A DNA stretch of 64,000 nucleotides, from positions 248,001-312,000 of the forward strand of contig JAKADC010000001.1 in assembly GCA_021820845.1 (NCBI GenBank), in the 5' to 3' direction. Of the stretch, positions 1 to 64,000 are shown piece by piece (the stretch's first letter is position 1; each line of letters opens with the position of its first letter). Source of the DNA: Pseudomonadota bacterium. GTDB lineage: Bacteria > Pseudomonadota > Gammaproteobacteria > Burkholderiales > Thiobacillaceae. The notes under the pieces were generated by a model, which made no database searches, had not been told where the DNA came from, and saw nothing but the letters and a program-made list of their open reading frames with translations. The position numbers were made by a program, and so were the translations under genes.

Positions 1-911
1 TCGAACACTCCCTTTTCGAACAAACGTGATGTGGCTTCGTGCCGCAAGTCGTGAAATCTTAACCCTTCCACCTTGGCTGTGACGCAAAGCCGTCGCCAAG
101 CCTTGTTAAAAGAGTCGGATCCGGCCCACCACCAAAATGCCCGCCCATCAATGGAAGCGGGGAGTTTCTTAACGTCCTTCAGTGCACGCACCGCCTCGCT
201 GGAAAGTGGAACCACTCGGAACGCATCGGCGTTCTTCGTTCCCCGCCCCTGGATTCCGCGAATGATCATTACCCGTCTCTGGAGATCGATGTCGGGCCAC
301 GTGACCGACAGTAGCTCGCCCAGGCGCGCGGCGGATTCAACGGCCACGACAATCAGGGCGCGTAGTTGTTTTTCGTCACCGGTCGCTGCCAGCAAATTTT
401 CGAGCTCCTCGCCCTCAAGGCGGCGTTCCCGTGATTTTCCGGGCGGTGGCCGGCTCACCATCGCACAGGGATTCGCAGGGAGCGGCAGCCCCCACTCTTT
501 GCCGGCCAGATCGATGATGCGGGATAGAAGGTTGATTTCCTTGCGCACCGTATCCCCTGACAGACCGGATGCGAGGCGTTTTTTACGGTAATCCGTGACG
601 ATCTTGCTGGACAGAGCTGCGAGCGAGTAAGCACCGAGCTCGGACTCCAGCGTTTTGAGCGCAGGCTTGAAGCCTTTGCCGCGCTTCTTTGGCAGCTCGT
701 CCTCGCGATAGCGCTCAATCAGATCGCGGACCGTAGTCCGTTCGACTTCGCCACGCGAGACGAAGGCGCCGCGATCCATTTCTGACTCAACTGCGCGTGC
801 CCAAGCTTCAGCTTCTTTCCGGGTGTGCCAGGTCTTCGACTGCAAAGGGTAGCCCTTGCGCTTGACGATGGCTTGCCACTGCAGCTCGCCGCGTTTTCGG
901 ATCGTCGCCAT
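1..911 (-). CDS. Tyrosine recombinase (phage/ICE-type integrase), 3' end outside window
   Basis: A continuous frame starts at the ATG at 911 and runs leftward off the window, giving about 303 residues. It begins MATIRKRGELQWQAIV, an Arm-type DNA-binding N-terminus, followed by a SAM-like core-binding region (about 70-150). The catalytic domain shows the first arginine in AARLGELLSV (R196) and the H-x-x-R box in HDLRHEATSRL (H287, R290). The catalytic tyrosine lies beyond the left edge. It sits about 90 bp from a tRNA-Arg(CCU) 3' fragment and is transcribed away from it, the usual place for an integrase just inside an attachment site. No frameshift was seen in the visible part. Family assignment is firm; whether the element is a prophage, ICE or island cannot be told from here. 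Confidence 0.9.
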   Translation of the reverse strand, partial: MATIRKRGELQWQAIVKRKGYPLQSKTWHTRKEAEAWARAVESEMDRGAFVSRGEVERTTVRDLIERYREDELPKKRGKGFKPALKTLESELGAYSLAALSSKIVTDYRKKRLASGLSGDTVRKEINLLSRIIDLAGKEWGLPLPANPCAMVSRPPPGKSRERRLEGEELENLLAATGDEKQLRALIVVAVESAARLGELLSVTWPDIDLQRRVMIIRGIQGRGTKNADAFRVVPLSSEAVRALKDVKKLPASIDGRAFWWWAGSDSFNKAWRRLCVTAKVEGLRFHDLRHEATSRLFEKGVF

Positions 912-1003
912 TTTTTATGTCCGGGTGACAGATGGGTGACAACAATCGTACAGATGAGGCAATAAGTACGCAAATTAAGGCTTAGAGGCCTATAACGTTT
1001 CCC

Positions 1004-1049
1004 TCTCCTAAGGGGTAGGTCGGACGTTCGATTCGTCTTCGGGGCGCCA
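1004..1049 (+). other. Attachment-site copy: 3' fragment of tRNA-Arg(CCU)
   Basis: The stretch can be folded as the 3' half of a tRNA. It has an anticodon loop CTCCTAA (1005-1011, anticodon CCT at 1007-1009). The T arm has stem 1022-1026 paired with 1034-1038 around the loop TTCGATT. An acceptor 3' strand (1039-1045), discriminator G and encoded CCA (1047-1049) follow. No matching 5' half (an acceptor strand like GCCCCGA and a D arm) lies upstream, so this is not a working tRNA gene. Such 3' fragments mark the distal end of elements that recombine in a tRNA anticodon loop. The integrase starting at 911 is immediately inside. The inferred intact tRNA-Arg(CCU) would be at the far left end of the element, outside the window. 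Confidence 0.7.
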
Positions 1050-1181
1050 GATACCAAATTCGATCGGTGCAGCATGCAGGGCACACAAAAGAAAATAGCG
1101 GCCAAGGCCGCTATATTTTTAGGTCTGATCTTGAATCTTCATCCGGGAAGACCGGATATCGAGCACCTTACGAGTGTAAGG

Positions 1182-1257
1182 TGGCGTCCCCACGGGGATT
1201 CGAACCCCGGTTACCGCCGTGAAAGGGCGATGTCCTAGGCCTCTAGACGATGGGGAC
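1182..1257 (-). tRNA. tRNA-Glu (anticodon UUC)
   Basis: A 76-nt cloverleaf with encoded CCA. The 5' strand GTCCCCA (1257 down to 1251) pairs with the 3' acceptor strand. The anticodon loop reads CTTTCAC with anticodon TTC, and the T loop is TTCGAAT. It is probably co-transcribed from the promoter at 1595-1623 with the upstream tRNA-Ala. Confidence 0.95.
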
Positions 1258-1303
1258 CCGGACGACGGCGTGAACCGTCAACTCTACTGCACGGCTTGCG
1301 CCG

Positions 1304-1489
1304 CTACTTCCTGTCGGAAAGCTGGGTGAGGACAACGCCGAGCATCAAACCGACGAATCCCAATGGTACCAGCGAGAGCCATACCTGCGCGTTCCCGCTG
1401 CCACGCAGCATTTCCCAAAAACCAACAATCAATCCGACGGCGCTCAGGATCAGCCCCAGCAGTGTGGTGATGACGCCAAGCTTGTGCAT
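1304..1489 (-). CDS. Small two-helix membrane protein between two tRNA genes
   Basis: A 61-residue protein with two clear hydrophobic segments (about 5-27 and 37-56), a charged end (QLSDRK) and little else. It is unrecognised at family level. It lies in the 248 bp between tRNA-Ala and tRNA-Glu, in the same orientation. The start is the ATG at 1489. The length and two-helix layout suggest a small inner-membrane protein of unknown role. Coding status rests only on the hydrophobic pattern and the absence of a better alternative, so confidence is moderate. Confidence 0.55.
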   Translation of the reverse strand: MHKLGVITTLLGLILSAVGLIVGFWEMLRGSGNAQVWLSLVPLGFVGLMLGVVLTQLSDRK

Positions 1490-1505
1490 CGCACATCCTG
1501 TTAGT

Positions 1506-1581
<76 letters not shown>

Positions 1582-1594
1582 AACGAAGCCGCGC

Positions 1595-1623
1595 ATTCTA
1601 TAGATGCCTCGTACGCTTGTAAA
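1595..1623 (-). promoter_or_regulatory. Sigma70-type promoter for the tRNA-Ala/tRNA-Glu unit
   Basis: Read on the minus strand: TTTACA (1623-1618), a 17-bp spacer, then TAGAAT (1600-1595). The -10 element ends about 14 nt before the tRNA-Ala 5' end. Both hexamers are close to consensus and the spacing is ideal. Confidence 0.7.
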
Positions 1624-1638
1624 GCCTTTGCGGCGATC

Positions 1639-3021
1639 TCAGTCAGGAAAAAGTTTGCCCGGATTCATGAGGCCGTGCGGATCGAATTGTCGCTTGATCG
1701 CCCGCATCAGTTCGAGCGTCGCGGGCTCGATTTCGCGGTCGATGAAGCGGCGTTTTTCGGTGCCGATGCCATGTTCGCCGGAAAGGGTGCCGCCCAGGGC
1801 CAGCGCGCGCAGCAAGATGGCGTCGAGCGCGAGGTGGGCGCGCTCCATTTCGTCGGCGTCGTCCGGATGCACCATCAGATTGACGTGCAGGTTGCCGTTG
1901 CCGGCGTGGCCGAACGACACCACGGCGAGCCGGTGCGTGTCGGCCATGTGGTCGATGAAATCGACGAACTCGGCAAGCTGCGACACCGGCACCACGATGT
2001 CCTCGTTGATCTTCAGCGGCGCGATTCGCTTGACCGCGTGCGACAGCGACCTGCGCGCCGTCCATAGCCGGGCGATGTCGTCGCGCGCGAAGCCGCTCTT
2101 CGTTTCGAGCAGGCCGGCGCCGGCGAGCGCCTGTTCGAGCGCGGCGATCTGGCGCGGCAGGTCTTCCGGCGCGCCGTCGGCCTCGACCATCAGGAGCGCG
2201 CGGGTTCCGGGCGGCAGGTCGTCGGCCGCGCCGGTCGGGCGGATGGCGTCGATGGCGCGCCGGTCCATGAATTCGAGCGCGCTCGGAACCACGGCCTGGC
2301 GCATGACGCGGCTTACCGCATCGAGCGCATCGCGGTTGCTCGCGAAACACAGGCGCAGCGTGGCGACGGCTTCGGGGGCGGGCAACAGCTTCAGCGTGGC
2401 TTCGGTGATCAGCGCCAGCGTGCCGCCGGAGCCCACCAGCAACCGGGTGAGGTCGTAGCCGGTGACGCCCTTGGTCGTGCGGCAGCCGGTGCGGATTTCC
2501 TCGCCGCGGCCGGTGACGGCGCGCAGCCCCAGCACGTAGTCGCGGGTGACGCCGTACTTGACGGCGCGCGGTCCCCCCGCGTTCATCGCGAGGTTGCCGC
2601 CGATGCGGCAATACGCGCTGCTGCCGGGATCGGGCGGATAGAACAGGCCGGCGCTGCGCGCGATGCGGTCGATTTCGTCGGTCACCACGCCCGGCTCGAC
2701 GACGATGAGCCGGTTGGCGGGGTCGAATTCGAGCACCCGTCGCATGCATTCGAAGCTGACCACGACGCTGCCGGGCGACGGCAAGGCGCCGCCGACGTTG
2801 CCGGAGCCGGCGCCGCGCGGCGTCAGGGCGACGCGATGCTCGAAGGCGACGCGCGCGAGCGCGGCGACATCGGCGTGCGAAGCGGGGAACAGCACCGCGT
2901 CGGGCACGACCCGGCGCGGCGTCTCGTCGCAGGCGTAGGCCTCGCAGGCGGCCGCCTCGTCGAAGACGCGGTCGGCGCCGAGGGCGGCGCGGAAAGCGGC
3001 GAGTGCGGGCGCGGGGAGCAT
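1639..3021 (-). CDS. FAD-linked oxidase, GlcD/D-lactate dehydrogenase family
   Basis: A 460-residue flavoprotein of the PCMH-type FAD-binding family. The N-terminal FAD domain shows TPRGAGSGNVGGALP (about 68-82) and the glycine-rich GGNLAMNAGGPRAVKYGVTRDY (residues about 142-163). The C-terminal cap shows FGHAGNGNLH and SGEHGIGTEKR, both typical of GlcD and D-lactate dehydrogenases. The expected reaction is FAD-dependent oxidation of a D-2-hydroxyacid (glycolate or D-lactate), passing electrons to quinone or cytochrome c. No glcE/glcF partner is adjacent, so a single-subunit D-lactate dehydrogenase is about as likely as a glycolate oxidase subunit. It is followed closely by the leftward SseB-like gene upstream at 3041, suggesting an operon. 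The substrate cannot be read from the sequence. Confidence 0.88.
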   Translation of the reverse strand: MLPAPALAAFRAALGADRVFDEAAACEAYACDETPRRVVPDAVLFPASHADVAALARVAFEHRVALTPRGAGSGNVGGALPSPGSVVVSFECMRRVLEFDPANRLIVVEPGVVTDEIDRIARSAGLFYPPDPGSSAYCRIGGNLAMNAGGPRAVKYGVTRDYVLGLRAVTGRGEEIRTGCRTTKGVTGYDLTRLLVGSGGTLALITEATLKLLPAPEAVATLRLCFASNRDALDAVSRVMRQAVVPSALEFMDRRAIDAIRPTGAADDLPPGTRALLMVEADGAPEDLPRQIAALEQALAGAGLLETKSGFARDDIARLWTARRSLSHAVKRIAPLKINEDIVVPVSQLAEFVDFIDHMADTHRLAVVSFGHAGNGNLHVNLMVHPDDADEMERAHLALDAILLRALALGGTLSGEHGIGTEKRRFIDREIEPATLELMRAIKRQFDPHGLMNPGKLFPD

Positions 3022-3040
3022 GAAGTCGGCGGGCAGGACG

Positions 3041-3460
3041 TCAGGCGCTGTGCTCGGGGGGGAGTTGCGCGACCAGCTGCGCGATCGTGTCGGCGTCGAA
3101 GTCCATGCCGATGTCCCAACCCGGGTTCAGCGCGATCGGAACGCCGCCGCCGATGCGGCGCAGCAGCCACGAAAACTCGGTCAGCAGGCCGCCCGAAAAA
3201 CCGGGGAAATGCTCGACGAAAGGTTTGGCGCGATCGGGGCTGGTGAAAACGACCAGCACGCGCTCGCCGTCCTCGTCCTCGATGATCAGCGGCTCGGCCT
3301 GCGTCGAGCGCTGGAAACCCTGGATGGCATCCTTCTCGTCGCGCACGGGCATGAACAACTGCTCGTCGAGCAGCCGCAGCACGAAAGTCTCGGGGGCGAG
3401 CGTGCCGGCATGGACGGCGGCGAGCTGCTCTTCGAGGGCGTTGTGGGGAACGAGGTTCAT
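3041..3460 (-). CDS. SseB N-terminal-domain protein
   Basis: A 139-residue soluble protein that matches the SseB N-terminal domain pattern: an early ALEEQLAAVHAGTLAPETF, then LLDEQLFMPV, LIIEDEDGERVLVVFTSPDRAKPF and the late GIPxxxNPGW-like segment VPIALNPGWDIGMDF. SseB-family proteins are cytoplasmic and poorly defined (named for enhanced serine sensitivity). It lies 19 bp upstream of the FAD oxidase in the same orientation, so the two may be co-transcribed. No catalytic motif is evident. Confidence 0.75.
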   Translation of the reverse strand: MNLVPHNALEEQLAAVHAGTLAPETFVLRLLDEQLFMPVRDEKDAIQGFQRSTQAEPLIIEDEDGERVLVVFTSPDRAKPFVEHFPGFSGGLLTEFSWLLRRIGGGVPIALNPGWDIGMDFDADTIAQLVAQLPPEHSA

Positions 3461-3539
3461 GGCGATTGGGCGGGACGGATCGGGGCAAGGGCCAGTGTAC
3501 CGTATATGCCGCGCCGCTTGCGCGGGTTCCCCGCGGGCT

Positions 3540-3971
3540 CTACGGCTCCCAGCGCTCCGGGTGCGCCCAGAAACGGGAATTGAGCCAGTCCGGCACGGTC
3601 TTGTAGGTCGTGAGATCGTACTCGTAGATGCGCACGTTTTCCGCGCTGTCGGTCGCGCAGAGCGCGAAGCCGAGGGCGCGGAAAGCGCTTTCGTCCAGCG
3701 CGCAGCCGGGCGCGGCGACGATCAGCATGTGGGGCGCGACATAAAGCCGCGTCTGGCTGACGAGGTGCTGCGCCTGCCGCGCGTCCAGGCCGTCGAGCGC
3801 GTCGATGCCGAGCGCCAGTGTGCACGGCGGCCCCGGCGGCGCGTCCGGCGCGCGCACGGGCGTGCCGGGCAGCACGTCGCGGGACATTTGATCGGCGCGC
3901 GCATCGAGCGCGCAGATGCTCTCAGGCCGGATGTCCAGCAGGCGCGCCCGCAGATGATCGCGCCAGGTCAC
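3540..3971 (-). CDS. DUF6231-like conserved protein
   Basis: A 143-residue protein starting at a GTG that overlaps the stop of the upstream RDD gene by four bases (GTGA), a sign of translational coupling. It begins VTWRDHLRARLLDIRPESI. It ends in an aromatic tail, YEYDLTTYKTVPDWLNSRFWAHPERWEP split over residues about 116-143. The middle, HLVSQTRLYVAPHMLIVA, looks like a buried strand. I associate this tail with the proteobacterial family DUF6231 from memory. No function is known to me. A longer upstream extension in the same frame lies antisense-like over the RDD gene and was rejected. Confidence 0.7.
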   Translation of the reverse strand: MTWRDHLRARLLDIRPESICALDARADQMSRDVLPGTPVRAPDAPPGPPCTLALGIDALDGLDARQAQHLVSQTRLYVAPHMLIVAAPGCALDESAFRALGFALCATDSAENVRIYEYDLTTYKTVPDWLNSRFWAHPERWEP

Positions 3972-4405
3972 GCCTTGCGCGGCACGCGCACGAGTCGCGT
4001 GCCTGCAATGCGGTCGTGCAGAAACTGCCGGTCGCGGTCGAACAAGGCCCACCAGAAGCCGGCGCCCGCCAGCAGCAAGCCGGCCAGGGCAACGATGAAA
4101 CGCAGCGCGGACTGGCGAAGCGTGACGCGGCCGCCGCTCTGGTCCACCAGCCGGATGCGCCAGGTCTTCATCGCCAGGGTTTGCCCGCTGCGCATCCAGA
4201 AGGTGCTGAAGTAGGCGAACAGAATGGCCGTCAGATAAAGCTGGAAGGCGAAATGGCGCCACCCGGCTTCGGCGCTTCCAACGAGGTAGAGAAACGGAAG
4301 CGTGGCGATGAAGAGCACCGCGGCGACCAGCAGCAATTCGTAGATCATCGCCGCGAGGCGGGCCAGAAGGGAGGCGGGGACGAGGGATATTGCGTTGTCT
4401 TGCAT
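3968..4405 (-). CDS. RDD-family inner-membrane protein
   Basis: About 145 residues from the ATG at 4405 (MQDNAISLVPASLLARL); a GTG 33 bases further upstream is an alternative. Three hydrophobic segments are visible: AAMIYELLLVAAVLFIATLPF, a second in FQLYLTAILFAYFSTFW, and LRFIVALAGLLLAGAGFWW. The arginine and aspartates that name the family appear as LARLAAMIYE, KTWRIRLVDQSGG and FDRDRQFLHDRIAGTRLV. RDD proteins are small integral membrane proteins proposed to take part in transport. It is coupled to the DUF6231-like gene downstream. Confidence 0.85.
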   Translation of the reverse strand: MQDNAISLVPASLLARLAAMIYELLLVAAVLFIATLPFLYLVGSAEAGWRHFAFQLYLTAILFAYFSTFWMRSGQTLAMKTWRIRLVDQSGGRVTLRQSALRFIVALAGLLLAGAGFWWALFDRDRQFLHDRIAGTRLVRVPRKA

Positions 4406-4485
4406 GGAGGTTCTATATTGCGACTCAAGGTGCGACACTTTGCCACAGCGCGCCGCATATAAATCAAAACCGAGGAGGAGGCCCG

Positions 4486-4890
4486 ATGCACATCGTAAAG
4501 CAACTCATGGCTATTCCTGGCGTCATCGCTGCCGGCGAATATGCATACCGTGGCGACAGGTTCTCCTATCAGGGCGCCCTGACCGACGAATTCGCGCGCA
4601 TGGCGTCCATCCTGTGCCGCGCCAATACCCTGTCGGTCAACATGCAGTGCGAGATCTTCGACTCCTTCGCGGAAAACTGCGGCTGCCGCCCGGTGCAGGG
4701 CTGGATTGTCCGCGGCGCGCAGGTGACCGTGTGCGCGGTCGGCAACTATTTTTCCTTCATCGAAAACCGCGACGAACTGTTGAACGACGTGATGACCATC
4801 ATGCGCGCCAAAGTCGGCGACGTACAGGATGACCTGCTGGCCAGCCTGTACGCGCGGTTGGGAGGCGACACCAAAGAAGCGTTGTACTGA
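4486..4890 (+). CDS. DUF2173-like protein, copy 1 of 3
   Basis: A 134-residue cytoplasmic protein with a strong ribosome site (GAGGAGGAG) before the ATG at 4486. It begins MHIVKQLMAIPGVIAAGEYAYRGD split as a short helix and strand. The conserved core is PVQGWIVRGAQVTVCAVGNY (about 77-96), followed by an amphipathic helix. The same layout recurs in the next two genes, in particular QGWIV-x-GA-x-x-TVC-x-x-GN. I recall this as the uncharacterised DUF2173 family, found in sulfur- and iron-oxidising proteobacteria. It carries a C-terminal extension (QDDLLASLYARLGGDTKEALY) the others lack. No biochemical role is known to me. Confidence 0.8.
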   Translation: MHIVKQLMAIPGVIAAGEYAYRGDRFSYQGALTDEFARMASILCRANTLSVNMQCEIFDSFAENCGCRPVQGWIVRGAQVTVCAVGNYFSFIENRDELLNDVMTIMRAKVGDVQDDLLASLYARLGGDTKEALY

Positions 4891-4973
4891 AGTCGGGTAT
4901 TAATTCCGATATTAGTGTCTGATATCGAAGTCCGATATTAAAGTCCGATTTGCAATAGACAGGGGGCGTTCAC
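4891..4973 (+). repeat. Short imperfect direct repeats between DUF2173-like genes 1 and 2
   Basis: The intergenic stretch is AT-rich and repeats a motif close to AGTCCGATATTAA: variants occur around 4891, 4908, 4930 and 4942, ending in AGTCCGATTT. A 9-base core CCGATATTA is seen twice exactly. It could be a protein-binding array or a slippage product. Confidence 0.55.
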
Positions 4974-5312
4974 ATGGATCTACAAGAAATGATGGGCCTG
5001 CCGGGCGCGCTCGCCGCGTTCACCTACAGCGACAGGGGCGACCTGCAATCGCACGTGCTGCGCGAGGGCACCGAGCTGACCCCGCAGGTGCTGGACTTGC
5101 TGGCGCGTTCGTGCGTCGCCAACCAGGCAATCGCCGAGATGGAGGCGCGCGGATGGGAAGCGCTGACGGGCCAGAGCGGGTTCCAGCCGCTCAAGGGCTT
5201 CTCGGTCGTCGGCCTCGAATGGTCGGTGGTGGTCAACGGCAACTGCGGCGTGGTCGTCAGGAATCGCGATGCCGACTACGAAGCCGCGTTCAACGCCCTG
5301 CAGGCACCGTGA
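4974..5312 (+). CDS. DUF2173-like protein, copy 2 of 3
   Basis: A 112-residue protein. It begins MDLQEMMGLPGALAAFTYSD and keeps the family plan: short N-terminal helix, strand, long helix, then PLKGFSVVGLEWSVVVNGN in place of copy 1's QGWIVRGAQVTVCAVGN. The cysteine of the TVC box is replaced by valine (SVVV). It ends ten bases before copy 3 starts, so those two are almost certainly co-transcribed. It is probably a paralogue formed by tandem duplication and diverged strongly. Confidence 0.8.
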   Translation: MDLQEMMGLPGALAAFTYSDRGDLQSHVLREGTELTPQVLDLLARSCVANQAIAEMEARGWEALTGQSGFQPLKGFSVVGLEWSVVVNGNCGVVVRNRDADYEAAFNALQAP

Positions 5313-5322
5313 GGAGGCGCGC

Positions 5323-5658
5323 ATGTCGCTGAGAAAAATTCTGGTGCTCGACGGCGTGACCGCGGTGTGCCGCTTTCGCGACGACGGCGTGGTCATGGAA
5401 GCCGAAGGCCTGCTGCCGCAGGACCTGATGGAGCGCCTCGCGAAATTCGCCCAGTGGTACCGCCGCCTGGTGTCGGGCAACACCGACCTGCTGTCGCTGT
5501 TCACCCAAATGCGCGGCTGGTCGCCGTCGCAGGGCTGGATCGTGCAGGGCGCCTCGACGACGGTGTGCAGTTGGGGCAACGTCGTCTGCATGTTCCAGAG
5601 CGCGGAGGGCTCGCTCAACGAGGTTATGCAGGCCTTGCGCGACGTGGCGAACGAATAG
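5323..5658 (+). CDS. DUF2173-like protein, copy 3 of 3
   Basis: A 111-residue protein. The ribosome site GAGGAGG overlaps the stop region of copy 2. Its core SQGWIVQGASTTVCSWGNVV matches copy 1 closely, including the TVC cysteine and the GN turn. It starts MSLRKILVLDGVTAVCRFRD and ends with the amphipathic helix SLNEVMQALRDVANE. A strong Rho-independent terminator follows at 5704, closing the three-gene unit before ilvI. Confidence 0.8.
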   Translation: MSLRKILVLDGVTAVCRFRDDGVVMEAEGLLPQDLMERLAKFAQWYRRLVSGNTDLLSLFTQMRGWSPSQGWIVQGASTTVCSWGNVVCMFQSAEGSLNEVMQALRDVANE

Positions 5659-5703
5659 CCGCGCGAGCGGCGCCGGCGCGCCTCGGAAACGCGCATCCAC
5701 AAA

Positions 5704-5727
5704 GCCCCTCCCTGTGGAGGGGTTTTT
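5704..5727 (+). terminator. Rho-independent terminator after the DUF2173-like genes
   Basis: A perfect 7-bp stem CCCCTCC/GGAGGGG (5705-5711 with 5716-5722) closes a CTGT loop and is followed by five T residues. Confidence 0.85.
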
Positions 5728-5807
5728 GTTGCCGGGCGGCGCGCATGCCGCCGCGAGCGGAAAAGAGGGCGAAAAACCACTCCGGAGCGTTGGAATGGCG
5801 TGGTTTC

Positions 5808-5837
5808 TTGACCGAAACACGACAAAACGATTACCCT
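5808..5837 (+). promoter_or_regulatory. Candidate promoter for ilvIHC
   Basis: TTGACC (5808-5813), an 18-bp spacer and TACCCT (5832-5837) lie 37 bp before the ilvI start. The -35 is good, the -10 weak. No leader peptide or T-box-like structure was seen. Confidence 0.35.
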
Positions 5838-5873
5838 CACAGGTTCACCAACGAATTGATTTTTTGCCAGTTT

Positions 5874-9144
<3,271 letters not shown>

Positions 9145-9160
9145 TGCGTGCGTGACGCCG

Positions 9161-9203
9161 GGGGTGAGGCGCGGGGCGTTGGCCCTGTGCCTCACCCCTT
9201 TCT
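9161..9203 (+). terminator. Hairpin between ilvC and psd, terminator-like
   Basis: A perfect 10-bp stem GGGGTGAGGC (9161-9170) pairs with GCCTCACCCC (9189-9198) around an 18-nt GC-rich loop, followed by TTTCT. It may end or attenuate ilvIHC transcription before psd at 9224. Confidence 0.6.
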
Positions 9204-9223
9204 ACTGGCTCCTGACTGAACTT

Positions 9224-9850
9224 ATGACACATCCCCCCATCGCCCGCGAGGGCTGGCTGGTTCTCCTGGCCGCGTTCGCGGCCGCACTGATCGCGACCTG
9301 GATCGTCGGCTGGTGGTCGATACCGTTCTGGATCTGGGCGGTGTTCGCGCTGCAGTTTTTCCGCGACCCCGCGCGCGTGCCGCCGGCCGACCCCGACGCC
9401 GTGATCTCGCCGGCCGACGGCCGCATCGTTTCGGTGGAAAAGGTGCGCGACGAATATCTCGACCGCGACGCGCTGAAGATCAGCGTGTTCATGAACGTGT
9501 TCAACGTTCATTCGAACAAGAGTCCGGTCGACGGCGAGGTCAAGGGGCGCTGGTACACGCCGGGCAGTTTCGTGAACGCCGACCTCGACAAGGCCTCCGC
9601 CGAAAACGAGCGCAACGCCCTCTGGATACGGAGCCCGCGCGGCGACGTTACCTCGGTCCAGATCGCCGGCCTGATCGCACGCCGCATCCTGTGCTACGCG
9701 CAGACCGGTGACATGCTCGTACGCGGCCAGCGCTACGGCTTCATCCGCTTCGGTTCGCGTGTCGACGTGTATGTCCCGACCACGGCGCATCCCGAGGTTT
9801 CGATTGGGCAAAAAGTCACGGGCGGGCGTACCATACTGGCTCGCTGGTAA
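9224..9850 (+). CDS. psd: Phosphatidylserine decarboxylase proenzyme
   Basis: About 208 residues from the ATG at 9224 ([11 protein letters not shown]); an upstream GTG would run through the hairpin and is unlikely. The short form of the enzyme, with two N-terminal hydrophobic segments (about 12-45). It has the conserved [14 protein letters not shown] and the self-cleavage site FGSRVD, where the Gly-Ser bond is broken to form the pyruvoyl cofactor. It converts phosphatidylserine to phosphatidylethanolamine in the inner membrane. pssA, the preceding enzyme in the pathway, follows directly. Confidence 0.95.
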
Positions 9851-9913
9851 TTCCGGGCAGGTCGGCGCCGGGTTGCCGCGGGAAAATCCCCCTTAACGCG
9901 TTCCCAGGCCCCC

Positions 9914-10708
9914 ATGCTCGAATTCCACCATCGCAGAAGCGGATTGAAACGCCCCCGGATGCGTGACCGCGGCATCTACCTGCTGCCCAACCTGTTCACC
10001 ACCGGCGCACTGTTCGCCGGGTTCTACGCGGTGGTGCAGGCGATGAACGGGCGCTTCGAGCACGCGGCCGTCGCGATTTTCATCGCGATGGTGCTCGACG
10101 GACTCGACGGGCGCGTTGCCCGCATGACCCACACGCAAAGCGCCTTCGGTGCCGAATACGACAGCCTGTCCGACATGGTGTCGTTCGGCGTCGCCCCCGC
10201 GCTGGTGATCTACGAGTTCGCCCTGCAGGGCATGGGCAAGTTCGGATGGATCGCCGCCTTCGTCTATTGCGCAGGCGCAGCGCTGCGGCTGGCGCGCTTC
10301 AATACCCAGATCGACACCGTCACCGACAAGCGCTTTTTCCAGGGGCTGCCCAGCCCCTCGGCAGCGGCTCTGGTGGCGGGCTTCGTCTGGGTGATGGTCG
10401 AATACCGCGTCGACGGACACGACGTGCGCTGGCTCGCTGCGGTGATCGCGCTGTTCGGCGGGCTCACGATGGTCAGCAACCTGCGCTATTACAGCGGCAA
10501 GGAAATCAACCTCAGAAGAAGCGTGCCGTTCTTCGTCATCCTGTTGATCGTGCTGGCGTTCATCCTGGTGTCCACGAGTCCCCCCGAAGTGCTGTTCGTC
10601 GTGTTCCTGCTCTACGGCCTGTCGGGATATGCCGATATCGCGCTGCGGCGAATCCGCCACAGAAAGGCCTCGGAAGCGGCAGACCCCTTGCAGGGCGGCG
10701 AAAATTAG
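9914..10708 (+). CDS. pssA: CDP-diacylglycerol-serine O-phosphatidyltransferase
   Basis: A 264-residue integral membrane protein of the CDP-alcohol phosphatidyltransferase family. The signature D-G-x2-A-R-x8-G-x3-D-x3-D is seen in DGLDGRVARMTHTQSAFGAE followed by YDSLSD (about 57-85). Roughly seven to eight hydrophobic segments follow. It makes phosphatidylserine from CDP-diacylglycerol and serine, feeding Psd. The start at 9914 gives a basic N-terminus; the ATG at 9962 is an alternative. It lies 63 bp after psd. Confidence 0.95.
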   Translation: MLEFHHRRSGLKRPRMRDRGIYLLPNLFTTGALFAGFYAVVQAMNGRFEHAAVAIFIAMVLDGLDGRVARMTHTQSAFGAEYDSLSDMVSFGVAPALVIYEFALQGMGKFGWIAAFVYCAGAALRLARFNTQIDTVTDKRFFQGLPSPSAAALVAGFVWVMVEYRVDGHDVRWLAAVIALFGGLTMVSNLRYYSGKEINLRRSVPFFVILLIVLAFILVSTSPPEVLFVVFLLYGLSGYADIALRRIRHRKASEAADPLQGGEN

Positions 10709-10721
10709 ATAGAATTTTCGC
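10698..10721 (+). repeat. Perfect 9-bp inverted repeat at the pssA end
   Basis: GCGAAAATT (10698-10706) and AATTTTCGC (10713-10721) flank AGATAG. It covers the pssA stop and ends one base before the ATG of the candidate leucine leader peptide. It could be a weak terminator or fold over the leader start. Confidence 0.6.
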
Positions 10722-10722
10722 C

Positions 10723-10812
10723 ATGTCGAACCAGTCGCATCCGTCCTATCTCCTCTGCCTGTCGAACGTCCTGTTCGGCAGCCTGCTGCTGCGCGTCGCG
10801 CGCACATACTGA
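10723..10812 (+). CDS. Candidate leucine-rich leader peptide upstream of leuA
   Basis: A 29-codon frame, with seven leucines including a run of three CTG codons (SLLLR). It begins [18 protein letters not shown]. It lies in the 207 bp between pssA and leuA. Leucine-rich leaders that stall ribosomes and control a downstream leu gene are well known in gammaproteobacteria. Against the call: no Shine-Dalgarno sequence is visible before its ATG, and no classic terminator with a T run follows. A TATAAT (10865-10870) also suggests a leuA promoter downstream of it. Confidence 0.3.
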
Positions 10813-10864
10813 ACCCCCTTCCCCCGCAGTACCCCGCGCCGCCAGCTTCTCGCGGCAACCCCTT

Positions 10865-10898
10865 TATAATGCGTCGGCCCGAAACGCTATCGGCCCGA
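10865..10898 (+). promoter_or_regulatory. Candidate leuA -10 box and adjacent direct repeat
   Basis: A perfect TATAAT lies at 10865-10870, 46 bp before the leuA start, without a clear -35. Immediately after it, TCGGCCCGA occurs twice (10874-10882 and 10890-10898), 16 bp apart, a possible operator or RNA element. Confidence 0.4.
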
Positions 10899-10915
10899 CT
10901 GCCATGGAGCCTGCC

Positions 10916-12451
10916 ATGAACGACCGTTTGTTTATTTTCGACACCACCTTGCGCGACGGCGAGCAAAGCCCGGGCGCGTCGATGACCCGGGACGAGAAAG
11001 TCCGCATCGCGCGCCAGCTGGAAAAGCTCGGCGTCGACGTGATCGAGGCGGGGTTCGCCGCCGCCAGCCCGGGCGACGCCGAGGCGATCCGCGCGATCGC
11101 CGAAACGATCCAGAATTCGACCGTGTGTTCGCTGGCGCGCGCCAACGAACGCGACATCCACGCGGCGGGCGGCGCCATCAAGCCGGCCAAGTCGGGGCGC
11201 ATCCACACCTTCATCGCCACCAGCCCGATCCACATGGAGAAGAAGCTGCGCATGCAGCCCGACCAGGTCGTCGAGGCCGCCGTCAAGGCGGTCAAGCTGG
11301 CGCGCGAATACACCGACGACGTCGAGTTCTCGGCCGAGGACGCCGTGCGTTCCGACATGGATTTTCTCGTCCGCATCTTCGACGAGGTGATCGCCGCGGG
11401 CGCGACGACCATCAACGTGCCCGATACCGTCGGCTACAGCATCCCCGCCCTGTGGGGCGAGCGCATCAGGCAGCTCATCGAGCGCGTGCGGGGCGCGGAC
11501 AAGGTCGTCTGGTCGACGCACTGCCACAACGACCTCGGCATGGCCGTGGCCAATTCGCTCGCCGCCGTGATGAACGGCGCACGTCAGGTCGAGTGCACGA
11601 TCAACGGCCTCGGCGAGCGCGCCGGCAACGCGTCGCTGGAAGAGATCGTGATGGCGGTGCGCACCCGCAAGGACGTTTTCCACTGCGATACGCGCATCGA
11701 CGCGACCCAGATCGTGCCGGCGTCCAAGCTCGTCTCGACCATCACCGGCTACCCGGTGCAGCCGAACAAGGCCATCGTCGGCGCCAACGCCTTCGCGCAC
11801 GAATCCGGCATCCACCAGGACGGGGTCCTGAAGCACCGCGAGACCTACGAGATCATGCGGGCCGAGGATGTGGGCTGGAACGCCAACCGACTGACGCTCG
11901 GCAAGCTGTCGGGCCGCGCCGCGTTCAAGAACAAGCTCGCCGAGCTGGGCATCGTTCTGGAGACCGAGGAGGCGCTCAACACCGCATTCGCCCGCTTCAA
12001 GGATCTCGCCGACAAGAAGCGCGAGATCTTCGACGAGGACCTGCAGGCGCTGGTTTCCGACGAGGGCTACGCCGCCGGGCACGAGCGCTTCAAGCTGGTG
12101 TCGATGAAAGTGTGTTCCGAGACCGGCGAGACGCCGCACGCCAGGATGGTGTTCACCGACGACGGCGTCGAGAAGCGGGCCGAAGGCGACGGCTCGGGAC
12201 CGGTCGACGCGACCTTCAAGGCGCTCGAATCGGTGGTCGACAGCGGCGCGACCCTGCTGCTCTATTCGGTCAACAACATCACCAGCGGCACCGACGCGCA
12301 GGGCGAGGTGACCGTGCGGCTGGCGCAGGACGGGCGCGTGGTGAACGGGCAGGGCGCCGACACCGATATCGTGGTGGCGTCGGCCAAGGCCTACCTGCAC
12401 GCGCTGAACAAGCTGCACAGCAAGCGCGAGCGCGCGCATCCTCAGGTATGA
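10916..12451 (+). CDS. leuA: 2-isopropylmalate synthase
   Basis: A 511-residue enzyme that condenses acetyl-CoA with 2-oxoisovalerate, the committed step of leucine synthesis. The start is taken as the ATG at 10916 ([20 protein letters not shown]), since GGAG lies seven bases before it; an in-frame ATG at 10904 has no ribosome site. The TIM-barrel shows [12 protein letters not shown], the metal histidines in [14 protein letters not shown] and the NGLGERAGN loop. A linker and the C-terminal LeuA allosteric domain, which binds leucine, follow from about residue 385. It is separated from leuCDB by about 37 kb here. Confidence 0.97.
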
Positions 12452-12628
12452 GCTTTTCAGCCATGCCTGAATTGACCCGCGTCGCGCCTCCCGGGTAGGC
12501 TTGCGCTCCATGAACGTGCAACCCGTCATGGCTTCCGCAAGCCGCTTCAGCAAACGACTGTGGTGGGGCAAACGCGCCCCTTGCCGCAGCTCGCTCCTTT
12601 CCTAACGCATATTTTCATTCACGGGGCA

Positions 12629-12652
12629 GCACTGCGGGTCTGACCGCAGTGC
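12629..12652 (+). repeat. Perfect 9-bp hairpin upstream of the DMT transporter
   Basis: GCACTGCGG (12629-12637) pairs with CCGCAGTGC (12644-12652) around GTCTGA, 43 bp before the start at 12695. No T run follows, so it is a poor terminator for leuA; it could be an operator. Confidence 0.55.
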
Positions 12653-12694
12653 ATCCTGTTTGCCGACGACCCGCCGCCCCCTCAGGGTCTCGAC

Positions 12695-13621
12695 ATGGCA
12701 AATACCCAGCAAGCCGGATTCATCAACCAGGACGCGCTCGTCGGCGTGTTCTTCGCGCTGCTCGCGGCGGTCGGATTTTCGTCCAAGGCCATCCTCGTCA
12801 AGCTCGCCTACCTCGACCACGTCGACGCGGTGACGCTGCTGGCCCTGCGCATGGCGTTCTCGGTCCCGTTCTTCATCGGGGTCGCGCTGTGGGCGCGGCG
12901 CCGGCACGCCGAGCCGCTCAGCGGACAGGACCGGGCTCTTGTCGTGATCCTGGGACTGATCGGCTACTACCTGTCGAGCCTGCTCGACTTTCTCGGGCTG
13001 CAAACGCTCTCCGCCGGGCTGGAACGCTTGATCCTGTTCCTTTACCCGACGATGACGGTGATCCTGTCGGCGCTGCTCACGCGGCGTGCCATCGGCCGAA
13101 CGGTCCTGGCGGCGATGGCCGTGTGCTACGCCGGGATCGCGCTGGTGTTCTTCCGCGACGTGGGAACGCTGCAGGGCGGAATCATCGTCGGGGCCGCGCT
13201 GGTCTTCGTCAGCACTTTGTCCTACTCGGTGTATCTGGTCGGCGCGGGCCACGCGATCGCGCGCATCGGCACGTCGCGCTTCACTGCCTACGCGATGATC
13301 GTGGCGACGACGGCCAGCGTGCTGCAGTTCGGGCTCACGCACTCCATCGAAGCCCTTCACGTGACGGCGCGCGTCTACGAGCTCGCCCTGGCGATGGCCG
13401 TCTTTTCCACGCTGCTGCCCGTGTTCCTGCTGTCGCACGCCATCCGTCGCATCGGTTCCGGCCATGCGTCGCTGATCGGCTCCATCGGACCGGTCAGCAC
13501 CATTTTCATGGCCTACGTGTTCCTGCAGGAGCGCCTGTCCATATCGCAGGTCGCGGGCTCCGCGCTGGTGCTGGCCGGCGTCGTCATCGTCGGCATGCAC
13601 AGCCGGCGCGGCGGGGCATGA
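12695..13621 (+). CDS. EamA/DMT-family transporter
   Basis: A 308-residue inner-membrane protein with two EamA repeats and about ten transmembrane helices. The first repeat holds VGFSSKAILVKLAYLDHVDA and the second ends in VFLQERLSISQVAGSALVLA, the usual EamA hallmark. DMT-family members export metabolites or amino acids; the substrate cannot be told. It stands alone, pointing toward a leftward gene group. Confidence 0.88.
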   Translation: MANTQQAGFINQDALVGVFFALLAAVGFSSKAILVKLAYLDHVDAVTLLALRMAFSVPFFIGVALWARRRHAEPLSGQDRALVVILGLIGYYLSSLLDFLGLQTLSAGLERLILFLYPTMTVILSALLTRRAIGRTVLAAMAVCYAGIALVFFRDVGTLQGGIIVGAALVFVSTLSYSVYLVGAGHAIARIGTSRFTAYAMIVATTASVLQFGLTHSIEALHVTARVYELALAMAVFSTLLPVFLLSHAIRRIGSGHASLIGSIGPVSTIFMAYVFLQERLSISQVAGSALVLAGVVIVGMHSRRGGA

Positions 13622-13691
13622 CGCAGGCCGCGTCCGCGTGCCAGCGTGTCACGCGGCAAGCGGCGAACGCCGGGACTGCGCAGAGCGGGAT

Positions 13692-14737
<1,046 letters not shown>

Positions 14738-15592
14738 TCAGTCGAACACGACGGTCTTGTTAGCGTAGACCAGCACGCGGTTGTCGAGGTGCCATTTCAC
14801 CGCGCGCGACAGCACCACCTTTTCGAGGTCGGCGCCCTTGTTGATGAGGTCGTCGAGGCTGTCGCGGTGCGAGATGCGCGCGACGTCCTGCTCGATGATG
14901 GGGCCGTCGTCGAGCGTCTCGGTCACGTAGTGCGCGGTCGCGCCGATCAGCTTGACGCCGCGCTCGAAGGCCCGGTGGTAGGGCTTCGCGCCGTGGAACG
15001 CCGGCAGGAAGGAATGGTGGATGTTGATGATGCGGTTGGGATAGTGGCGGATGAAGTCGGGCGAGAGCACCTGCATGTAGCGCGCGAGCACGATGAAATC
15101 GATCTTGCGGTCGCGCAGGATCGCCAGCTGCACCTGCTCGGCCTCGTGCTTGGCGTCCTTGTGCACCATCAGGTGCTGGTAGGGCACGCCGTAGGCGTCG
15201 GCGAGCCAGCGCGTGTCCTCGTGGTTGCTGAGGACGATCGGCAGTTCGCAGTGCAGCTCGCCGCTCTGATAGCGGTAGAGCAGGTCGGCCAGGCAGTGGT
15301 CGAACTTCGACACGAACACCGCCAGCCGCGGCTTGCGGCTCGATTCGGCGAGCCGCCAGGTCATCCCGAAGCGCTCGGCGATCGGCGCGAACGCGCCGGC
15401 AAACGCCGCCAGATCGAGGCTGAAGCCTTCGAGTTCCCATTCCACGCGCATCAGGAACAGCTTCAGCTCCGCGTCCTGATGCTGGTCGGCGTGCAGGATG
15501 TTGGCGTTGTGCACCAGCAGGAAATCGGCGATGGCGGCGACCAGTCCCTTCTGGTCGGGACAGGAGATCAGCAGAACGGCGGTGTGGCGCAT
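14738..15592 (-). CDS. purU: Formyltetrahydrofolate deformylase
   Basis: A 284-residue enzyme starting at the ATG at 15592 (MRHTAVLLISCPDQKGLVAA). The N-terminal ACT domain (LISCPDQKGLVAAIADFLL) is followed by a formyltransferase-fold domain. That domain has FVSKFDHCLADLLYRYQSGE, the active-site HHSFLPAFHGAKPYHRAF and GATAHYVTETLDDGPIIEQD. It hydrolyses 10-formyl-THF to formate and THF, balancing one-carbon units. Upstream in-frame sequence has no ribosome site and was not included. Confidence 0.95.
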   Translation of the reverse strand: MRHTAVLLISCPDQKGLVAAIADFLLVHNANILHADQHQDAELKLFLMRVEWELEGFSLDLAAFAGAFAPIAERFGMTWRLAESSRKPRLAVFVSKFDHCLADLLYRYQSGELHCELPIVLSNHEDTRWLADAYGVPYQHLMVHKDAKHEAEQVQLAILRDRKIDFIVLARYMQVLSPDFIRHYPNRIINIHHSFLPAFHGAKPYHRAFERGVKLIGATAHYVTETLDDGPIIEQDVARISHRDSLDDLINKGADLEKVVLSRAVKWHLDNRVLVYANKTVVFD

Positions 15593-15908
15593 GGACGGAG
15601 CGGAGAATCGTTTTGCACCATCATAACCAATATTCCCCTGATCGCCGCAAGGGAAGCGCGTCGCGGCCGCCCCGCGCGGCCCGTCGCACAAGGATTCAGC
15701 AGGATTTGCGCACGGGCCGGCGGCATGCGCACATGCGAATAAGCTGAATTGCGCGCATTCATCGGTCCCAACGGCCGTTTCATCGCGCCAGGCCCTGTCC
15801 GGCCGCGCTCCTGTTCAAACTTTGGGCATCCCATCCCGCAAAAACTTTGATTCGGCATGGGATTTTCGGGCGTGCGAAAAATCGCTCCGCGAGGCGCGAG
15901 GATTCGGG
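15593..15908. other. Intergenic region between purU and the nrdA promoter
   Basis: No convincing gene was found. The purU promoter must lie here on the minus strand but no clear pair of hexamers stood out. Confidence 0.5.
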
Positions 15909-15936
15909 TTGACACACCGGGCCAGACACCTAGAAT
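15909..15936 (+). promoter_or_regulatory. Sigma70 promoter of nrdA
   Basis: A perfect -35 TTGACA (15909-15914), a 16-bp spacer and TAGAAT (15931-15936). The -10 lies inside NrdR box 1. The leader to the nrdA start at 16083 is about 140 nt. Confidence 0.75.
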
Positions 15937-15974
15937 TTGTATCCAGCTTCCGCCAACACCACAATATGTTGTGA
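15927..15974 (+). promoter_or_regulatory. Tandem NrdR boxes upstream of nrdA
   Basis: Box 1 is CACCTAGAATTTGTAT (15927-15942) and box 2 is CCACAATATGTTGTGA (15959-15974). Compared with the consensus acaCwAtATaTwGtgt, box 2 matches well and box 1 moderately. Their centres are 32 bp apart, about three helical turns, as is typical for NrdR. Box 1 overlaps the -10 hexamer, which fits repression of nrdAB when dATP is high. Confidence 0.75.
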
Positions 15975-16082
15975 ATAAAACTGTTGGCGAGGGTCGGGCA
16001 AGCTGTGTATAAGGTGTGGACTTTCGCGCCCGGCATGGTCGGCCCGTTTTTTCGTTATGCCACCACCAAGGAGAGCTCCCCG

Positions 16083-18971
16083 ATGCTGAACGTCGCCACC
16101 GAATCCGCCGCATCCGTGCCCATTCCCCCCGTCGAACCCGCCGACGCGGCGGTCGTCGACGCGCGCTACGCCGATTACAAGATCATCCGCCGCAACGGCG
16201 CCGTGGTCGGCTTCGCGCCGAACAAGATCGCGATCGCCGTCACCAAGGCCTTCATCGCGGTGCAGGGCGGACAGGCCGCGGCCTCGGCGCGCATCCGCGA
16301 ACTGGTCGAGAGCATCACCACGCAGGTCGTGAACGCGCTGATGCGGCGCCAGCCCAACGGCGGCACCTTCCACATCGAGGACGTGCAGGACCAGGTCGAA
16401 CTCGCGCTGATGCGCTCGGGCGAGCACGAAGTCGCCCGCGCCTACGTGCTCTACCGCGAGAAGCGTGCCCAGGAGCGCGCCGCGCAGAAAGCCGCCGGCG
16501 TGCCCGAAATCACGCTGCACGTGATCGAGGACGGCCAGAAGAAGCCGCTCGACACCGCGCGCCTCGCCGCCCTGGTCACCGACGCCTGCGCCGGCCTCGA
16601 GAACGTCAAGGCCGAGCCGATCATGCAGACGGTGCTGCGCGACCTCTACGACGGCGTGCCGATGGCCGAGGTCGAGAAGGCGCTGGTGCTCGCCGCGCGC
16701 TCGATGATCGAGCAGGACCCCGCGTATTCCTTCGTCACCGCCCGCCTGCTGCTCAATTCGATCCGTCACGAAGTGCTCGGCGAGGCCGTCACGCAGGCGC
16801 AGATGGGCGAGCGCTACGCCGAATACTTCCCTGCGTTCATCAAGAAAGGCATCGCCGCCGAGCTGCTGGATGAAAGGCTGGCCCAATACGACCTCGCGCG
16901 CCTCGGCAGCCTGCTCGATGCCGGCCGCGACTACCAGTTCGGCTACCTCGGCCTGCAGACCCTGTACGACCGCTACTTCCTGCACATCGAGGAGAGCCGC
17001 ATCGAGTTGCCGCAGGCCTTCTTCATGCGCGTCGCCATGGGCCTCGCGATCAACGAGATCGACCGCGAGGCGCGCGCAGCCGAGTTCTACCAGGTGCTGT
17101 CGTCGTTCGATTTCATGAGCTCGACGCCGACGCTCTTCAACTCCGGCACCCGCCACAGCCAGCTGTCGTCCTGCTACCTCACCACCGTCACCGACGACCT
17201 CGACGGCATCTACCAGGCGATCAAGGAAAACGCCATGCTGCAGAAGTACGCCGGGGGGCTGGGCAACGACTGGACCCCGGTGCGTGCGATGGGCGCCCGC
17301 ATCAAGGGCACGAATGGTAAATCTCAAGGCGTCGTGCCCTTCCTCAAGGTCGTCAACGACACCGCCGTCGCGGTGAACCAGGGCGGCAAGCGCAAGGGCG
17401 CGGTGTGCGCCTACCTGGAAACCTGGCACCTCGATATCGAGGAATTCCTCGATCTGCGCAAGAACACCGGCGACGACCGCCGCCGCACGCACGACATGAA
17501 CACCGCGAACTGGATTCCGGACCTCTTCATGCAGCGCGTGATGGAAGGCGGCGACTGGACGCTCTTCTCGCCCAACGACGTGCCCGACCTGCACGACCTC
17601 TACGGCCGCAAGTTCGCCGAGGCGTACACAGAATACGAACGCCGTGCCGACCGCGGCGAGCTCAAGCTCTACAAGCGCATCCCCGCCCTGCAGCTGTGGC
17701 GCAAGATGCTGTCGATGCTGTTCGAGACCGGCCACCCCTGGATCACGTTCAAGGACCCGTGCAACATCCGCAGCCCGCAGCAGCATGTCGGCGTCGTGCA
17801 CTCGTCCAACCTGTGCACCGAGATCACGTTGAACACCAACGACCACGAAGTCGCCGTGTGCAACCTCGGCTCGGTCAACCTGGTGAACCATCTCAAGGAC
17901 GGCCGCCTCGACCTCGACAAGCTCAAGGCGACGATCCACACCGCGATGCGCATGCTCGACAACGTCGTCGACGTCAACTACTACGCCGTCGGCAAGGCGC
18001 GCAACTCCAATCTCAAGCACCGTCCGGTCGGCCTCGGCATCATGGGCTTCCAGGACGCGCTGCAGGAACTGCGCGTCGCCTACGCCTCGAACGAGGCCGT
18101 CGAATTCGCCGACCGCTCGATGGAAGCCGTCGCCTACTACGCCTACTGGGCGTCGACGGAATTGGCCCAGGAGCGCGGCCGCTACTCAAGCTACGAGGGT
18201 AGCCTGTGGAGTAAAGGCATCCTGCCGCACGATTCGAATCGTCTTTTGTTGGAAGAGCGCGGCGGCTACCTCGAAGTGGACGCGTCGGCCACGCTCGACT
18301 GGGACAGCCTGCGCGCCCGCATCGCCCAGTACGGCATGCGCAACTCCAACTGCCTGGCGATCGCGCCGACCGCGACCATCGCCAACATCGTCGGCGTCTC
18401 CGCGTCGATCGAGCCGACCTACCAGAACCTCTACGTGAAGTCGAACCTGTCGGGCGAATTCACCGTCGCCAACAAGTACCTCGTCGCCGACCTGAAGAAG
18501 CTCGGCATGTGGGACGAGGTCATGGTCGCCGACATCAAGTACTTCGACGGCAGCCTCGCGCGCATCGACCGCATCCCGGCCGACATCCGCGCGCTCTACG
18601 CCACCGCGTTCGAGATGGAGCCGCAGTGGCTGGTCGAGTGCGCCAGCCGCCGCCAGAAGTGGATCGACCAGGCGCAGAGCCTCAACATCTACATGGCCGG
18701 CGCCTCGGGCAAGAAGCTCGACGACATCTACAAGCTCGCGTGGCTGCGCGGCCTCAAGACGACCTACTACCTGCGCACGCTGGGCGCCACCTCGGCGGAG
18801 AAGTCCACCGGCAAGGGCGGCGAGCTGAATGCGGTGTCGGCGCACGTCGGCGGGGGCATGAGCGCAATGGATGCGGCGGCGGCGAACCTGCCGGTGCCGG
18901 AGGTCGAGGGCAAGGTGTGCACGATGCGGCCGGGGGATCCGGGGTTCGAGGAGTGTGAGGCTTGTCAGTAA
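16083..18971 (+). CDS. nrdA: Ribonucleoside-diphosphate reductase class Ia, alpha subunit
   Basis: A 962-residue catalytic subunit, starting at the ATG at 16083 after GGAGAG. The N-terminal ATP-cone (about 30-120) begins YKIIRRNGAVVGFAPNKIAI and binds dATP/ATP for activity control. The substrate site shows SSCYLTTV, the NxCxE loop in SSNLCTEITL and the second redox cysteine in VAVCNLGSVNL. The C-terminal shuttle pair is in GFEECEACQ. It reduces ribonucleotides to deoxyribonucleotides with NrdB. Longer upstream in-frame sequence would place the start inside the leader and was rejected. It is separated from nrdB by a 389-bp gap holding a repeat element, which is unusual. Confidence 0.97.
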   Translation: MLNVATESAASVPIPPVEPADAAVVDARYADYKIIRRNGAVVGFAPNKIAIAVTKAFIAVQGGQAAASARIRELVESITTQVVNALMRRQPNGGTFHIEDVQDQVELALMRSGEHEVARAYVLYREKRAQERAAQKAAGVPEITLHVIEDGQKKPLDTARLAALVTDACAGLENVKAEPIMQTVLRDLYDGVPMAEVEKALVLAARSMIEQDPAYSFVTARLLLNSIRHEVLGEAVTQAQMGERYAEYFPAFIKKGIAAELLDERLAQYDLARLGSLLDAGRDYQFGYLGLQTLYDRYFLHIEESRIELPQAFFMRVAMGLAINEIDREARAAEFYQVLSSFDFMSSTPTLFNSGTRHSQLSSCYLTTVTDDLDGIYQAIKENAMLQKYAGGLGNDWTPVRAMGARIKGTNGKSQGVVPFLKVVNDTAVAVNQGGKRKGAVCAYLETWHLDIEEFLDLRKNTGDDRRRTHDMNTANWIPDLFMQRVMEGGDWTLFSPNDVPDLHDLYGRKFAEAYTEYERRADRGELKLYKRIPALQLWRKMLSMLFETGHPWITFKDPCNIRSPQQHVGVVHSSNLCTEITLNTNDHEVAVCNLGSVNLVNHLKDGRLDLDKLKATIHTAMRMLDNVVDVNYYAVGKARNSNLKHRPVGLGIMGFQDALQELRVAYASNEAVEFADRSMEAVAYYAYWASTELAQERGRYSSYEGSLWSKGILPHDSNRLLLEERGGYLEVDASATLDWDSLRARIAQYGMRNSNCLAIAPTATIANIVGVSASIEPTYQNLYVKSNLSGEFTVANKYLVADLKKLGMWDEVMVADIKYFDGSLARIDRIPADIRALYATAFEMEPQWLVECASRRQKWIDQAQSLNIYMAGASGKKLDDIYKLAWLRGLKTTYYLRTLGATSAEKSTGKGGELNAVSAHVGGGMSAMDAAAANLPVPEVEGKVCTMRPGDPGFEECEACQ

Positions 18972-19069
18972 GCCGCTTCTCGCTGGAGTTCGTACCAATG
19001 GATGGCGCTGACATGAGCGCGTGTCCGTTGGCCGGGGGTTGCCCGGCGGCGAGTGACTTTCTTTGTCTC

Positions 19070-19115
19070 GCCGCTGTTTTAATGGGAGTACATGCCAAGG
19101 CATGTACTCCAAAGT
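19070..19115. repeat. Perfect 12-bp palindrome between nrdA and nrdB
   Basis: GGAGTACATGCC and GGCATGTACTCC (near 19084-19109) are separated by AA. It is framed by CTTTCTTTGTCTCGCC on the left and AAAGTAACCAAAAGAAGGCG on the right. I recall the CTTTCTTT...AAAGTAACCAAAAGAA frame from dispersed non-coding repeats in beta- and gammaproteobacteria. Confidence 0.7.
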
Positions 19116-19133
19116 AACCAAAAGAAGGCGACC

Positions 19134-19264
19134 CCGCTGCGCCACCCCTGCGGGGCGAGCCTCGACTGAACCGATCCGCCGGGGCGGCTGCGCAACTCGC
19201 CCTGCGGGCTCAGACAGTGCTCGCCGAATTCCCCCGCCGGCTCGGTTCAGTCGAGGTGGCGCAG
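19134..19264. repeat. Long inverted-repeat element between nrdA and nrdB
   Basis: Arms 19160-19184 and 19232-19256 are inverted copies over 25 bp with two mismatches; the outer 15 bp (CCTCGACTGAACCGA) are exact. The match extends outward as TGCGCCACC on the left and its complement on the right, but the left arm carries about 14 extra bases between. The layout suggests a REP/MITE-like repeat. No transposase is encoded. Together with the neighbouring palindrome it fills most of the 389-bp gap 18972-19360. Confidence 0.75.
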
Positions 19265-19360
19265 AAGGGGAGCTCTAGAGGAACGAGGCGGGCAGTGCCC
19301 GCCGCATGAATAAGTAGTGTGGGCCCAGCCCACTTTGGTGTAACCAAAGGAGAAAAAACG

Positions 19361-20488
19361 ATGCTGAATTTTGAAGAAGATTTCACGCCCGCCCCGCAAC
19401 TCGCGCCGCGCATGCCCGAGCCTGCCTATGCGCCGGCCGCCGCTGCGGCCGCCGCCCAGCCGGCCGCGACGACCCGTGTGCGCGCCGCCGACAAGCGCGT
19501 CATCAACGGCGCCACCGACGTGAACCAGCTCGTTCCCTTCAAGTACAAGTGGGCGTGGGAGAAATACCTCGCCGGCTGCGCCAACCACTGGATGCCGCAG
19601 GAAGTGAACATGAGCCGCGACATCGCGCAGTGGAAGGACCCCACCGCGCTGACCGAAGACGAGCGCCGCATCGTCAAGCGCAACCTCGGTTTCTTCGTGA
19701 CGGCCGACTCGCTGGCCGCCAACAACATCGTGCTCGGTACCTACCGCCACATCACCGCGCCCGAGTGCCGTCAGTACCTGCTGCGGCAGGCCTTCGAGGA
19801 GGCGATCCACACCCACGCCTACCAGTACATCGTCGAAAGCCTGGGCCTCGACGAATCGGAAATCTTCAACGCCTATCACGAGATCGAGAGCATCCGCGAC
19901 AAGGACGATTTCCTGATCCCCTTCATCGACACGCTCACCAACCCCGAATTCAAGACCGGCACGCCGGAGAACGACCAGGCCCTGCTGAAGTCGCTGATCG
20001 TCTTCGCCTGCATCATGGAAGGCATCTTCTTCTACGTCGGCTTCGTGCAGATCCTCGCGCTGGGCCGCCAGAACAAGATGACCGGCGCCGCCGAGCAGTA
20101 CCAGTACATCCTGCGCGACGAGTCCATGCACTGCAACTTCGGCATCGACCTCATTAACACCATCAAGCAGGAAAACCCGCACCTCTGGACCAGCGAGTTC
20201 AAGACCGAGATCCGCACCCTGATCCAGAAGGGCGTCGAGCTCGAATTCCGCTATGCCGAGGACACCATGCCGCGCGGCGTGCTGGGCCTCAACTCTGCGC
20301 AGTTCAAGGAATACCTGCGCTTCATCGCCAACCGCCGCTGCCAGCAGATCGGCCTGGACGAGCTCTTCCCCGGCGTCACCAACCCTTTCCCCTGGATGGC
20401 CGAGATGATCGACCTGAAGAAGGAGAAGAACTTCTTCGAGACGCGCGTCACGGAGTATCAGACAGGCGGGGCGTTGAGCTGGGATTGA
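19361..20488 (+). CDS. nrdB: Ribonucleoside-diphosphate reductase class Ia, beta subunit
   Basis: A 375-residue di-iron protein starting at the ATG at 19361 after AAAGGAG. The iron ligands and radical tyrosine are in [15 protein letters not shown] (E-x2-H then Y four residues on, as in E. coli E115-H118-Y122). The second ligand pair is in [13 protein letters not shown]. An alanine-rich N-terminal extension (about residues 14-36) precedes the core, common in betaproteobacteria. The length fits class Ia. It supplies the tyrosyl radical to NrdA. Expression probably depends on read-through across the repeat region, or on a promoter within it. Confidence 0.96.
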
Positions 20489-20548
20489 GCGCAACACCAT
20501 GCATTTGATTTGTAAATCTTCGTCCCCGGGTTCGGGTAACTGCAGGCC

Positions 20549-21646
20549 ATGAAAATAATCTCTGTATTCAACAACAAAGGTGGGGTTGGCAAAACGACGC
20601 TAACTTTTCATCTTGCCCATGCGCTTGCAGAACTCGGGCATAAGGTTCTGATGATTGATGCGGATCCACAATGCAACCTGACAATCTATGCTGCTGACGC
20701 GGAAACGATTGCTGAGATTTGGGCCCCGGAGGATTTGATTATCGATGAGGGAATCGAGATTGCATTGCAAGGCAAGAACAAGAATTCTCTCAAAAAGCTG
20801 TTAGGTGAGATTCGCAGCGTGCACTTTCTGTTGAAACCAACAGAGGAGGGCACTGGGGAGTTTGATACGATTTCGCCGCCCCTGAATCTGGGCAAAAATC
20901 TCGATCTGATTCCTGGTCGCCTATCGCTTCATGCCTACGAAGAAAAAATTGCTTCCCGTTGGGCGGATGCATATCGCGGTGATCCCCTTGCCATTCGAAC
21001 ACTAACGCGAATGCGCACTCTTGCCGAAGAGTACGCTGATGCCTATGGGTACGAGTATGTGATCGTCGATACGTCGCCGAGCCTTGGGGCTCTGAATAAG
21101 GTGATTATTTCAACTGTTGATGGATTCTTTGTCCCGGCCTCGCCGGACCTATTTTCTCTTTACGGAATTCGAAATATTGGCAAGTCACTTACGAAATGGA
21201 AGGCTGACTTTGACACCCTATATAAGCTGATTTCTTCTGATAAGCGCAAACAATTCCCTCCTCGTTTTGTTACTTTTCTCGGCTATACGATTTATAACGC
21301 CAAGAAATATACGACAGGCTATAAGTGGAACCTAGCCCAAGCGCACCTCAGCTTTGCGGAGAAAATTCCCGCGGCAATTACAAAGTACATCCCGGCGGAG
21401 CTACGTAGTCACATTACGGAGAGTGAGTTGCAGGATCCCATCGGAGGTACGTCTGTAATGCATACGCACAATACGTTCCCTGCTCTCGCGCAGCACTACC
21501 ATGCCCCGATGTGGATGGTGCCGAGGCTAGCGCTAGATCCCGAGCATCAGAATACTGTCCTCGGGGCTTCACAGCGCTTCAAAGATACAAAAGGGGCCTA
21601 TAAGAGCTTCGCCACTGATCTCTTGAAACGGCTAAAAAAAGTCTGA
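20549..21646 (+). CDS. ParA/MinD-like ATPase, first gene of an accessory pair
   Basis: A 365-residue protein. The deviant Walker A FNNKGGVGKTTLTFHLAHAL (lysines at 10 and 15), the switch I region MIDADPQCN (D37-D39) and the Walker B VIVDTSPSLGALNK (about 172-185) are all intact. A family-specific region (about 190-330) contains FLGYTIYNAKKYTTGYKWN and lacks similarity I recognise. Typical partitioning ParA proteins are shorter and sit beside parB; here no parB or parS is visible. Instead the next gene, three bases downstream, is an alarmone synthetase. Base composition is lower in GC than the flanking genes (two 60-base lines counted here and in the next gene gave 52% and 38%), which points to horizontal transfer. 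No transposase or attachment repeat was found at the borders. Confidence 0.85.
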   Translation: MKIISVFNNKGGVGKTTLTFHLAHALAELGHKVLMIDADPQCNLTIYAADAETIAEIWAPEDLIIDEGIEIALQGKNKNSLKKLLGEIRSVHFLLKPTEEGTGEFDTISPPLNLGKNLDLIPGRLSLHAYEEKIASRWADAYRGDPLAIRTLTRMRTLAEEYADAYGYEYVIVDTSPSLGALNKVIISTVDGFFVPASPDLFSLYGIRNIGKSLTKWKADFDTLYKLISSDKRKQFPPRFVTFLGYTIYNAKKYTTGYKWNLAQAHLSFAEKIPAAITKYIPAELRSHITESELQDPIGGTSVMHTHNTFPALAQHYHAPMWMVPRLALDPEHQNTVLGASQRFKDTKGAYKSFATDLLKRLKKV

Positions 21647-21649
21647 CCC

Positions 21650-22312
21650 ATGGCGACCAAGAGAGAGTTGTCCCAACTTGTTAAGTTGTATCGTGACCAC
21701 ACGCATCTCTTTCAGTATTTTCAGGAAGGCGTCATAAGCGCTCTACGTCTGGACCCAAAACTCAATACGGACCCTCTGCCAATAATTCACTCTATCAAGA
21801 CTCGGCTTAAAGACCCGGATCACTTGGCAGATAAAATAAAGCGGAAAGAAGCAGAAGGGCGGTTAATAACTAAAGACAATCTTTTTAACGAGATTACTGA
21901 CCTCGCGGGTGTTCGGATACTGCACCTCCACCAAGCGCAAGCAAAGCCGATCCACGATTTCATAATGGAAAAGGTTAATGGACACGAATGGTATCTCGCC
22001 GAAAAACCGGTTGCCTATTCGTGGGATCCAGATTCTACGGATTTCTTTAAAGCGCTTGGTTTGAAAGTAAAACTAAAACCATCGCACTATACGAGTATTC
22101 ACTATGTGATTAGGCCCAAGAAAGGGGCACAAGCAGCCTGCGAAATCCAGGTGAGAACGCTCTTCGAGGAAATATGGGGTGAGATCGATCACTCGGTAAA
22201 TTATCCAACGGCCACAAACAATCCTGCGACAAAAGAGCAGCTTCGGGTCTTGTCGAAACTCGTATCTACCGGAACGCGATTGGTCGATTCGATATTTAAG
22301 CTACATGGTTAG
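21650..22312 (+). CDS. Single-domain RelA/SpoT alarmone synthetase, second gene of the pair
   Basis: A 220-residue protein with only the synthetase domain: no HD hydrolase, TGS or ACT domain. Visible motifs are IHSIKTRLKDPDHLADKIKRK (nucleotide-binding K50, R52, K64-K66 region), ITDLAGVRIL (D84, G87, R89), SHYTSIHYVI (Y147, S149, H151, replacing the usual GYRSLH) and CEIQVRTLFEEIWGEIDHS (E165, Q167, R169, W176, H181). All residues expected for pyrophosphate transfer seem present. Such small synthetases make (p)ppGpp, or in toxSAS proteins (p)ppApp or tRNA pyrophosphorylation. The tight pairing with the ParA-like gene suggests one functional unit, perhaps toxin-antitoxin or phage defence; that is inference. 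Confidence 0.85.
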   Translation: MATKRELSQLVKLYRDHTHLFQYFQEGVISALRLDPKLNTDPLPIIHSIKTRLKDPDHLADKIKRKEAEGRLITKDNLFNEITDLAGVRILHLHQAQAKPIHDFIMEKVNGHEWYLAEKPVAYSWDPDSTDFFKALGLKVKLKPSHYTSIHYVIRPKKGAQAACEIQVRTLFEEIWGEIDHSVNYPTATNNPATKEQLRVLSKLVSTGTRLVDSIFKLHG

Positions 22313-22443
22313 AGTAGACGGTCGCGCACGCAACGACATCGCAGTAACGCACATTCCCAAATTAGAGGATACGCGGCCAGATCTTGAGAATAAATGTGGT
22401 CAGACGCCATGGTCACGCGATGGTTAGCAACCGTGAAAATGAC

Positions 22444-23096
22444 ATGCATGCAGATCTGAACGAACGCGTGGCGGTGGCGACGCAAACGGCGCCCTGGCTC
22501 GCGACGGCGGACGGTGAGGGCGCCTGCAAGCCGCTCGACAGCCTGGCGGGCGGTGCGGGCACCACCAGCCTGGTGCAGGCGCCGGCGGGTGCGGTGTTCG
22601 CGCCGCCTGGTAGTGCGCTGGGCGAGGAAATTCTCGTGCTCGATGGCACGCTGACGGATGCGCGCGGCGTGTGGGGGGGGCGGGAGCTTTCCTGCGCAAT
22701 CCGCCGGGGTCGGAGGTCTCCCTTCATAGTGAAACGGGGTGCGTGCTGTTCATCAAGCGTTTCGCGTTCGACGCCGAAGATACGGCGGCGGTGCGGCTGA
22801 ATACGGCGTCCATGCGATGGCTGCCCGGCCTGGTGCCGGGGCTGTCGGTGATGCCCTTGCACGAGCATGCAGGCGAGCATACCGCGCTGGTGCGCTGGCA
22901 GCCGGAGACGTTCTTCCAGAGCCACGCGCATTTCGGCGGCGAGGAAATCCTGGTGCTCGATGGCGTGTTCGAGGACGAGTTCGGCCGCTATCCGGCCGGC
23001 AGCTGGCTGCGCAGCCCGCACATGAGCAGGCACCAGCCGTTCAGCCGCGAGGGGTGCACGATCTTCGTCAAGGTCGGCCACCTCGGGGCAGGGTGA
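22444..23096 (+). pseudogene. Frameshifted double-cupin (ChrR-like) protein
   Basis: Two overlapping frames encode the halves of one protein. The first (from the ATG at 22444, MHADLNERVAVATQTAPWL) holds GEEILVLDGTLTDARGVW. The second, one frame over, continues AGAFLRNPPGSE and then a second cupin with FFQSHAHFGGEEILVLDGVF and AGSWLRSPH. The break is at a run of eight G residues (22673-22680): adding one G restores a single bicupin of about 218 residues. Each half repeats GEEILVLDG and a conserved SWLR/AFLR stretch, as in ChrR-type cupin proteins. It may be a true pseudogene, a phase-variable tract or a sequencing error. Confidence 0.75.
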
Positions 23097-23136
23097 CGAA
23101 GCGTCCCATCGGGGTCAGGTGTTCCCTGTTGTCGCC

Positions 23137-24213
23137 CTATTTTTTCCCCGCAGGCTCGTCGCCCATGCGCCAGATATCGACGTCCTGGCCCCGCTCGCGC
23201 AGGCGTTCCGACTTGGCGGACAGGTAGCGCTGGAAGCTCGGCTCTGTTTTATAAGCACCGCTCAGCACGTAGGTCAAAATGCCCTGGGTGTGGAACAGCT
23301 TGAAATAGGCTTCGGAGCGGATGATCTCCTTGCCCTTTGCGTCGAACAGCACGATGGAGGGCGCATATTTGATGTCCAGCGCCCTGGCCCATGCGCGCGC
23401 CGTGGTGGCTTTGCCCTGCGGGGTGGTCAGCGGCGTGTCCGACCACATGTCGAGCTGGATCGCATCGAACCCGGCGATGATGCTGCGCGTCTGCTTGTCC
23501 GACAGGATCCGGCGGTGCAATTCGGCGCAGGCGGGGCAATCGCGTTGCTCGAAGAACACCGCAATCGGCCTGGTCTTGCCGCCCTTGCGCACAAGATTGA
23601 AGGGCGGCTTCCTGAAGAAGGGTTCACCGATCATGTCGCCGCCCGTGGCAGGCGGCCGGTGCGCTGCGAGGTAATCGAGGTAGTCGGATTCCTTCCTGCC
23701 TCGTGCCGCGAACTGCAGCGCAGTCATGAACCGGGCGGGCGGGATGTAGCCATTGAGCCGCAATACGGTTTTCCCGGCTTCGTCGAAGAACAGGATGGTG
23801 GGGGTGAATTGCACCTTGAGGCCGGCGGCAAACTGCTTCTCGGGCATGGACCGGTTGTCGAGCCCCACGACCTCGCGGTCGCCCCACATGTTGATGGCGA
23901 TCACGTCGAAGTGTTTCCGCAGGTAGGTTTCGATGTCCTTTTGCGAAAGATTGCGCTCGACCAAAGCATGGCAGTAAGGGCAGCCGTCCTGCGTGAACAG
24001 GAGCATCACGCGCTTGTTTCTGGATTTGGCTTCCGCAATGTCTTCCCGCAGGTTGAGGAAGCTCGACTTGAACCAGCTCGGGTATTCGGTCTGGACCGCG
24101 CCACGGAACGCGCCTTCTTTCCTTTCCGCTGCGTGGGCCAGGGAGGTAAACAGGAGCAGGATGCATGCGAACCATTTCAGGAAATGGGGGCCGTGCGTCG
24201 AACGTGGATTCAT
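23137..24213 (-). CDS. Exported protein with two thioredoxin-like domains
   Basis: A 358-residue protein with an N-terminal signal peptide (hydrophobic core FACILLLFTSLAHA, cleavage near 29). Two thioredoxin-fold repeats follow, one with CPYC (78-81) in LLFTQDGCPYCHALVERNL and one with CPAC (226-229) in VFFEQRDCPACAELHRRIL. Each is followed by a strand with a cis-proline-like TPT or APS (QFTPTILFF, KYAPSIVLF). Single-domain relatives include SoxW and DsbD-type thioredoxins. It is probably a periplasmic thiol reductant, possibly for sulfur-oxidation or cytochrome maturation proteins; the partner is unknown. It stands alone on the minus strand. Confidence 0.82.
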   Translation of the reverse strand: MNPRSTHGPHFLKWFACILLLFTSLAHAAERKEGAFRGAVQTEYPSWFKSSFLNLREDIAEAKSRNKRVMLLFTQDGCPYCHALVERNLSQKDIETYLRKHFDVIAINMWGDREVVGLDNRSMPEKQFAAGLKVQFTPTILFFDEAGKTVLRLNGYIPPARFMTALQFAARGRKESDYLDYLAAHRPPATGGDMIGEPFFRKPPFNLVRKGGKTRPIAVFFEQRDCPACAELHRRILSDKQTRSIIAGFDAIQLDMWSDTPLTTPQGKATTARAWARALDIKYAPSIVLFDAKGKEIIRSEAYFKLFHTQGILTYVLSGAYKTEPSFQRYLSAKSERLRERGQDVDIWRMGDEPAGKK

Positions 24214-24357
24214 GTGGTCTCCCTCCGGGTTGAATCGACCCGCGACGCCTTGTTAAGCGGGCCGCCGCGGCGTCAGGGTCATGGCGCATTCTGCCATTCC
24301 GATTACAGGCGAACCGACCTGTTTATTTTTTTTCCGCCTTAACCAGGGTCTGCCCGA

Positions 24358-24849
24358 CTAGTCTGCGTCGCCCAATTTGGCATTCGGACCTGGCTCTTTC
24401 AGCCATTCCAGAATGTCATCCGAAATTTCCTCGCTGAGCGACGTCAACGTCGAGCAGGCCCGGAACGAGCCGCCGATCGTCTGGCGCCTCGCTTCGAAAT
24501 TCCCCAGCAGTTTATTGCCCTGCATGAGCTTGCCTTCCAGCGAAAGCCACTTCGGTCCCGTCCAGCCTCCGCCGCCGAGCGTGTGGAGATGCGTGGCGAC
24601 CAGTACCAGCCTTTTCCCCGTATTCGTGCTGGATTTATTCTCCGCCACGACCACGCGCCCGTTGGACTCCGCTGCCAGATAGCGCGGCATGGTGGTATTC
24701 CAGTCGCATTCCTTGCGGACGTCTTCATTCGCGACATCGTCGCTTTGATAGGGGATGAGCGAAGACACTTGCACGACGTCCTCGGCTCGAGCAGATACCG
24801 TCGCCAGACAGGCCAAGGACACCGCAAACAATCCATGTATAGCTTTCAT
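24358..24849 (-). CDS. Exported protein of unknown function
   Basis: A 163-residue protein with a signal peptide (FAVSLACLATVSARA, cleavage near 22). The mature part starts EDVVQVSSLIPYQSDDVANE. Two cysteines (in KECDWN and FRACST) could form a disulfide. The middle VLVATHLHTLGGGGWTGPKWLSLEG is split by glycines. The pattern CDW...LxG...G-x-FRAC resembles small periplasmic proteins of unknown role, but I do not recognise the family. Confidence 0.7.
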   Translation of the reverse strand: MKAIHGLFAVSLACLATVSARAEDVVQVSSLIPYQSDDVANEDVRKECDWNTTMPRYLAAESNGRVVVAENKSSTNTGKRLVLVATHLHTLGGGGWTGPKWLSLEGKLMQGNKLLGNFEARRQTIGGSFRACSTLTSLSEEISDDILEWLKEPGPNAKLGDAD

Positions 24850-25130
24850 GACACTCTCCCTTATTTAATAAAAAAACAAAACAATAGGGGGGGCGCTGCC
24901 CCCATCTCACGGTGGATATCCGAAATGAATGTAGGCGTTGTATCGTCCGGTCAGCGCGATCCTTTAGGTGGCTTTTCCATCTGATGCCTCGCTGGCTATT
25001 GCCGCCATTTAAGAGTGTCCGCTAAATCTCCGTTAGCTCAGGCTGTAGAAATACATCTGGGCCAAGAGCGAAACGTTGACCCAGGGCCGACGCGAACGCC
25101 CAACGATAAAAACACAGGGAGGAGCAACAC

Positions 25131-26819
25131 ATGAAAACCCTCGAGGAACGCCTCGCGCAAGTCGAGGCGCGACTGGAGCGCATCGAGCGCCTGTTGCCGG
25201 CCGCGCAAGCGGCGGAGCCCGCAGTTGCTGAAATCCCCGCTGCCGCTGCACAGGAAATGCCGCCGGTCTACGCACCGCCCGCGGCGGCACGCCGTGTGGT
25301 GGACCCGCAGTTCAACGCCCCCGCGCCCAAGCCGTCCGAGCGCAGCGAGATCCCTGTGACGCAGATCCTCGGCTGGACCGGGGCGACGGCGCTGGTGCTT
25401 GCGGTGGCGTATCTGATCCGGCTGGCGCTCGATTCGGGGTGGTTGACGCCCGAGCGGCAACTGGGGCTGGCGGTGCTGTCTGGCCTGGGCCTGATCGGCG
25501 CGGGGCTGAAGCTGCGTTCGGCGGACAAGCAGTACGCGAGCCTGCTGCCCGCGGGCGGGCTGGTGGTGCTGTTCCTCGCGATCTATGGCGCGCATCTTTA
25601 TTACCATCTGATCGGCGTGCCGTTCGCGGCGGGCGCGGTGTTCGTCACGTGTCTGGCCGCGCTGTGGCTGGGGCGGCTGTTCGAGAGCGAGCTCTACGCC
25701 CTGTTTGCGGTCGTGGGGTCGTACTCGGCGCCGTTCCTGCTGCACGCGCTCGCCGGTTCGGTGGTCGATCTGGTCGTCTATTTCTCGGCGTGGAGCGTGC
25801 TGTTCTGTGTCTACTCGGTCTGGATCGGGCAGCGCCGCACGTATCTGCTCGCGGCGTATCTTGCGCTGCTCGGCTTCCATGCGCTGTGGAACGCGATGGC
25901 GCCGACGGAGTGGGGCGCGGCCTTCGCGTTCCAGGTGCTGCAGTTCGCGATCTTCCTCGGCGGCGCGCTGGTGTTCTCGGTGCGTCATCAGCGTCCGATG
26001 AGCAGCGAGGAGGCGCTGGCGCATCTGCCGCTGCTTCTGATTTTCTATGCGCTGCAATACTGGCTGCTCCATCGCCACGTGCCGGCATTTGCACCGTGGA
26101 TCGCGCTCGGCAGCATGGGGGTGCTGCTGCTCGCGCACCTCGCTGCCCGCCACGTCCTCGGCGCGCTGCCGGCGAGCACGATGCTGGTCAGCGCCTATGC
26201 GGCGCTGGTCGTGTTTCACGCGGGCTATATGGAACTGCTGCCCGACGCATTCGCGCCCTGGGTCGTTTTGCTGCTGCTGCCGGCGCTCGCCGTTTACATG
26301 CGCAGGCGCGACGGGCTCGCTTCCGTGGCCTGGCCGTTCCGCGTGCTGATCGGGATTGTCTTCCTGCTCAACTATGAGCGCGTGGTGATCGGTGCGGGCA
26401 TGGGCGACGTGCCGGCGCACGATCTGCTCGCGTTGCTGTATGCCGCGGCGTTGTATGCGGCGTATGCGCTGATGCGGCGCACGCCGGCGCTCGCCGATTT
26501 CGCGACCGTCGCGCTCTACGTCGGACACGTCGCGATGATGAGCGCCGCGGTGCAGATTTTCGACGGCCGCCTCGCCGTCTCGCTCGCCTGGGGCGTCGTC
26601 GCGCTCGCCTGTCTCGCGCTCGCCTTCCGCAGCGGCGACAAGCAGCTCGGCAAGTCCTCGCTTCTCATCTTCGCCGCCTCGGCCGCCAAGGTCATGCTGT
26701 TCGATCTTTCCAACGCCGCGCCGCTGGTCCGCATCGGCCTCCTGCTCGTGCTCGGTGTGACGCTCTACGCCGGCGGGTGGATGTACAAGAAGGTCGACCA
26801 GCTGGACGCGCGGCCGTGA
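25131..26819 (+). CDS. DUF2339 multi-pass membrane protein
   Basis: A 562-residue protein. A short N-terminal coiled coil (TLEERLAQVEARLERIERLL) and a proline/alanine linker precede about sixteen hydrophobic segments. The DUF2339 hallmark is visible: GWTGATALVLAVAYLIRLAL, then LLPAGGLVVLFLAIYGAHLYY and YALFAVVGSYSAPFLL. Members are inner-membrane proteins of unknown role. A ribosome site (GGGAGGAG) precedes the ATG at 25131. Confidence 0.87.
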   Translation: MKTLEERLAQVEARLERIERLLPAAQAAEPAVAEIPAAAAQEMPPVYAPPAAARRVVDPQFNAPAPKPSERSEIPVTQILGWTGATALVLAVAYLIRLALDSGWLTPERQLGLAVLSGLGLIGAGLKLRSADKQYASLLPAGGLVVLFLAIYGAHLYYHLIGVPFAAGAVFVTCLAALWLGRLFESELYALFAVVGSYSAPFLLHALAGSVVDLVVYFSAWSVLFCVYSVWIGQRRTYLLAAYLALLGFHALWNAMAPTEWGAAFAFQVLQFAIFLGGALVFSVRHQRPMSSEEALAHLPLLLIFYALQYWLLHRHVPAFAPWIALGSMGVLLLAHLAARHVLGALPASTMLVSAYAALVVFHAGYMELLPDAFAPWVVLLLLPALAVYMRRRDGLASVAWPFRVLIGIVFLLNYERVVIGAGMGDVPAHDLLALLYAAALYAAYALMRRTPALADFATVALYVGHVAMMSAAVQIFDGRLAVSLAWGVVALACLALAFRSGDKQLGKSSLLIFAASAAKVMLFDLSNAAPLVRIGLLLVLGVTLYAGGWMYKKVDQLDARP

Positions 26820-26892
26820 CGCATTCCAGTCGATGCGTGACAATAGGCCGCAGCGCAAGACCCGATCCCGTTTCCGCTCAACTCAATCCACT

Positions 26893-27405
26893 ATGAAACG
26901 CATCCCGACTTCTATCCTCTGGCTCGCCATTGCACTCGCCGGCATCGCGCTCGTCGCCAGCAGCTTCATCATGGTGGCGTGGCTGAAGCTCCAGCCCTGC
27001 CCGCTGTGCATCGCGCAGCGCACGCTGTTCATGCTGATGGGCGTGGCGGCGCTGGTCGCCTTTTTCACGCATCGAAATCCTGCCGGCCGCATCACCGGCG
27101 CGTTGACGGTGCTGGTGGCGGTGTCGGGCGCGGCCGTCGCGGGGTATCAGGTATGGCTGCAGCACCAGCCTGCGAACATGTTCTCCTGCGGGGCGGATAC
27201 CAATTTCGTCGAGGACATCGTGTACTGGCTGGGCCAGCAGGTTCCAGCCCTGTTCGATGCGCCCGGCGTGTGCCAGGACACGTCGTTTTTGATTCTCGGC
27301 TACTCGCTTGCGGTATGGGCGCTGGTCGCGTTTGCAGCGTGTGCGGTGCTGGGGCTGTGGGCGCTGCTGCGTCGGCCCCGCCTTCATCGTCATTTTGCCG
27401 GTTGA
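26893..27405 (+). CDS. dsbB: Disulfide bond formation protein B
   Basis: A 170-residue inner-membrane protein with four transmembrane helices. The quinone-linked cysteine pair is in LQPCPLCIAQR. The second periplasmic pair is one cysteine in MFSCGAD and one in PGVCQDTSF. It reoxidises DsbA and passes electrons to ubiquinone. The start chosen is the ATG at 26893 (MKRIPTSILWLAIAL). The gene's last 16 bases overlap the tail of the converging DMT gene. Confidence 0.94.
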   Translation: MKRIPTSILWLAIALAGIALVASSFIMVAWLKLQPCPLCIAQRTLFMLMGVAALVAFFTHRNPAGRITGALTVLVAVSGAAVAGYQVWLQHQPANMFSCGADTNFVEDIVYWLGQQVPALFDAPGVCQDTSFLILGYSLAVWALVAFAACAVLGLWALLRRPRLHRHFAG

Positions 27406-28301
27406 TGCGTCGCGCCCAGCACGGCGCCGATCGTCACCAGCACGACGCCGGCGATCGTCACGGCATCGAGCGATTCCTTCAGCAGGGGCACGGCGGCAAC
27501 GGCCGAGATGCCGGGGACCATGGCCAGCATGAGGGTGGCGCGCTGCGGCCCGATGTTGTGGATGGCGTAGGCGAAGAGCAGGCCGGCGATCGAGGCGGCG
27601 AGGATGCCTTGATACACGCCTTGCCACAGGACGAAGGACAGCGGAACGGTGGTGACGGCTTTGGGCAGGAACGCGAGATACACCGGCGCGTAGCAGGCCA
27701 TCGAAATCACGGCGATGCCGATCGTCGCGTCGAGCGGCGAGACGTGCCAGTGCTTGAGCAGCAGGCCGAATGACGCATAGCAGGTCGCGGCAAGGAGAAA
27801 AAACACGTCGCCGACCCACTGATGCGCGGGCGCGCCGGCAAACCGGCCGAAGCTGTGGAGGCCGATCAGCACGATGCCCAGGGCTGCGATGAGCAGGGCG
27901 AGTTCGGACCGCACGCCGGGGCGATGCCCGAGCAGGAGCCAGGCGATCAACGCCGTCGCGAACGGAATGCCGCCATTGACGAGGATGCCCGCGTGCGCGG
28001 TCGGCGCGAGCGAAAAGCCCGAGTAGACGAACAAGCCGTAACTCAGGCCGCCGAATCCGGCGAGCACGGCCAGCCGGCCCCACGCGAGGCGCCGCCAGCG
28101 GGCCAGCACGAACGGGAGGCACACGATTCCCGAGAAGGCGAAACGAACCGCGGCCATGTCATAGGGCGTCAGCGGGCTGCGCCCGCCGAGCCGGGAGACG
28201 ATGTTGAACCCCGACCAGATCACGACGACCGCGGTTGCGGCCGCAAACCCCTTGAAGAGGTGGCGGCGGTGGAGCGGCAGGGCGCGGGCGTCGGCTGTCA
28301 T
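27390..28301 (-). CDS. EamA/DMT-family transporter
   Basis: A 303-residue protein with ten hydrophobic segments in two EamA repeats. The start is the ATG at 28301 (MTADARALPLHRRHLFKGF). The first repeat has VVIWSGFNIVSRLGG, with YDMAAVRFAFSG; the second ends MLAMVPGISAVAAVPLLKES, typical of the family. The substrate is unknown. It is unrelated in close detail to the DMT protein at 12695. It overlaps dsbB tail to tail. Confidence 0.88.
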   Translation of the reverse strand: MTADARALPLHRRHLFKGFAAATAVVVIWSGFNIVSRLGGRSPLTPYDMAAVRFAFSGIVCLPFVLARWRRLAWGRLAVLAGFGGLSYGLFVYSGFSLAPTAHAGILVNGGIPFATALIAWLLLGHRPGVRSELALLIAALGIVLIGLHSFGRFAGAPAHQWVGDVFFLLAATCYASFGLLLKHWHVSPLDATIGIAVISMACYAPVYLAFLPKAVTTVPLSFVLWQGVYQGILAASIAGLLFAYAIHNIGPQRATLMLAMVPGISAVAAVPLLKESLDAVTIAGVVLVTIGAVLGATHQPAK

Positions 28302-28531
28302 GCGTCTGGATTCCGAGTGGGCGGAGCCGCTCACCTTACCACCGGCAAACGGTCCCTCGCGTCGAACGCACGCAAGCAGGCGCGGCACGGCGGGATGCAG
28401 CCGGCTCGTATCGGTCCGCCGCGCAGGCGGGCCGAGCCGGATCCGGACGACGCATTCTGTTCTTCGCGGCGGGCACGGGGTTACACTTTCCGCTCTGCGG
28501 CCTTCCGGCCGGTCTGGGGGAATGACCTGCC

Positions 28532-29482
28532 ATGTCCCGTCAGCATCCCATCGTCACGGTGACCGGCTCGTCGGGCGCCGGCCTGTCCACGATACGCCAC
28601 GCGTTCAAATTCATCTTCCAGCGCCTCGGCATCAAGGCCGCGATCGTTCACGGCGACGGTTTCCGGCGCTATACCGAGCGGCAGTTCGCCGCGCTGCTCG
28701 AGGAAGCGCGAGGCAGCGGCCGCAACATTTCCTGGTTCGGGCCCGAGTGCAACCATTTTCCCGAGCTCGAATCGTTTTTCAGGACTTATGGCGAATGCGG
28801 CAGCGGCGTCTACCGCCAGTACGCGCACACCGCGGAGCACGCCGCGGAACTGGGCGTGCGGCGCGGCGAATTCACCGCCTGGTCGCCGCTGCCGGCGGGG
28901 AGCGATCTCCTGTTCTACGAAGGACAGCATGGCGGCCTGATGGCCAACACCTGGACCCGCCGCAAGGTCGACTCGCGCCACTTCCCGCCGGGAATCGATC
29001 GTCGCGTGGGCCGACCGGGCATCGACGTGGCCCAGTACGTGGACCTCCTGATCGGCGTGGCGCCGGCGATCAACCTGGAATGGATACAGAAGATCCACCG
29101 CGACTGCCAGAAGGGCAGATGCCCGCCGGAGGAATCGGTGGAAACCATCCTGCGGCGCATGGACGACTACATCCACTACATCGTGCCGCAATTCGGCCTG
29201 ACCGACATCAACATCCAGCGCATTCCGCTGGTGGACACCTCCGACCCGTTCATCGCGCGCGACGTGCCGCTGGCCGAGGAATCGCTGTGCGTCATCCACT
29301 TCCGCGACCGCGAGCGCCACGATTTTCCCGACATGCTCAAGCGTCTTCCCGACGCCGTCATGTCGCGCCCGACCACGATGCTGATTCCCAGCAAGAGCCT
29401 GCGCCTGGCGCTCGGCGTGATCTGCGGCCCGATCCTCTCCGGATTCATGGAGGCGCGCGGCCAGGCAGCGAGCTCGCGATAA
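28532..29482 (+). CDS. Phosphoribulokinase-family kinase, divergent
   Basis: A 316-residue class I PRK homologue. PRK phosphorylates ribulose-5-phosphate for the Calvin cycle. Conserved parts are TVTGSSGAGLSTI (P-loop 12-20), D42 in HGDGFRRYTER, FYEGQHGG, AINLEWIQKIHRD and ILRRMDDYIHYIVPQFG, then DINIQRIPLVDTSDPF. Three things are odd. Residue 18 of the P-loop is Leu where class I enzymes have Thr. The usual His45 and Arg49 of the sugar site are Arg and Glu. An insertion of about 23 residues (NTWTRRKVDSRHFPPGIDRR and on) sits after EGQHGG. It may be a true PRK, a PrkB-like paralogue, or act on another sugar phosphate. No cbbLS genes are nearby. Confidence 0.82.
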   Translation: MSRQHPIVTVTGSSGAGLSTIRHAFKFIFQRLGIKAAIVHGDGFRRYTERQFAALLEEARGSGRNISWFGPECNHFPELESFFRTYGECGSGVYRQYAHTAEHAAELGVRRGEFTAWSPLPAGSDLLFYEGQHGGLMANTWTRRKVDSRHFPPGIDRRVGRPGIDVAQYVDLLIGVAPAINLEWIQKIHRDCQKGRCPPEESVETILRRMDDYIHYIVPQFGLTDINIQRIPLVDTSDPFIARDVPLAEESLCVIHFRDRERHDFPDMLKRLPDAVMSRPTTMLIPSKSLRLALGVICGPILSGFMEARGQAASSR

Positions 29483-29945
29483 GGCCCGGCCCGCCGGGCT
29501 CCGGTCGGCGCGCCGAGGTCTGCTTCACGAACGCGGTCTGCCCATCCTCGGACCGGATTCCTTGCTTTACTTTCGCGCAGCCTGCGCCAAAGGGCCGGGT
29601 TTGCCCGTCGCGTTCCGCGCGAGGCTTCCCGAGCCTCGATTTCAGGGCACCGGCTCGCGCGGGACCGCAATACGCTTCGTCGCCGGCGGTCACGCCGCGC
29701 CGCAGCCTTCCTCAGCCGCCGCCGTGCTACCATCGTCGCCGGCGAGCAATCCGGGCGGAAAACGAGGTCAGGGCCGATCGAGGGATGCGCCAGCGGGTGT
29801 TTCAAGCGGGATGCTCAAGTGTTCCCTTGACCCGCCCGTTAAACGGGTTTGGGGCGCAGCATTGAAAACGGCCGCTACGCATCGGGTACCGCTTTGCATC
29901 CATTTCCCTCCTGGGTCATCTACAACCTTATTCAAGGTATACAAC
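29483..29945. other. Intergenic region, no gene supported
   Basis: GC-rich sequence without a convincing frame. An extended -10-like TGCTACCAT occurs near 29727 and again near 30318 just before the rlmN-like gene. The last 60 bases carry the upstream region of the small lipoprotein. Confidence 0.5.
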
Positions 29946-30104
29946 ATGAACATGAAGAAGCTCTTGTCGCTATTTGCAGTCGTTGCGCTACTCGGTGGGT
30001 GTGCGGTATACACGCCCGCCGGATCCGTCGTGGTCGATCCCCACGGATCGGATGACGGCGGCGGCTTCTGCCCGCCAGGGCAGGCTAAAAAGGGCAATTG
30101 CTGA
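29946..30104 (+). CDS. Small lipoprotein
   Basis: A 52-residue protein. The signal MNMKKLLSLFAVVALLGGC ends in the lipobox LGGC (cysteine at about 19). The mature part is short and glycine/aspartate-rich, ending GFCPPGQAKKGNC with two more cysteines. The ending FCPPGQAKKG-x-C resembles small lipoproteins common in betaproteobacteria. A strong terminator follows at 30175. Function is unknown. Confidence 0.8.
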   Translation: MNMKKLLSLFAVVALLGGCAVYTPAGSVVVDPHGSDDGGGFCPPGQAKKGNC

Positions 30105-30174
30105 CCGCTCTTTGTCCGAGACCCCTCCGGAGCTGGCCGGTCGCCCTTTTTTGACGGCCGTGCAGACGGACGAA

Positions 30175-30202
30175 AAGGCCCGCGCCGATGCGGGCCTTTT
30201 TT
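30175..30202 (+). terminator. Rho-independent terminator after the small lipoprotein
   Basis: AAGGCCCGC (30175-30183) pairs with GCGGGCCTT (30190-30198) around GCCGAT; a run of six T begins at 30197. Confidence 0.85.
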
Positions 30203-30334
30203 CGTTCAGACCAGGATAAGCGGGAAGGCGCTCCGACCGCCATGAACGGGAGAACCATCGGGGCCAGGTCTTGCGTCAGCTCACGGCCGCGGGCTGCCGG
30301 ACCGCCCGCAACCGCGTGCTACCATCCGCGCGCC

Positions 30335-31336
30335 ATGCGACTCTCGCAACTCCGTCAACGCCTCCGCGACCTCGGCGCCGCGCCCTGCCACGAAGGCAGG
30401 GTATTGCGCGCCTGGGTGCGGGGAAGCTCGCTCGACACGAAGCGGCGGCCGGCCGAGGATTTTTTGCCGCGGGCCGTGCGCGAGGAGCTGCCTCGCCTCT
30501 TCGACGAATTGAAGGGTCTCGCGCGCGCGCATTCGGAGCATCCCGGCGAGGATGGCTCGGCTCGATTGCTGGTGGCGCTGGCGGACGGCCAGACCGTGGA
30601 GACCGTGCTGCTGCCGCGCGACGGGCTGTGCGTGTCCACCCAGGTCGGCTGCGCGGTGGGCTGTGTGTTCTGCATGACGGGCCGCGCCGGCCTGCTGCGC
30701 CAGTTGTCGAGCGCGGAGATCGTCGCGCAGGTGGTGCTGGCGCGCGCCCGCCGAGCGGTGAAGAAGGTCGTGTTCATGGGCATGGGCGAGCCGGCCCACA
30801 ATCTGGACAACGTGCTGGAGGCCATCGAGCTGCTCGGGCAGGAGGGCGGCATCGGCCACAAGAACCTCGTCTTCTCGACGGTGGGCGACCGTCGCGTGTT
30901 CGAACGCCTGCCGCAGTCCGCCGTGAAGCCCGCGCTGGCGCTTTCGCTGCACACCACCGACGCGGACCTGCGCCGGCGACTGCTGCCGAGGGCGCCCGAC
31001 ATCGCGCCGGCCGAACTGGTCGAGCTGGGCGAGGCCTACGCCCGCCGCACCGGCTATCCGATCCAGTACCAATGGACGCTGCTCGAAGGCATCAACGACA
31101 GCGAGGCCGAACTGGACGGGATCGTCCGCCTGCTGGCCGGCAAGTACGCCGTCATGAACCTGATCCCCTACAACCCGACCGACGGAGACGGCTTCCGCCG
31201 CCCGAGCTGGGAGCAGGCGGCCGCGATGGCGCGCACGCTCCATCGGCGCGGCGTGCTCGCCAAGCTGCGCCATTCTGCGGGGCAGGATGTCGAGGGCGGA
31301 TGCGGACAACTGCGGGCGCGCGCGCTGGGCGCATGA
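30335..31336 (+). CDS. RlmN/Cfr-family radical SAM RNA methyltransferase
   Basis: A 333-residue enzyme from the ATG at 30335 (MRLSQLRQRLRDLG). The radical SAM cluster motif C-x3-C-x2-C is in GCAVGCVFCMTG. Other family marks are VVFMGMGEPAHNLDNVL, LVFSTVGDRRVF, ALSLHTTDADLRRRLLP, TLLEGINDSEAEL and VMNLIPYNP. The resolving cysteine near the C-terminus is probably in DVEGGCGQL. RlmN methylates A2503 of 23S rRNA and some tRNAs. The usual betaproteobacterial rlmN lies by ndk/hisS, so this may be a second copy; that cannot be checked here. Its N-terminal domain is shorter than typical. Confidence 0.88.
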   Translation: MRLSQLRQRLRDLGAAPCHEGRVLRAWVRGSSLDTKRRPAEDFLPRAVREELPRLFDELKGLARAHSEHPGEDGSARLLVALADGQTVETVLLPRDGLCVSTQVGCAVGCVFCMTGRAGLLRQLSSAEIVAQVVLARARRAVKKVVFMGMGEPAHNLDNVLEAIELLGQEGGIGHKNLVFSTVGDRRVFERLPQSAVKPALALSLHTTDADLRRRLLPRAPDIAPAELVELGEAYARRTGYPIQYQWTLLEGINDSEAELDGIVRLLAGKYAVMNLIPYNPTDGDGFRRPSWEQAAAMARTLHRRGVLAKLRHSAGQDVEGGCGQLRARALGA

Positions 31337-31380
31337 CGCATCATGGCGTCCGTTTCAGGCTGACGAACGCGATTGACCTG

Positions 31381-32196
31381 TTACCGCTGTCGCGTTCCCC
31401 GGCCCTCGGGGACGAGCCCGAAGGCATACCACCAGCCGGTCACGGGCGACCGGCGGAACAGGACGGTGCGCAGCTTGCCGCGGAAGACATAGCGTGCGAC
31501 GCCTTCCTCCCGGGCCAGCATGTCCCTGAATGCCCGGCTCAGGTCCTGCTGCCCGAGTTTCGTCGGATCCACGAATATCAGGCTCGGATCCCAGTCCAGC
31601 CCGACGAGGGGGCGCGCGTCGAAGGAAAAGAAAATCATGGTGTCGTCGAGCTCCATCTCCCGCTCCAGCCGGGCACCAAGCTGGTCGAGATAAACAGAGG
31701 CACCGAGGACGCCGACCACGGCCTTGTCGGGCCGTGTCACCGGCACGGCCACGATAGCGACACTCTTGCCGGTGGCCTTGCTCACGACCAGGTCGCCGAT
31801 GACCGCTTGCCCGGCCAATACCTTCGGAAAATAGGCGCGAGTCGAGAGATTGCCGGCGGCCCTGCCTTCCTGAACGCTCCAGTAAGTGCCGTCGGGCAGG
31901 GCGAACCAGTTTAGCGCCGCAACGTTTTGTTCGCCCACCTGCGCAAGCGCTTGCCTGATCTTCGGCCAGTCGGCCGATTGCGCTTCGGGAGTCGCCGCCA
32001 GCGTGCGCAGCGAATCAGCCAACTTGAGCAGGTGTCCGTCGCCGAGGGCAACCAGCGACGCCAGGGCCACCTTGCCGTCCACCGTGAATGCCGGGGCAGG
32101 CTGTTCCGTGGCGCCGGCATGGCTTTTTGCAGGAACGAAAACGATCAGCGCGAATGCCGCGAAGAGGAACGCGAGCGCTGGATGTCGTGCAGTCAT
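31381..32196 (-). CDS. Exported Cache (PDC)-type sensor-domain protein without output domain
   Basis: A 271-residue protein with a signal peptide (FLFAAFALIVFVPAKSHA). The rest looks like a PDC/dCache ligand-binding fold: ALNWFALPDGTYWSVQEG, VVSKATGKSVAIVAVPV, VVGVLGASVYLDQLGARL and GWDPSL-like GLDWDPSLIFVDPTK. Such domains normally precede kinase, GGDEF or chemoreceptor modules across a membrane. None is attached here, and no second transmembrane segment is seen. It is probably a free periplasmic binding protein. Confidence 0.7.
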   Translation of the reverse strand: MTARHPALAFLFAAFALIVFVPAKSHAGATEQPAPAFTVDGKVALASLVALGDGHLLKLADSLRTLAATPEAQSADWPKIRQALAQVGEQNVAALNWFALPDGTYWSVQEGRAAGNLSTRAYFPKVLAGQAVIGDLVVSKATGKSVAIVAVPVTRPDKAVVGVLGASVYLDQLGARLEREMELDDTMIFFSFDARPLVGLDWDPSLIFVDPTKLGQQDLSRAFRDMLAREEGVARYVFRGKLRTVLFRRSPVTGWWYAFGLVPEGRGTRQR

Positions 32197-32354
32197 GGGC
32201 GGCGGCTCCTCCGGCGTATGTGGCTTGCTGAACGATAACCCACGCCGGGAGCGGGTCGCAATTCGGGTGCGCGAGGTTCCCGGCTTGTTCGTCCATATCG
32301 GCTTCTATACTTGGGATCGAGCAGGGAGCCACGGGATGGATGGAGGGACTGGAC

Positions 32355-32945
32355 ATGGCCAGATGGATATTCGAGCCCGGACACTTTGCCGCGGAGTTCG
32401 CCGTGCGGCACATGATGGTGTCGCACATGCGCGGCGTCTTCAAGAACGTGCAGGGCAGCATCGACTTCGACCCTGACAAGCCCGCGGATACCGCCGTCGT
32501 CGAGGCGACGATCCGTGCGGCCGGCATCTGGACCGGGGACGACGAGCGCGATGCGCATCTGCGCGGCCCGGACTTCCTGGATGTGGAGACATACCCGGAC
32601 ATCGTCTTCCGCAGCACCGAGGTCCGCTGCGTCGGTGAAGGCGATTTCAAGGTCGCGGGCGATCTCTCCCTCCGCGGCGTGACCCGCCCCGTCGTGCTTG
32701 CTGCCCGGTATCTGGGCCGCTGGCGGTGCCCCTACTGGGAGGGTGACCGGGATCTGGGGCCGACCACCCGCATCGGTTTCGTCGCCACCACGGCGATCGA
32801 CCGCCATCACTTCGGCGTGAGTTGGAACGCCCCCCTGGACCGGGGCGGCATGGTCGTCGGTGACGAGGTCGCGATCACCGTGGACGTCGAGGCCATCCTC
32901 GAATCCGATATGCAGCGGATAGCGGGGATACTGCGAGGGCAGTGA
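32355..32945 (+). CDS. YceI-family protein, without signal peptide
   Basis: A 196-residue lipocalin-like protein starting at the ATG at 32355 (MARWIFEPGHFAAEFAVRHM). Family pattern: FAVRHMMVSHMRGVFKNVQG, then RDAHLRGPDFLDVETYPDIV and LSLRGVTRPVVL, ending with IDRHHFGVSWN. YceI proteins bind isoprenoid-type or amide lipids; many are periplasmic, but this one has no signal peptide. It lies upstream of the DsrE-like gene in the same direction. Confidence 0.9.
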   Translation: MARWIFEPGHFAAEFAVRHMMVSHMRGVFKNVQGSIDFDPDKPADTAVVEATIRAAGIWTGDDERDAHLRGPDFLDVETYPDIVFRSTEVRCVGEGDFKVAGDLSLRGVTRPVVLAARYLGRWRCPYWEGDRDLGPTTRIGFVATTAIDRHHFGVSWNAPLDRGGMVVGDEVAITVDVEAILESDMQRIAGILRGQ

Positions 32946-33092
32946 AGTCCGCGGCGGGTTTGTTCCAGTTTTTCCGATCGATGCACATGGGCGGGGCTGC
33001 GCGTGGCGACGAAGCCTCGCGTGAGAATCCGTGACGACTACCATGTGAGCTTCAGGCACGCAGACCAAGCGGTTTTTTCGAAAGGAGACGAT

Positions 33093-33470
33093 ATGAAAGT
33101 TGCCTACGTTTTCGCCACCGACATGGCATCGACCTTCAAGCTGAACACCATGATCCTGCCGCAGCTCGAGGCGGGCAATCACGGCGCGGAAGTGGTAGGG
33201 ATGATGTTTTTCGACGACAACATCTACACCCTGCGCAGCGGCGATCCCTTTGGCGAAAGACTGGCGAAAGTGGCCCGGGAAAAAGGCATCCTGCTGATGG
33301 CGTGCGACCAGTGCGCGGTCCGCCGCGGGCTGGCCGAGGGCGCGTTCGAGCAATGCGGCAGCGGTCAGGTCACGCCGAAGGGACTGATCGAAGGCGCGCG
33401 CGTGGGATGCTTTCCTCAACTCTACGCGGCCCTGGCGGAGGTCGCCGGCGTCCAGGTCATTTCGCTTTGA
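33093..33470 (+). CDS. DsrE-like sulfur-relay family protein (cytoplasmic)
   Basis: A 125-residue protein after a strong ribosome site (AAAGGAG) before the ATG at 33093. The DsrE/F fold is suggested by MKVAYVFATDMASTFKLNTM, then GAEVVGMMFFDDNIYTLRSG and LLMACDQCAVRRGLAEG with a C-x2-C pair. DsrE-family proteins carry persulfide sulfur on a cysteine in sulfur oxidation or tRNA thiolation. The CDQC pair could serve that role. No dsr operon is adjacent. Confidence 0.78.
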   Translation: MKVAYVFATDMASTFKLNTMILPQLEAGNHGAEVVGMMFFDDNIYTLRSGDPFGERLAKVAREKGILLMACDQCAVRRGLAEGAFEQCGSGQVTPKGLIEGARVGCFPQLYAALAEVAGVQVISL

Positions 33471-33627
33471 TTTCCTGATGTCCCGGGCGCGCGGCGAACG
33501 AATACCGGAACGAAAAAAACCGGAATCCGGCCAAACCTTTTCGACGCGTGCGCGGTCCAACCCGCTCTTTCCTTTTCCAGCAGTGCCCGCGCTTCTCCCT
33601 TCCTGCCCGACCCATGAACGTCAATCC

Positions 33628-34488
33628 ATGACGCACCCCTATTGCATGGCCTCGCGCTGCGCGCTGGCGGCCGCGTGTGTGCGCCACCCAGCCGGGTCCG
33701 ACGGGGACCGTGCGGGACGCAGCCATGCCGATTTCAGCGAAGCGCTCGGCCGCGGATCGGACGGCGCAGCGGGCTGCCCGTTCTTCACGGACCGCAGCGA
33801 CGCCGTGGACGCGCGACCGTCGCCGGGCGGGCTGGCGCACGAGCCGCCGGGCCCGGGAGTCCTGCACGAACCCATCGTGGGCGCGTTCGGGCTGCAGGGC
33901 GACCAGCCTTTCGTCAGCATCCGCGGCGATCCGAGCCTGCGCGAGACCGTCCCGCTGCGGCCGCGCCAGAATTCCCGGCTCGACCATGTCGCGGGAGAGG
34001 TGCTGGAAACCTGCGCCGAGCTGCTGCGCAATACCGGTGTCTACGCGATCTACGTCGGCTTCAACAGCTCCGAAGTGCGCACGGAATCGATCTTCAATCC
34101 TTTTTCCTACGAAGTGCACGACGCCGAGGACCTGGTGAAGCCGGGCTACACCGCGCGACATTTCGTAACGGTTCCGTATGCGGAAAAAATGCGCACCGTC
34201 GCGTGGGTGCGCGCGACGCTGCAGACGGGCCCGCTGCGGCGCTACCTGCCGCCGCACTGGCTGACGCTGATGGATGCGGAGCGCACGAGCTGGCGGCCGC
34301 TGGCGCAAGACCGCATCGACGCGGTCGTGCAGGGCTTCAACACCCTGCGCGGAATCGAGGCGTATTACCTGCGCAACGCGGCGATTTCACTTCCGGAAGG
34401 TGTCGTGCGCGCGTCGTACAACTGCGATGGCACGTATATCGTGCGGGCGGAATACTTTCCCGAGTTCGTGCGCATCAATACGCCGTGA
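33628..34488 (+). CDS. Unrecognised protein with a cysteine-rich N-terminus
   Basis: A 286-residue protein from the ATG at 33628. The N-terminus holds C6, C11, C17 and C50 (YCMASRCALAAACVRH, then AAGCPFF), a likely metal or Fe-S site or disulfide cluster. A proline-rich middle (about 60-120) leads to an alpha/beta C-terminal part with VYAIYVGFNSSEVRTESIFN and a repeat of aromatic residues (ARHFVTVPYAEKMRTVAWV, ASYNCDGTYIVRAEYFPEF). No signal peptide. I do not recognise the family. The C-terminal half has clear secondary-structure-like periodicity, which supports coding. Confidence 0.65.
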   Translation: MTHPYCMASRCALAAACVRHPAGSDGDRAGRSHADFSEALGRGSDGAAGCPFFTDRSDAVDARPSPGGLAHEPPGPGVLHEPIVGAFGLQGDQPFVSIRGDPSLRETVPLRPRQNSRLDHVAGEVLETCAELLRNTGVYAIYVGFNSSEVRTESIFNPFSYEVHDAEDLVKPGYTARHFVTVPYAEKMRTVAWVRATLQTGPLRRYLPPHWLTLMDAERTSWRPLAQDRIDAVVQGFNTLRGIEAYYLRNAAISLPEGVVRASYNCDGTYIVRAEYFPEFVRINTP

Positions 34489-34515
34489 CGCGGCGCGCGG
34501 CGAAGCCAGCGCGAT

Positions 34516-35007
34516 TCAGGCCTTCTGGGTCCAGAGCACGCACCAGCCGGAAGGGCTGATCTTGCCTTCCACCAGCCTGCACGTATTCGACTCGGCGACG
34601 AAATGCATGCAGTCGGCGCACTTCTTCCCGTCCTTGGGCTGATCCTGGTACTGCACGCTGGCCTGCGAGGCCTTGCCCGGCGTGGCGGGCGCCGCCGATT
34701 CCGAAGGTGGCGGGGCGGCGGGCTCGGAGGACTGCCCCGGCGGCGGTTCCTCGGGTTGCGCGGGCGTCGGGTTGGCGGGCGCCACCATGTCGGGAGAAGG
34801 CGCGGTCGGCTCGGAGCCGGGACTGCCCTCGTCCTTCTTGGAGCAGCCGATCAGCGAGGCCGGGAGCAGCAGTCCGCAGCCGGCGGCGAGGGCGCCGCGC
34901 AGCATCGCTCTGCGGGACGGAATGTCAGGTGCATTCGAGGGCAGGTTGTCGGGGATGGCCTCGCTCGCGGGCTGCGTGGAACGGTCCTCGAGGGTTCTCC
35001 GGTTCAT
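34516..35007 (-). CDS. High-potential iron-sulfur protein, Tat-exported lipoprotein form
   Basis: A 163-residue protein. The C-terminal 50 residues are a HiPIP: four cysteines at 130, 133, 143 and 156 (KKCADCMHF, NTCRLV, SGWCVLW) bind a [4Fe-4S] cluster. The N-terminus has a twin-arginine signal SRRAMLRGALAAGCG (31-45) with a possible lipobox LIGC (52-55). A proline/glutamate/serine-rich linker of about 65 residues separates the anchor from the HiPIP domain. HiPIPs carry electrons from periplasmic oxidations to terminal oxidases or photosynthetic centres. The tether and lipobox suggest an outer- or inner-membrane-anchored electron carrier. The start at 35007 is chosen for its GGAGAC site. Confidence 0.9.
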   Translation of the reverse strand: MNRRTLEDRSTQPASEAIPDNLPSNAPDIPSRRAMLRGALAAGCGLLLPASLIGCSKKDEGSPGSEPTAPSPDMVAPANPTPAQPEEPPPGQSSEPAAPPPSESAAPATPGKASQASVQYQDQPKDGKKCADCMHFVAESNTCRLVEGKISPSGWCVLWTQKA

Positions 35008-35301
35008 CTCGGTCTCCTTTCGTAAACTGGCGGATGGACGCCCCGCTGCGAGGACGACCGGCGGGGAAGGGTGCAGCAATTGCCAGAAAAAGCGTTATAG
35101 AACGACGTCCGCATTTGTCCAGGCGCGCGAACCCGGCCGCGCCGCGCGATGGCGGGCAATTCGAAGACGGCACCGGAACCGCGGAACATCCGGACCGGTC
35201 ATGCAAGCGAAGCGGGGAAGCGCATCGCCGACGGCTTCCGCAACGACCGCCGGCGACGCAGAATCCGATCGATGCAAGATCAAAATGAGGCCCATGGACC
35301 G

Positions 35302-36339
35302 ATGAAGAAAAATCGTCTCGGAAACAGCGATCTGTTCGTCCCGGCCATCTGCCTGGGCACGATGACGTTCGGCCAGCAGAACAGCGAAGCCGAAGCCCAC
35401 GCCCAGTTGGACCACGCCCTGGAGCATGACGTCAATTTCATCGACACCGCGGAAATGTACCCCGTGCCCGCGCGGTCCGAGACGAGCGGGCTCACCGAGC
35501 GCTACGTAGGCAGCTGGCTGAGGCGCCAGCCGCGCGACCGCGTCATTCTGGCGACCAAGGCGACCGGCCCGGGACGCGGGATGGACTGGATCCGGAAAGG
35601 CCGGCTCGGTTTCAGCCGTGCCAGCCTGCAGCAGGCGCTCGACGGGTCGCTCGCGCGCCTGCAGACGGACTACGTCGACCTCTACCAGCTGCATTGGCCG
35701 GATCGCAACGTGCCGGTATTCGGGCAGTACCACTTCGACCCCGGGCAGGAGCGCGAGACCGTGCCGCTGCGCGAGACGCTGACGGCAATGGCGGGCTTCA
35801 TCGAGGCGGGCAAGATCCGCCACTGGGGGCTTTCCAACGAAACGCCGTGGGGCCTCATGACCGTGCTGCGCCTGGCCGACGAGATCGGGCTTCCGCGTCC
35901 GGTTTCTGTCCAGAACGCCTACAGCCTCCTGAATCGGACCTGGGAGAAGGGGCTGGCGGAGATCGCCTTCCGCGAAAAGATCAGCCTGCTTGCCTATTCG
36001 CCGCTCGGCTTCGGCGTGCTGTCCGCAAAATACCTGCGCGATCCCGGAGCGGCCGGGCGCGTGAACCTGTTCGCGGGTTTCGCCGGCCGCTACGCCAAGC
36101 CCAACACGGCGCCCGCCGTTGCGGCGTACGCGGCGGTCGCGGAGCGGCACGGCCTCACGCCCGTCCAGTTGGCGCTGGGGTTCGTCAGCAGCCGCTGGTG
36201 CGTGGACAGCACGATCGTCGGCGCCACGACGCTGGCGCAGCTGCAGGAGAACCTGGACGCCGTCGAGGTCACGCTGTCAGCCGAGGTCATTGCAGACATC
36301 GAGCGCGTGTACCTGGCGTTTCCCGACCCGGCGCCGTGA
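35302..36339 (+). CDS. Aldo/keto reductase (Tas-like)
   Basis: A 345-residue NADPH-dependent oxidoreductase, starting at MKKNRLGNSDLFVPAICLGT. Catalytic residues are in FIDTAEMYPVPAR (D, Y), ILATKATGP (K) and LYQLHWPDR (H). NADPH-binding pieces are in LLAYSPLGFGVLSAKY and STIVGATTLAQLQENL. Its closest well-known relative is E. coli Tas. The substrate is unknown. Upstream in-frame sequence (from 35149) lacks a ribosome site and was excluded. Confidence 0.92.
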   Translation: MKKNRLGNSDLFVPAICLGTMTFGQQNSEAEAHAQLDHALEHDVNFIDTAEMYPVPARSETSGLTERYVGSWLRRQPRDRVILATKATGPGRGMDWIRKGRLGFSRASLQQALDGSLARLQTDYVDLYQLHWPDRNVPVFGQYHFDPGQERETVPLRETLTAMAGFIEAGKIRHWGLSNETPWGLMTVLRLADEIGLPRPVSVQNAYSLLNRTWEKGLAEIAFREKISLLAYSPLGFGVLSAKYLRDPGAAGRVNLFAGFAGRYAKPNTAPAVAAYAAVAERHGLTPVQLALGFVSSRWCVDSTIVGATTLAQLQENLDAVEVTLSAEVIADIERVYLAFPDPAP

Positions 36340-36367
36340 GCGCCGGCAGGCAGGCGAGGCGCGCGGG

Positions 36368-36673
36368 TCAGTCGCGGTCGCCGGGGCCGCGTCCGCGGGG
36401 GCCGCGATTCTTGTACCGGATTTCGCGCGGGTAGCGGTCGGGCGGCAGGGCTCTCCAGGGGCCCGCCCGGTCGCGCGAATAGCTCCACCGATTGTCGTGG
36501 TAGTAGTAGAAGAAGCCGTCGTGGACGTAGTACGGTTCCACCCCGAGCTCGACCACCATCGGAAGGGCCGGCGCCACCACGTAATCCGGGCCGTACGCGG
36601 GCGACACGACGCACCCCGACAGCAGAAGCGCGGCGAACAGCGGACCGTATATCGTCGTTCTAAGCTCGGTCAT
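36368..36673 (-). CDS. Small YXWV-like lipoprotein
   Basis: A 101-residue protein. The signal ends in a lipobox LLSGC (cysteine 21). The mature part is rich in tyrosine and proline (PYYVHDGFFYYYHDNRWSYS) and ends in an arginine/glycine-rich tail. Similar short envelope lipoproteins are common in betaproteobacteria. The role is unknown. Confidence 0.8.
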   Translation of the reverse strand: MTELRTTIYGPLFAALLLSGCVVSPAYGPDYVVAPALPMVVELGVEPYYVHDGFFYYYHDNRWSYSRDRAGPWRALPPDRYPREIRYKNRGPRGRGPGDRD

Positions 36674-36900
36674 GTCGTTCTCCTGGTTGTGACTATGCCT
36701 GATAGCGGAGCCCGTCGCGCCGTGTCGCGGGCTTGCGCGGGAAACCGCATATCGATCAGTTCTTTATAGCCGTTTCTCCGCTTGCGGGAAGGCCGCGGCG
36801 CGTGCGCCAGACCCTCGTCCGGAGCGGCACGACAGTGCCGGAAATCCGCTGGCACGCAAATCGCATTTCATGGGCCAGTCCCTGTTCTCGGAATCGCGCC

Positions 36901-37098
36901 ATGACGACGGCCGGAAAGACGCCAGAACCCGCCCCACAAAGCGATATCGTGGAGCCGGAACTGCTGAACATGCTGCAGACAATGATCGACGCCCGGTGCG
37001 GATTGTCGGCAATTCATCAACTGCTTGACGGGGCCACGACGATGGCGGAAATCCGCGAGCGATTCGCCCGCTGGCAGGCGGGGCAGTGCGACGGATAG
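36901..37098 (+). CDS. Small protein of unknown function
   Basis: A 65-residue frame from the ATG at 36901 (MTTAGKTPEPAPQSDIVEPE). The helical part ELLNMLQTMIDARCGLSAIH and IRERFARWQAGQ looks like a real amphipathic protein, without a known family. No obvious ribosome site. It sits between two leftward genes. Confidence 0.45.
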   Translation: MTTAGKTPEPAPQSDIVEPELLNMLQTMIDARCGLSAIHQLLDGATTMAEIRERFARWQAGQCDG

Positions 37099-37107
37099 CC
37101 ACCGGCA

Positions 37108-38031
37108 TCACCCCGCAAGAAGCAAGGGCTCCGGACGTGGAGTCGGCACCCCGGGCGGCCGGAAGGGCGTGCGCTTCACTTCGTTGCCCTGGCGGTTGCG
37201 GTAGACCAGTTCGCGGCTGGCGAAGTCGTATTCCGGATGGAGCGGATCGCTCCACTGGGTGAGGAAGTGCACGTAGAACGCCGAAAACAGGCCCTGGGCG
37301 GGCTTGTCGCGGCAGAGCGCGAAGACGTACTCGGGCTGGTCCTTCAGCGCCTGCCCGCCGTGGCAATACTGCACCCACACGTGTTCACCCGTCACGATCA
37401 GGTTCCAGAAGGGTGGATCTTCATAGAACTTGAGCGAGACCTGTTTGCCGGCCGCCGCCAGCGCGGCGAGCCGCTCGATCGTGGCCGCGGTCTCGCGGCG
37501 GTAGGTCTCGAGCAGCGGAAGCGGGTCGCCGTGGCTTTGCGCGCGGCGCGTCGCGCCCGGGCCGTAAGGATTCATCAGCATCACGCGCAATTCGTAGCTG
37601 TGATCGATGACGCCGCGCAGCTTGCGCCGCTCGGAGACGAAGGTGTCGTGGCCCGTCACCGACATCACCGCGACGTCGCGGGTGCCGGTGATGCGATCGA
37701 GCAGTTTGCGGTCGTGCCAGCGCATGAGCCAGCCGTCCTCGCCGCGAACGTGCACCAGCGATGCCAGGCGGTTCAGGCGGTGGCTGAGCCGTCCCTGCCG
37801 CGCGCTGAGAAAGAGGTTGAACAGCATCACCAGCACGGCGGCGAAGATGATCTCGTTGGCCAGCAGGAGTTGTGAATCGTCTTCCACGCGGGGCCACCAC
37901 GTGAAGAGGATGAATTTCGCCAGCATCGGAAGCGAGAAGGCGATGCCGACGGCGAGGAGGGTGACGCCGATATGGCTGAAGATGTGCCGCAGCGTTTGAA
38001 CGATGCTGAAAATATGCGGGGGGCGCACCAT
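37108..38031 (-). CDS. Inner-membrane protein with a large cytoplasmic domain
   Basis: A 307-residue protein. Two transmembrane segments (IGVTLLAVGIAFSLPMLAKF and IIFAAVLVMLFNLFLSA) lie in the first 80 residues. The cytoplasmic part has VAVMSVTGHDTFVSERRKL, LRVMLMNPYGPGATRRA and NLIVTGEHVWVQYCHGG. The layout recalls proteins with a divergent phospholipase-D-like fold, but no HKD motif is present. I do not recognise a function. Confidence 0.75.
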   Translation of the reverse strand: MVRPPHIFSIVQTLRHIFSHIGVTLLAVGIAFSLPMLAKFILFTWWPRVEDDSQLLLANEIIFAAVLVMLFNLFLSARQGRLSHRLNRLASLVHVRGEDGWLMRWHDRKLLDRITGTRDVAVMSVTGHDTFVSERRKLRGVIDHSYELRVMLMNPYGPGATRRAQSHGDPLPLLETYRRETAATIERLAALAAAGKQVSLKFYEDPPFWNLIVTGEHVWVQYCHGGQALKDQPEYVFALCRDKPAQGLFSAFYVHFLTQWSDPLHPEYDFASRELVYRNRQGNEVKRTPFRPPGVPTPRPEPLLLAG

Positions 38032-38253
38032 GAAGCGTGTCTCCTGTGGAGCAAGAGGGGGCGGACTGATCGTCGTGCCGGTCGCGCGGGGACCGGTGTG
38101 CGAGCCGGTATGCGATCGAGAACGGGGAAATGGACAAGCGGGGCGATTGCCCCGTTGATTGGGGGACCGGCCTCGGACGGGAATGTCTCCGTGTCGACGG
38201 GCCGGCCCGGCTTTCAGCCCCGGCCGCCTTCCGGCGGCAGGGCATCCGGCGCC

Positions 38254-38598
38254 TTAGGGCTTGCTTTTGCCCTTGGTGGTGGTCGCGGTGTCGGCCTCGA
38301 GGGCGGCGCCGTCCGATTGCGGCAGTTCCGCGCCCTTGGCGTCCTTGCGTTCGCCCGCGCGGTCTGCACCGCGGGTCGCGCCGTTTTGCCATTGCGCGTT
38401 GGCGTTCGCGCTGCCGGAGGTGCTCATGTGGCTATCCGCGCTGCCGCCGGCCTGTGCCGCGCCCGGCATCGTCGTGCCGGCGCCCACGTGGGCCCCGCCA
38501 CCGACTCCCGCAGCGGTGGCCGTTGCGGCGACGCCTGCGCCAGCGACGGCGGCCAGGATGAGGGTCATGAGTCGGATGCGAATCTGTTGCTGTTTCAT
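38254..38598 (-). CDS. Exported glycine/alanine-rich protein
   Basis: A 114-residue protein starting at the ATG at 38598 (MKQQQIRIRLMTLILAAVAG). The signal peptide ends near 33. The mature part is low-complexity (Gly, Ala, Ser, Asp, Thr) and ends in a lysine-rich tail. Low complexity makes homology uncertain. Confidence 0.6.
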   Translation of the reverse strand: MKQQQIRIRLMTLILAAVAGAGVAATATAAGVGGGAHVGAGTTMPGAAQAGGSADSHMSTSGSANANAQWQNGATRGADRAGERKDAKGAELPQSDGAALEADTATTTKGKSKP

Positions 38599-38975
38599 TT
38601 GACTACTCCTTGTGCATCGAGGTTGGATTGAACGGCCTTCATACCGACAAGCCACCCGTCCTACAGCACGTGCCGTGCCAGACATGGATAATCATTGTTT
38701 TTCAATGAGTTAGCATGAATTCCGCGTTGCGGAGCGCCCGCCTTTCCGTCGCCCCGCGGCGACACAAAACCGTATCGCATCGGCAAGGTCTTGTAAGGAA
38801 AAGACATTTCCTGTCCCCTAATCGTGACAGGCCACGCGAAGGCGGACTGCGCGCAGGGCCGACGGCAAGCAGCCCGCAACGCCGGTTTGTTTTTGTCTGC
38901 TGTTGGCCTAGCCTGAAAAAGTCCCGCGCAGCATTGTCCGGCGGGATCGGCCGCGTGTTTCATGGGAGGAGCGGA
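38599..38975. other. Divergent intergenic region with a possible Fur box
   Basis: No gene supported. GACATGGATAATCATTGTT (38681-38699) matches 14 of 19 positions of the classical Fur box by eye. It lies about 80 bp before the start of the leftward exported protein and 280 bp before the reductase. Confidence 0.35.
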
Positions 38976-39644
38976 ATGCTGGATCACGCCGTTACATTGT
39001 TGATGCGCCAATTCGTCACGCACGACGTGAAGCAGTTCATCGTGAGCAAGCCGGCTGGATTTTCCGTCGTTCCCGGGCAGGGGGTGGAACTGGCGATCGA
39101 CCGGCCCGGCCTGCGCGAGCTCGCGCGGCCTTTTACGCCGACGGGGCTCGCGGCGGACGGCGTGCTGGAATTCACGATCAAGGCCTACCCCGCCCACACG
39201 GGCGTGACCCAGGCGCTCCATCTGCTCGAACCGGGCGCCAGGCTTTTCATGTCCGAACCCTTCGGCACCATCCGCTACCAGGGGCCGGGCGTGTTCATCG
39301 CCGGCGGCGCTGGCATCACGCCTTTCCTCGCCATCCTGCGCGACCTGGCGCAAAAAGGCGAAGCCGACGCGCAGACGCTGATATTTTCGAACAAGACGCC
39401 GGCCGACGTGATCTGCGAAAAGGAACTGCGGCACATGCTGGGCGACCGTTGCATCCTCACCTGTACTGCGGCGGCGGCGCCTGGCTATGACCATCGACGC
39501 GTCGACCGCGCCTACCTGGAAGAAAAAATCGCCGACTTCACGCAGCAGTTCTACGTGTGCGGCCCACCTCCCTTCATCGAGGCCGTCAATCGCGATCTGT
39601 CGGACCTCGGCGCGCGCGCCGAGAGCTTGGTATTTGAGCGCTGA
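38976..39644 (+). CDS. Ferredoxin/flavodoxin NADP reductase-like flavoprotein
   Basis: A 222-residue protein, starting at the ATG at 38976 after GGGAGG. It has the FNR-type plan: an FAD-binding barrel with RPFTPTG and LEFTIKAY, then an NAD(P) domain with FIAGGAGITPFLAILRDL, LIFSNKTPADVI and FYVCGPPPFIEAVNRDL. No ferredoxin domain is fused. It likely shuttles electrons between NAD(P)H and a one-electron carrier. Confidence 0.88.
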   Translation: MLDHAVTLLMRQFVTHDVKQFIVSKPAGFSVVPGQGVELAIDRPGLRELARPFTPTGLAADGVLEFTIKAYPAHTGVTQALHLLEPGARLFMSEPFGTIRYQGPGVFIAGGAGITPFLAILRDLAQKGEADAQTLIFSNKTPADVICEKELRHMLGDRCILTCTAAAAPGYDHRRVDRAYLEEKIADFTQQFYVCGPPPFIEAVNRDLSDLGARAESLVFER

Positions 39645-39735
39645 GTCCCGCTCCCGAACAAGACATGCGCCGAAGCCCGAAGCCGGAAAAACCGACGCGG
39701 CTAAGAGCGGGCGTCGGCCTGCGCGGGCGCGCATC

Positions 39736-40455
39736 ATGAGGCGGTTTCGCCGCATGACGCGTTACCACGCCTTGCTGCTGGGCGTCTTTGCCGCAGTCTG
39801 GATATGGGCGGCGATCGACCCCGTCTACCCGCACGACTGGCTGCTGGAAAATTACCTCGTCTTCATCTTCGTGCCGTTCATCCTGCTGACCGCGCGCTAT
39901 TTCAGGCTGTCCGATCTTTCCTACACGCTGATCACGGTCTTCATGCTCATGCACGTCGTGGGCTCGCATTACACCTACGCCGAGGTGCCGTTCGGCGCGA
40001 CGCTCCAGCACTGGCTCGGCGCGCAGCGCAACATGTACGACCGGCTGGTGCACTTCAGCTTCGGCCTGCTGCTCGCTTACCCGCTGCGCGAGGTCCTGAT
40101 GCGCGTGGCGAAAGTGCGCGGACTCTGGTCGTACTGGCTTCCATTCGCGCTGGTGCTGGCGTTCTCGGGTGCTTACGAAATCATCGAGTGGCTCGTGGCG
40201 GCCCGCGTCGAACCGTCGGCCGGCCTGGCATTTCTGGGCGCGCAGGGGGACGTGTGGGATGCGCAGAAGGACATGGCCGTGGCCGCGGTGGGGGCCGCGA
40301 TCAGCCTGTTGGTCGTGGCGGGCATCCACTGGCGTTTCGACCCGGCTTTCCTCAGCGACCTCCGTGCGAGCCTGAAGATCGAGCACGACGACAAGCCGCT
40401 GGGCGAACGCGCGGTGCGGGATCTTCTCGCAAGACGGCGCGAGCAAGGCGACTGA
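39736..40455 (+). CDS. DUF2238 (YjdF-type) membrane protein
   Basis: A 239-residue inner-membrane protein with about six transmembrane helices. The DUF2238 pattern is visible: MLMHVVGSHYTYAEVPFGAT split by a short loop, then NMYDRLVHFSFGLLLAYPLR and GAYEIIEWLVA followed by FLGAQGDVWDAQKDMAVA. Conserved His, Asp and Glu residues line the helices. Function is unknown. The start at 39754 (MTRYHALLL) is an alternative. Confidence 0.88.
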   Translation: MRRFRRMTRYHALLLGVFAAVWIWAAIDPVYPHDWLLENYLVFIFVPFILLTARYFRLSDLSYTLITVFMLMHVVGSHYTYAEVPFGATLQHWLGAQRNMYDRLVHFSFGLLLAYPLREVLMRVAKVRGLWSYWLPFALVLAFSGAYEIIEWLVAARVEPSAGLAFLGAQGDVWDAQKDMAVAAVGAAISLLVVAGIHWRFDPAFLSDLRASLKIEHDDKPLGERAVRDLLARRREQGD

Positions 40456-40628
40456 GCGCCGCCTCCGGGTCGCCCTCCGCGCGGCCCCTGCTTACATTCG
40501 GTTACAGCCCGTTACATCCCCGGCGCTTGCGCGACATCGCGGGGATACAACGACCCGCGAGAATGGGTTCCATGCCGTGCCCGTCCCGGGGCGGCTGAAC
40601 ATTGATCACGTCTCGGAAGGAGATCGCA

Positions 40629-41117
40629 ATGAAATGGATTCCCGGTTCTTTCACCAAACGTGCGCTGATCGCGGGCCTGATTGCGGGCAGCGGCATCGTG
40701 GCGGCATCGTCTTTCGCGATGACCCGCGGCGGCCCGGCGGAGTGCGAGGCCCGCCACGGACAGGCAGACCCCGCGAAATGGGAAGCGCGCCGTGCGGCAC
40801 GCCAGTCCGAACTGAAGGAAAAACTCAAGCTGCGCGCCGACCAGGAGGCGGCGTGGAACGCCTACGTCGATGCCACCGCGCCCGCGACTGCTCGCCCTGG
40901 CGCGGACAGGCAGGCGATGCGCGAATCGTTCGAAAAGCTGAAAACGCCGCAAAGGCTGGATAGAATGCTCGCCATGTCGGAGGCGCGCCGGACGAGGATG
41001 CTCGAGCGCAGCCGTGCGATCAAGGCCTTCTACGCGCAACTCACGCCTGCGCAGCAGAGCGTGTTCGACGCCGAGTTCAACGCCCGGTGGCCGGAGCACC
41101 GCCGCGTCCAGTCGTGA
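40629..41117 (+). CDS. Spy/CpxP-like periplasmic protein
   Basis: A 162-residue exported protein after GGAGATCGCA. The signal peptide (LIAGLIAGSGIVAASSFA) is followed by a highly charged helical protein. It has the LTxxQ signature as LTPAQQSVFDAEF and an earlier degenerate one as LKLRADQEAAWNAYV. Spy/CpxP proteins act as periplasmic chaperones or modulators of envelope stress. A very strong terminator follows at 41136. Confidence 0.83.
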   Translation: MKWIPGSFTKRALIAGLIAGSGIVAASSFAMTRGGPAECEARHGQADPAKWEARRAARQSELKEKLKLRADQEAAWNAYVDATAPATARPGADRQAMRESFEKLKTPQRLDRMLAMSEARRTRMLERSRAIKAFYAQLTPAQQSVFDAEFNARWPEHRRVQS

Positions 41118-41135
41118 GTCTATGAAGCGGCGCGG

Positions 41136-41171
41136 AAACGTGGGCGAGCAAGCGCCCACGTTTTTTTTTTT
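41136..41171 (+). terminator. Rho-independent terminator after the Spy-like gene
   Basis: The 8-bp core CGTGGGCG (41139-41146) pairs with CGCCCACG (41153-41160), extended by A-T pairs, loop AGCAAG, with eleven T residues following. Confidence 0.95.
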
Positions 41172-41295
41172 GGAAAGGCGAAAGCGGCGATCCTGCGACA
41201 ACGACAGCGCGAGGGCGCTTTGCTTCAAATGACATGCCTGTGACGAAGCGGCCCGTGTAGCGGTTGCCGCAAGAGAAAAAAGAACCTCGAGTGAA

Positions 41296-41754
41296 ATGAA
41301 CAAGTTTCTGCTGATCGCCGCGCTGGCCGGTGCCGCGTATCTCGCGTTTCCCGGGCCCGGCACGCCGGGCGGTCCCGAACGGTCAAGCCATGCCGATGCG
41401 CCGCTGCAAGCCGCTGGCGGAAGCGACGCCGTTCTTGAGAATGCGTTCGCGCAGCGCCTTCACGGCCAGCAGGTGACGGGGCGCGGGACAGTGGCGAAAG
41501 TGCTGCGTGACGACGTCGACGGCAGCCGGCATCAGCGCTTCATCGTGCGGCTGGATTCCGGCCGCACCGTGCTCGTCGCCCACAACATCGATCTCGCGCC
41601 GCGCGTCGACGCGCTGCGCGTCGGCGAACCCGTCGCGTTTCACGGCGAATACGAGTGGAATCCGAAAGGCGGCGTGATCCACTGGACCCATCGCGACCCC
41701 CGAGGGCGGCATCCGGCCGGCTGGATCCGCCACGACGGGCAGACCTATCAGTAG
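41296..41754 (+). CDS. DUF3465 exported protein
   Basis: A 152-residue protein. An N-terminal hydrophobic anchor (MNKFLLIAALAGAAYLAF) precedes a small beta-barrel-like domain: VTGRGTVAKVLRDDVDGSRH, QRFIVRLDSGRTVLVAHNID, then RVGEPVAFHGEYEWNPKGGV and IHWTHRDPRGRHPAGWI. This ending fits DUF3465, probably an OB-fold periplasmic protein. The role is unknown. Confidence 0.87.
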   Translation: MNKFLLIAALAGAAYLAFPGPGTPGGPERSSHADAPLQAAGGSDAVLENAFAQRLHGQQVTGRGTVAKVLRDDVDGSRHQRFIVRLDSGRTVLVAHNIDLAPRVDALRVGEPVAFHGEYEWNPKGGVIHWTHRDPRGRHPAGWIRHDGQTYQ

Positions 41755-41838
41755 CCCGCCGAAGCGCACGGGGCGCGATAATCGCGTCTCGAACGGGCGC
41801 CGGGCCCGGACATTCCCGGTTTTCGCACAAGGGACGCC

Positions 41839-42366
41839 ATGAAACGCATGAAATACCTCTGCGGCCTCGCCCTCGCGCTCGGCCTGGCGGCGCCCGCGGC
41901 GGCGGCGCCGCAACTCGAGCCTGCGCTGTCGCAACGGACGCTGCTGAACGTCGATCCGCACGCACGCTACAAGGTGGTGTACGACATTCATACCGCCGAG
42001 ACCGCGGCGGGCATCAGCAAGGGGCTGTTCTACGCGCGAGGCCTGATCGAGGCGTACCGCAAGCAGGGTGTCGCGCCGAAGCAGCTCGACATCCATCTCG
42101 TGCTGCACGGCGAGGCCGCCCAGTATCTGCTCGTCGACACGACCTACCGCGACGTCGTCGGCGACCCGTTCGCCGTCAATCTCAATGCGAAGATCACGCA
42201 GGATCTGCTCGATCTCGGCGTGAGCGTGGAAATCTGCCATAGCGTGATGAAGTCGAAGGGCTGGACGGCCGACGACGTGCTGCCGGGGGTGACGATCGTG
42301 CACGACGGCTATACGCGCATCATCAAGCTCGAGAACGACGGGTACGCGTATATCGGCGGCTTCTGA
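41839..42366 (+). CDS. DsrE-family protein, periplasmic
   Basis: A 175-residue protein with a signal peptide (YLCGLALALGLAAPAAA). The mature part has a DsrE/F fold: YKVVYDIHTAETAAGISKGL, LDIHLVLHGEAAQYLL and LLDLGVSVEICHSVMKSKGW with a single cysteine in the position DsrE proteins use. It ends VTIVHDGYTRIIKLENDGY. Periplasmic DsrE-like proteins are of unknown role, perhaps handling sulfur or thiol compounds. Confidence 0.83.
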   Translation: MKRMKYLCGLALALGLAAPAAAAPQLEPALSQRTLLNVDPHARYKVVYDIHTAETAAGISKGLFYARGLIEAYRKQGVAPKQLDIHLVLHGEAAQYLLVDTTYRDVVGDPFAVNLNAKITQDLLDLGVSVEICHSVMKSKGWTADDVLPGVTIVHDGYTRIIKLENDGYAYIGGF

Positions 42367-42552
42367 TCCGCAGTCCTTTCCCCCGCGCGCAGGGGCTCTC
42401 GATCGGCCGCGTCACCCGCAAGTCGATCGAGTGCGATTAAGACCGGGTTGCGCCGTTAGCGGATTTCCGCGTCGGGACGCGGTCTGCGCGCGGGATCCGC
42501 GCCCTGTTTCGGCGAGACATGCGCGCGACAGGCGGGTTAATATTCGGTCGCC

Positions 42553-43923
42553 ATGTCTTTGCCACGCCCCCGTTTTCCCTACGTCCAGAAGCGTCACCGC
42601 GTCGGCCTGCTCTCGTTCAGGCTGTGGTTGCGCCACATGCTGTTCTGGGGTGGCGCCGTCGGCGTGGGGCTCGCCGCGACGGGCTTTGCCCTCGGCGGCG
42701 ACTATGCGCACCGGGTCTTCCAGTCGATGGTCACGATTTCCCCCTGGCTGCCCCTGGCCGTCACGCCGTTGACGCTGGCCGGCGCCGCCGCGCTGACCCA
42801 GCGCTATTTCAAAGGAGCCGAAGGTAGCGGCATCCCGCAGACGATCGCCGCGCTACGCATGCCCGAAGGCGGCCCTCGCGACGGCGTGCTGTCGCTGCGG
42901 CTTGCCGCCGCGAAGATGCTCCTGACCTGCATCTGCGTCGCCGGCGGCGCGAGCATCGGCCGCGAAGGGCCCACCGTGCAGGTCGGCGCGGCGCTCTTGT
43001 ACAACCTGCGTTGGCTTGTCCGCTTCCCGCGTCACCTGATGGAGCGCGGCCTGATCCTGGCGGGCGGCGGCGCGGGCGTCGCCGCGGCCTTCAACACGCC
43101 GCTCGCGGGCGTCGTGTTCGCCATCGAGGAAATGGCCCGCTCGTTCGAGGAGCGCTCGAGCGGGACCTTGATCACGGCGGTCATCATCGCCGGCCTGGCG
43201 GCGGTCTACGTCCAGGGCAACTACACGTATTTCGGCGCGACCAGCGCGACGCTCGAGGGCACGTCCGGCTGGTTCGGCGTGCTGCTGTGCGGCCTCGCCG
43301 GCGGCCTGCTCGGCGGCGGATTCAGCCGCCTCGTCCTGGCCTTTTCGGCGCGTGGCCTGCCGGGACGGCTCGGGCCGCTCATGAAAAGCCATCCGGTGGC
43401 GTTCGCGGCCGCCTGCGGCCTGGCGCTTGCGCTGATCGGCCTCGCGTCGGGAAGCGCCGTCTACGGCAGCGGCTACGCGGAGGCCAAGCGCCTGCTCGAA
43501 GGCACGGGCACGGTTTCGGCGGGATACGGCATATGGAAAATGCTGGCGACATTCGTGTCGTTCATCAGCGGCATTCCCGGCGGCCTGTTCGCGCCCAGCC
43601 TCTCGGCAGGCGCGGGAATCGGCCAAAGCGTGGCGGTCCTGCTCGACCAGTCGAATTCCGGCCCGATGATCGTGATCGGCATGGCGGCGTATTTCGCGGG
43701 CGTCGTCCAGGCGCCCATCACTGCCTTCGTGATCGTGATGGAAATGACAGACAACCATGCCATGGTGGTCCCCCTGATGCTGGCCACCCTGTTGGCGGCG
43801 GCGGTGTCCCGCATCGTGTGCCCGAAGCCGCTGTACAAGGCGCTGGCGAACAATTATCTGGCGCGCGTGCGGCCGGCGGCCCAGCCGCCCGCTGCCACGG
43901 CCACGCCTGGAGTGCTTTCATGA
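42553..43923 (+). CDS. ClC-family chloride channel/antiporter
   Basis: A 456-residue membrane protein. The three anion-selectivity loops are present: GAEGSGIPQ, GASIGREGPTVQ (with the gating glutamate) and SGIPGGLFAPS. Late helices hold AAYFAGVVQAPITAFVIVME. The gating glutamate suggests a Cl-/H+ exchanger. No CBS domains. Its stop overlaps the start of the small lipoprotein gene (ATGA). Confidence 0.93.
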   Translation: MSLPRPRFPYVQKRHRVGLLSFRLWLRHMLFWGGAVGVGLAATGFALGGDYAHRVFQSMVTISPWLPLAVTPLTLAGAAALTQRYFKGAEGSGIPQTIAALRMPEGGPRDGVLSLRLAAAKMLLTCICVAGGASIGREGPTVQVGAALLYNLRWLVRFPRHLMERGLILAGGGAGVAAAFNTPLAGVVFAIEEMARSFEERSSGTLITAVIIAGLAAVYVQGNYTYFGATSATLEGTSGWFGVLLCGLAGGLLGGGFSRLVLAFSARGLPGRLGPLMKSHPVAFAAACGLALALIGLASGSAVYGSGYAEAKRLLEGTGTVSAGYGIWKMLATFVSFISGIPGGLFAPSLSAGAGIGQSVAVLLDQSNSGPMIVIGMAAYFAGVVQAPITAFVIVMEMTDNHAMVVPLMLATLLAAAVSRIVCPKPLYKALANNYLARVRPAAQPPAATATPGVLS

Positions 43924-44174
43924 AAATCCCGACCGTATTGCTCCTGAGCCTCGTGCTGACGCTCTTCGGCTGCAGCCGGCTCACGCTGGAAAACTACGAC
44001 AAGATCACCGTCGGCATGTCCTACGACGAGGTCACCCGGCTGATCGGGACGCCGGATCAGTGCGACGACGTGATGGGCGTGCGCAGTTGCCGCTGGGGCG
44101 ACGAGAAACGCTCGGTTCACGTCAATTTCGTCGCGGACCAGGTGCTGTTGTTCTCGTCCAGCAATCTGAAATAG
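43920..44174 (+). CDS. Small SmpA/OmlA-like lipoprotein
   Basis: An 84-residue protein. The signal ends in a lipobox LFGC (cysteine 18). The mature part reads LTLENYDKITVGMSYDEVTR, then LIGTPDQCDD and RSCRWGDEKRSVHVNFVADQ. The GMSYDEVxxLIGxPxQ stretch resembles SmpA/OmlA (BamE-type) and DUF3862 folds. It is translationally coupled to the ClC gene. Confidence 0.85.
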   Translation: MKIPTVLLLSLVLTLFGCSRLTLENYDKITVGMSYDEVTRLIGTPDQCDDVMGVRSCRWGDEKRSVHVNFVADQVLLFSSSNLK

Positions 44175-44268
44175 ATCGTTCCGCCAAGTGCGCCCCGCCA
44201 GGCCGGGCGGGCCGCGTCCTCGGCGAATTGCGGCCGCAGAATACTTTCGGGCTTCCCATCCAACGAGC

Positions 44269-44919
44269 ATGAATGAATTGATCGAATCCTCCGTTCTGCG
44301 CCTGAATCAGCTCTTGCCCCTGAAGGCGCGCCAGGACCGGCTTCCTCCGGCGTTCCAGGCTTTGCATCGCGCCGTGATCACATCCCTGGTCATGCGCGGC
44401 CGGCCGCCCACCCGGGCCGAGATCGCCGCCCTGGTGGGCGAGCAGCAGGTCGATCCGGCGCTCGCCCGGCTGGCAGGCGACGATCTGGTCGTGCTGAGTG
44501 CGGACCGGCGAGAAATACTCGGGGCCTACCCCGTCACCGCGGAAACCACACCGCATGCACTCGAAGTGAACGGGCACGTGATTCATGCCATGTGTGCGCT
44601 CGACGCGCTCGCGGTCAGCCCCCTGTTCGAATGCCCTGCGCGCATCCGCTCGTGTTGCAGGGTCACGGGCGAGGCGATCGCGATCGCGCAGAACGGCGCG
44701 CGTATCGTGGACGCGCAGCCGGCGACGACGCGGGTTGGCGTGCGCTGGCAGGCGCCCGCGGACGGGTGCGCCGCGCACAGCCTGTGCATCGAGATGGTGT
44801 TTCTGAAGGATGACGACGCCGCCGCCCGATGGCACGAAGGCGATTTGCAGAACCACAGCCTCTATACGCTCGAGGAAGCCGTGGCATTCGGCACGGATTA
44901 CTTCAGGCCCTTGCTGTAA
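44269..44919 (+). CDS. Organomercurial lyase (MerB) homologue, solitary
   Basis: A 216-residue protein starting at the ATG at 44269. An N-terminal winged-helix-like region (RGRPPTRAEIAALVGEQQVD) precedes the MerB core. The core contains AYPVTAETTPHALEVNGHVI, HAMCALDALAVSPLF and CRVTGEAIAI, then HSLCIEMVFL. C109, D112, C130 and C172 keep the spacing of C96, D99, C117 and C159 in the plasmid R831b enzyme (numbers from memory): +3, +21, +63. Catalysis (C-Hg protonolysis) is therefore plausible. No merR, merA, merT or merP is nearby, so it may be a domesticated or stand-alone copy. The length is close to the family's. Confidence 0.85.
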   Translation: MNELIESSVLRLNQLLPLKARQDRLPPAFQALHRAVITSLVMRGRPPTRAEIAALVGEQQVDPALARLAGDDLVVLSADRREILGAYPVTAETTPHALEVNGHVIHAMCALDALAVSPLFECPARIRSCCRVTGEAIAIAQNGARIVDAQPATTRVGVRWQAPADGCAAHSLCIEMVFLKDDDAAARWHEGDLQNHSLYTLEEAVAFGTDYFRPLL

Positions 44920-45091
44920 GCGGCCGGCTGGACGGCGCATACCCTTAAGGACCGTCTGGCGGCGCCGATAGTCACTATTGAGGCGTTCCGGATCGGCTGC
45001 ATCAGGTAAACGGGCGCATTTCCATTGCCGCCCCGTCGGTTTTTGCGCAGGCCTCACGAGAATGCAGCCGTGCCGGATCGAAGGAGGGACG

Positions 45092-45904
45092 ATGCTGCAG
45101 CAACCCGGAAGCCTGATGGATCGGCTCGCATGCCTGGGCGAGGACGAGATTCCGGTGCTGAGGCGCACGGCGCGCGAACTCGCGCGACTGCGCGGCGACG
45201 ACGCCCTGCCCGATGCGCGCAGCGTCGCCGACGTCGTGACCGACGATCCGCTGATGACCGTCAAGCTGCTGCGATACATGCAGAGGCACAAGCCTCGCAG
45301 CCAGGCCTGCGAACTGGTCGACGTGAAGCAGGCGCTGCTGATGATGGGGCTGGATGCGTTTTTTCGCGACGTGCCCCCCGCGCCGATCGTCGAAGAGATG
45401 CTGCGGGAACCGCGCGCCGCCGTCCATTTTCTGCATGTCGTCCGGCGCGCTCAGCGGGCGGCCTCCTACGCATTCGACTGGGCATTGCGCCTGCACGACA
45501 TGCATGCCGAGGAGATCCAGGTGTCTGCGCTGCTCGCCCACCTCGCCGAACTGCTCCTGTGGTGCTTCGATCCCGTGGGGATGCTGGAGGCCCGCCGGCT
45601 GCAGGCGGCGGATCACTTGCGCAGTGCCGAGGCGCAGACGCAGGCGCTGGGCTTCGCCAGCCTGGAACTGCAGCGCCGATTGGCCGCGGCCTGGGCGTTG
45701 CCGGGACTGCTCGGAAATCTGGAGGCGGCGAACCCGTCGACCAGGGCGCGCATCGTCGTGCTCGCGGTCGATCTGGCGCGCCATTCCGCCGATGGCTGGG
45801 ACGATGCGGCCCTTCCGGATGATTTCAACGAGATCGCCGCGTTGCTGCACATGGAGCCGTCCAGGGTGATGGCGCTCGTCAAGGCGGGTCCGGCGATCGC
45901 CTGA
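45092..45904 (+). CDS. HDOD-domain protein
   Basis: A 270-residue protein starting at the ATG at 45092 after AAGGAGGG. The HDOD pattern is visible: ADVVTDDPLMTVKLLRYMQR, ELVDVKQALLMMGLDAFFRD and VSALLAHLAELLLWCF. HD metal-binding residues are degenerate, as is usual in HDOD. Such proteins act in signalling or cell-division control; no output domain is attached. It converges on the diguanylate cyclase gene. Confidence 0.87.
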   Translation: MLQQPGSLMDRLACLGEDEIPVLRRTARELARLRGDDALPDARSVADVVTDDPLMTVKLLRYMQRHKPRSQACELVDVKQALLMMGLDAFFRDVPPAPIVEEMLREPRAAVHFLHVVRRAQRAASYAFDWALRLHDMHAEEIQVSALLAHLAELLLWCFDPVGMLEARRLQAADHLRSAEAQTQALGFASLELQRRLAAAWALPGLLGNLEAANPSTRARIVVLAVDLARHSADGWDDAALPDDFNEIAALLHMEPSRVMALVKAGPAIA

Positions 45905-45919
45905 ACGCGGCACGTCCGC

Positions 45920-46651
45920 TTACGCGGCGGCTGGATTCAGTACGAAATGGCCGAGCCGCGCGCCTTTTTCCTCGGCGTTCGCCGAAAGCTCACCGGGCAG
46001 GTCGAGAAGCGCCTGATTGCGCCCGTCGGACTTTGCGCGGTAGAGCTGCTGATCCGCGCGCGCGATCCATGCGTCAGGGGTGGAGCGCACCCATTGGGGC
46101 GCGTAGGCTCCGCCGATGCTGACGGTCACTTGCAGGCTGACCGCCGGCGTTGCCGCGATCGACAACGCCTCGATCGCACGGCGCACGCGTTCGGCGACCG
46201 CATAGCCGCAAGCGGGGCGGCAATTGGGAAGGACCAATGCGAACTCTTCGCCGCCGTAGCGCACGACCGTGTCCATCGGCCGCACGCAGCGGCCCAGCGC
46301 GGTCGCCACGGCCTGCAGCACGTGGTCGCCCGCGAGGTGGCCGTGGGCGTCGTTGATGCTCTTGAAATGATCGATATCGAGCAGCAGAAGCAGGACGGAG
46401 TCGCCCGACCGCGCCGCCGCTTCGATCGCGCGTTCGAGCGTCGCGATGAAATGCCGGCGGTTGCCCAGGCCCGTCAGGGGATCCTTGAGCGAGAGTTCGC
46501 ACAGGCCGTCGATGAGCCGCTGCAGGTAGGCAAGCGCAGACTCGTCGATTTCCTGGCCGGCTGTCTGCCCGGCGTGCCTGAGCAACGCGCGCGCGTCGTC
46601 CAGCTGCAATGCCTGCAGGTCGATCGCCGGAATTGGGTTCAGGGAAGCCAC
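45920..46651 (-). CDS. Diguanylate cyclase (GGDEF)
   Basis: A 243-residue protein. The GGDEF domain covers about 55-215: DPLTGLGNRRHFIATLERAI, the active site YGGEEF and ALVLPNC. An I-site RPMD lies five residues upstream, so product inhibition by c-di-GMP is expected. The N-terminal 50 residues are helical without a known sensor. It makes c-di-GMP from two GTP and is likely cytoplasmic. The neighbouring HDOD protein suggests a signalling locus. Confidence 0.93.
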   Translation of the reverse strand: MASLNPIPAIDLQALQLDDARALLRHAGQTAGQEIDESALAYLQRLIDGLCELSLKDPLTGLGNRRHFIATLERAIEAAARSGDSVLLLLLDIDHFKSINDAHGHLAGDHVLQAVATALGRCVRPMDTVVRYGGEEFALVLPNCRPACGYAVAERVRRAIEALSIAATPAVSLQVTVSIGGAYAPQWVRSTPDAWIARADQQLYRAKSDGRNQALLDLPGELSANAEEKGARLGHFVLNPAAA

Positions 46652-46699
46652 AAAGCGGGTTCGATGCGGGTGCCGTAACCGGTCAACAAGGTTGAAAAG

Positions 46700-46720
46700 G
46701 GCGGGGAAAACCCCGCTGCG
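46700..46720 (-). terminator. Terminator-like hairpin after the DsrC-like gene
   Basis: On the minus strand GCGGGG-TTTT-CCCCGC (46716-46701) is followed by CCTTTT. It lies between the DsrC-like stop and the GGDEF start. Confidence 0.55.
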
Positions 46721-46878
46721 CGTGGGGGGAGTATGTGGCTAGCCGCTTGTTTGATCAAGCGTCCTGCTTCCGCGGTGGGTCTCCGCGGGGTAAGCAGTGA
46801 GGGAACGAGTCCGGTCGCCGAACTGCGCGGCGAGCGATTGGCCATGCCGACGCGCTGGCGCGCGCCGCGACGAAGGCG

Positions 46879-47250
46879 TCAGGCGACGCTGCCGAAGTGG
46901 GGGTCGGTCGCGATGTACGGCGCCTTCAGGCCGGCGATGCGGCAGCTTTGCGCGATGGGGCCGCCCGGAAACAGCGTGTACAGGTATTTGAGACCGCCTT
47001 GCTGATGGAAGCATTCATCCAGCGCGTCGTGCAGGTCGCGCAGGTTGATCACCGCATCGTCGGCATGGTGCTCGTAGTAGTGTTGCAGGGCCCGGACCAC
47101 ATCCCAGTGCGCGTCGGTGAGCGTCAGCCCTTCGTCGTGCGCGATTTTCGCTGCGTCGCTTTTCGTCCAGTCGGGCGGCGCATACGGAAAGTCGGGGTCG
47201 GTTGCGGATTTCTGGATCATCTTGTTGATGTCGGTAGAAACGTGCAGCAT
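46879..47250 (-). CDS. DsrC/TusE-family protein with an atypical C-terminus
   Basis: A 123-residue protein. The DsrC fold is recognisable from PYAPPDWTKSDAAKIAHDEG, LTLTDAHWDVVRALQHYYEH and YLYTLFPGGPIAQSCRIAGL. In DsrC, two cysteines near the C-terminus carry sulfur. Here the inner one is present (C103 in QSCRIAGL). After it the chain runs KAPYIATDPHFGSVA and ends without the outer, penultimate cysteine. TusE keeps the outer one only, so this is neither pattern. A second cysteine (C80) sits in a loop. It may be a regulatory or carrier paralogue. The start is the ATG at 47250. Confidence 0.87.
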   Translation of the reverse strand: MLHVSTDINKMIQKSATDPDFPYAPPDWTKSDAAKIAHDEGLTLTDAHWDVVRALQHYYEHHADDAVINLRDLHDALDECFHQQGGLKYLYTLFPGGPIAQSCRIAGLKAPYIATDPHFGSVA

Positions 47251-47375
47251 GGTCGTCTCCTTCTGACTCGCGTTGTAACGTTTATAAATCTAGGCCACCC
47301 CTCCCACCGTTTCAAGGCGGCTGTGCCGCTCGCGCCGGGGCCCCGGCGGCGGGGCGGGAACGGCTGCGCAGAACG

Positions 47376-47405
47376 AAAAAAAAGGGGCCCCTCGGGGCCC
47401 CTTTT
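47376..47405 (-). terminator. Terminator for the small exported protein gene
   Basis: On the minus strand AAAAGGGGCCCC-GA-GGGGCCCC is followed by eight T residues. Confidence 0.75.
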
Positions 47406-47433
47406 CCGGCATGGCGGTGAGATGGAGCGGCGT

Positions 47434-47694
47434 TCAGCGGCTGCTTCCGCCGTTCGAAGACTGGACGCTGGTCGTGGTGTCCACGTAGCGGTTGACGGTG
47501 TCGGCGCCCGCCCCCTCGCTCACGACATCGCTGAACTCGGTTCCGCTGAGCTCGTCTTCGATCTGGATGTTGTGGATGTCGTTCGGCATGTTCGCCCAGC
47601 CCGCGCCCATGGGGCTGTTGTGGTCGGCCAGCGCAGACAGCGAGAAGAGGGCGGCGAGGGCGCCGAGAGCCACGGCGGATGCGGTTTGCTTCAT
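47434..47694 (-). CDS. Small exported protein
   Basis: An 86-residue protein with a signal peptide (VALGALAALFSLSALA, cleavage before DHNSPMGAGW). The mature 63 residues are hydrophilic and contain no cysteine. A ribosome site (AGGAGTTACTC region) precedes the ATG at 47694, and a strong terminator follows. I do not recognise the family. Confidence 0.7.
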   Translation of the reverse strand: MKQTASAVALGALAALFSLSALADHNSPMGAGWANMPNDIHNIQIEDELSGTEFSDVVSEGAGADTVNRYVDTTTSVQSSNGGSSR

Positions 47695-47867
47695 GAGTAA
47701 CTCCTATTCGGATTGGAATGTCCGGCATGCAGGAAACGCATGCGGTGAGTGCATGGTAGGCGGCGTGTGTGGCCGGCCCGTGTCGCGCCCGTTCCAGACT
47801 GTGACACTCTGTGACAGCGCCTCCCGACGGACTAAGCTGAAAGCGCCCAGTCCCGCCCGGAGCAGCC

Positions 47868-48404
47868 ATGACGAAACGCGCGTATCCGCTGTCCAAGGTC
47901 TACGGCCTGCTCGAGCCGGGCCCGGTCGTGCTTCTCACGACCGCGCGCAAGGAACGCGCCAACATCATGACGATGTCGTGGCACACGATGATGGAATTCG
48001 AGCCGCCGCTCATCGGCTGCGTGATAAGCGGGCGCAACGCCTCGTTCGAGACCTTGCGGAAAACGAGGGAATGCGCGATCAACATCCCGACGCTGGCGTT
48101 GGCGAAGCAGGTGGTCGGGGTCGGCAACTGCTCGGGGCGCAGCGTGGACAAATTCGCGAAATTCGGACTCACGCCGGTCGAAGCGGCCGAGATACAGGCG
48201 CCGCTCATCGCCGAATGCTACGCGAGCCTGGAATGCCGGGTGGCGGACACGCGCCTGGTGAACCGCTACAACTTCTTCGTCCTCGAAGCGGTGCGCGCCT
48301 GGGTCGACACGGCGGTGAAGCAGCCGCAGACGCTGCATCACCGCGGCAACGGCCAGTTCGCGGTGGCCGGCGAGACGCTCAGGCTGCGTTCGGCGATGAA
48401 GTAA
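47868..48404 (+). CDS. Flavin reductase-like (FMN-binding) protein
   Basis: A 178-residue protein of the flavin reductase domain family: VVLLTTARKERANIMTMSWH, EPPLIGCVISGRNASFETLR, then AINIPTLALAKQVVGVGNCSG. The pattern N-x-MTMSWH...PP fits FMN-binding split barrels. It may be a flavin reductase or a flavoprotein oxidoreductase. A dodecin, a flavin-binding protein, is encoded immediately downstream. Confidence 0.88.
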   Translation: MTKRAYPLSKVYGLLEPGPVVLLTTARKERANIMTMSWHTMMEFEPPLIGCVISGRNASFETLRKTRECAINIPTLALAKQVVGVGNCSGRSVDKFAKFGLTPVEAAEIQAPLIAECYASLECRVADTRLVNRYNFFVLEAVRAWVDTAVKQPQTLHHRGNGQFAVAGETLRLRSAMK

Positions 48405-48487
48405 GGGGACCGGTTTTCGAAGTTGGAATCTCGCTGCGAGTTGATACGCTGAACGCTCGTCACCCACTTTTGAACGGGAGGTCTGTC

Positions 48488-48688
48488 ATGAGTATCGCGA
48501 AAACCATCGAAATCACGGCAAGCTCGGCACAAGGCTTCGACGATGCGATCAAGCAGGGCATCGCGAAGGCGAACGAGTCGCTGGAGAACATCACCGGCGC
48601 CTGGGTGATGGACCAGGAGATGAACGTGAAGGACGGCAAGATCACGGATTACACCGTCAGGATGAAGCTGACCTTCGTTCTGAAGTAG
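48488..48688 (+). CDS. Dodecin
   Basis: A 66-residue protein after GGGAGG, starting at the ATG at 48488 (MSIAKTIEITASSAQGFDDA). The family pattern includes ITASSAQGFDDAIKQGIAKA, the flavin-stacking tryptophan in ITGAWVMDQE and the strand ITDYTVRMKLTFVLK. Dodecins form 12-mers that store flavins. Its position after a flavin reductase-like gene fits. Confidence 0.92.
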   Translation: MSIAKTIEITASSAQGFDDAIKQGIAKANESLENITGAWVMDQEMNVKDGKITDYTVRMKLTFVLK

Positions 48689-48843
48689 GTCCCGCCGTCC
48701 CGGGCCGCAAACGCCGCCAGGCCGGTTTGCGCAGCGTGCGCCACTCCGGCGGCACCCGCCCGCGTTCTTTCGCTTTATGCGGCGCGACCGCGGCCGCATA
48801 ATGCGCGCTGCGTTTCGCCCGTCCGCGCGGCAATCCCGAGTTC

Positions 48844-50007
48844 ATGTCCGATCTTCCCTACTGGCGCCTGTCCGGTTTCTATTTCTTTTACTTCGCCTTC
48901 GTCGGCGCGATGTCGCCGTTCTGGGGGCTGTATCTGCAGTCGCTGTCGTTCAATGCCTTCGAAATCGGCGTGCTGATGTCGCTGCTGCAGGTGATGCGGA
49001 TCTTCGCGCCCAACATCTGGGGGCATATCGCCGACCGCACCGGCCGCCGCACGCCGATCGTGCAGATCGCGGCGCTGGGCAGCGCGCTGGCGTTCGCGGG
49101 CGTGTTCTTCGGCAGCGGCTTCTGGTGGCTGTTCGCGGTGATGGCCGCGCTGAGCTTCTTCTGGAGCGCGTCGCTCCCGCTGGTCGAGGCGATGACGCTG
49201 TCCCACCTGCGCGAGCGCACCGACGCCTATGGCCGCATCCGCCTGTGGGGCTCGGTCGGCTTCATCCTCATGGTGGTGGGGCTGGGCTATGCCTTTGATT
49301 ACGTGGCGATCGCCTGGCTGCCGTGGGCCGTGCTCGCGGTGATGCTGGGCATCGCCGCGTTCGCGCGGGCGATTCCCGAGGCGGAGATCCTGCCGCACGC
49401 GGGCGACCACGTTCCGGTGTGGGACGTGCTGAAGCGGCCCGAAGTGGCGTCGCTGCTGGCCGCCTGCCTCCTGATGGCGGCGGCGCACGGTCCGTATTAC
49501 ACGTTCTACTCGATCTATCTCGTCGATCACGGCTACGACAAGTCCACCGTCGGCTGGCTGTGGGCGCTGGGCGTGCTGTGCGAGATCGGGATTTTCCTGG
49601 TGATTCCGCGCATTTTTGCGCGGGTCACGCCGCGCCGCCTAATCCTGGCGAGCTTCGCGCTGGCGGCGGTGCGCTTCCTGCTGATCGCCTGGGGCGTCGA
49701 GTCGGCCTGGCTGGTCTGGGGGGCCCAGACGCTGCACGCGTTCACCTTCGGCACCTATCACGCGGCGGCGGTGGCGCTGATCCACCGGCATTTCCGTGGG
49801 CGCCACCAGGCGCGCGGCCAGGCGTTCTACACCAGCCTGTCCTACGGTATCGGCGGCACGCTGGGCGGGGTGGCGAGCGGGCTGACCTGGGTGTCGCCAG
49901 GGCCGGCCTGGACTTTCACCCTGGCCGCCGCGAGCGCAGCGCTGGCCTGGGTGGTCTACGCGCTCTGGGGCGGAACAAAAGCCGTGCCAGCGGCCACCAA
50001 GCTATGA
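48844..50007 (+). CDS. MFS transporter, HcaT/3-phenylpropionate-like family
   Basis: A 387-residue protein with twelve hydrophobic segments. It begins MSDLPYWRLSGFYFFYFAFV, with GAMSPFWGLYLQSLSFNAFE and the loop GHIADRTGRRTPI after helix 2, and LWGSVGFILMVVGLGYAFDY. These match the MFS_1-like (PPP) family that includes HcaT. The substrate is unknown. Confidence 0.88.
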   Translation: MSDLPYWRLSGFYFFYFAFVGAMSPFWGLYLQSLSFNAFEIGVLMSLLQVMRIFAPNIWGHIADRTGRRTPIVQIAALGSALAFAGVFFGSGFWWLFAVMAALSFFWSASLPLVEAMTLSHLRERTDAYGRIRLWGSVGFILMVVGLGYAFDYVAIAWLPWAVLAVMLGIAAFARAIPEAEILPHAGDHVPVWDVLKRPEVASLLAACLLMAAAHGPYYTFYSIYLVDHGYDKSTVGWLWALGVLCEIGIFLVIPRIFARVTPRRLILASFALAAVRFLLIAWGVESAWLVWGAQTLHAFTFGTYHAAAVALIHRHFRGRHQARGQAFYTSLSYGIGGTLGGVASGLTWVSPGPAWTFTLAAASAALAWVVYALWGGTKAVPAATKL

Positions 50008-50046
50008 AATAATTACCGTTTTACGCGACGTATCGCCTTATTCCGC

Positions 50047-51462
50047 ATGTCCGGCCAAACCTTATTCCAGAAACTGTGGGATGCCCATGTCGTCCACGTC
50101 GAAGCCGACGGCACCACGCTGCTCTACATCGACCGCCACCTGGTGCACGAAGTCACCAGCCCGCAGGCGTTCGAGGGGCTGAAGCTCGCGCACCGCAAGC
50201 CGCGCCGCGCCGACGCGGCGATCGCCGTGCCCGACCACAACGTGCCGACGACCGACCGCTCGCGCGGCATCGCCGACCCGGTTTCGCGCCTGCAGGTGGA
50301 AACGCTCGACGCAAACTGCGCGGAGTTCGGCATCACCGAGTTCCGGATGGATGACGTGCGCCAGGGCATCGTCCACGTGATCGGCCCCGAGGAAGGCCTC
50401 ACCTTGCCCGGCATGACAGTCGTGTGCGGCGATTCGCACACCTCGACGCACGGCGCATTCGGCGCGCTGGCCTTCGGCATCGGCACCTCCGAGGTCGAGC
50501 ACGTGCTGGCGACGCAGTGTCTGTGGCAGAAGCCTTCGAAGACCATGCTGGTCAGGGTCGAGGGCATGCTGGGCCGCGGCGTCACCGCGAAGGACATCGC
50601 CTTGGCGGTCATCGGCGAGATCGGCACCGCCGGCGGCACCGGCTATGCGATCGAATTCGGCGGGTCGGCGATCCGCGCGCTCTCCATGGAAGGCCGCATG
50701 ACGCTGTGCAACATGGCGATCGAGGCAGGCGCGCGCGCCGGCATGGTGGCGGTCGATGCGACCACGATCGATTACGTGAAGGGCCGCCCCTACGCGCCCA
50801 AGGGCGACGCCTGGGACAAGGCGGTCGCGTGGTGGAACACGCTCCATTCGGATGCCGACGCCCGCTTCGACCGCACGGTCGAGATCGACGCCGCGAAGAT
50901 CGAGCCGCAGGTCACCTGGGGCACCTCGCCCGAGATGGTGACCACCGTCGGCGGCCGCGTGCCCGACCCGGCCGACGCGCCTAGCGAGACCAAGCGGCAC
51001 GACTGGGCGCGCGCGCTCGAATACATGGGCCTCGCGGCCGGCACGCCGATCAGCGGGATCGCCGTCGACAAGGTATTCATCGGCTCGTGCACCAACTCCA
51101 GGATCGAGGACCTGCGCGAGGCGGCCAGCGTGGCGAAGGGCTGCAAGGTCGCGCCGAACGTCAAGCTGGCGATGGTGGTGCCGGGCTCCGGCCTGGTCAA
51201 GCAGCAGGCCGAAGCCGAAGGCCTGGACAGGATCTTTGTCGAAGCCGGCTTCGAGTGGCGCGAACCCGGCTGCTCGATGTGCCTCGCCATGAATGCGGAC
51301 CGGCTGGAGCCGGGCGAGCGCTGCGCGTCCACGTCCAACCGCAATTTCGAGGGACGCCAGGGGCAGGGCGGCCGCACGCATCTGGTCAGCCCGGCAATGG
51401 CCGCTGCCGCGGCGTGCGCCGGGCACTTTGTCGATGTTCGCAAGATGCAAGGAGACAAGTGA
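50047..51462 (+). CDS. leuC: 3-isopropylmalate dehydratase, large subunit
   Basis: A 471-residue aconitase-family protein. The [4Fe-4S] cysteines are in [17 protein letters not shown] and [38 protein letters not shown] supplies substrate-site residues. With LeuD it isomerises 2- to 3-isopropylmalate. It is followed by an overlapping small gene and then leuD, leuB. Confidence 0.97.
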
Positions 51463-51812
51463 TGAAGAACGGACCGATTCTGCTTCTGCTGGCCTTGTTC
51501 GCGGGGCAGGCGGCGTATGCCGCTGACGAAAGCGTCGCGCAAAAGGCCGGCAACGGCATCAAGAAAGGCGGCGAGGCCGCCGCCCACGGCATCGAGAAAG
51601 GCGCGGACGCGACGGGGCGCGGCGTCAAGAAAGGTGCGGACGCGACGGGACGCGGCGTCAAGAAAGCCGTCGAAGCCACGGAGCACGGCGTGAAGCGCGC
51701 GGCCGAAGCGACCGAAAAGGGCGTGAAGAAGGGCGCCGAGGCGACCGGCAAGGGCCTGCGCAAGGCAGGCGAGTGGATCGAGGAAAAAGTCGACTCGGGC
51801 GACAAGAAGTAG
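51462..51812 (+). CDS. Exported 11-residue-repeat protein (LEA-like) between leuC and leuD
   Basis: A 116-residue protein whose ATG overlaps the leuC stop (TGATG). A signal peptide ([15 protein letters not shown], cleavage near 20) is followed from residue 32 by seven near-perfect 11-residue units of the type [11 protein letters not shown] (51555-51785; 33-bp DNA repeat). The pattern gives an amphipathic helix with a lysine-rich face, as in group 3 LEA proteins or apolipoprotein-like helices. Many betaproteobacteria carry a short entericidin-like gene in this position; this one is longer, lacks a lipobox, and seems expanded by repeat duplication. Function is unknown; a membrane- or stress-related role is a guess. 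Confidence 0.82.
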
Positions 51813-51829
51813 GAAGAGGCGAGCAGGCA

Positions 51830-52468
51830 ATGCAGAAATTTACCGTGCTGGACGGATTGGTTGTGCCGCTGGATCGCGCCAACGTCGACACCGACGCGAT
51901 CATCCCCAAGCAGTTCCTGAAGTCGATCAAGCGCGCCGGCTTCGGCCCCAACCTGTTCGACGAGTGGCGCTACCTGGACCACGGCGAGCCCGGCATGGAT
52001 CCCGCCACGCGCAAGCCGAACCCGGACTTCGTGCTGAACTTTCCGCGCTACAAGGGCGCGTCCGTGCTGCTCGCGCGCGACAACTTCGGCTGCGGTTCGA
52101 GTCGCGAGCATGCGCCGTGGGCGCTTGAAGACTACGGCATCCGCGCCATCATCGCGCCGAGTTTTGCCGATATCTTCTACAACAACTGCTTCAAGAACGG
52201 CGTCCTGCCGATCGTGCTCGACGCCGCGGCAGTCGATCGCCTGTTCCGCGAATGCGAGGCGAGCGAGGGCTATCGCCTCAACATCGACCTCGAAAAGCAG
52301 ACCGTGACCACGCCCGCCGGCGAGGTGCTGGCATTCGAGGTGGACGCCGGACGCAAGCACCGCCTGCTGAACGGCCTCGACGACATCGGCCTCACGCTGC
52401 TGCAGGCCAACAAGATCAAGGCGTATGAAGAGCGGCGCAAGCAGGAAGCGCCGTGGCTGTTTGCGTGA
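51830..52468 (+). CDS. leuD: 3-isopropylmalate dehydratase, small subunit
   Basis: A 212-residue swivel-domain protein starting at the ATG at 51830 ([20 protein letters not shown]). Key stretches are [30 protein letters not shown] and [20 protein letters not shown], all diagnostic of LeuD. It forms the dehydratase with LeuC. Confidence 0.97.
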
Positions 52469-52522
52469 TTTTTTGCCCGCGAATGCCGTCCACGGCGTTC
52501 ACGGAAACAACAAGGTTCGAAC

Positions 52523-53584
52523 ATGAAAATTGCAGTCCTGCCGGGTGACGGCATCGGTCCGGAAATCGTCGCACAAGCGGTGAAGGTGCTGGAGGCCCTG
52601 CGGGCCGACGGCGCGAAGATCGAAATGGAAACCGCGCCGATCGGCGGCGCCGGCTACGATGCGGCGGGCGATCCGCTGCCCGACGCGACGCTGAGACTCG
52701 CACGGAGTGCCGACGCAGTGCTGCTCGGCGCGGTCGGCGGACCGCAGTACGACACGCTCGACCGGCCGCTGCGGCCCGAACGCGGCCTTCTGCGCATCCG
52801 CAAGGAACTCAACCTGTTTGCCAACCTGCGCCCGGCGCTGCTGTACCCGGAACTCGCGGGCGCGTCGTCGCTGAAGCCTGACGTGGTGTCCGGGCTCGAC
52901 CTCATGATCGTGCGCGAACTGACCGGCGACGTGTACTTCGGCCAGCCGCGCGGCATCGAGCTTCGCAATGGCGAAAGAGTCGGTTACAACACCATGCTCT
53001 ATTCGGAATCGGAAGTGCGCCGCGTCGCCCACGTGGCGTTCGGCATCGCGATGAAGCGCGGCAAGAAGCTCTGCTCGGTCGAGAAGGCCAACGTGCTCGA
53101 GTGTTCCGAATTGTGGAAAGAGGTGATGATCGAGGTGGCCAGGGACTACCCCGAAGTCGCGCTCTCGCACATGTACGTCGACAACGCCGCGATGCAGCTG
53201 ATCCGCGCGCCCAAGCAGTTCGACACCATCGTCACCGGCAACATCTTCGGCGACATCCTGTCCGACGCCGCGTCGATGCTGTCGGGCTCGATCGGCATGC
53301 TGCCGTCGGCTTCGCTCGACGAGCACAACAAGGGCATGTACGAGCCGATCCACGGCTCCGCGCCCGACATCGCCGGCAAGAACCTGGCGAATCCGCTGGC
53401 GACGATCCTGTCGGTGGCGATGATGTACCGCTACACCTTCGCCGACGCGGCGACCGCCGAGCGCATCGAGAACGCGGTGAAACGGGTGATCGCGCGGGGC
53501 CTGCGCACCGGCGACATCTGGACCGAGGGCACGCAGAAGGTGTCGTGCAGCGAAATGGGCGACGCCGTGGTGAAGGCGCTGTAA
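52523..53584 (+). CDS. leuB: 3-isopropylmalate dehydrogenase
   Basis: A 353-residue enzyme that oxidises and decarboxylates 3-isopropylmalate with NAD. It begins [20 protein letters not shown]. Substrate residues are in [15 protein letters not shown] and [14 protein letters not shown]; metal-binding aspartates are in [20 protein letters not shown]. It completes the leuCDB unit; asd follows 57 bp on. Confidence 0.97.
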
Positions 53585-53641
53585 GTATTTGTCACGGAGG
53601 CCACGGCGAGCCTTCGCGACGCAGGTTACCTGGAGACAGAC

Positions 53642-54754
53642 ATGATGAAAGTAGGCTTGATCGGCTGGCGCGGCATGGTGGGGTCCGTGCTCATGGGGCG
53701 CATGAAGGAAGAGTGCGATTTCGATCACATCGATCCGGTGTTCTTCACCACGTCGAACGTCGGCGGCAGCGGACCCGACATCGGTCGTGACGTGCCGCCG
53801 CTCAAGGACGCCAGCAGCATCGACGAGCTGCGTGCCTGCGATGCCCTCATCAGCTGCCAGGGCGGCGACTACACCAAGGAAATCTACCCGCAGCTGCGCG
53901 CCGCCGGCTGGAACGGCTACTGGATCGATGCGGCCTCGACGCTGAGGATGAAGGACGAGGCCATCATCATCCTCGACCCGGTCAACAAGAACGTCATCCA
54001 GGACGGCATCGCGAAGGGCGTCAAGACCTACGTCGGCGGCAACTGCACCGTGTCGCTGATGCTCATGGCGATGGGCGGACTGTTCGACGCGGGCCTGGTC
54101 GAATGGGTGTCGCCGATGACCTACCAGGCCGCTTCCGGCGCCGGCGCGCGCAACATGCGCGAGCTGATTTCGCAGATGGGCGCGGTGCACGCCGAGGTGA
54201 TGGACCTGATCGGCGACCCGGCATCGGCCATCCTCGAGATCGACCGCAAGGTCGCCGAATTCATCCGCTCCGACCGTTATCCGGTCGACGCGTGGCCGGT
54301 GCCGCTCGCCGGCAACCTGATTCCGTGGATCGACGTGGCGCTCGAATCCGGCCAGTCGAAGGAGGAGTGGAAGGCGCAGGTCGAAGCCAACAAGATCATG
54401 CGCCGCGAAGACAAGCCCATTCCCATCGACGGCCTGTGCGTCCGGGTCGGCGCGATGCGCTGCCATTCGCAGGCGCTCACCGTCAAGCTCACGAAAGACG
54501 TGCCGCTGGCCGACATCCATGACCTCATCGCGGCCCACAACCAGTGGGTGAAGGTCGTGCCGAACGACCGCGAGATCACCATGCGGGAGCTGACGCCGGC
54601 CGCCGTGACCGGGACGCTCTCGGTGCCGATCGGCCGCATGCGCAAGCTCAACATGGGCCCGCAATACCTGACGGCATTCACGGTGGGCGACCAGCTCCTG
54701 TGGGGCGCCGCCGAGCCCCTGCGCCGCATGCTGCGCATCCTCCTCGAGGCCTGA
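53642..54754 (+). CDS. asd: Aspartate-semialdehyde dehydrogenase
   Basis: A 370-residue enzyme of the diaminopimelate, lysine, methionine and threonine pathways. The NADP loop is [15 protein letters not shown]. The catalytic cysteine is in [16 protein letters not shown] and the substrate-binding arginine and histidine are in [14 protein letters not shown]. This is the longer, gram-negative Asd form. The adjacent ATG at 53645 is an equally possible start. Confidence 0.97.
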
Positions 54755-54886
54755 ACGGATCGGGATCGAAGACACGCGCTTCAAGGCTGGAGTGCTTGCC
54801 GCACTAAAGATTGCGCCCGACGAGCCGTCAATAGTGCCGTCAAGGATTCAACAGCCCCATCTGGCGGGGCGAACAGGAGATACGGG

Positions 54887-57343
54887 ATGAAATTGAAGCG
54901 CTTCACCACCCAACTGGTGGCCGCCGGGCTGATCGCCGTGCCGCTGATGGCGCACGCGGCCGGGTTGGGTAAGCTGTCCGTCACCTCGGCGCTTGGCCAG
55001 CCGTTCAAGGCCGAAATCGAGCTGTTCGCCGCCGACAAGGCCGAACTCGACAGCCTGACGGCCAGCCTGGCTTCGGACCAGGCGTTCCGCGACGCGCACG
55101 TCGAACTTTCGCCCGTGTTGTCCAACCTGCATTTCAAGGTCGAGAAAAAACCGAACGGCAAGGCGGTTCTGAAAGTCACGTCCACCCGCCCGATGAACGA
55201 TCCCTTCATCGACATGCTGATCGAACTGAACTGGGGCTCGGGCCGGCTGGTGCGTGAATACACGGTCCTGCTCGACCCGCCCGGCCTGGCTGCGAAGCAA
55301 ACGGTGACGCCGGCGGCCGTCGCGCCGTCGCAGGCCGCTGCGGCGGCGTCTGCACCGGCTCCGGCACCCGAGGCCAAGGCACCCGCAGCGGCACAGGCGC
55401 CGGCTTCGCCTAAAGCCGCCGCGCCCGCGCCTGCCGCGAAGCCTGCTCCGCTGGGCCATGTCACGGTCAGGCGCGGCGACACGCTGAGCGGCATTGCCGG
55501 CCGCGTGCGGCCGGAGGGCGTGAGTCTGGAGCAGACCCTGGTGGGGCTTTACCGCCAGAACCCCAGGGCCTTCAACGGCAACATGAATCGCCTGAAGGCG
55601 GGCAAGGTGCTCAACGTCCCGCCGGCCGAAAAAATCACTGCCATCCCGCAAAAGGAAGCGACGCAGGAACTGAGGCTGCAGGCGGAAGACTGGCGGGCCT
55701 ACCGCCAGAAGCTGGCCGCGGCGGTTGACGCCGCCCCGGCGCCGGCGACCGAGACCGGGCCTGGGCAGGCGAGCAGCGGCAAGATCACGCCGAAGGTCGA
55801 AGACAAGGCCAAGCCCGCGCCCGAAGCGCAGAAAGACGTGCTGAAGCTGTCGAAGGCGGTGCCTGCGGCGGGAACCGGCAAGGCCGACGAAACTCGCGCG
55901 CTGCAGGAAAAACTGCGCGCGCAGGAAGAGGACGCGACCGCCCGCAAGAAGGCGCTGGGCGAATCCCAGGCGCGCGTGGCGATGCTGGAAAAGCAGGTCC
56001 AGGACATGCAGCAGTTGATCGCGATGAAGGAAAAAACGCCGGACGTGCAGCCGGCGCCGTCAGCCGCACCTGCACCCGCGCCTGCACCGGAAGCGCCCGC
56101 GCCCGAGGCCGCCAAGCCCGCGCCGGCCCCGGCTCCGGCGCCGAAGCCGGTTGTCCCGACGGTCAAGGCCCCGCCGGCGACCCCCCTGCCCATTCCGAAC
56201 TGGTACGACCCCCTGCTGGCCGACCCCCTGTACTGGGGCGGCGGTCTTGCCGTGCTGGGCCTGGGAGGCATCCTCTGGTGGATGATGGCGGGCGGCGCCC
56301 GCCGCCGGAAGACCGGCGTCACGGCCCTCGAAGACAGCGTCATGACCGGCGACGACGTGCGCCCGAACACGGTCATCGGCGCCGCTTCGGGCGGCAGCGT
56401 CAATACCGGCGATACCTCGTTTCTGACGGATTTCAGCCAGGCGGGCCTGGGGACCATCGATACCCATGACGTCGATCCCATCGCCGAAGCCGAGGTCTAC
56501 ATGGCCTACGGGCGCGACGCGCAGGCCGAGGAAATCCTCAAGGAAGCCATCGGCAAGAACCCGGACCGGCACGAAATCCGGGTGAAACTGCTCGAAATCT
56601 ACGCGGCTCGCCACAACGCGGCGGCATTCGAGGCGGCGGCCGGCGAGTTGTATGCGGCGCTCGGCAGCAAGACCAGTCCGCTATGGACCAAGGCCTGCGA
56701 ACTGGGCCGCAGCATCGATCCGACCAACCCGCTTTACGGCAGCAGCGGGCAGCCGAGCGCCGCGCCTGCGGCGACCGTTGCAGCCACGGCGGCCGTCGCC
56801 GGCGGTTCGGTCGCATTCGGTGGCGACGCCGCGCCGCGTGTTCAAACGCCCGAGCCCGCCAAGGTTTCGCCGGCTCCAGCCTCTTCCAAGACTCAACCGG
56901 CCGAAGCGGCGCAGCCTGCCGCCGGCGGCTCCCCGCTGGAGTTCGAGTCGGCGGGGCACGTCCTCAATTTCGGGACCCGGCCCAAGCCGGCTGCGGCACC
57001 CGAAACCGAGTACGTGGAAATGGACACGCAGGGCTTGAACTTCGATCTGCCCGACCTCGATCTGCCGGCTGCGGATGCCGGCGCCCCGAAGCAGGCGGGT
57101 GGCGGCCTGGAAGCGGGCAAGGCTGCCGGGGACAAGTTCGATTTCAGCGGCCTCGAGCTTGACCTGGGCGAGCCGGACGCGGCACCCGAACTCGACGAGG
57201 TCGGCACCAAGCTGGATCTCGCCCGTGCCTACGTGGAAATGGGCGACAAGGAAGGCGCGCGCGAAATCCTCAACGAGGTGCTCGGCGAGGGCAGCGACAA
57301 GCAGAAGTCGGATGCGCAAGGCATGCTGAGTTCGCTCGGCTAG
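54887..57343 (+). CDS. fimV: FimV-like LysM/TPR peptidoglycan-associated pilus and polarity protein
   Basis: An 818-residue protein. A signal peptide (LIAVPLMAHA) is followed by the FimV N-terminal domain (GKLSVTSALGQPFKAEIELF to about 140). An alanine/proline-rich linker then leads to a LysM domain (VTVRRGDTLSGIAGRV to LNVPP, about 188-245). A helical coiled region (about 320-385), one transmembrane segment (GGGLAVLGLGGILWWMMAGG, about 449-470) and cytoplasmic TPR-like segments follow. The C-terminal FimV motif is KLDLARAYVEMGDKEGAREI. It is probably involved in type IV pilus assembly and polar localisation. Its place after asd is typical of betaproteobacteria. Confidence 0.93.
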   Translation: MKLKRFTTQLVAAGLIAVPLMAHAAGLGKLSVTSALGQPFKAEIELFAADKAELDSLTASLASDQAFRDAHVELSPVLSNLHFKVEKKPNGKAVLKVTSTRPMNDPFIDMLIELNWGSGRLVREYTVLLDPPGLAAKQTVTPAAVAPSQAAAAASAPAPAPEAKAPAAAQAPASPKAAAPAPAAKPAPLGHVTVRRGDTLSGIAGRVRPEGVSLEQTLVGLYRQNPRAFNGNMNRLKAGKVLNVPPAEKITAIPQKEATQELRLQAEDWRAYRQKLAAAVDAAPAPATETGPGQASSGKITPKVEDKAKPAPEAQKDVLKLSKAVPAAGTGKADETRALQEKLRAQEEDATARKKALGESQARVAMLEKQVQDMQQLIAMKEKTPDVQPAPSAAPAPAPAPEAPAPEAAKPAPAPAPAPKPVVPTVKAPPATPLPIPNWYDPLLADPLYWGGGLAVLGLGGILWWMMAGGARRRKTGVTALEDSVMTGDDVRPNTVIGAASGGSVNTGDTSFLTDFSQAGLGTIDTHDVDPIAEAEVYMAYGRDAQAEEILKEAIGKNPDRHEIRVKLLEIYAARHNAAAFEAAAGELYAALGSKTSPLWTKACELGRSIDPTNPLYGSSGQPSAAPAATVAATAAVAGGSVAFGGDAAPRVQTPEPAKVSPAPASSKTQPAEAAQPAAGGSPLEFESAGHVLNFGTRPKPAAAPETEYVEMDTQGLNFDLPDLDLPAADAGAPKQAGGGLEAGKAAGDKFDFSGLELDLGEPDAAPELDEVGTKLDLARAYVEMGDKEGAREILNEVLGEGSDKQKSDAQGMLSSLG

Positions 57344-57345
57344 GC

Positions 57346-57969
57346 GTGTCCGCCTGCGCTGGGTTTCCCCACCCGGCCGCCCGCATCCTCGTGTGGTGCG
57401 GGTGGGCGGTGGCGGTGGAACGCGCCGTCCCGCTCCAGCTTCCCTTCCTGGCCGTTGCGCTCGCAACGGCCGTTCTGTTCGCACCCGTCCGTCACGAAGC
57501 CTGGCGCCTGCTGCGCCGCACCCGCTGGCTGATGGCGGTGCTGCTGTTGACCTATGCCTTCACCCTGCCCGGAACGCCGCTATTGCCGCCGCTGGACTGG
57601 GCGAGCCCGACGGTCGAGGGGCTTCGGCTGGGCACGCTGCGCGTCGTGCGCCTGGCCATGATGATCGGCGGGTTAGCCGTGCTGCTCTCCACCACGTCGC
57701 GTCCCCGCCTGATCTACGGACTGTATGAACTGGCTCGCCCGCTGGCGTGGTTCGGCTTCGATCGCCGCGCCTTCGCGGTGCGGCTGGGGTTGACGCTCGA
57801 ATACGTCGAGCATGCGCCCAAGCCCGCGCGCTGGCTCGACGCGCTGCGGACGCCGCTGCCGGATCATGCGACGCCCGCCACCTACACCTTGCAGGCCGAA
57901 CGCTGGCAAGGCTGCGACAGCGCCGTCATACTGGCGGGCCTGCTTGGGGTGTGGATCGTGCTGGCATGA
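57346..57969 (+). CDS. CbiQ/EcfT-like small membrane protein
   Basis: A 207-residue protein from a GTG two bases after the fimV stop. About five hydrophobic segments are visible, followed by RPRLIYGLYELARPLAWFGF and DRRAFAVRLGLTLEYVEHAP. The latter resembles the coupling helices of EcfT/CbiQ transporters, but no ATPase or S component is encoded nearby. It is probably translated with fimV or truA. The assignment is tentative. Confidence 0.65.
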   Translation: MSACAGFPHPAARILVWCGWAVAVERAVPLQLPFLAVALATAVLFAPVRHEAWRLLRRTRWLMAVLLLTYAFTLPGTPLLPPLDWASPTVEGLRLGTLRVVRLAMMIGGLAVLLSTTSRPRLIYGLYELARPLAWFGFDRRAFAVRLGLTLEYVEHAPKPARWLDALRTPLPDHATPATYTLQAERWQGCDSAVILAGLLGVWIVLA

Positions 57970-57981
57970 GGCTGGCTGAAG

Positions 57982-58761
57982 ATGAGAATCGTGCTGGGTC
58001 TGGAATATTGCGGTGCCGGTTTTTGCGGCTGGCAGTCGCAGCCGCAGGGATGCGGCGTGCAGGACGCGCTGGAGGCGGCGGTATCGGCGATCGCCGGTGA
58101 ACGGATCGTTGTCACCGCAGCCGGACGGACCGATACCGGCGTGCACGCGGCGCTCCAGGTCGCGCATTTCGACACGTCGGCCCAGCGCCCCCATACAGCC
58201 TGGGTGCGCGGCGTCAACAGCCATCTGCCGGCGAGTGTGGCGGTGCAGTGGGCGCGGGAAATCGACGGGAATTTCCATGCGCGCTTTGCCGCCACCGAGC
58301 GCGGTTATCGCTACGTGCTGCTCAACCATCCGGTGCGGCCAGGCCTCAGCCACGGGCTGATCGGCTGGCACCATCGTCCGCTCGATGCCGACGCCATGAA
58401 CCAGGCGGCGACGCATCTGCTCGGCCGGCATGATTTTTCCGCCTTCCGTGCCGCCGGGTGCCAGGCGAGGTCGCCGGTCAAGGAACTGCGGCTGGCGCGA
58501 ATCGAGCGGCGCGGCGATTACCTGCTGTGCGATTTCCGTGCCGACGGTTTCCTTCACCACATGGTGCGCAACCTGATGGGTTGCCTGATCCAGGTGGGCG
58601 CGGGCAGCCAGCCGCCAGAATGGATGGGCGAGATCCTGCGGGGCCGCGACCGCACGCTTGCCGCACCCACTTTCGACGCGGCCGGGCTGTATCTCACCCA
58701 CATCCGGTATCCTGCGCACTTTGCCTTGCCGGAAAGCTCCGAACGATGGCTGTTCGCGTAA
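57982..58761 (+). CDS. truA: tRNA pseudouridine synthase A
   Basis: A 259-residue enzyme that makes pseudouridine at tRNA positions 38-40. The catalytic aspartate is in [20 protein letters not shown]. Other marks are [40 protein letters not shown] and [19 protein letters not shown]. Its last 16 bases overlap trpF. Confidence 0.96.
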
Positions 58762-59359
58762 AAATCTGCGGCATCACCCGCTTGCAGGATCTGCGCGCCG
58801 CCTGCGACGCAGGCGCGGACGCGCTCGGCTTCGTGTTCTATGAAAAAAGCCCCAGGCACGTCACGATTGAGGCCGCCGCCGCGCTGGTGCGCGCGCTGCC
58901 GCCTTTCGTCCAGAGCGTGGGCTTGTTCGTCGACGCCGAGCCGGCCTTCGTCGATGCGGTGCTGGACGCGGTTCCGCTCGACCTGCTGCAGTTCCACGGC
59001 GATGAGACGCCCGCGGACTGCGCCCGCTTCAGCCGCCCATTTATCAAGGCGGTTCGGGTAAATCGGGGCACGGATTTGTTAAAATACGCGGCTGACTTCG
59101 ATGCCGCGCGCGGCTTGCTGCTCGACGCGTTCGTGGCGGGCGTTCCGGGCGGCACCGGCGAACGGTTCGACTGGGGCCTGATTCCGGTGAATCTTCCCAA
59201 GCCGGTCATCCTGTCGGGCGGCCTCACGCCGGACAACGTCGCCGAGGCGGTGCAGCGCGTGCGCCCCTGGGCCGTGGATGTGTCCTCCGGCGTGGAGGCC
59301 GCCAAGGGCATCAAGGACGCGCACAAGGTTGCGCAATTCATTGCAAAAGCGAAAGCATC

Positions 59360-59363
<4 letters not shown>
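58746..59363 (+). CDS. trpF: Phosphoribosylanthranilate isomerase
   Basis: A 205-residue TIM-barrel enzyme of tryptophan synthesis. The ATG at 58746 overlaps truA. The catalytic cysteine is in [19 protein letters not shown]; the catalytic aspartate is in [20 protein letters not shown]. The end [16 protein letters not shown] and [15 protein letters not shown] bind phosphate. Its stop overlaps the trpB start (ATGA). Confidence 0.97.
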
Positions 59364-60559
<1,196 letters not shown>

Positions 60560-60592
60560 GCTCGACCCGCCGCAAATTCAGAAGACATCATC

Positions 60593-61399
60593 ATGAGCCG
60601 CATCGGCCAGACCTTTACCGCGCTCAAGGCGCAAAACAAGAAAGCCCTGATTCCCTTCATCACCGCGGGCGACCCCGGCAAGGGGCTGACCGTGCCGCTC
60701 ATGCACGCCCTGGTCGAATCCGGCGCCGACATCATCGAACTCGGCGTGCCGTTCTCCGACCCGATGGCCGACGGCCCCGTGATCCAGCGCGCGTCCGAGC
60801 GCGCACTCGCCAACAAGGTCGGCTTGAAGGACGTGCTGGCGATGGTGGCGGAATTCCGCAAGTCCAACACGACCACGCCGGTGGTGCTGATGGGCTACGC
60901 CAATCCGGTCGAGCACATGGGCTACGAAGCTTTCGCGCGGGCGGCGAGCACGGCAGGCGTCGACGGCGTCCTCACCGTCGACATCCCGCCAGAGGAGTCG
61001 GCGGGCGTCGCGGACGTCTTCAAGGCGCACGGCCTCGACCCGATCTTCCTGCTGTCGCCGACCACGCCCGAGTCGCGCATCGAGCAGGTCGCGGCCGTCG
61101 CCGGGGGATTCATCTATTACGTTTCACTGAAGGGCGTCACCGGCGCCGCCAATCTCGACACCGAGGAAGTGGCGCAAAAGCTCGCGATGGTGCGCAAGCA
61201 TTGCAGTCTGCCGGTCGGCGTCGGCTTCGGCATTCGCGATGGCGCGACCGCGGAAGCCGTCGCGCGTATCGCCGACGCGGTGGTGGTCGGGAGCCGCATC
61301 GTGGGCGAGATCGAGGCTGCGCCGGAAGGCGAGTGCGCCATCCGCGTCAAGCACCTGCTGGCCGACCTGCGCCGGGGCGTCGATGCGGCGTCGAAATAA
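60593..61399 (+). CDS. trpA: Tryptophan synthase, alpha subunit
   Basis: A 268-residue TIM-barrel enzyme that splits indole-3-glycerol phosphate. The catalytic glutamate and aspartate are in [20 protein letters not shown] and [24 protein letters not shown] and GVGFGIRDG complete the barrel. It ends 12 bp before accD. Confidence 0.98.
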
Positions 61400-61411
61400 A
61401 GGGAGAAGACA

Positions 61412-62281
61412 ATGAGCTGGTTCCAGAAGATCCTTCCGCCGAAGATCAAGCGGCGCGCGCAATCCGACAAGAAATCCATGCCCGAGGGACTGTGGTCCAA
61501 GTGCCCCGCGTGCAACGAGGTGCTCTATCGCGCAGACCTCGAAAGCAATCTGGAGGTGTGCCCGAAGTGCGGTCACCACCATCGCATCGGCGCGCGGCAG
61601 CGGCTGGCGATGCTGCTCGACGCGGAAGGCCAGCATGAGATCGGCGCGCACATCACGCCGCTCGACCCGCTCAAGTTCAAGGACAGCAAGAAATATCCCG
61701 ACCGCCTGAAAGAGGCGCAGACCGGTACCTCGGAAACCGACGCGCTCGTGGTGATCGGCGGCACCATCAAGGCGGTGCCGGTCGTGGCGGCTGCGTTCGA
61801 ATTCAAGTTCATGGGCGGCTCGATGGGCTCGGTCGTCGGGGAGCGCTTCGTCCAGGGCGTGGAAGCGGCGATCGAATCGAACTCGGCCTTCATCTGCTTT
61901 TCGGCCAGCGGCGGCGCGCGCATGCAGGAAGGCCTGTTCTCGCTGATGCAGATGGCCAAGACCTCGGCGGCGCTGACGCAATTGTCGCGCCACCGGCTGC
62001 CCTTCGTGTCGGTGCTCACCGATCCGACGATGGGCGGCGTCTCCGCGAGCTTCGCCATGCTGGGCGACCTGATCGTCGCCGAGCCGAACGCGCTGATCGG
62101 CTTCGCCGGTCCGCGCGTGATCGAGCAGACCGTGCGCGAAACGCTGCCGGAAGGCTTCCAGCGCGCCGAATTCCTGCAGGAGAAGGGCGCCATCGACCGC
62201 ATCATCGACCGCCGCCGGATGCGCGGCGAACTGGCCGCGACGCTGGCGATGATGATGGGACGTCCCGCGCTTGCCGCCTAG
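61412..62281 (+). CDS. accD: Acetyl-CoA carboxylase carboxyltransferase, beta subunit
   Basis: A 289-residue protein with an N-terminal four-cysteine zinc ribbon ([10 protein letters not shown] and [11 protein letters not shown]) and the crotonase-like carboxyltransferase core. The core has [60 protein letters not shown] and [13 protein letters not shown]. With AccA it transfers CO2 to acetyl-CoA, starting fatty-acid synthesis. Its end overlaps the folC start. Confidence 0.97.
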
Positions 62282-63539
62282 TTCGCTTGCCGACTGGCTC
62301 GCGCGGCTCGAGCGGCTTCACCCGAACACCATCGAACTGGGGCTCGAGCGGGTGCGCCGGGTCAGGGACGCGCTCGGACTGGCCCCGGATTTCCCGATCC
62401 TCGTCGTCGGCGGCACCAACGGCAAGGGCTCGACCTGCGCGTATCTCGAAGCCATCCTCGGCGCCGCCGGCTACCGGACCGGCCTCTACACCTCGCCGCA
62501 CCTGCTGCGCTACAACGAACGCGTCCGGATCGCCGGCCGCGAGGCGGACGACGCCGAACTGGTCGCCGCATTCGAGCGGGTTGACGCAGCCCGCGACGAC
62601 ACCTCGCTGACCTATTTCGAATTCGGCACCCTGGGCGCGATGGTCCAGTTCATCGCCGCCGGCGTCGACGTGGCCATCCTCGAAGTGGGCCTCGGCGGGC
62701 GTCTGGACGCGGTGAACGTGTTCGATGCCGACGTCGCGATCGTCACCAGCGTCGACCTCGACCACACGGATTATCTGGGCGACACGCGCGAAAAGATCGG
62801 CTACGAGAAGGCGGGCATCTACCGTGCGGGACGTCCCGCGATCTGCGCCGATCCCGCGCCGCCGGCCAGCCTGCTCGAGCACGCCCGCCGGATCGGTGCG
62901 GAAATGCATTGCATCGAGCGGGATTTTGCAGCGCAGCGCGAGGGGAATCGCTGGGTTTACCGCGGCCTGCATGTGAATCGGGCGGATCTGCCGTTGCCCG
63001 CCATGGTCGGGCCCTGCCAGCTGCGCAACGCCGCGGCCGCGCTGGCGGCGCTGGAAGCCATGCACGCGCGCGTGCCGGTGAGCGATGCGGCGATACGCGA
63101 GGGACTCGCCGCGGCGCGCGTGCCCGGGCGCTTCCAGCGCATCGCCCAGGCGCCGGAGATCATCCTGGACGTGGCGCACAATGCCGAGGCTGCGCGGGCG
63201 CTTGCCGCTGCCTTGCGCGAACGGCCCGTAGGCGGCCGCACGCTGGCGGTGGTCGGCATGCTGGCGGACAAGGACGCGGCGGCGGTGTTCTCGGCGCTCG
63301 CCGGCGAGATCGACGCATGGTGGACCTGCACGCCCGCATCGCCCCGCGCGCAGGACGCGGCGACGCTCGCCGAGGTGCTGCGCGCGGGTGGCGGAGGGGC
63401 GCCGGTGACGGTACAGCCGGACGTGAATGCGGCGCTCGCGGCGGCGCGAAGTGCAGCGCATGAAAATGATAGAATCGTCGTCTTCGGTTCGTTCTATACC
63501 GTTGCCGCCGTGCTCGATCATGCCGCCACCCAGCAGTGA
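62271..63539 (+). CDS. folC: Folylpolyglutamate/dihydrofolate synthase
   Basis: A 422-residue Mur-ligase-family enzyme that adds glutamate to folates, with dihydrofolate synthase activity likely. The start is a TTG at 62271 overlapping accD. The P-loop is [64 protein letters not shown] and [15 protein letters not shown] are all diagnostic. Its stop overlaps the next gene by 20 bases. Confidence 0.95.
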
Positions 63540-64000
63540 AAATGACCTCAAACGCCTTGCCCGGCGCCGCCTGATCGGCGCGGTGGCGTTGACCCTGCTG
63601 GCGGTGATCGTGCTGCCGCTGCTGCTGGAGGACGAACCGCCGCCGACGAGCTCGCTGGCGATCCATATGCCGCCGCCGCCCGCGCCGGACGAGGCGGGCT
63701 CGAGCCAGGGGCTCGGCGCACGGACCGAAGTGCCGGCAGCCTCGGCGGCGCCCCAGGCACCGCTGCCATCCGCACCCGCGGAATCGGCACCCAGGCCCGA
63801 ATCCCCATCCTCGACCGAGGCTGCGGCCGGCCCGGGAACGAACCCTGAGCCCAAGCCCAAACCCGAATCCAAACCCAGAACCGGGCCGAAACCCGCGGCC
63901 GAACCAACCCGGCCCAAACCTGTCGAAGCACATTCCGCTCCGCCGCCCAAGGCCGAGCCGGACAAGCCCGTCGTCGCGCACGCGCCCGAGACTGGAAGCG
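63520..64000 (+). CDS. SPOR/DedD-type cell-division protein, 3' end outside window
   Basis: At least 160 residues from the ATG at 63520, overlapping folC. A short cytoplasmic start ([20 protein letters not shown]) is followed by one transmembrane helix (VALTLLAVIVLPLLL) and a long proline/alanine/lysine-rich periplasmic linker rich in PKP repeats. The C-terminal SPOR domain would lie beyond the window. The position after folC is the usual place for dedD, a septal-ring protein; cvpA and purF are expected next. Confidence 0.85.
   Translation, partial: MPPPSSENDLKRLARRRLIGAVALTLLAVIVLPLLLEDEPPPTSSLAIHMPPPPAPDEAGSSQGLGARTEVPAASAAPQAPLPSAPAESAPRPESPSSTEAAAGPGTNPEPKPKPESKPRTGPKPAAEPTRPKPVEAHSAPPPKAEPDKPVVAHAPETGS

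Follow-up and report, generated by a model that had tools for sequence, protein, structure and literature searches.

A mobile pair of a ParA-type ATPase and a small alarmone synthetase suggests a modular immune or toxin-antitoxin family with exchangeable effectors

Genes annotated as "ParA-like partition protein" on phages and prophages are easily taken for maintenance genes. What does such an ATPase do when the next gene encodes a small alarmone synthetase (SAS)? We investigated this question at a locus within a 64-kb stretch of DNA (hereafter the window), for which a preliminary description had proposed a new defense or toxin-antitoxin system made of two genes three bases apart and lower in GC than their surroundings. 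Both observations are correct. The two open reading frames lie on the forward strand with 3 nt between them (Table 1), and the stretch that they occupy has a GC content of 47.5%, compared with 65.8% in the remainder of the window. When 1764-bp stretches were taken every 50 bp across the 64 kb, the GC minimum fell on the pair (0.476, against a mean of 0.653 and an sd of 0.035), the lowest value of all stretches tested.

Table 1. Features of the ParA-SAS locus (positions in the window)
Feature	Position	Strand	Description
nrdB	19361..20488	+	Left border of the variable site; start taken to be the ATG inside the 19319 ORF
nrdB-ParA gap	20489..20548	.	Short; the hairpin with T-run is not seen here
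ParA-like ATPase gene	20549..21646	+	ORF, 365 aa; proposed switch or sensor and regulator of SAS
Deviant Walker A, KGGVGKTT (residues 10-17)	20576..20599	+	K10, G11, G12, V13, K15 invariant in 65 rows
DADPQCN motif (residues 37-43)	20657..20677	+	D37, D39, Q41, N43 invariant in 65 rows
Walker B region, DTSPSLGALN (residues 174-183)	21068..21097	+	65-row alignment
SAS gene	21650..22312	+	ORF, 220 aa, single RelA_SpoT domain; proposed growth-arrest effector
R52-x-K54	21803..21811	+	Invariant in the family alignment of 34 SAS
D84...R89 (DLAGVR)	21899..21916	+	D84, R89 invariant in the 34-member alignment
YTSIH (residues 147-151)	22088..22102	+	Family form of the GYxSxH motif; Y, T, S, H invariant
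E165-x-Q167	22142..22150	+	Invariant in the 34-member alignment
Cupin-type gene	22384..23102	+	Right border of the variable site; name from reading the sequence

The place where the pair resides is itself variable. We found nrdB in 26 of the 40 genus genomes searched, and the sequence that follows it varies widely (the nrdB end was read in 22 of the 26). The interval between nrdB and the cupin-type gene is a variable site in the genus, with other cargo in G024 and G011, while in G035 it holds a related ParA, a Panacea protein, a 265-aa protein, an Eco57I-type methylase and a BsuBI/PstI restriction enzyme. A cupin counterpart lies to the right of the cargo in all three; in two of the five relatives compared (G004 and G015), none was found within the stretch fetched. 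By eye, 11 of the 22 genus sequences show a hairpin with a T-run after nrdB. Around the pair itself, no sigma-70-like site was found in positions 20300-22600 (1.9 expected by chance), and positions 19000-24000 gave no Rfam match at gathering scores. As possible insertion repeats, we found two short direct repeats, each in two copies, and a single palindrome, all of which we attribute to chance.

The upstream gene encodes a protein that matches the Pfam family AAA_31 (E = 4.9e-30). Its deviant Walker motifs had been called intact, and K10, K15, D37, D39 and D174 are indeed invariant over the 65 rows of the alignment; in the Walker B region P177 is also invariant, and L179, G180 and N183 are kept in at least 90% of rows. 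An AlphaFold2 model of the protein reached a pLDDT of 96.2 and a pTM of 0.93, with a pLDDT of at least 90 for 345 of the 365 residues of the whole model. The long middle region reported as unrecognized is predicted to be folded and mostly helical, and the solved structure 3pg5 aligns with it. This structure, DIP2308 of Corynebacterium diphtheriae, is the closest relative by sequence among solved proteins (E = 1.5e-25 across ParA residues 1-322) and takes ranks 1-4 in a Foldseek search with the model, followed by Soj/ParA structures. It is a structural-genomics entry, solved but uncharacterized.

A partition system was ruled out. The deviant Walker ATPase of ParA fold is common to ParABS systems and the window ParA, but ParABS has an adjacent parB and parS, which are absent beside the pair, in agreement with the preliminary description. 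The single ParB_N match in the genome lies on another contig (C3), less than 1 kb from a Soj-like ParA match. For the parS consensus, the window contains 2 matches at 3 mismatches against 0.9 expected, none of them near the pair.

The downstream protein consists of a single RelA_SpoT domain (Pfam, E = 3.6e-18). In an alignment of 34 ParA-linked SAS, residues R52, K54, D84, R89, Y147, T148, S149, H151, E165, Q167 and H181 are invariant; R52-x-K54 is presumably part of the synthetase active site, as in RSH enzymes. Since the active-site residues are invariant across these 34 sequences, the alignment suggests that the enzyme is maintained in an active form, and the description of a single-domain synthetase with all its catalytic residues holds. 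The motif SHYTSIH differs from the usual GYRSLH as described, but Y-T-S-x-H is invariant throughout the family and is no oddity of this gene. The toxSAS label that had been attached to the protein is weakened. Against solved structures, the SAS profile matched RelP/YwaC/RelQ-type enzymes at E 2.4e-15 to 4.8e-11, whereas CapRel chains came no better than E 0.47-0.49; toxSAS chains other than CapRel gave no match up to E 10 in this structure set, which may lack FaRel2. Descent from toxSAS is therefore unsupported. Weak SAS matches were also seen in the genomes G003 and G042.

We then searched for the adjacent pair across genomes. From a ParA profile scan of species genomes, we kept the best 80 of at least 576 loci. 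Among the matches listed, identity is 44% or higher for the 30 closest ParA relatives and drops to 35% for the next one. SAS lies directly downstream in 23 of these 30 listed relatives; in two others, from Thiomargarita and Thioploca, a HEPN-like gene recognized by its motif only takes its place, and five have no partner, one of them with a shortened ParA frame. On viral contigs, 12 of the 14 close ParA relatives are followed by SAS, the other two being cut by contig ends. Starting from the synthetase gives the same picture: ParA lies upstream of all 22 SAS from viral contigs that reach 42% identity (one truncated where its contig ends, and some nearly identical to each other) and of none of the 27 weaker viral-contig matches (E 7e-10 or worse), which include two short ones at 37-38% identity. 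We also searched samples of 369 class genomes and 398 phylum genomes, some present in both. Strong SAS matches (E < 1e-74) numbered seven, the window included, all with ParA or its pieces, and three weaker SAS in the same samples (E 1.3e-39 to 1.1e-36, longer proteins) had no ParA. Nine SAS matches on plasmids are more distant, and the closest of them, from Caballeronia, has ParA; at three more distant SAS examined (L020-L022, two on plasmids and one on a phage), none was found.

The two genes also bear marks of a shared history. Across 34 pairs, ParA and SAS distances correlate with r = 0.758, a value reached in 0 of 5000 permutations. In 30 of 35 SAS pairs, the two reading frames share no more than 8 nt or are separated by 14 nt at most; larger overlaps stem from choosing the first start codon. 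Hosts of the close pair include Pseudomonadota, Bacteroidota, Bacillota, Campylobacterota, Elusimicrobiota and a MAG labelled Euryarchaeota, and among its carriers are a 1.7-Mb plasmid and many viral contigs. Altogether, the two genes are conserved together, and the pair is mobile and conserved across distant bacteria and prophages.

The ParA family extends beyond the SAS pairs. We assembled 170 loci with a ParA of at least 95 bits, of which 118 have a downstream ORF of at least 100 aa and 52 have none, partners shorter than 100 aa being scored as none. The 118 partners include clusters of SAS (40), SIR2 (33) and RiboL-PSP HEPN (8), counts that contain near-copies and, for SAS, the window twice (L001 and L009), as well as smaller groups of a 222-227-aa unknown protein (3) and a Thiotrichaceae HEPN-like type (2). 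The 32 partners outside these five clusters are in many cases probably unrelated neighbors or false ORFs. Given these 32 and the 52 loci without a partner, pairing in a dyad does not extend to every member of the family.

We further examined what these partners are. The one SIR2 member scanned in Pfam is SIR2_2, and the SIR2 partner of L014 matches the PADLOC models ThsA at 1.2e-19 and LmuA at 3.9e-17. SIR2 genes are arranged much like SAS genes, with 26 of 33 pairs overlapping by at most 8 nt or lying at most 14 nt apart. Three members of the HEPN cluster were scanned, all HEPN_RiboL-PSP, and the HEPN partners carry an invariant R...H pair, which we take to be the HEPN motif. The HEPN-like partner of L041 and L044 had no Pfam match (L041 scanned) and no PDB match of note, and we assume its HEPN-like character from the R...H motif. 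The partner found at L098, L147 and L151, for which one of three copies was scanned, matched no Pfam family above cut-off and no PDB entry; it may resemble a cyclase. In a second SAS group (L067, L073, L184 and L185), a third gene of 183-255 aa lies upstream, without a Pfam match in the two copies scanned. Two Panacea genes were set aside. At L002 the next gene overlaps Panacea, which may therefore form its own Panacea-toxin pair, and this locus was excluded from the effector swaps; at L158 the Panacea gene is 203 nt away and was excluded as a partner.

The exchange of partners follows the phylogeny of the ATPase. A ParA tree was built by a quick method from 94 chosen rows, which hold 30 of the 33 SIR2 loci, 7 of the 8 HEPN loci and 12 chosen lone rows, near-copies and loci with an unclear or no partner being mostly left out. 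SIR2-linked (support 100), HEPN-linked (93) and unknown-222-linked (100) sequences each fall on one side of a branch, and SAS-linked sequences split into two main groups. Within the larger of these sits the Thiotrichaceae type, with a support of 82 for its fork with the nearest SAS rows. ParA clades thus track the partner, with 11 changes for 8 labels against a mean of 48.2 after shuffling. This suggests an effector-swapping ParA family that works with SAS, SIR2 and HEPN, which is the main new point of this analysis, and it suggests that ParA relatives with exchangeable toxin-like enzymes make up a little-noticed modular immune or toxin-antitoxin family.

Such exchange is hard to square with a housekeeping role, in which ParA would segregate or position something and SAS would be a (p)ppGpp synthase of the usual kind, controlled by starvation. 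The ParA fold of the first protein and the closeness of the second to RelP/RelQ agree with this idea. Yet parB and parS are missing nearby, strong SAS matches occur in only seven genomes of the two partly shared samples, and the host genome already has two long RSH genes elsewhere, besides the SAS. With the same ParA family also paired with SIR2 and HEPN, we consider a housekeeping role very improbable.

On viral contigs, the pair recurs beside or near a known site. Of the 22 viral SAS contigs, 8 have a P2-type portal gene in the stretch fetched; it directly adjoins the pair at L103, L105 and L230 and is up to ~2 kb off in the others. It is also found beside or near the SIR2 loci L137/L138 and L175 and the HEPN locus L149. 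According to the study describing it, the interval from gpA to the portal gene gpQ of P2-like phages is a hotspot of anti-phage systems, several of which block phages once cloned, and a "putative plasmid partitioning system" occupies it in about a quarter of E. coli P2-like phages (PMC9122126). Judged from the portal side, the SAS, SIR2 and HEPN versions occur beside this published hotspot. One SAS-type pair (L103) and one SIR2-type pair (L131) had no nucleotide match in E. coli genomes.

We also looked at the neighborhoods with PADLOC. At 1e-10, 141 families were matched among 125 neighbor ORFs of 23 chosen loci, some of which are HEPN-type or second-group SAS, against 23 for 118 ORFs taken from 20 arbitrary sites in other genomes, a difference that is only suggestive because redundant type I restriction models inflate the 141 and the taxa are unmatched. 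Several loci do lie near the known anti-phage hotspot, in support of the preliminary description.

These locations bear on whether the pair is purely a toxin-antitoxin module for the addiction or maintenance of mobile elements, with no anti-phage role. Carriage on the 1.7-Mb plasmid and on many viral contigs would suit such a module, and ParA/Soj-HEPN was predicted to be a toxin-antitoxin in 2013 (PMC3710099). However, the pair occupies variable sites, and a restriction system shares one of these. It also turns up next to the portal end of the P2 gpA-gpQ interval or close to it, a region from which several cloned systems block phages (PMC9122126). We regard maintenance without defense as unlikely.

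The reading that we prefer, and judge somewhat more probable than its negation, is that the pair forms a mobile two-gene growth-arrest module in which ParA controls SAS directly, by restraint followed by release. Its observed basis is the conserved pairing, the intact motifs, the co-divergence of the two proteins, the swapping of effectors and the residence in variable sites. On our best reading, ParA is the switch or sensor and SAS the effector of growth arrest. ParA would bind ATP as a P-loop dimer, contact the SAS encoded by the overlapping or abutting downstream gene and, in the resting state, hold it off. The trigger would most likely be caused by a phage or rival element, through its DNA or a change in the nucleotide pool, and would alter the nucleotide- or DNA-bound state of ParA. 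The freed SAS would then pyrophosphorylate GDP/GTP, or ATP, or tRNA, and growth would halt before the invader spreads. Sister modules may reach the same end through SIR2, with an expected depletion of NAD+, and through HEPN, with an expected cleavage of RNA. A read-through prediction of ParA and SAS as one fused chain, from 7 alignment rows, gave a pLDDT of 75.7 and a pTM of 0.60, short of a confident complex. Weighing against this reading are also the nearness of SAS to RelP/RelQ rather than CapRel, the more distant SAS found without ParA, and the many ParA loci in the wider family that have no partner.

The direction of control could also be the opposite, with a SAS that is idle alone and works only when ATP- or DNA-bound ParA binds it. 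At two loci (L012 and L273), the ParA frame is broken although the neighboring SAS retains its catalytic residues. Unless these frames reflect sequence errors, this speaks against a SAS that is lethal as soon as ParA is missing, and favors activation. No close SAS relative was found that lacked ParA sequence, which is likewise expected if SAS is useless alone. The same observation, taken with the tolerance of lone ParA genes, favors restraint: the five lone ParA genes among the 30 closest relatives listed belong to the same clade and are what one would expect of leftover antitoxins. Type II toxin-antitoxin systems offer a further precedent against activation, as there the partner restrains the toxin. 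Activation by ParA is in our view a possibility on the unlikely side; both it and the maintenance module share much with restraint and release, and the probabilities that we attach to them overlap.

Beyond restraint and release at this locus, we tentatively entertain a broader hypothesis, to which we give somewhat less than an even chance. Many orphan ParA-like proteins on phages, prophages and genomes would have no part in partition and would instead be the common sensor or switch of a modular immune family with interchangeable effectors: SAS, SIR2 NADase, HEPN RNase, perhaps of two kinds, and further partners. The DNA/ATP cycle of a partition ATPase would have been put to a new use, the detection of invading DNA or nucleotide collapse, and the SAS arm would be a nucleotide-pool weapon not derived from CapRel-type toxSAS. 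If these ATPases are immune or toxin-antitoxin switches with swappable effectors, part of the "ParA-like partition" annotation is wrong, and one ATPase family would bring (p)ppGpp chemistry, NAD+ depletion and RNA cleavage under the same mode of control. The ParA-SAS pair offers a direct test of a P-loop ATPase silencing and releasing an alarmone synthetase.

How does the pair compare with known systems? A known defense system was ruled out at the level of PADLOC 2023, where neither the pair nor its sister loci have a model that recognizes the system; the best matches were 27 bits over residues 4-39 only for ParA and E 0.0014 for SAS. With toxSAS such as FaRel/FaRel2, PhRel2-PanA and CapRel, the pair shares a small single-domain synthetase in a mobile two-gene unit. 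Known antitoxin types of toxSAS include Panacea/PAD1, ATfaRel2 and a hydrolase; the partners of the toxSAS compared here are Panacea/PAD1 or ATfaRel2, whereas that of the window SAS is ParA. RelP and RelQ (YwaC, YjbM) are the closest solved sequences, but the window SAS family is closely linked to ParA, unlike RelP/RelQ, for which we know of no ParA partner. The ParA-SIR2 version shares the logic of a sensor with an NADase with the SIR2-effector systems ThsA, Lamassu LmuA, DSR and Avs5, and differs from them by its ParA-type ATPase, which has no full-length PADLOC 2023 model. CapRel sensing reportedly involves FtsZ (PMC13423816), a hint that NTPases of the cytoskeletal type may contribute to SAS-based immunity, though in a different arrangement from ParA-SAS. 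No description of ParA-SAS or ParA-SIR2 was found in the literature searched, at the level of titles and abstract openings and of passages in PMC10440598, PMC12691689, PMC3316620, PMC13092281, PMC3710099, PMC7159879, PMC9122126 and PMC11326445, with most subscription papers and preprints outside PMC beyond its scope.

The nearest precedent is the dyad of a HEPN protein (MAE_18760 family) and a ParA/Soj ATPase, proposed as a toxin-antitoxin by Anantharaman et al. in 2013; the ATPase was postulated to be the antitoxin, perhaps through a nucleotide-dependent conformational change (PMC3710099). A ParA-type partner had been thought undescribed, and this precedent overturns that view. The candidate put forward for this locus keeps its place as a conserved mobile pair without a PADLOC-2023 model, but its toxSAS label is weakened and the idea of a ParA antitoxin had already been proposed. 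Of the HEPN clusters found here, which may or may not belong to the MAE_18760 family, one matches the Pfam RiboL-PSP HEPN and the other has no Pfam model. In both systems, the gene of a ParA/Soj ATPase comes immediately upstream of that of a putative toxin, in a conserved unit. The principle is the same and therefore not new, and ParA-SAS is a variant of it, in which a RelA_SpoT alarmone synthetase, and SIR2 elsewhere in the family, stands where the 2013 dyad has a HEPN RNase.

In 11 of 22 genus relatives, roughly half of those read, a T-run hairpin was seen by eye immediately 3' of nrdB. No such hairpin was seen in the gap between nrdB and the ParA-SAS pair (window 20489-20548), and transcriptional read-through from nrdB into the pair is therefore possible. 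On the other side of the pair, the cupin-type gene is split into two overlapping frames, whereas its copy in G024, a relative of the same genus, is a single 231-aa frame; the split reflects either a broken gene or a sequence error.

Features at the pair's right border and at the compared loci
Feature	Locus and position	Remark
Cupin-type gene right of pair	window 22384-23102	frames 22384-22800 and 22671-23096
Upstream third gene, second SAS-ParA group	L269 8467-9048	
Same	L270 5842-6447	
Same	L067 5417-5968	
Same	L073 5197-5964	
222-227-aa partner	L098 7062-7730	
Same	L147 6062-6733	
Same	L151 1617-2300	
Lone ParA with ATPase/TOPRIM neighbourhood	L046 7214-8988	
SAS-like stretch, Vibrio virus	L020 10573-11600	broken reading frame
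Pf1 Orf317 and ST160/SE1 ParA-like proteins	L296 3073-4026; L297 3019-4092	
ParA and partner, phage WX-TY	L298 2676-4308	8-nt gene overlap

Loci of the second SAS-ParA group carry a similar third gene upstream, encoding 183-255 aa with a common TDVER..CLA..LTH stretch; two copies were compared with Pfam, and neither had a match. Another partner type of the wider ParA family spans 222-227 aa and shows the pattern DxLGF...QFSDS...CRGG; its L098 copy had no Pfam family above cut-off, and an alignment of the type gave no PDB match. In Helicobacter cetorum, a lone ParA adjoins an AAA ATPase and OLD-like TOPRIM pair on the opposite strand.

Among viruses, a 12-kb Vibrio virus record, in which ParA was not found, holds a SAS-like stretch of a type different from that of the pair. 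Pf1 Orf317 resembles the wider ParA family, and so does the "ParA-like partition protein" encoded by the P22-like phages ST160/SE1, with 25-29% to a SIR2-type ParA; the genes of these proteins have no annotated same-strand gene directly downstream. Pseudomonas phage WX-TY encodes a ParA together with a partner resembling the HEPN cluster.
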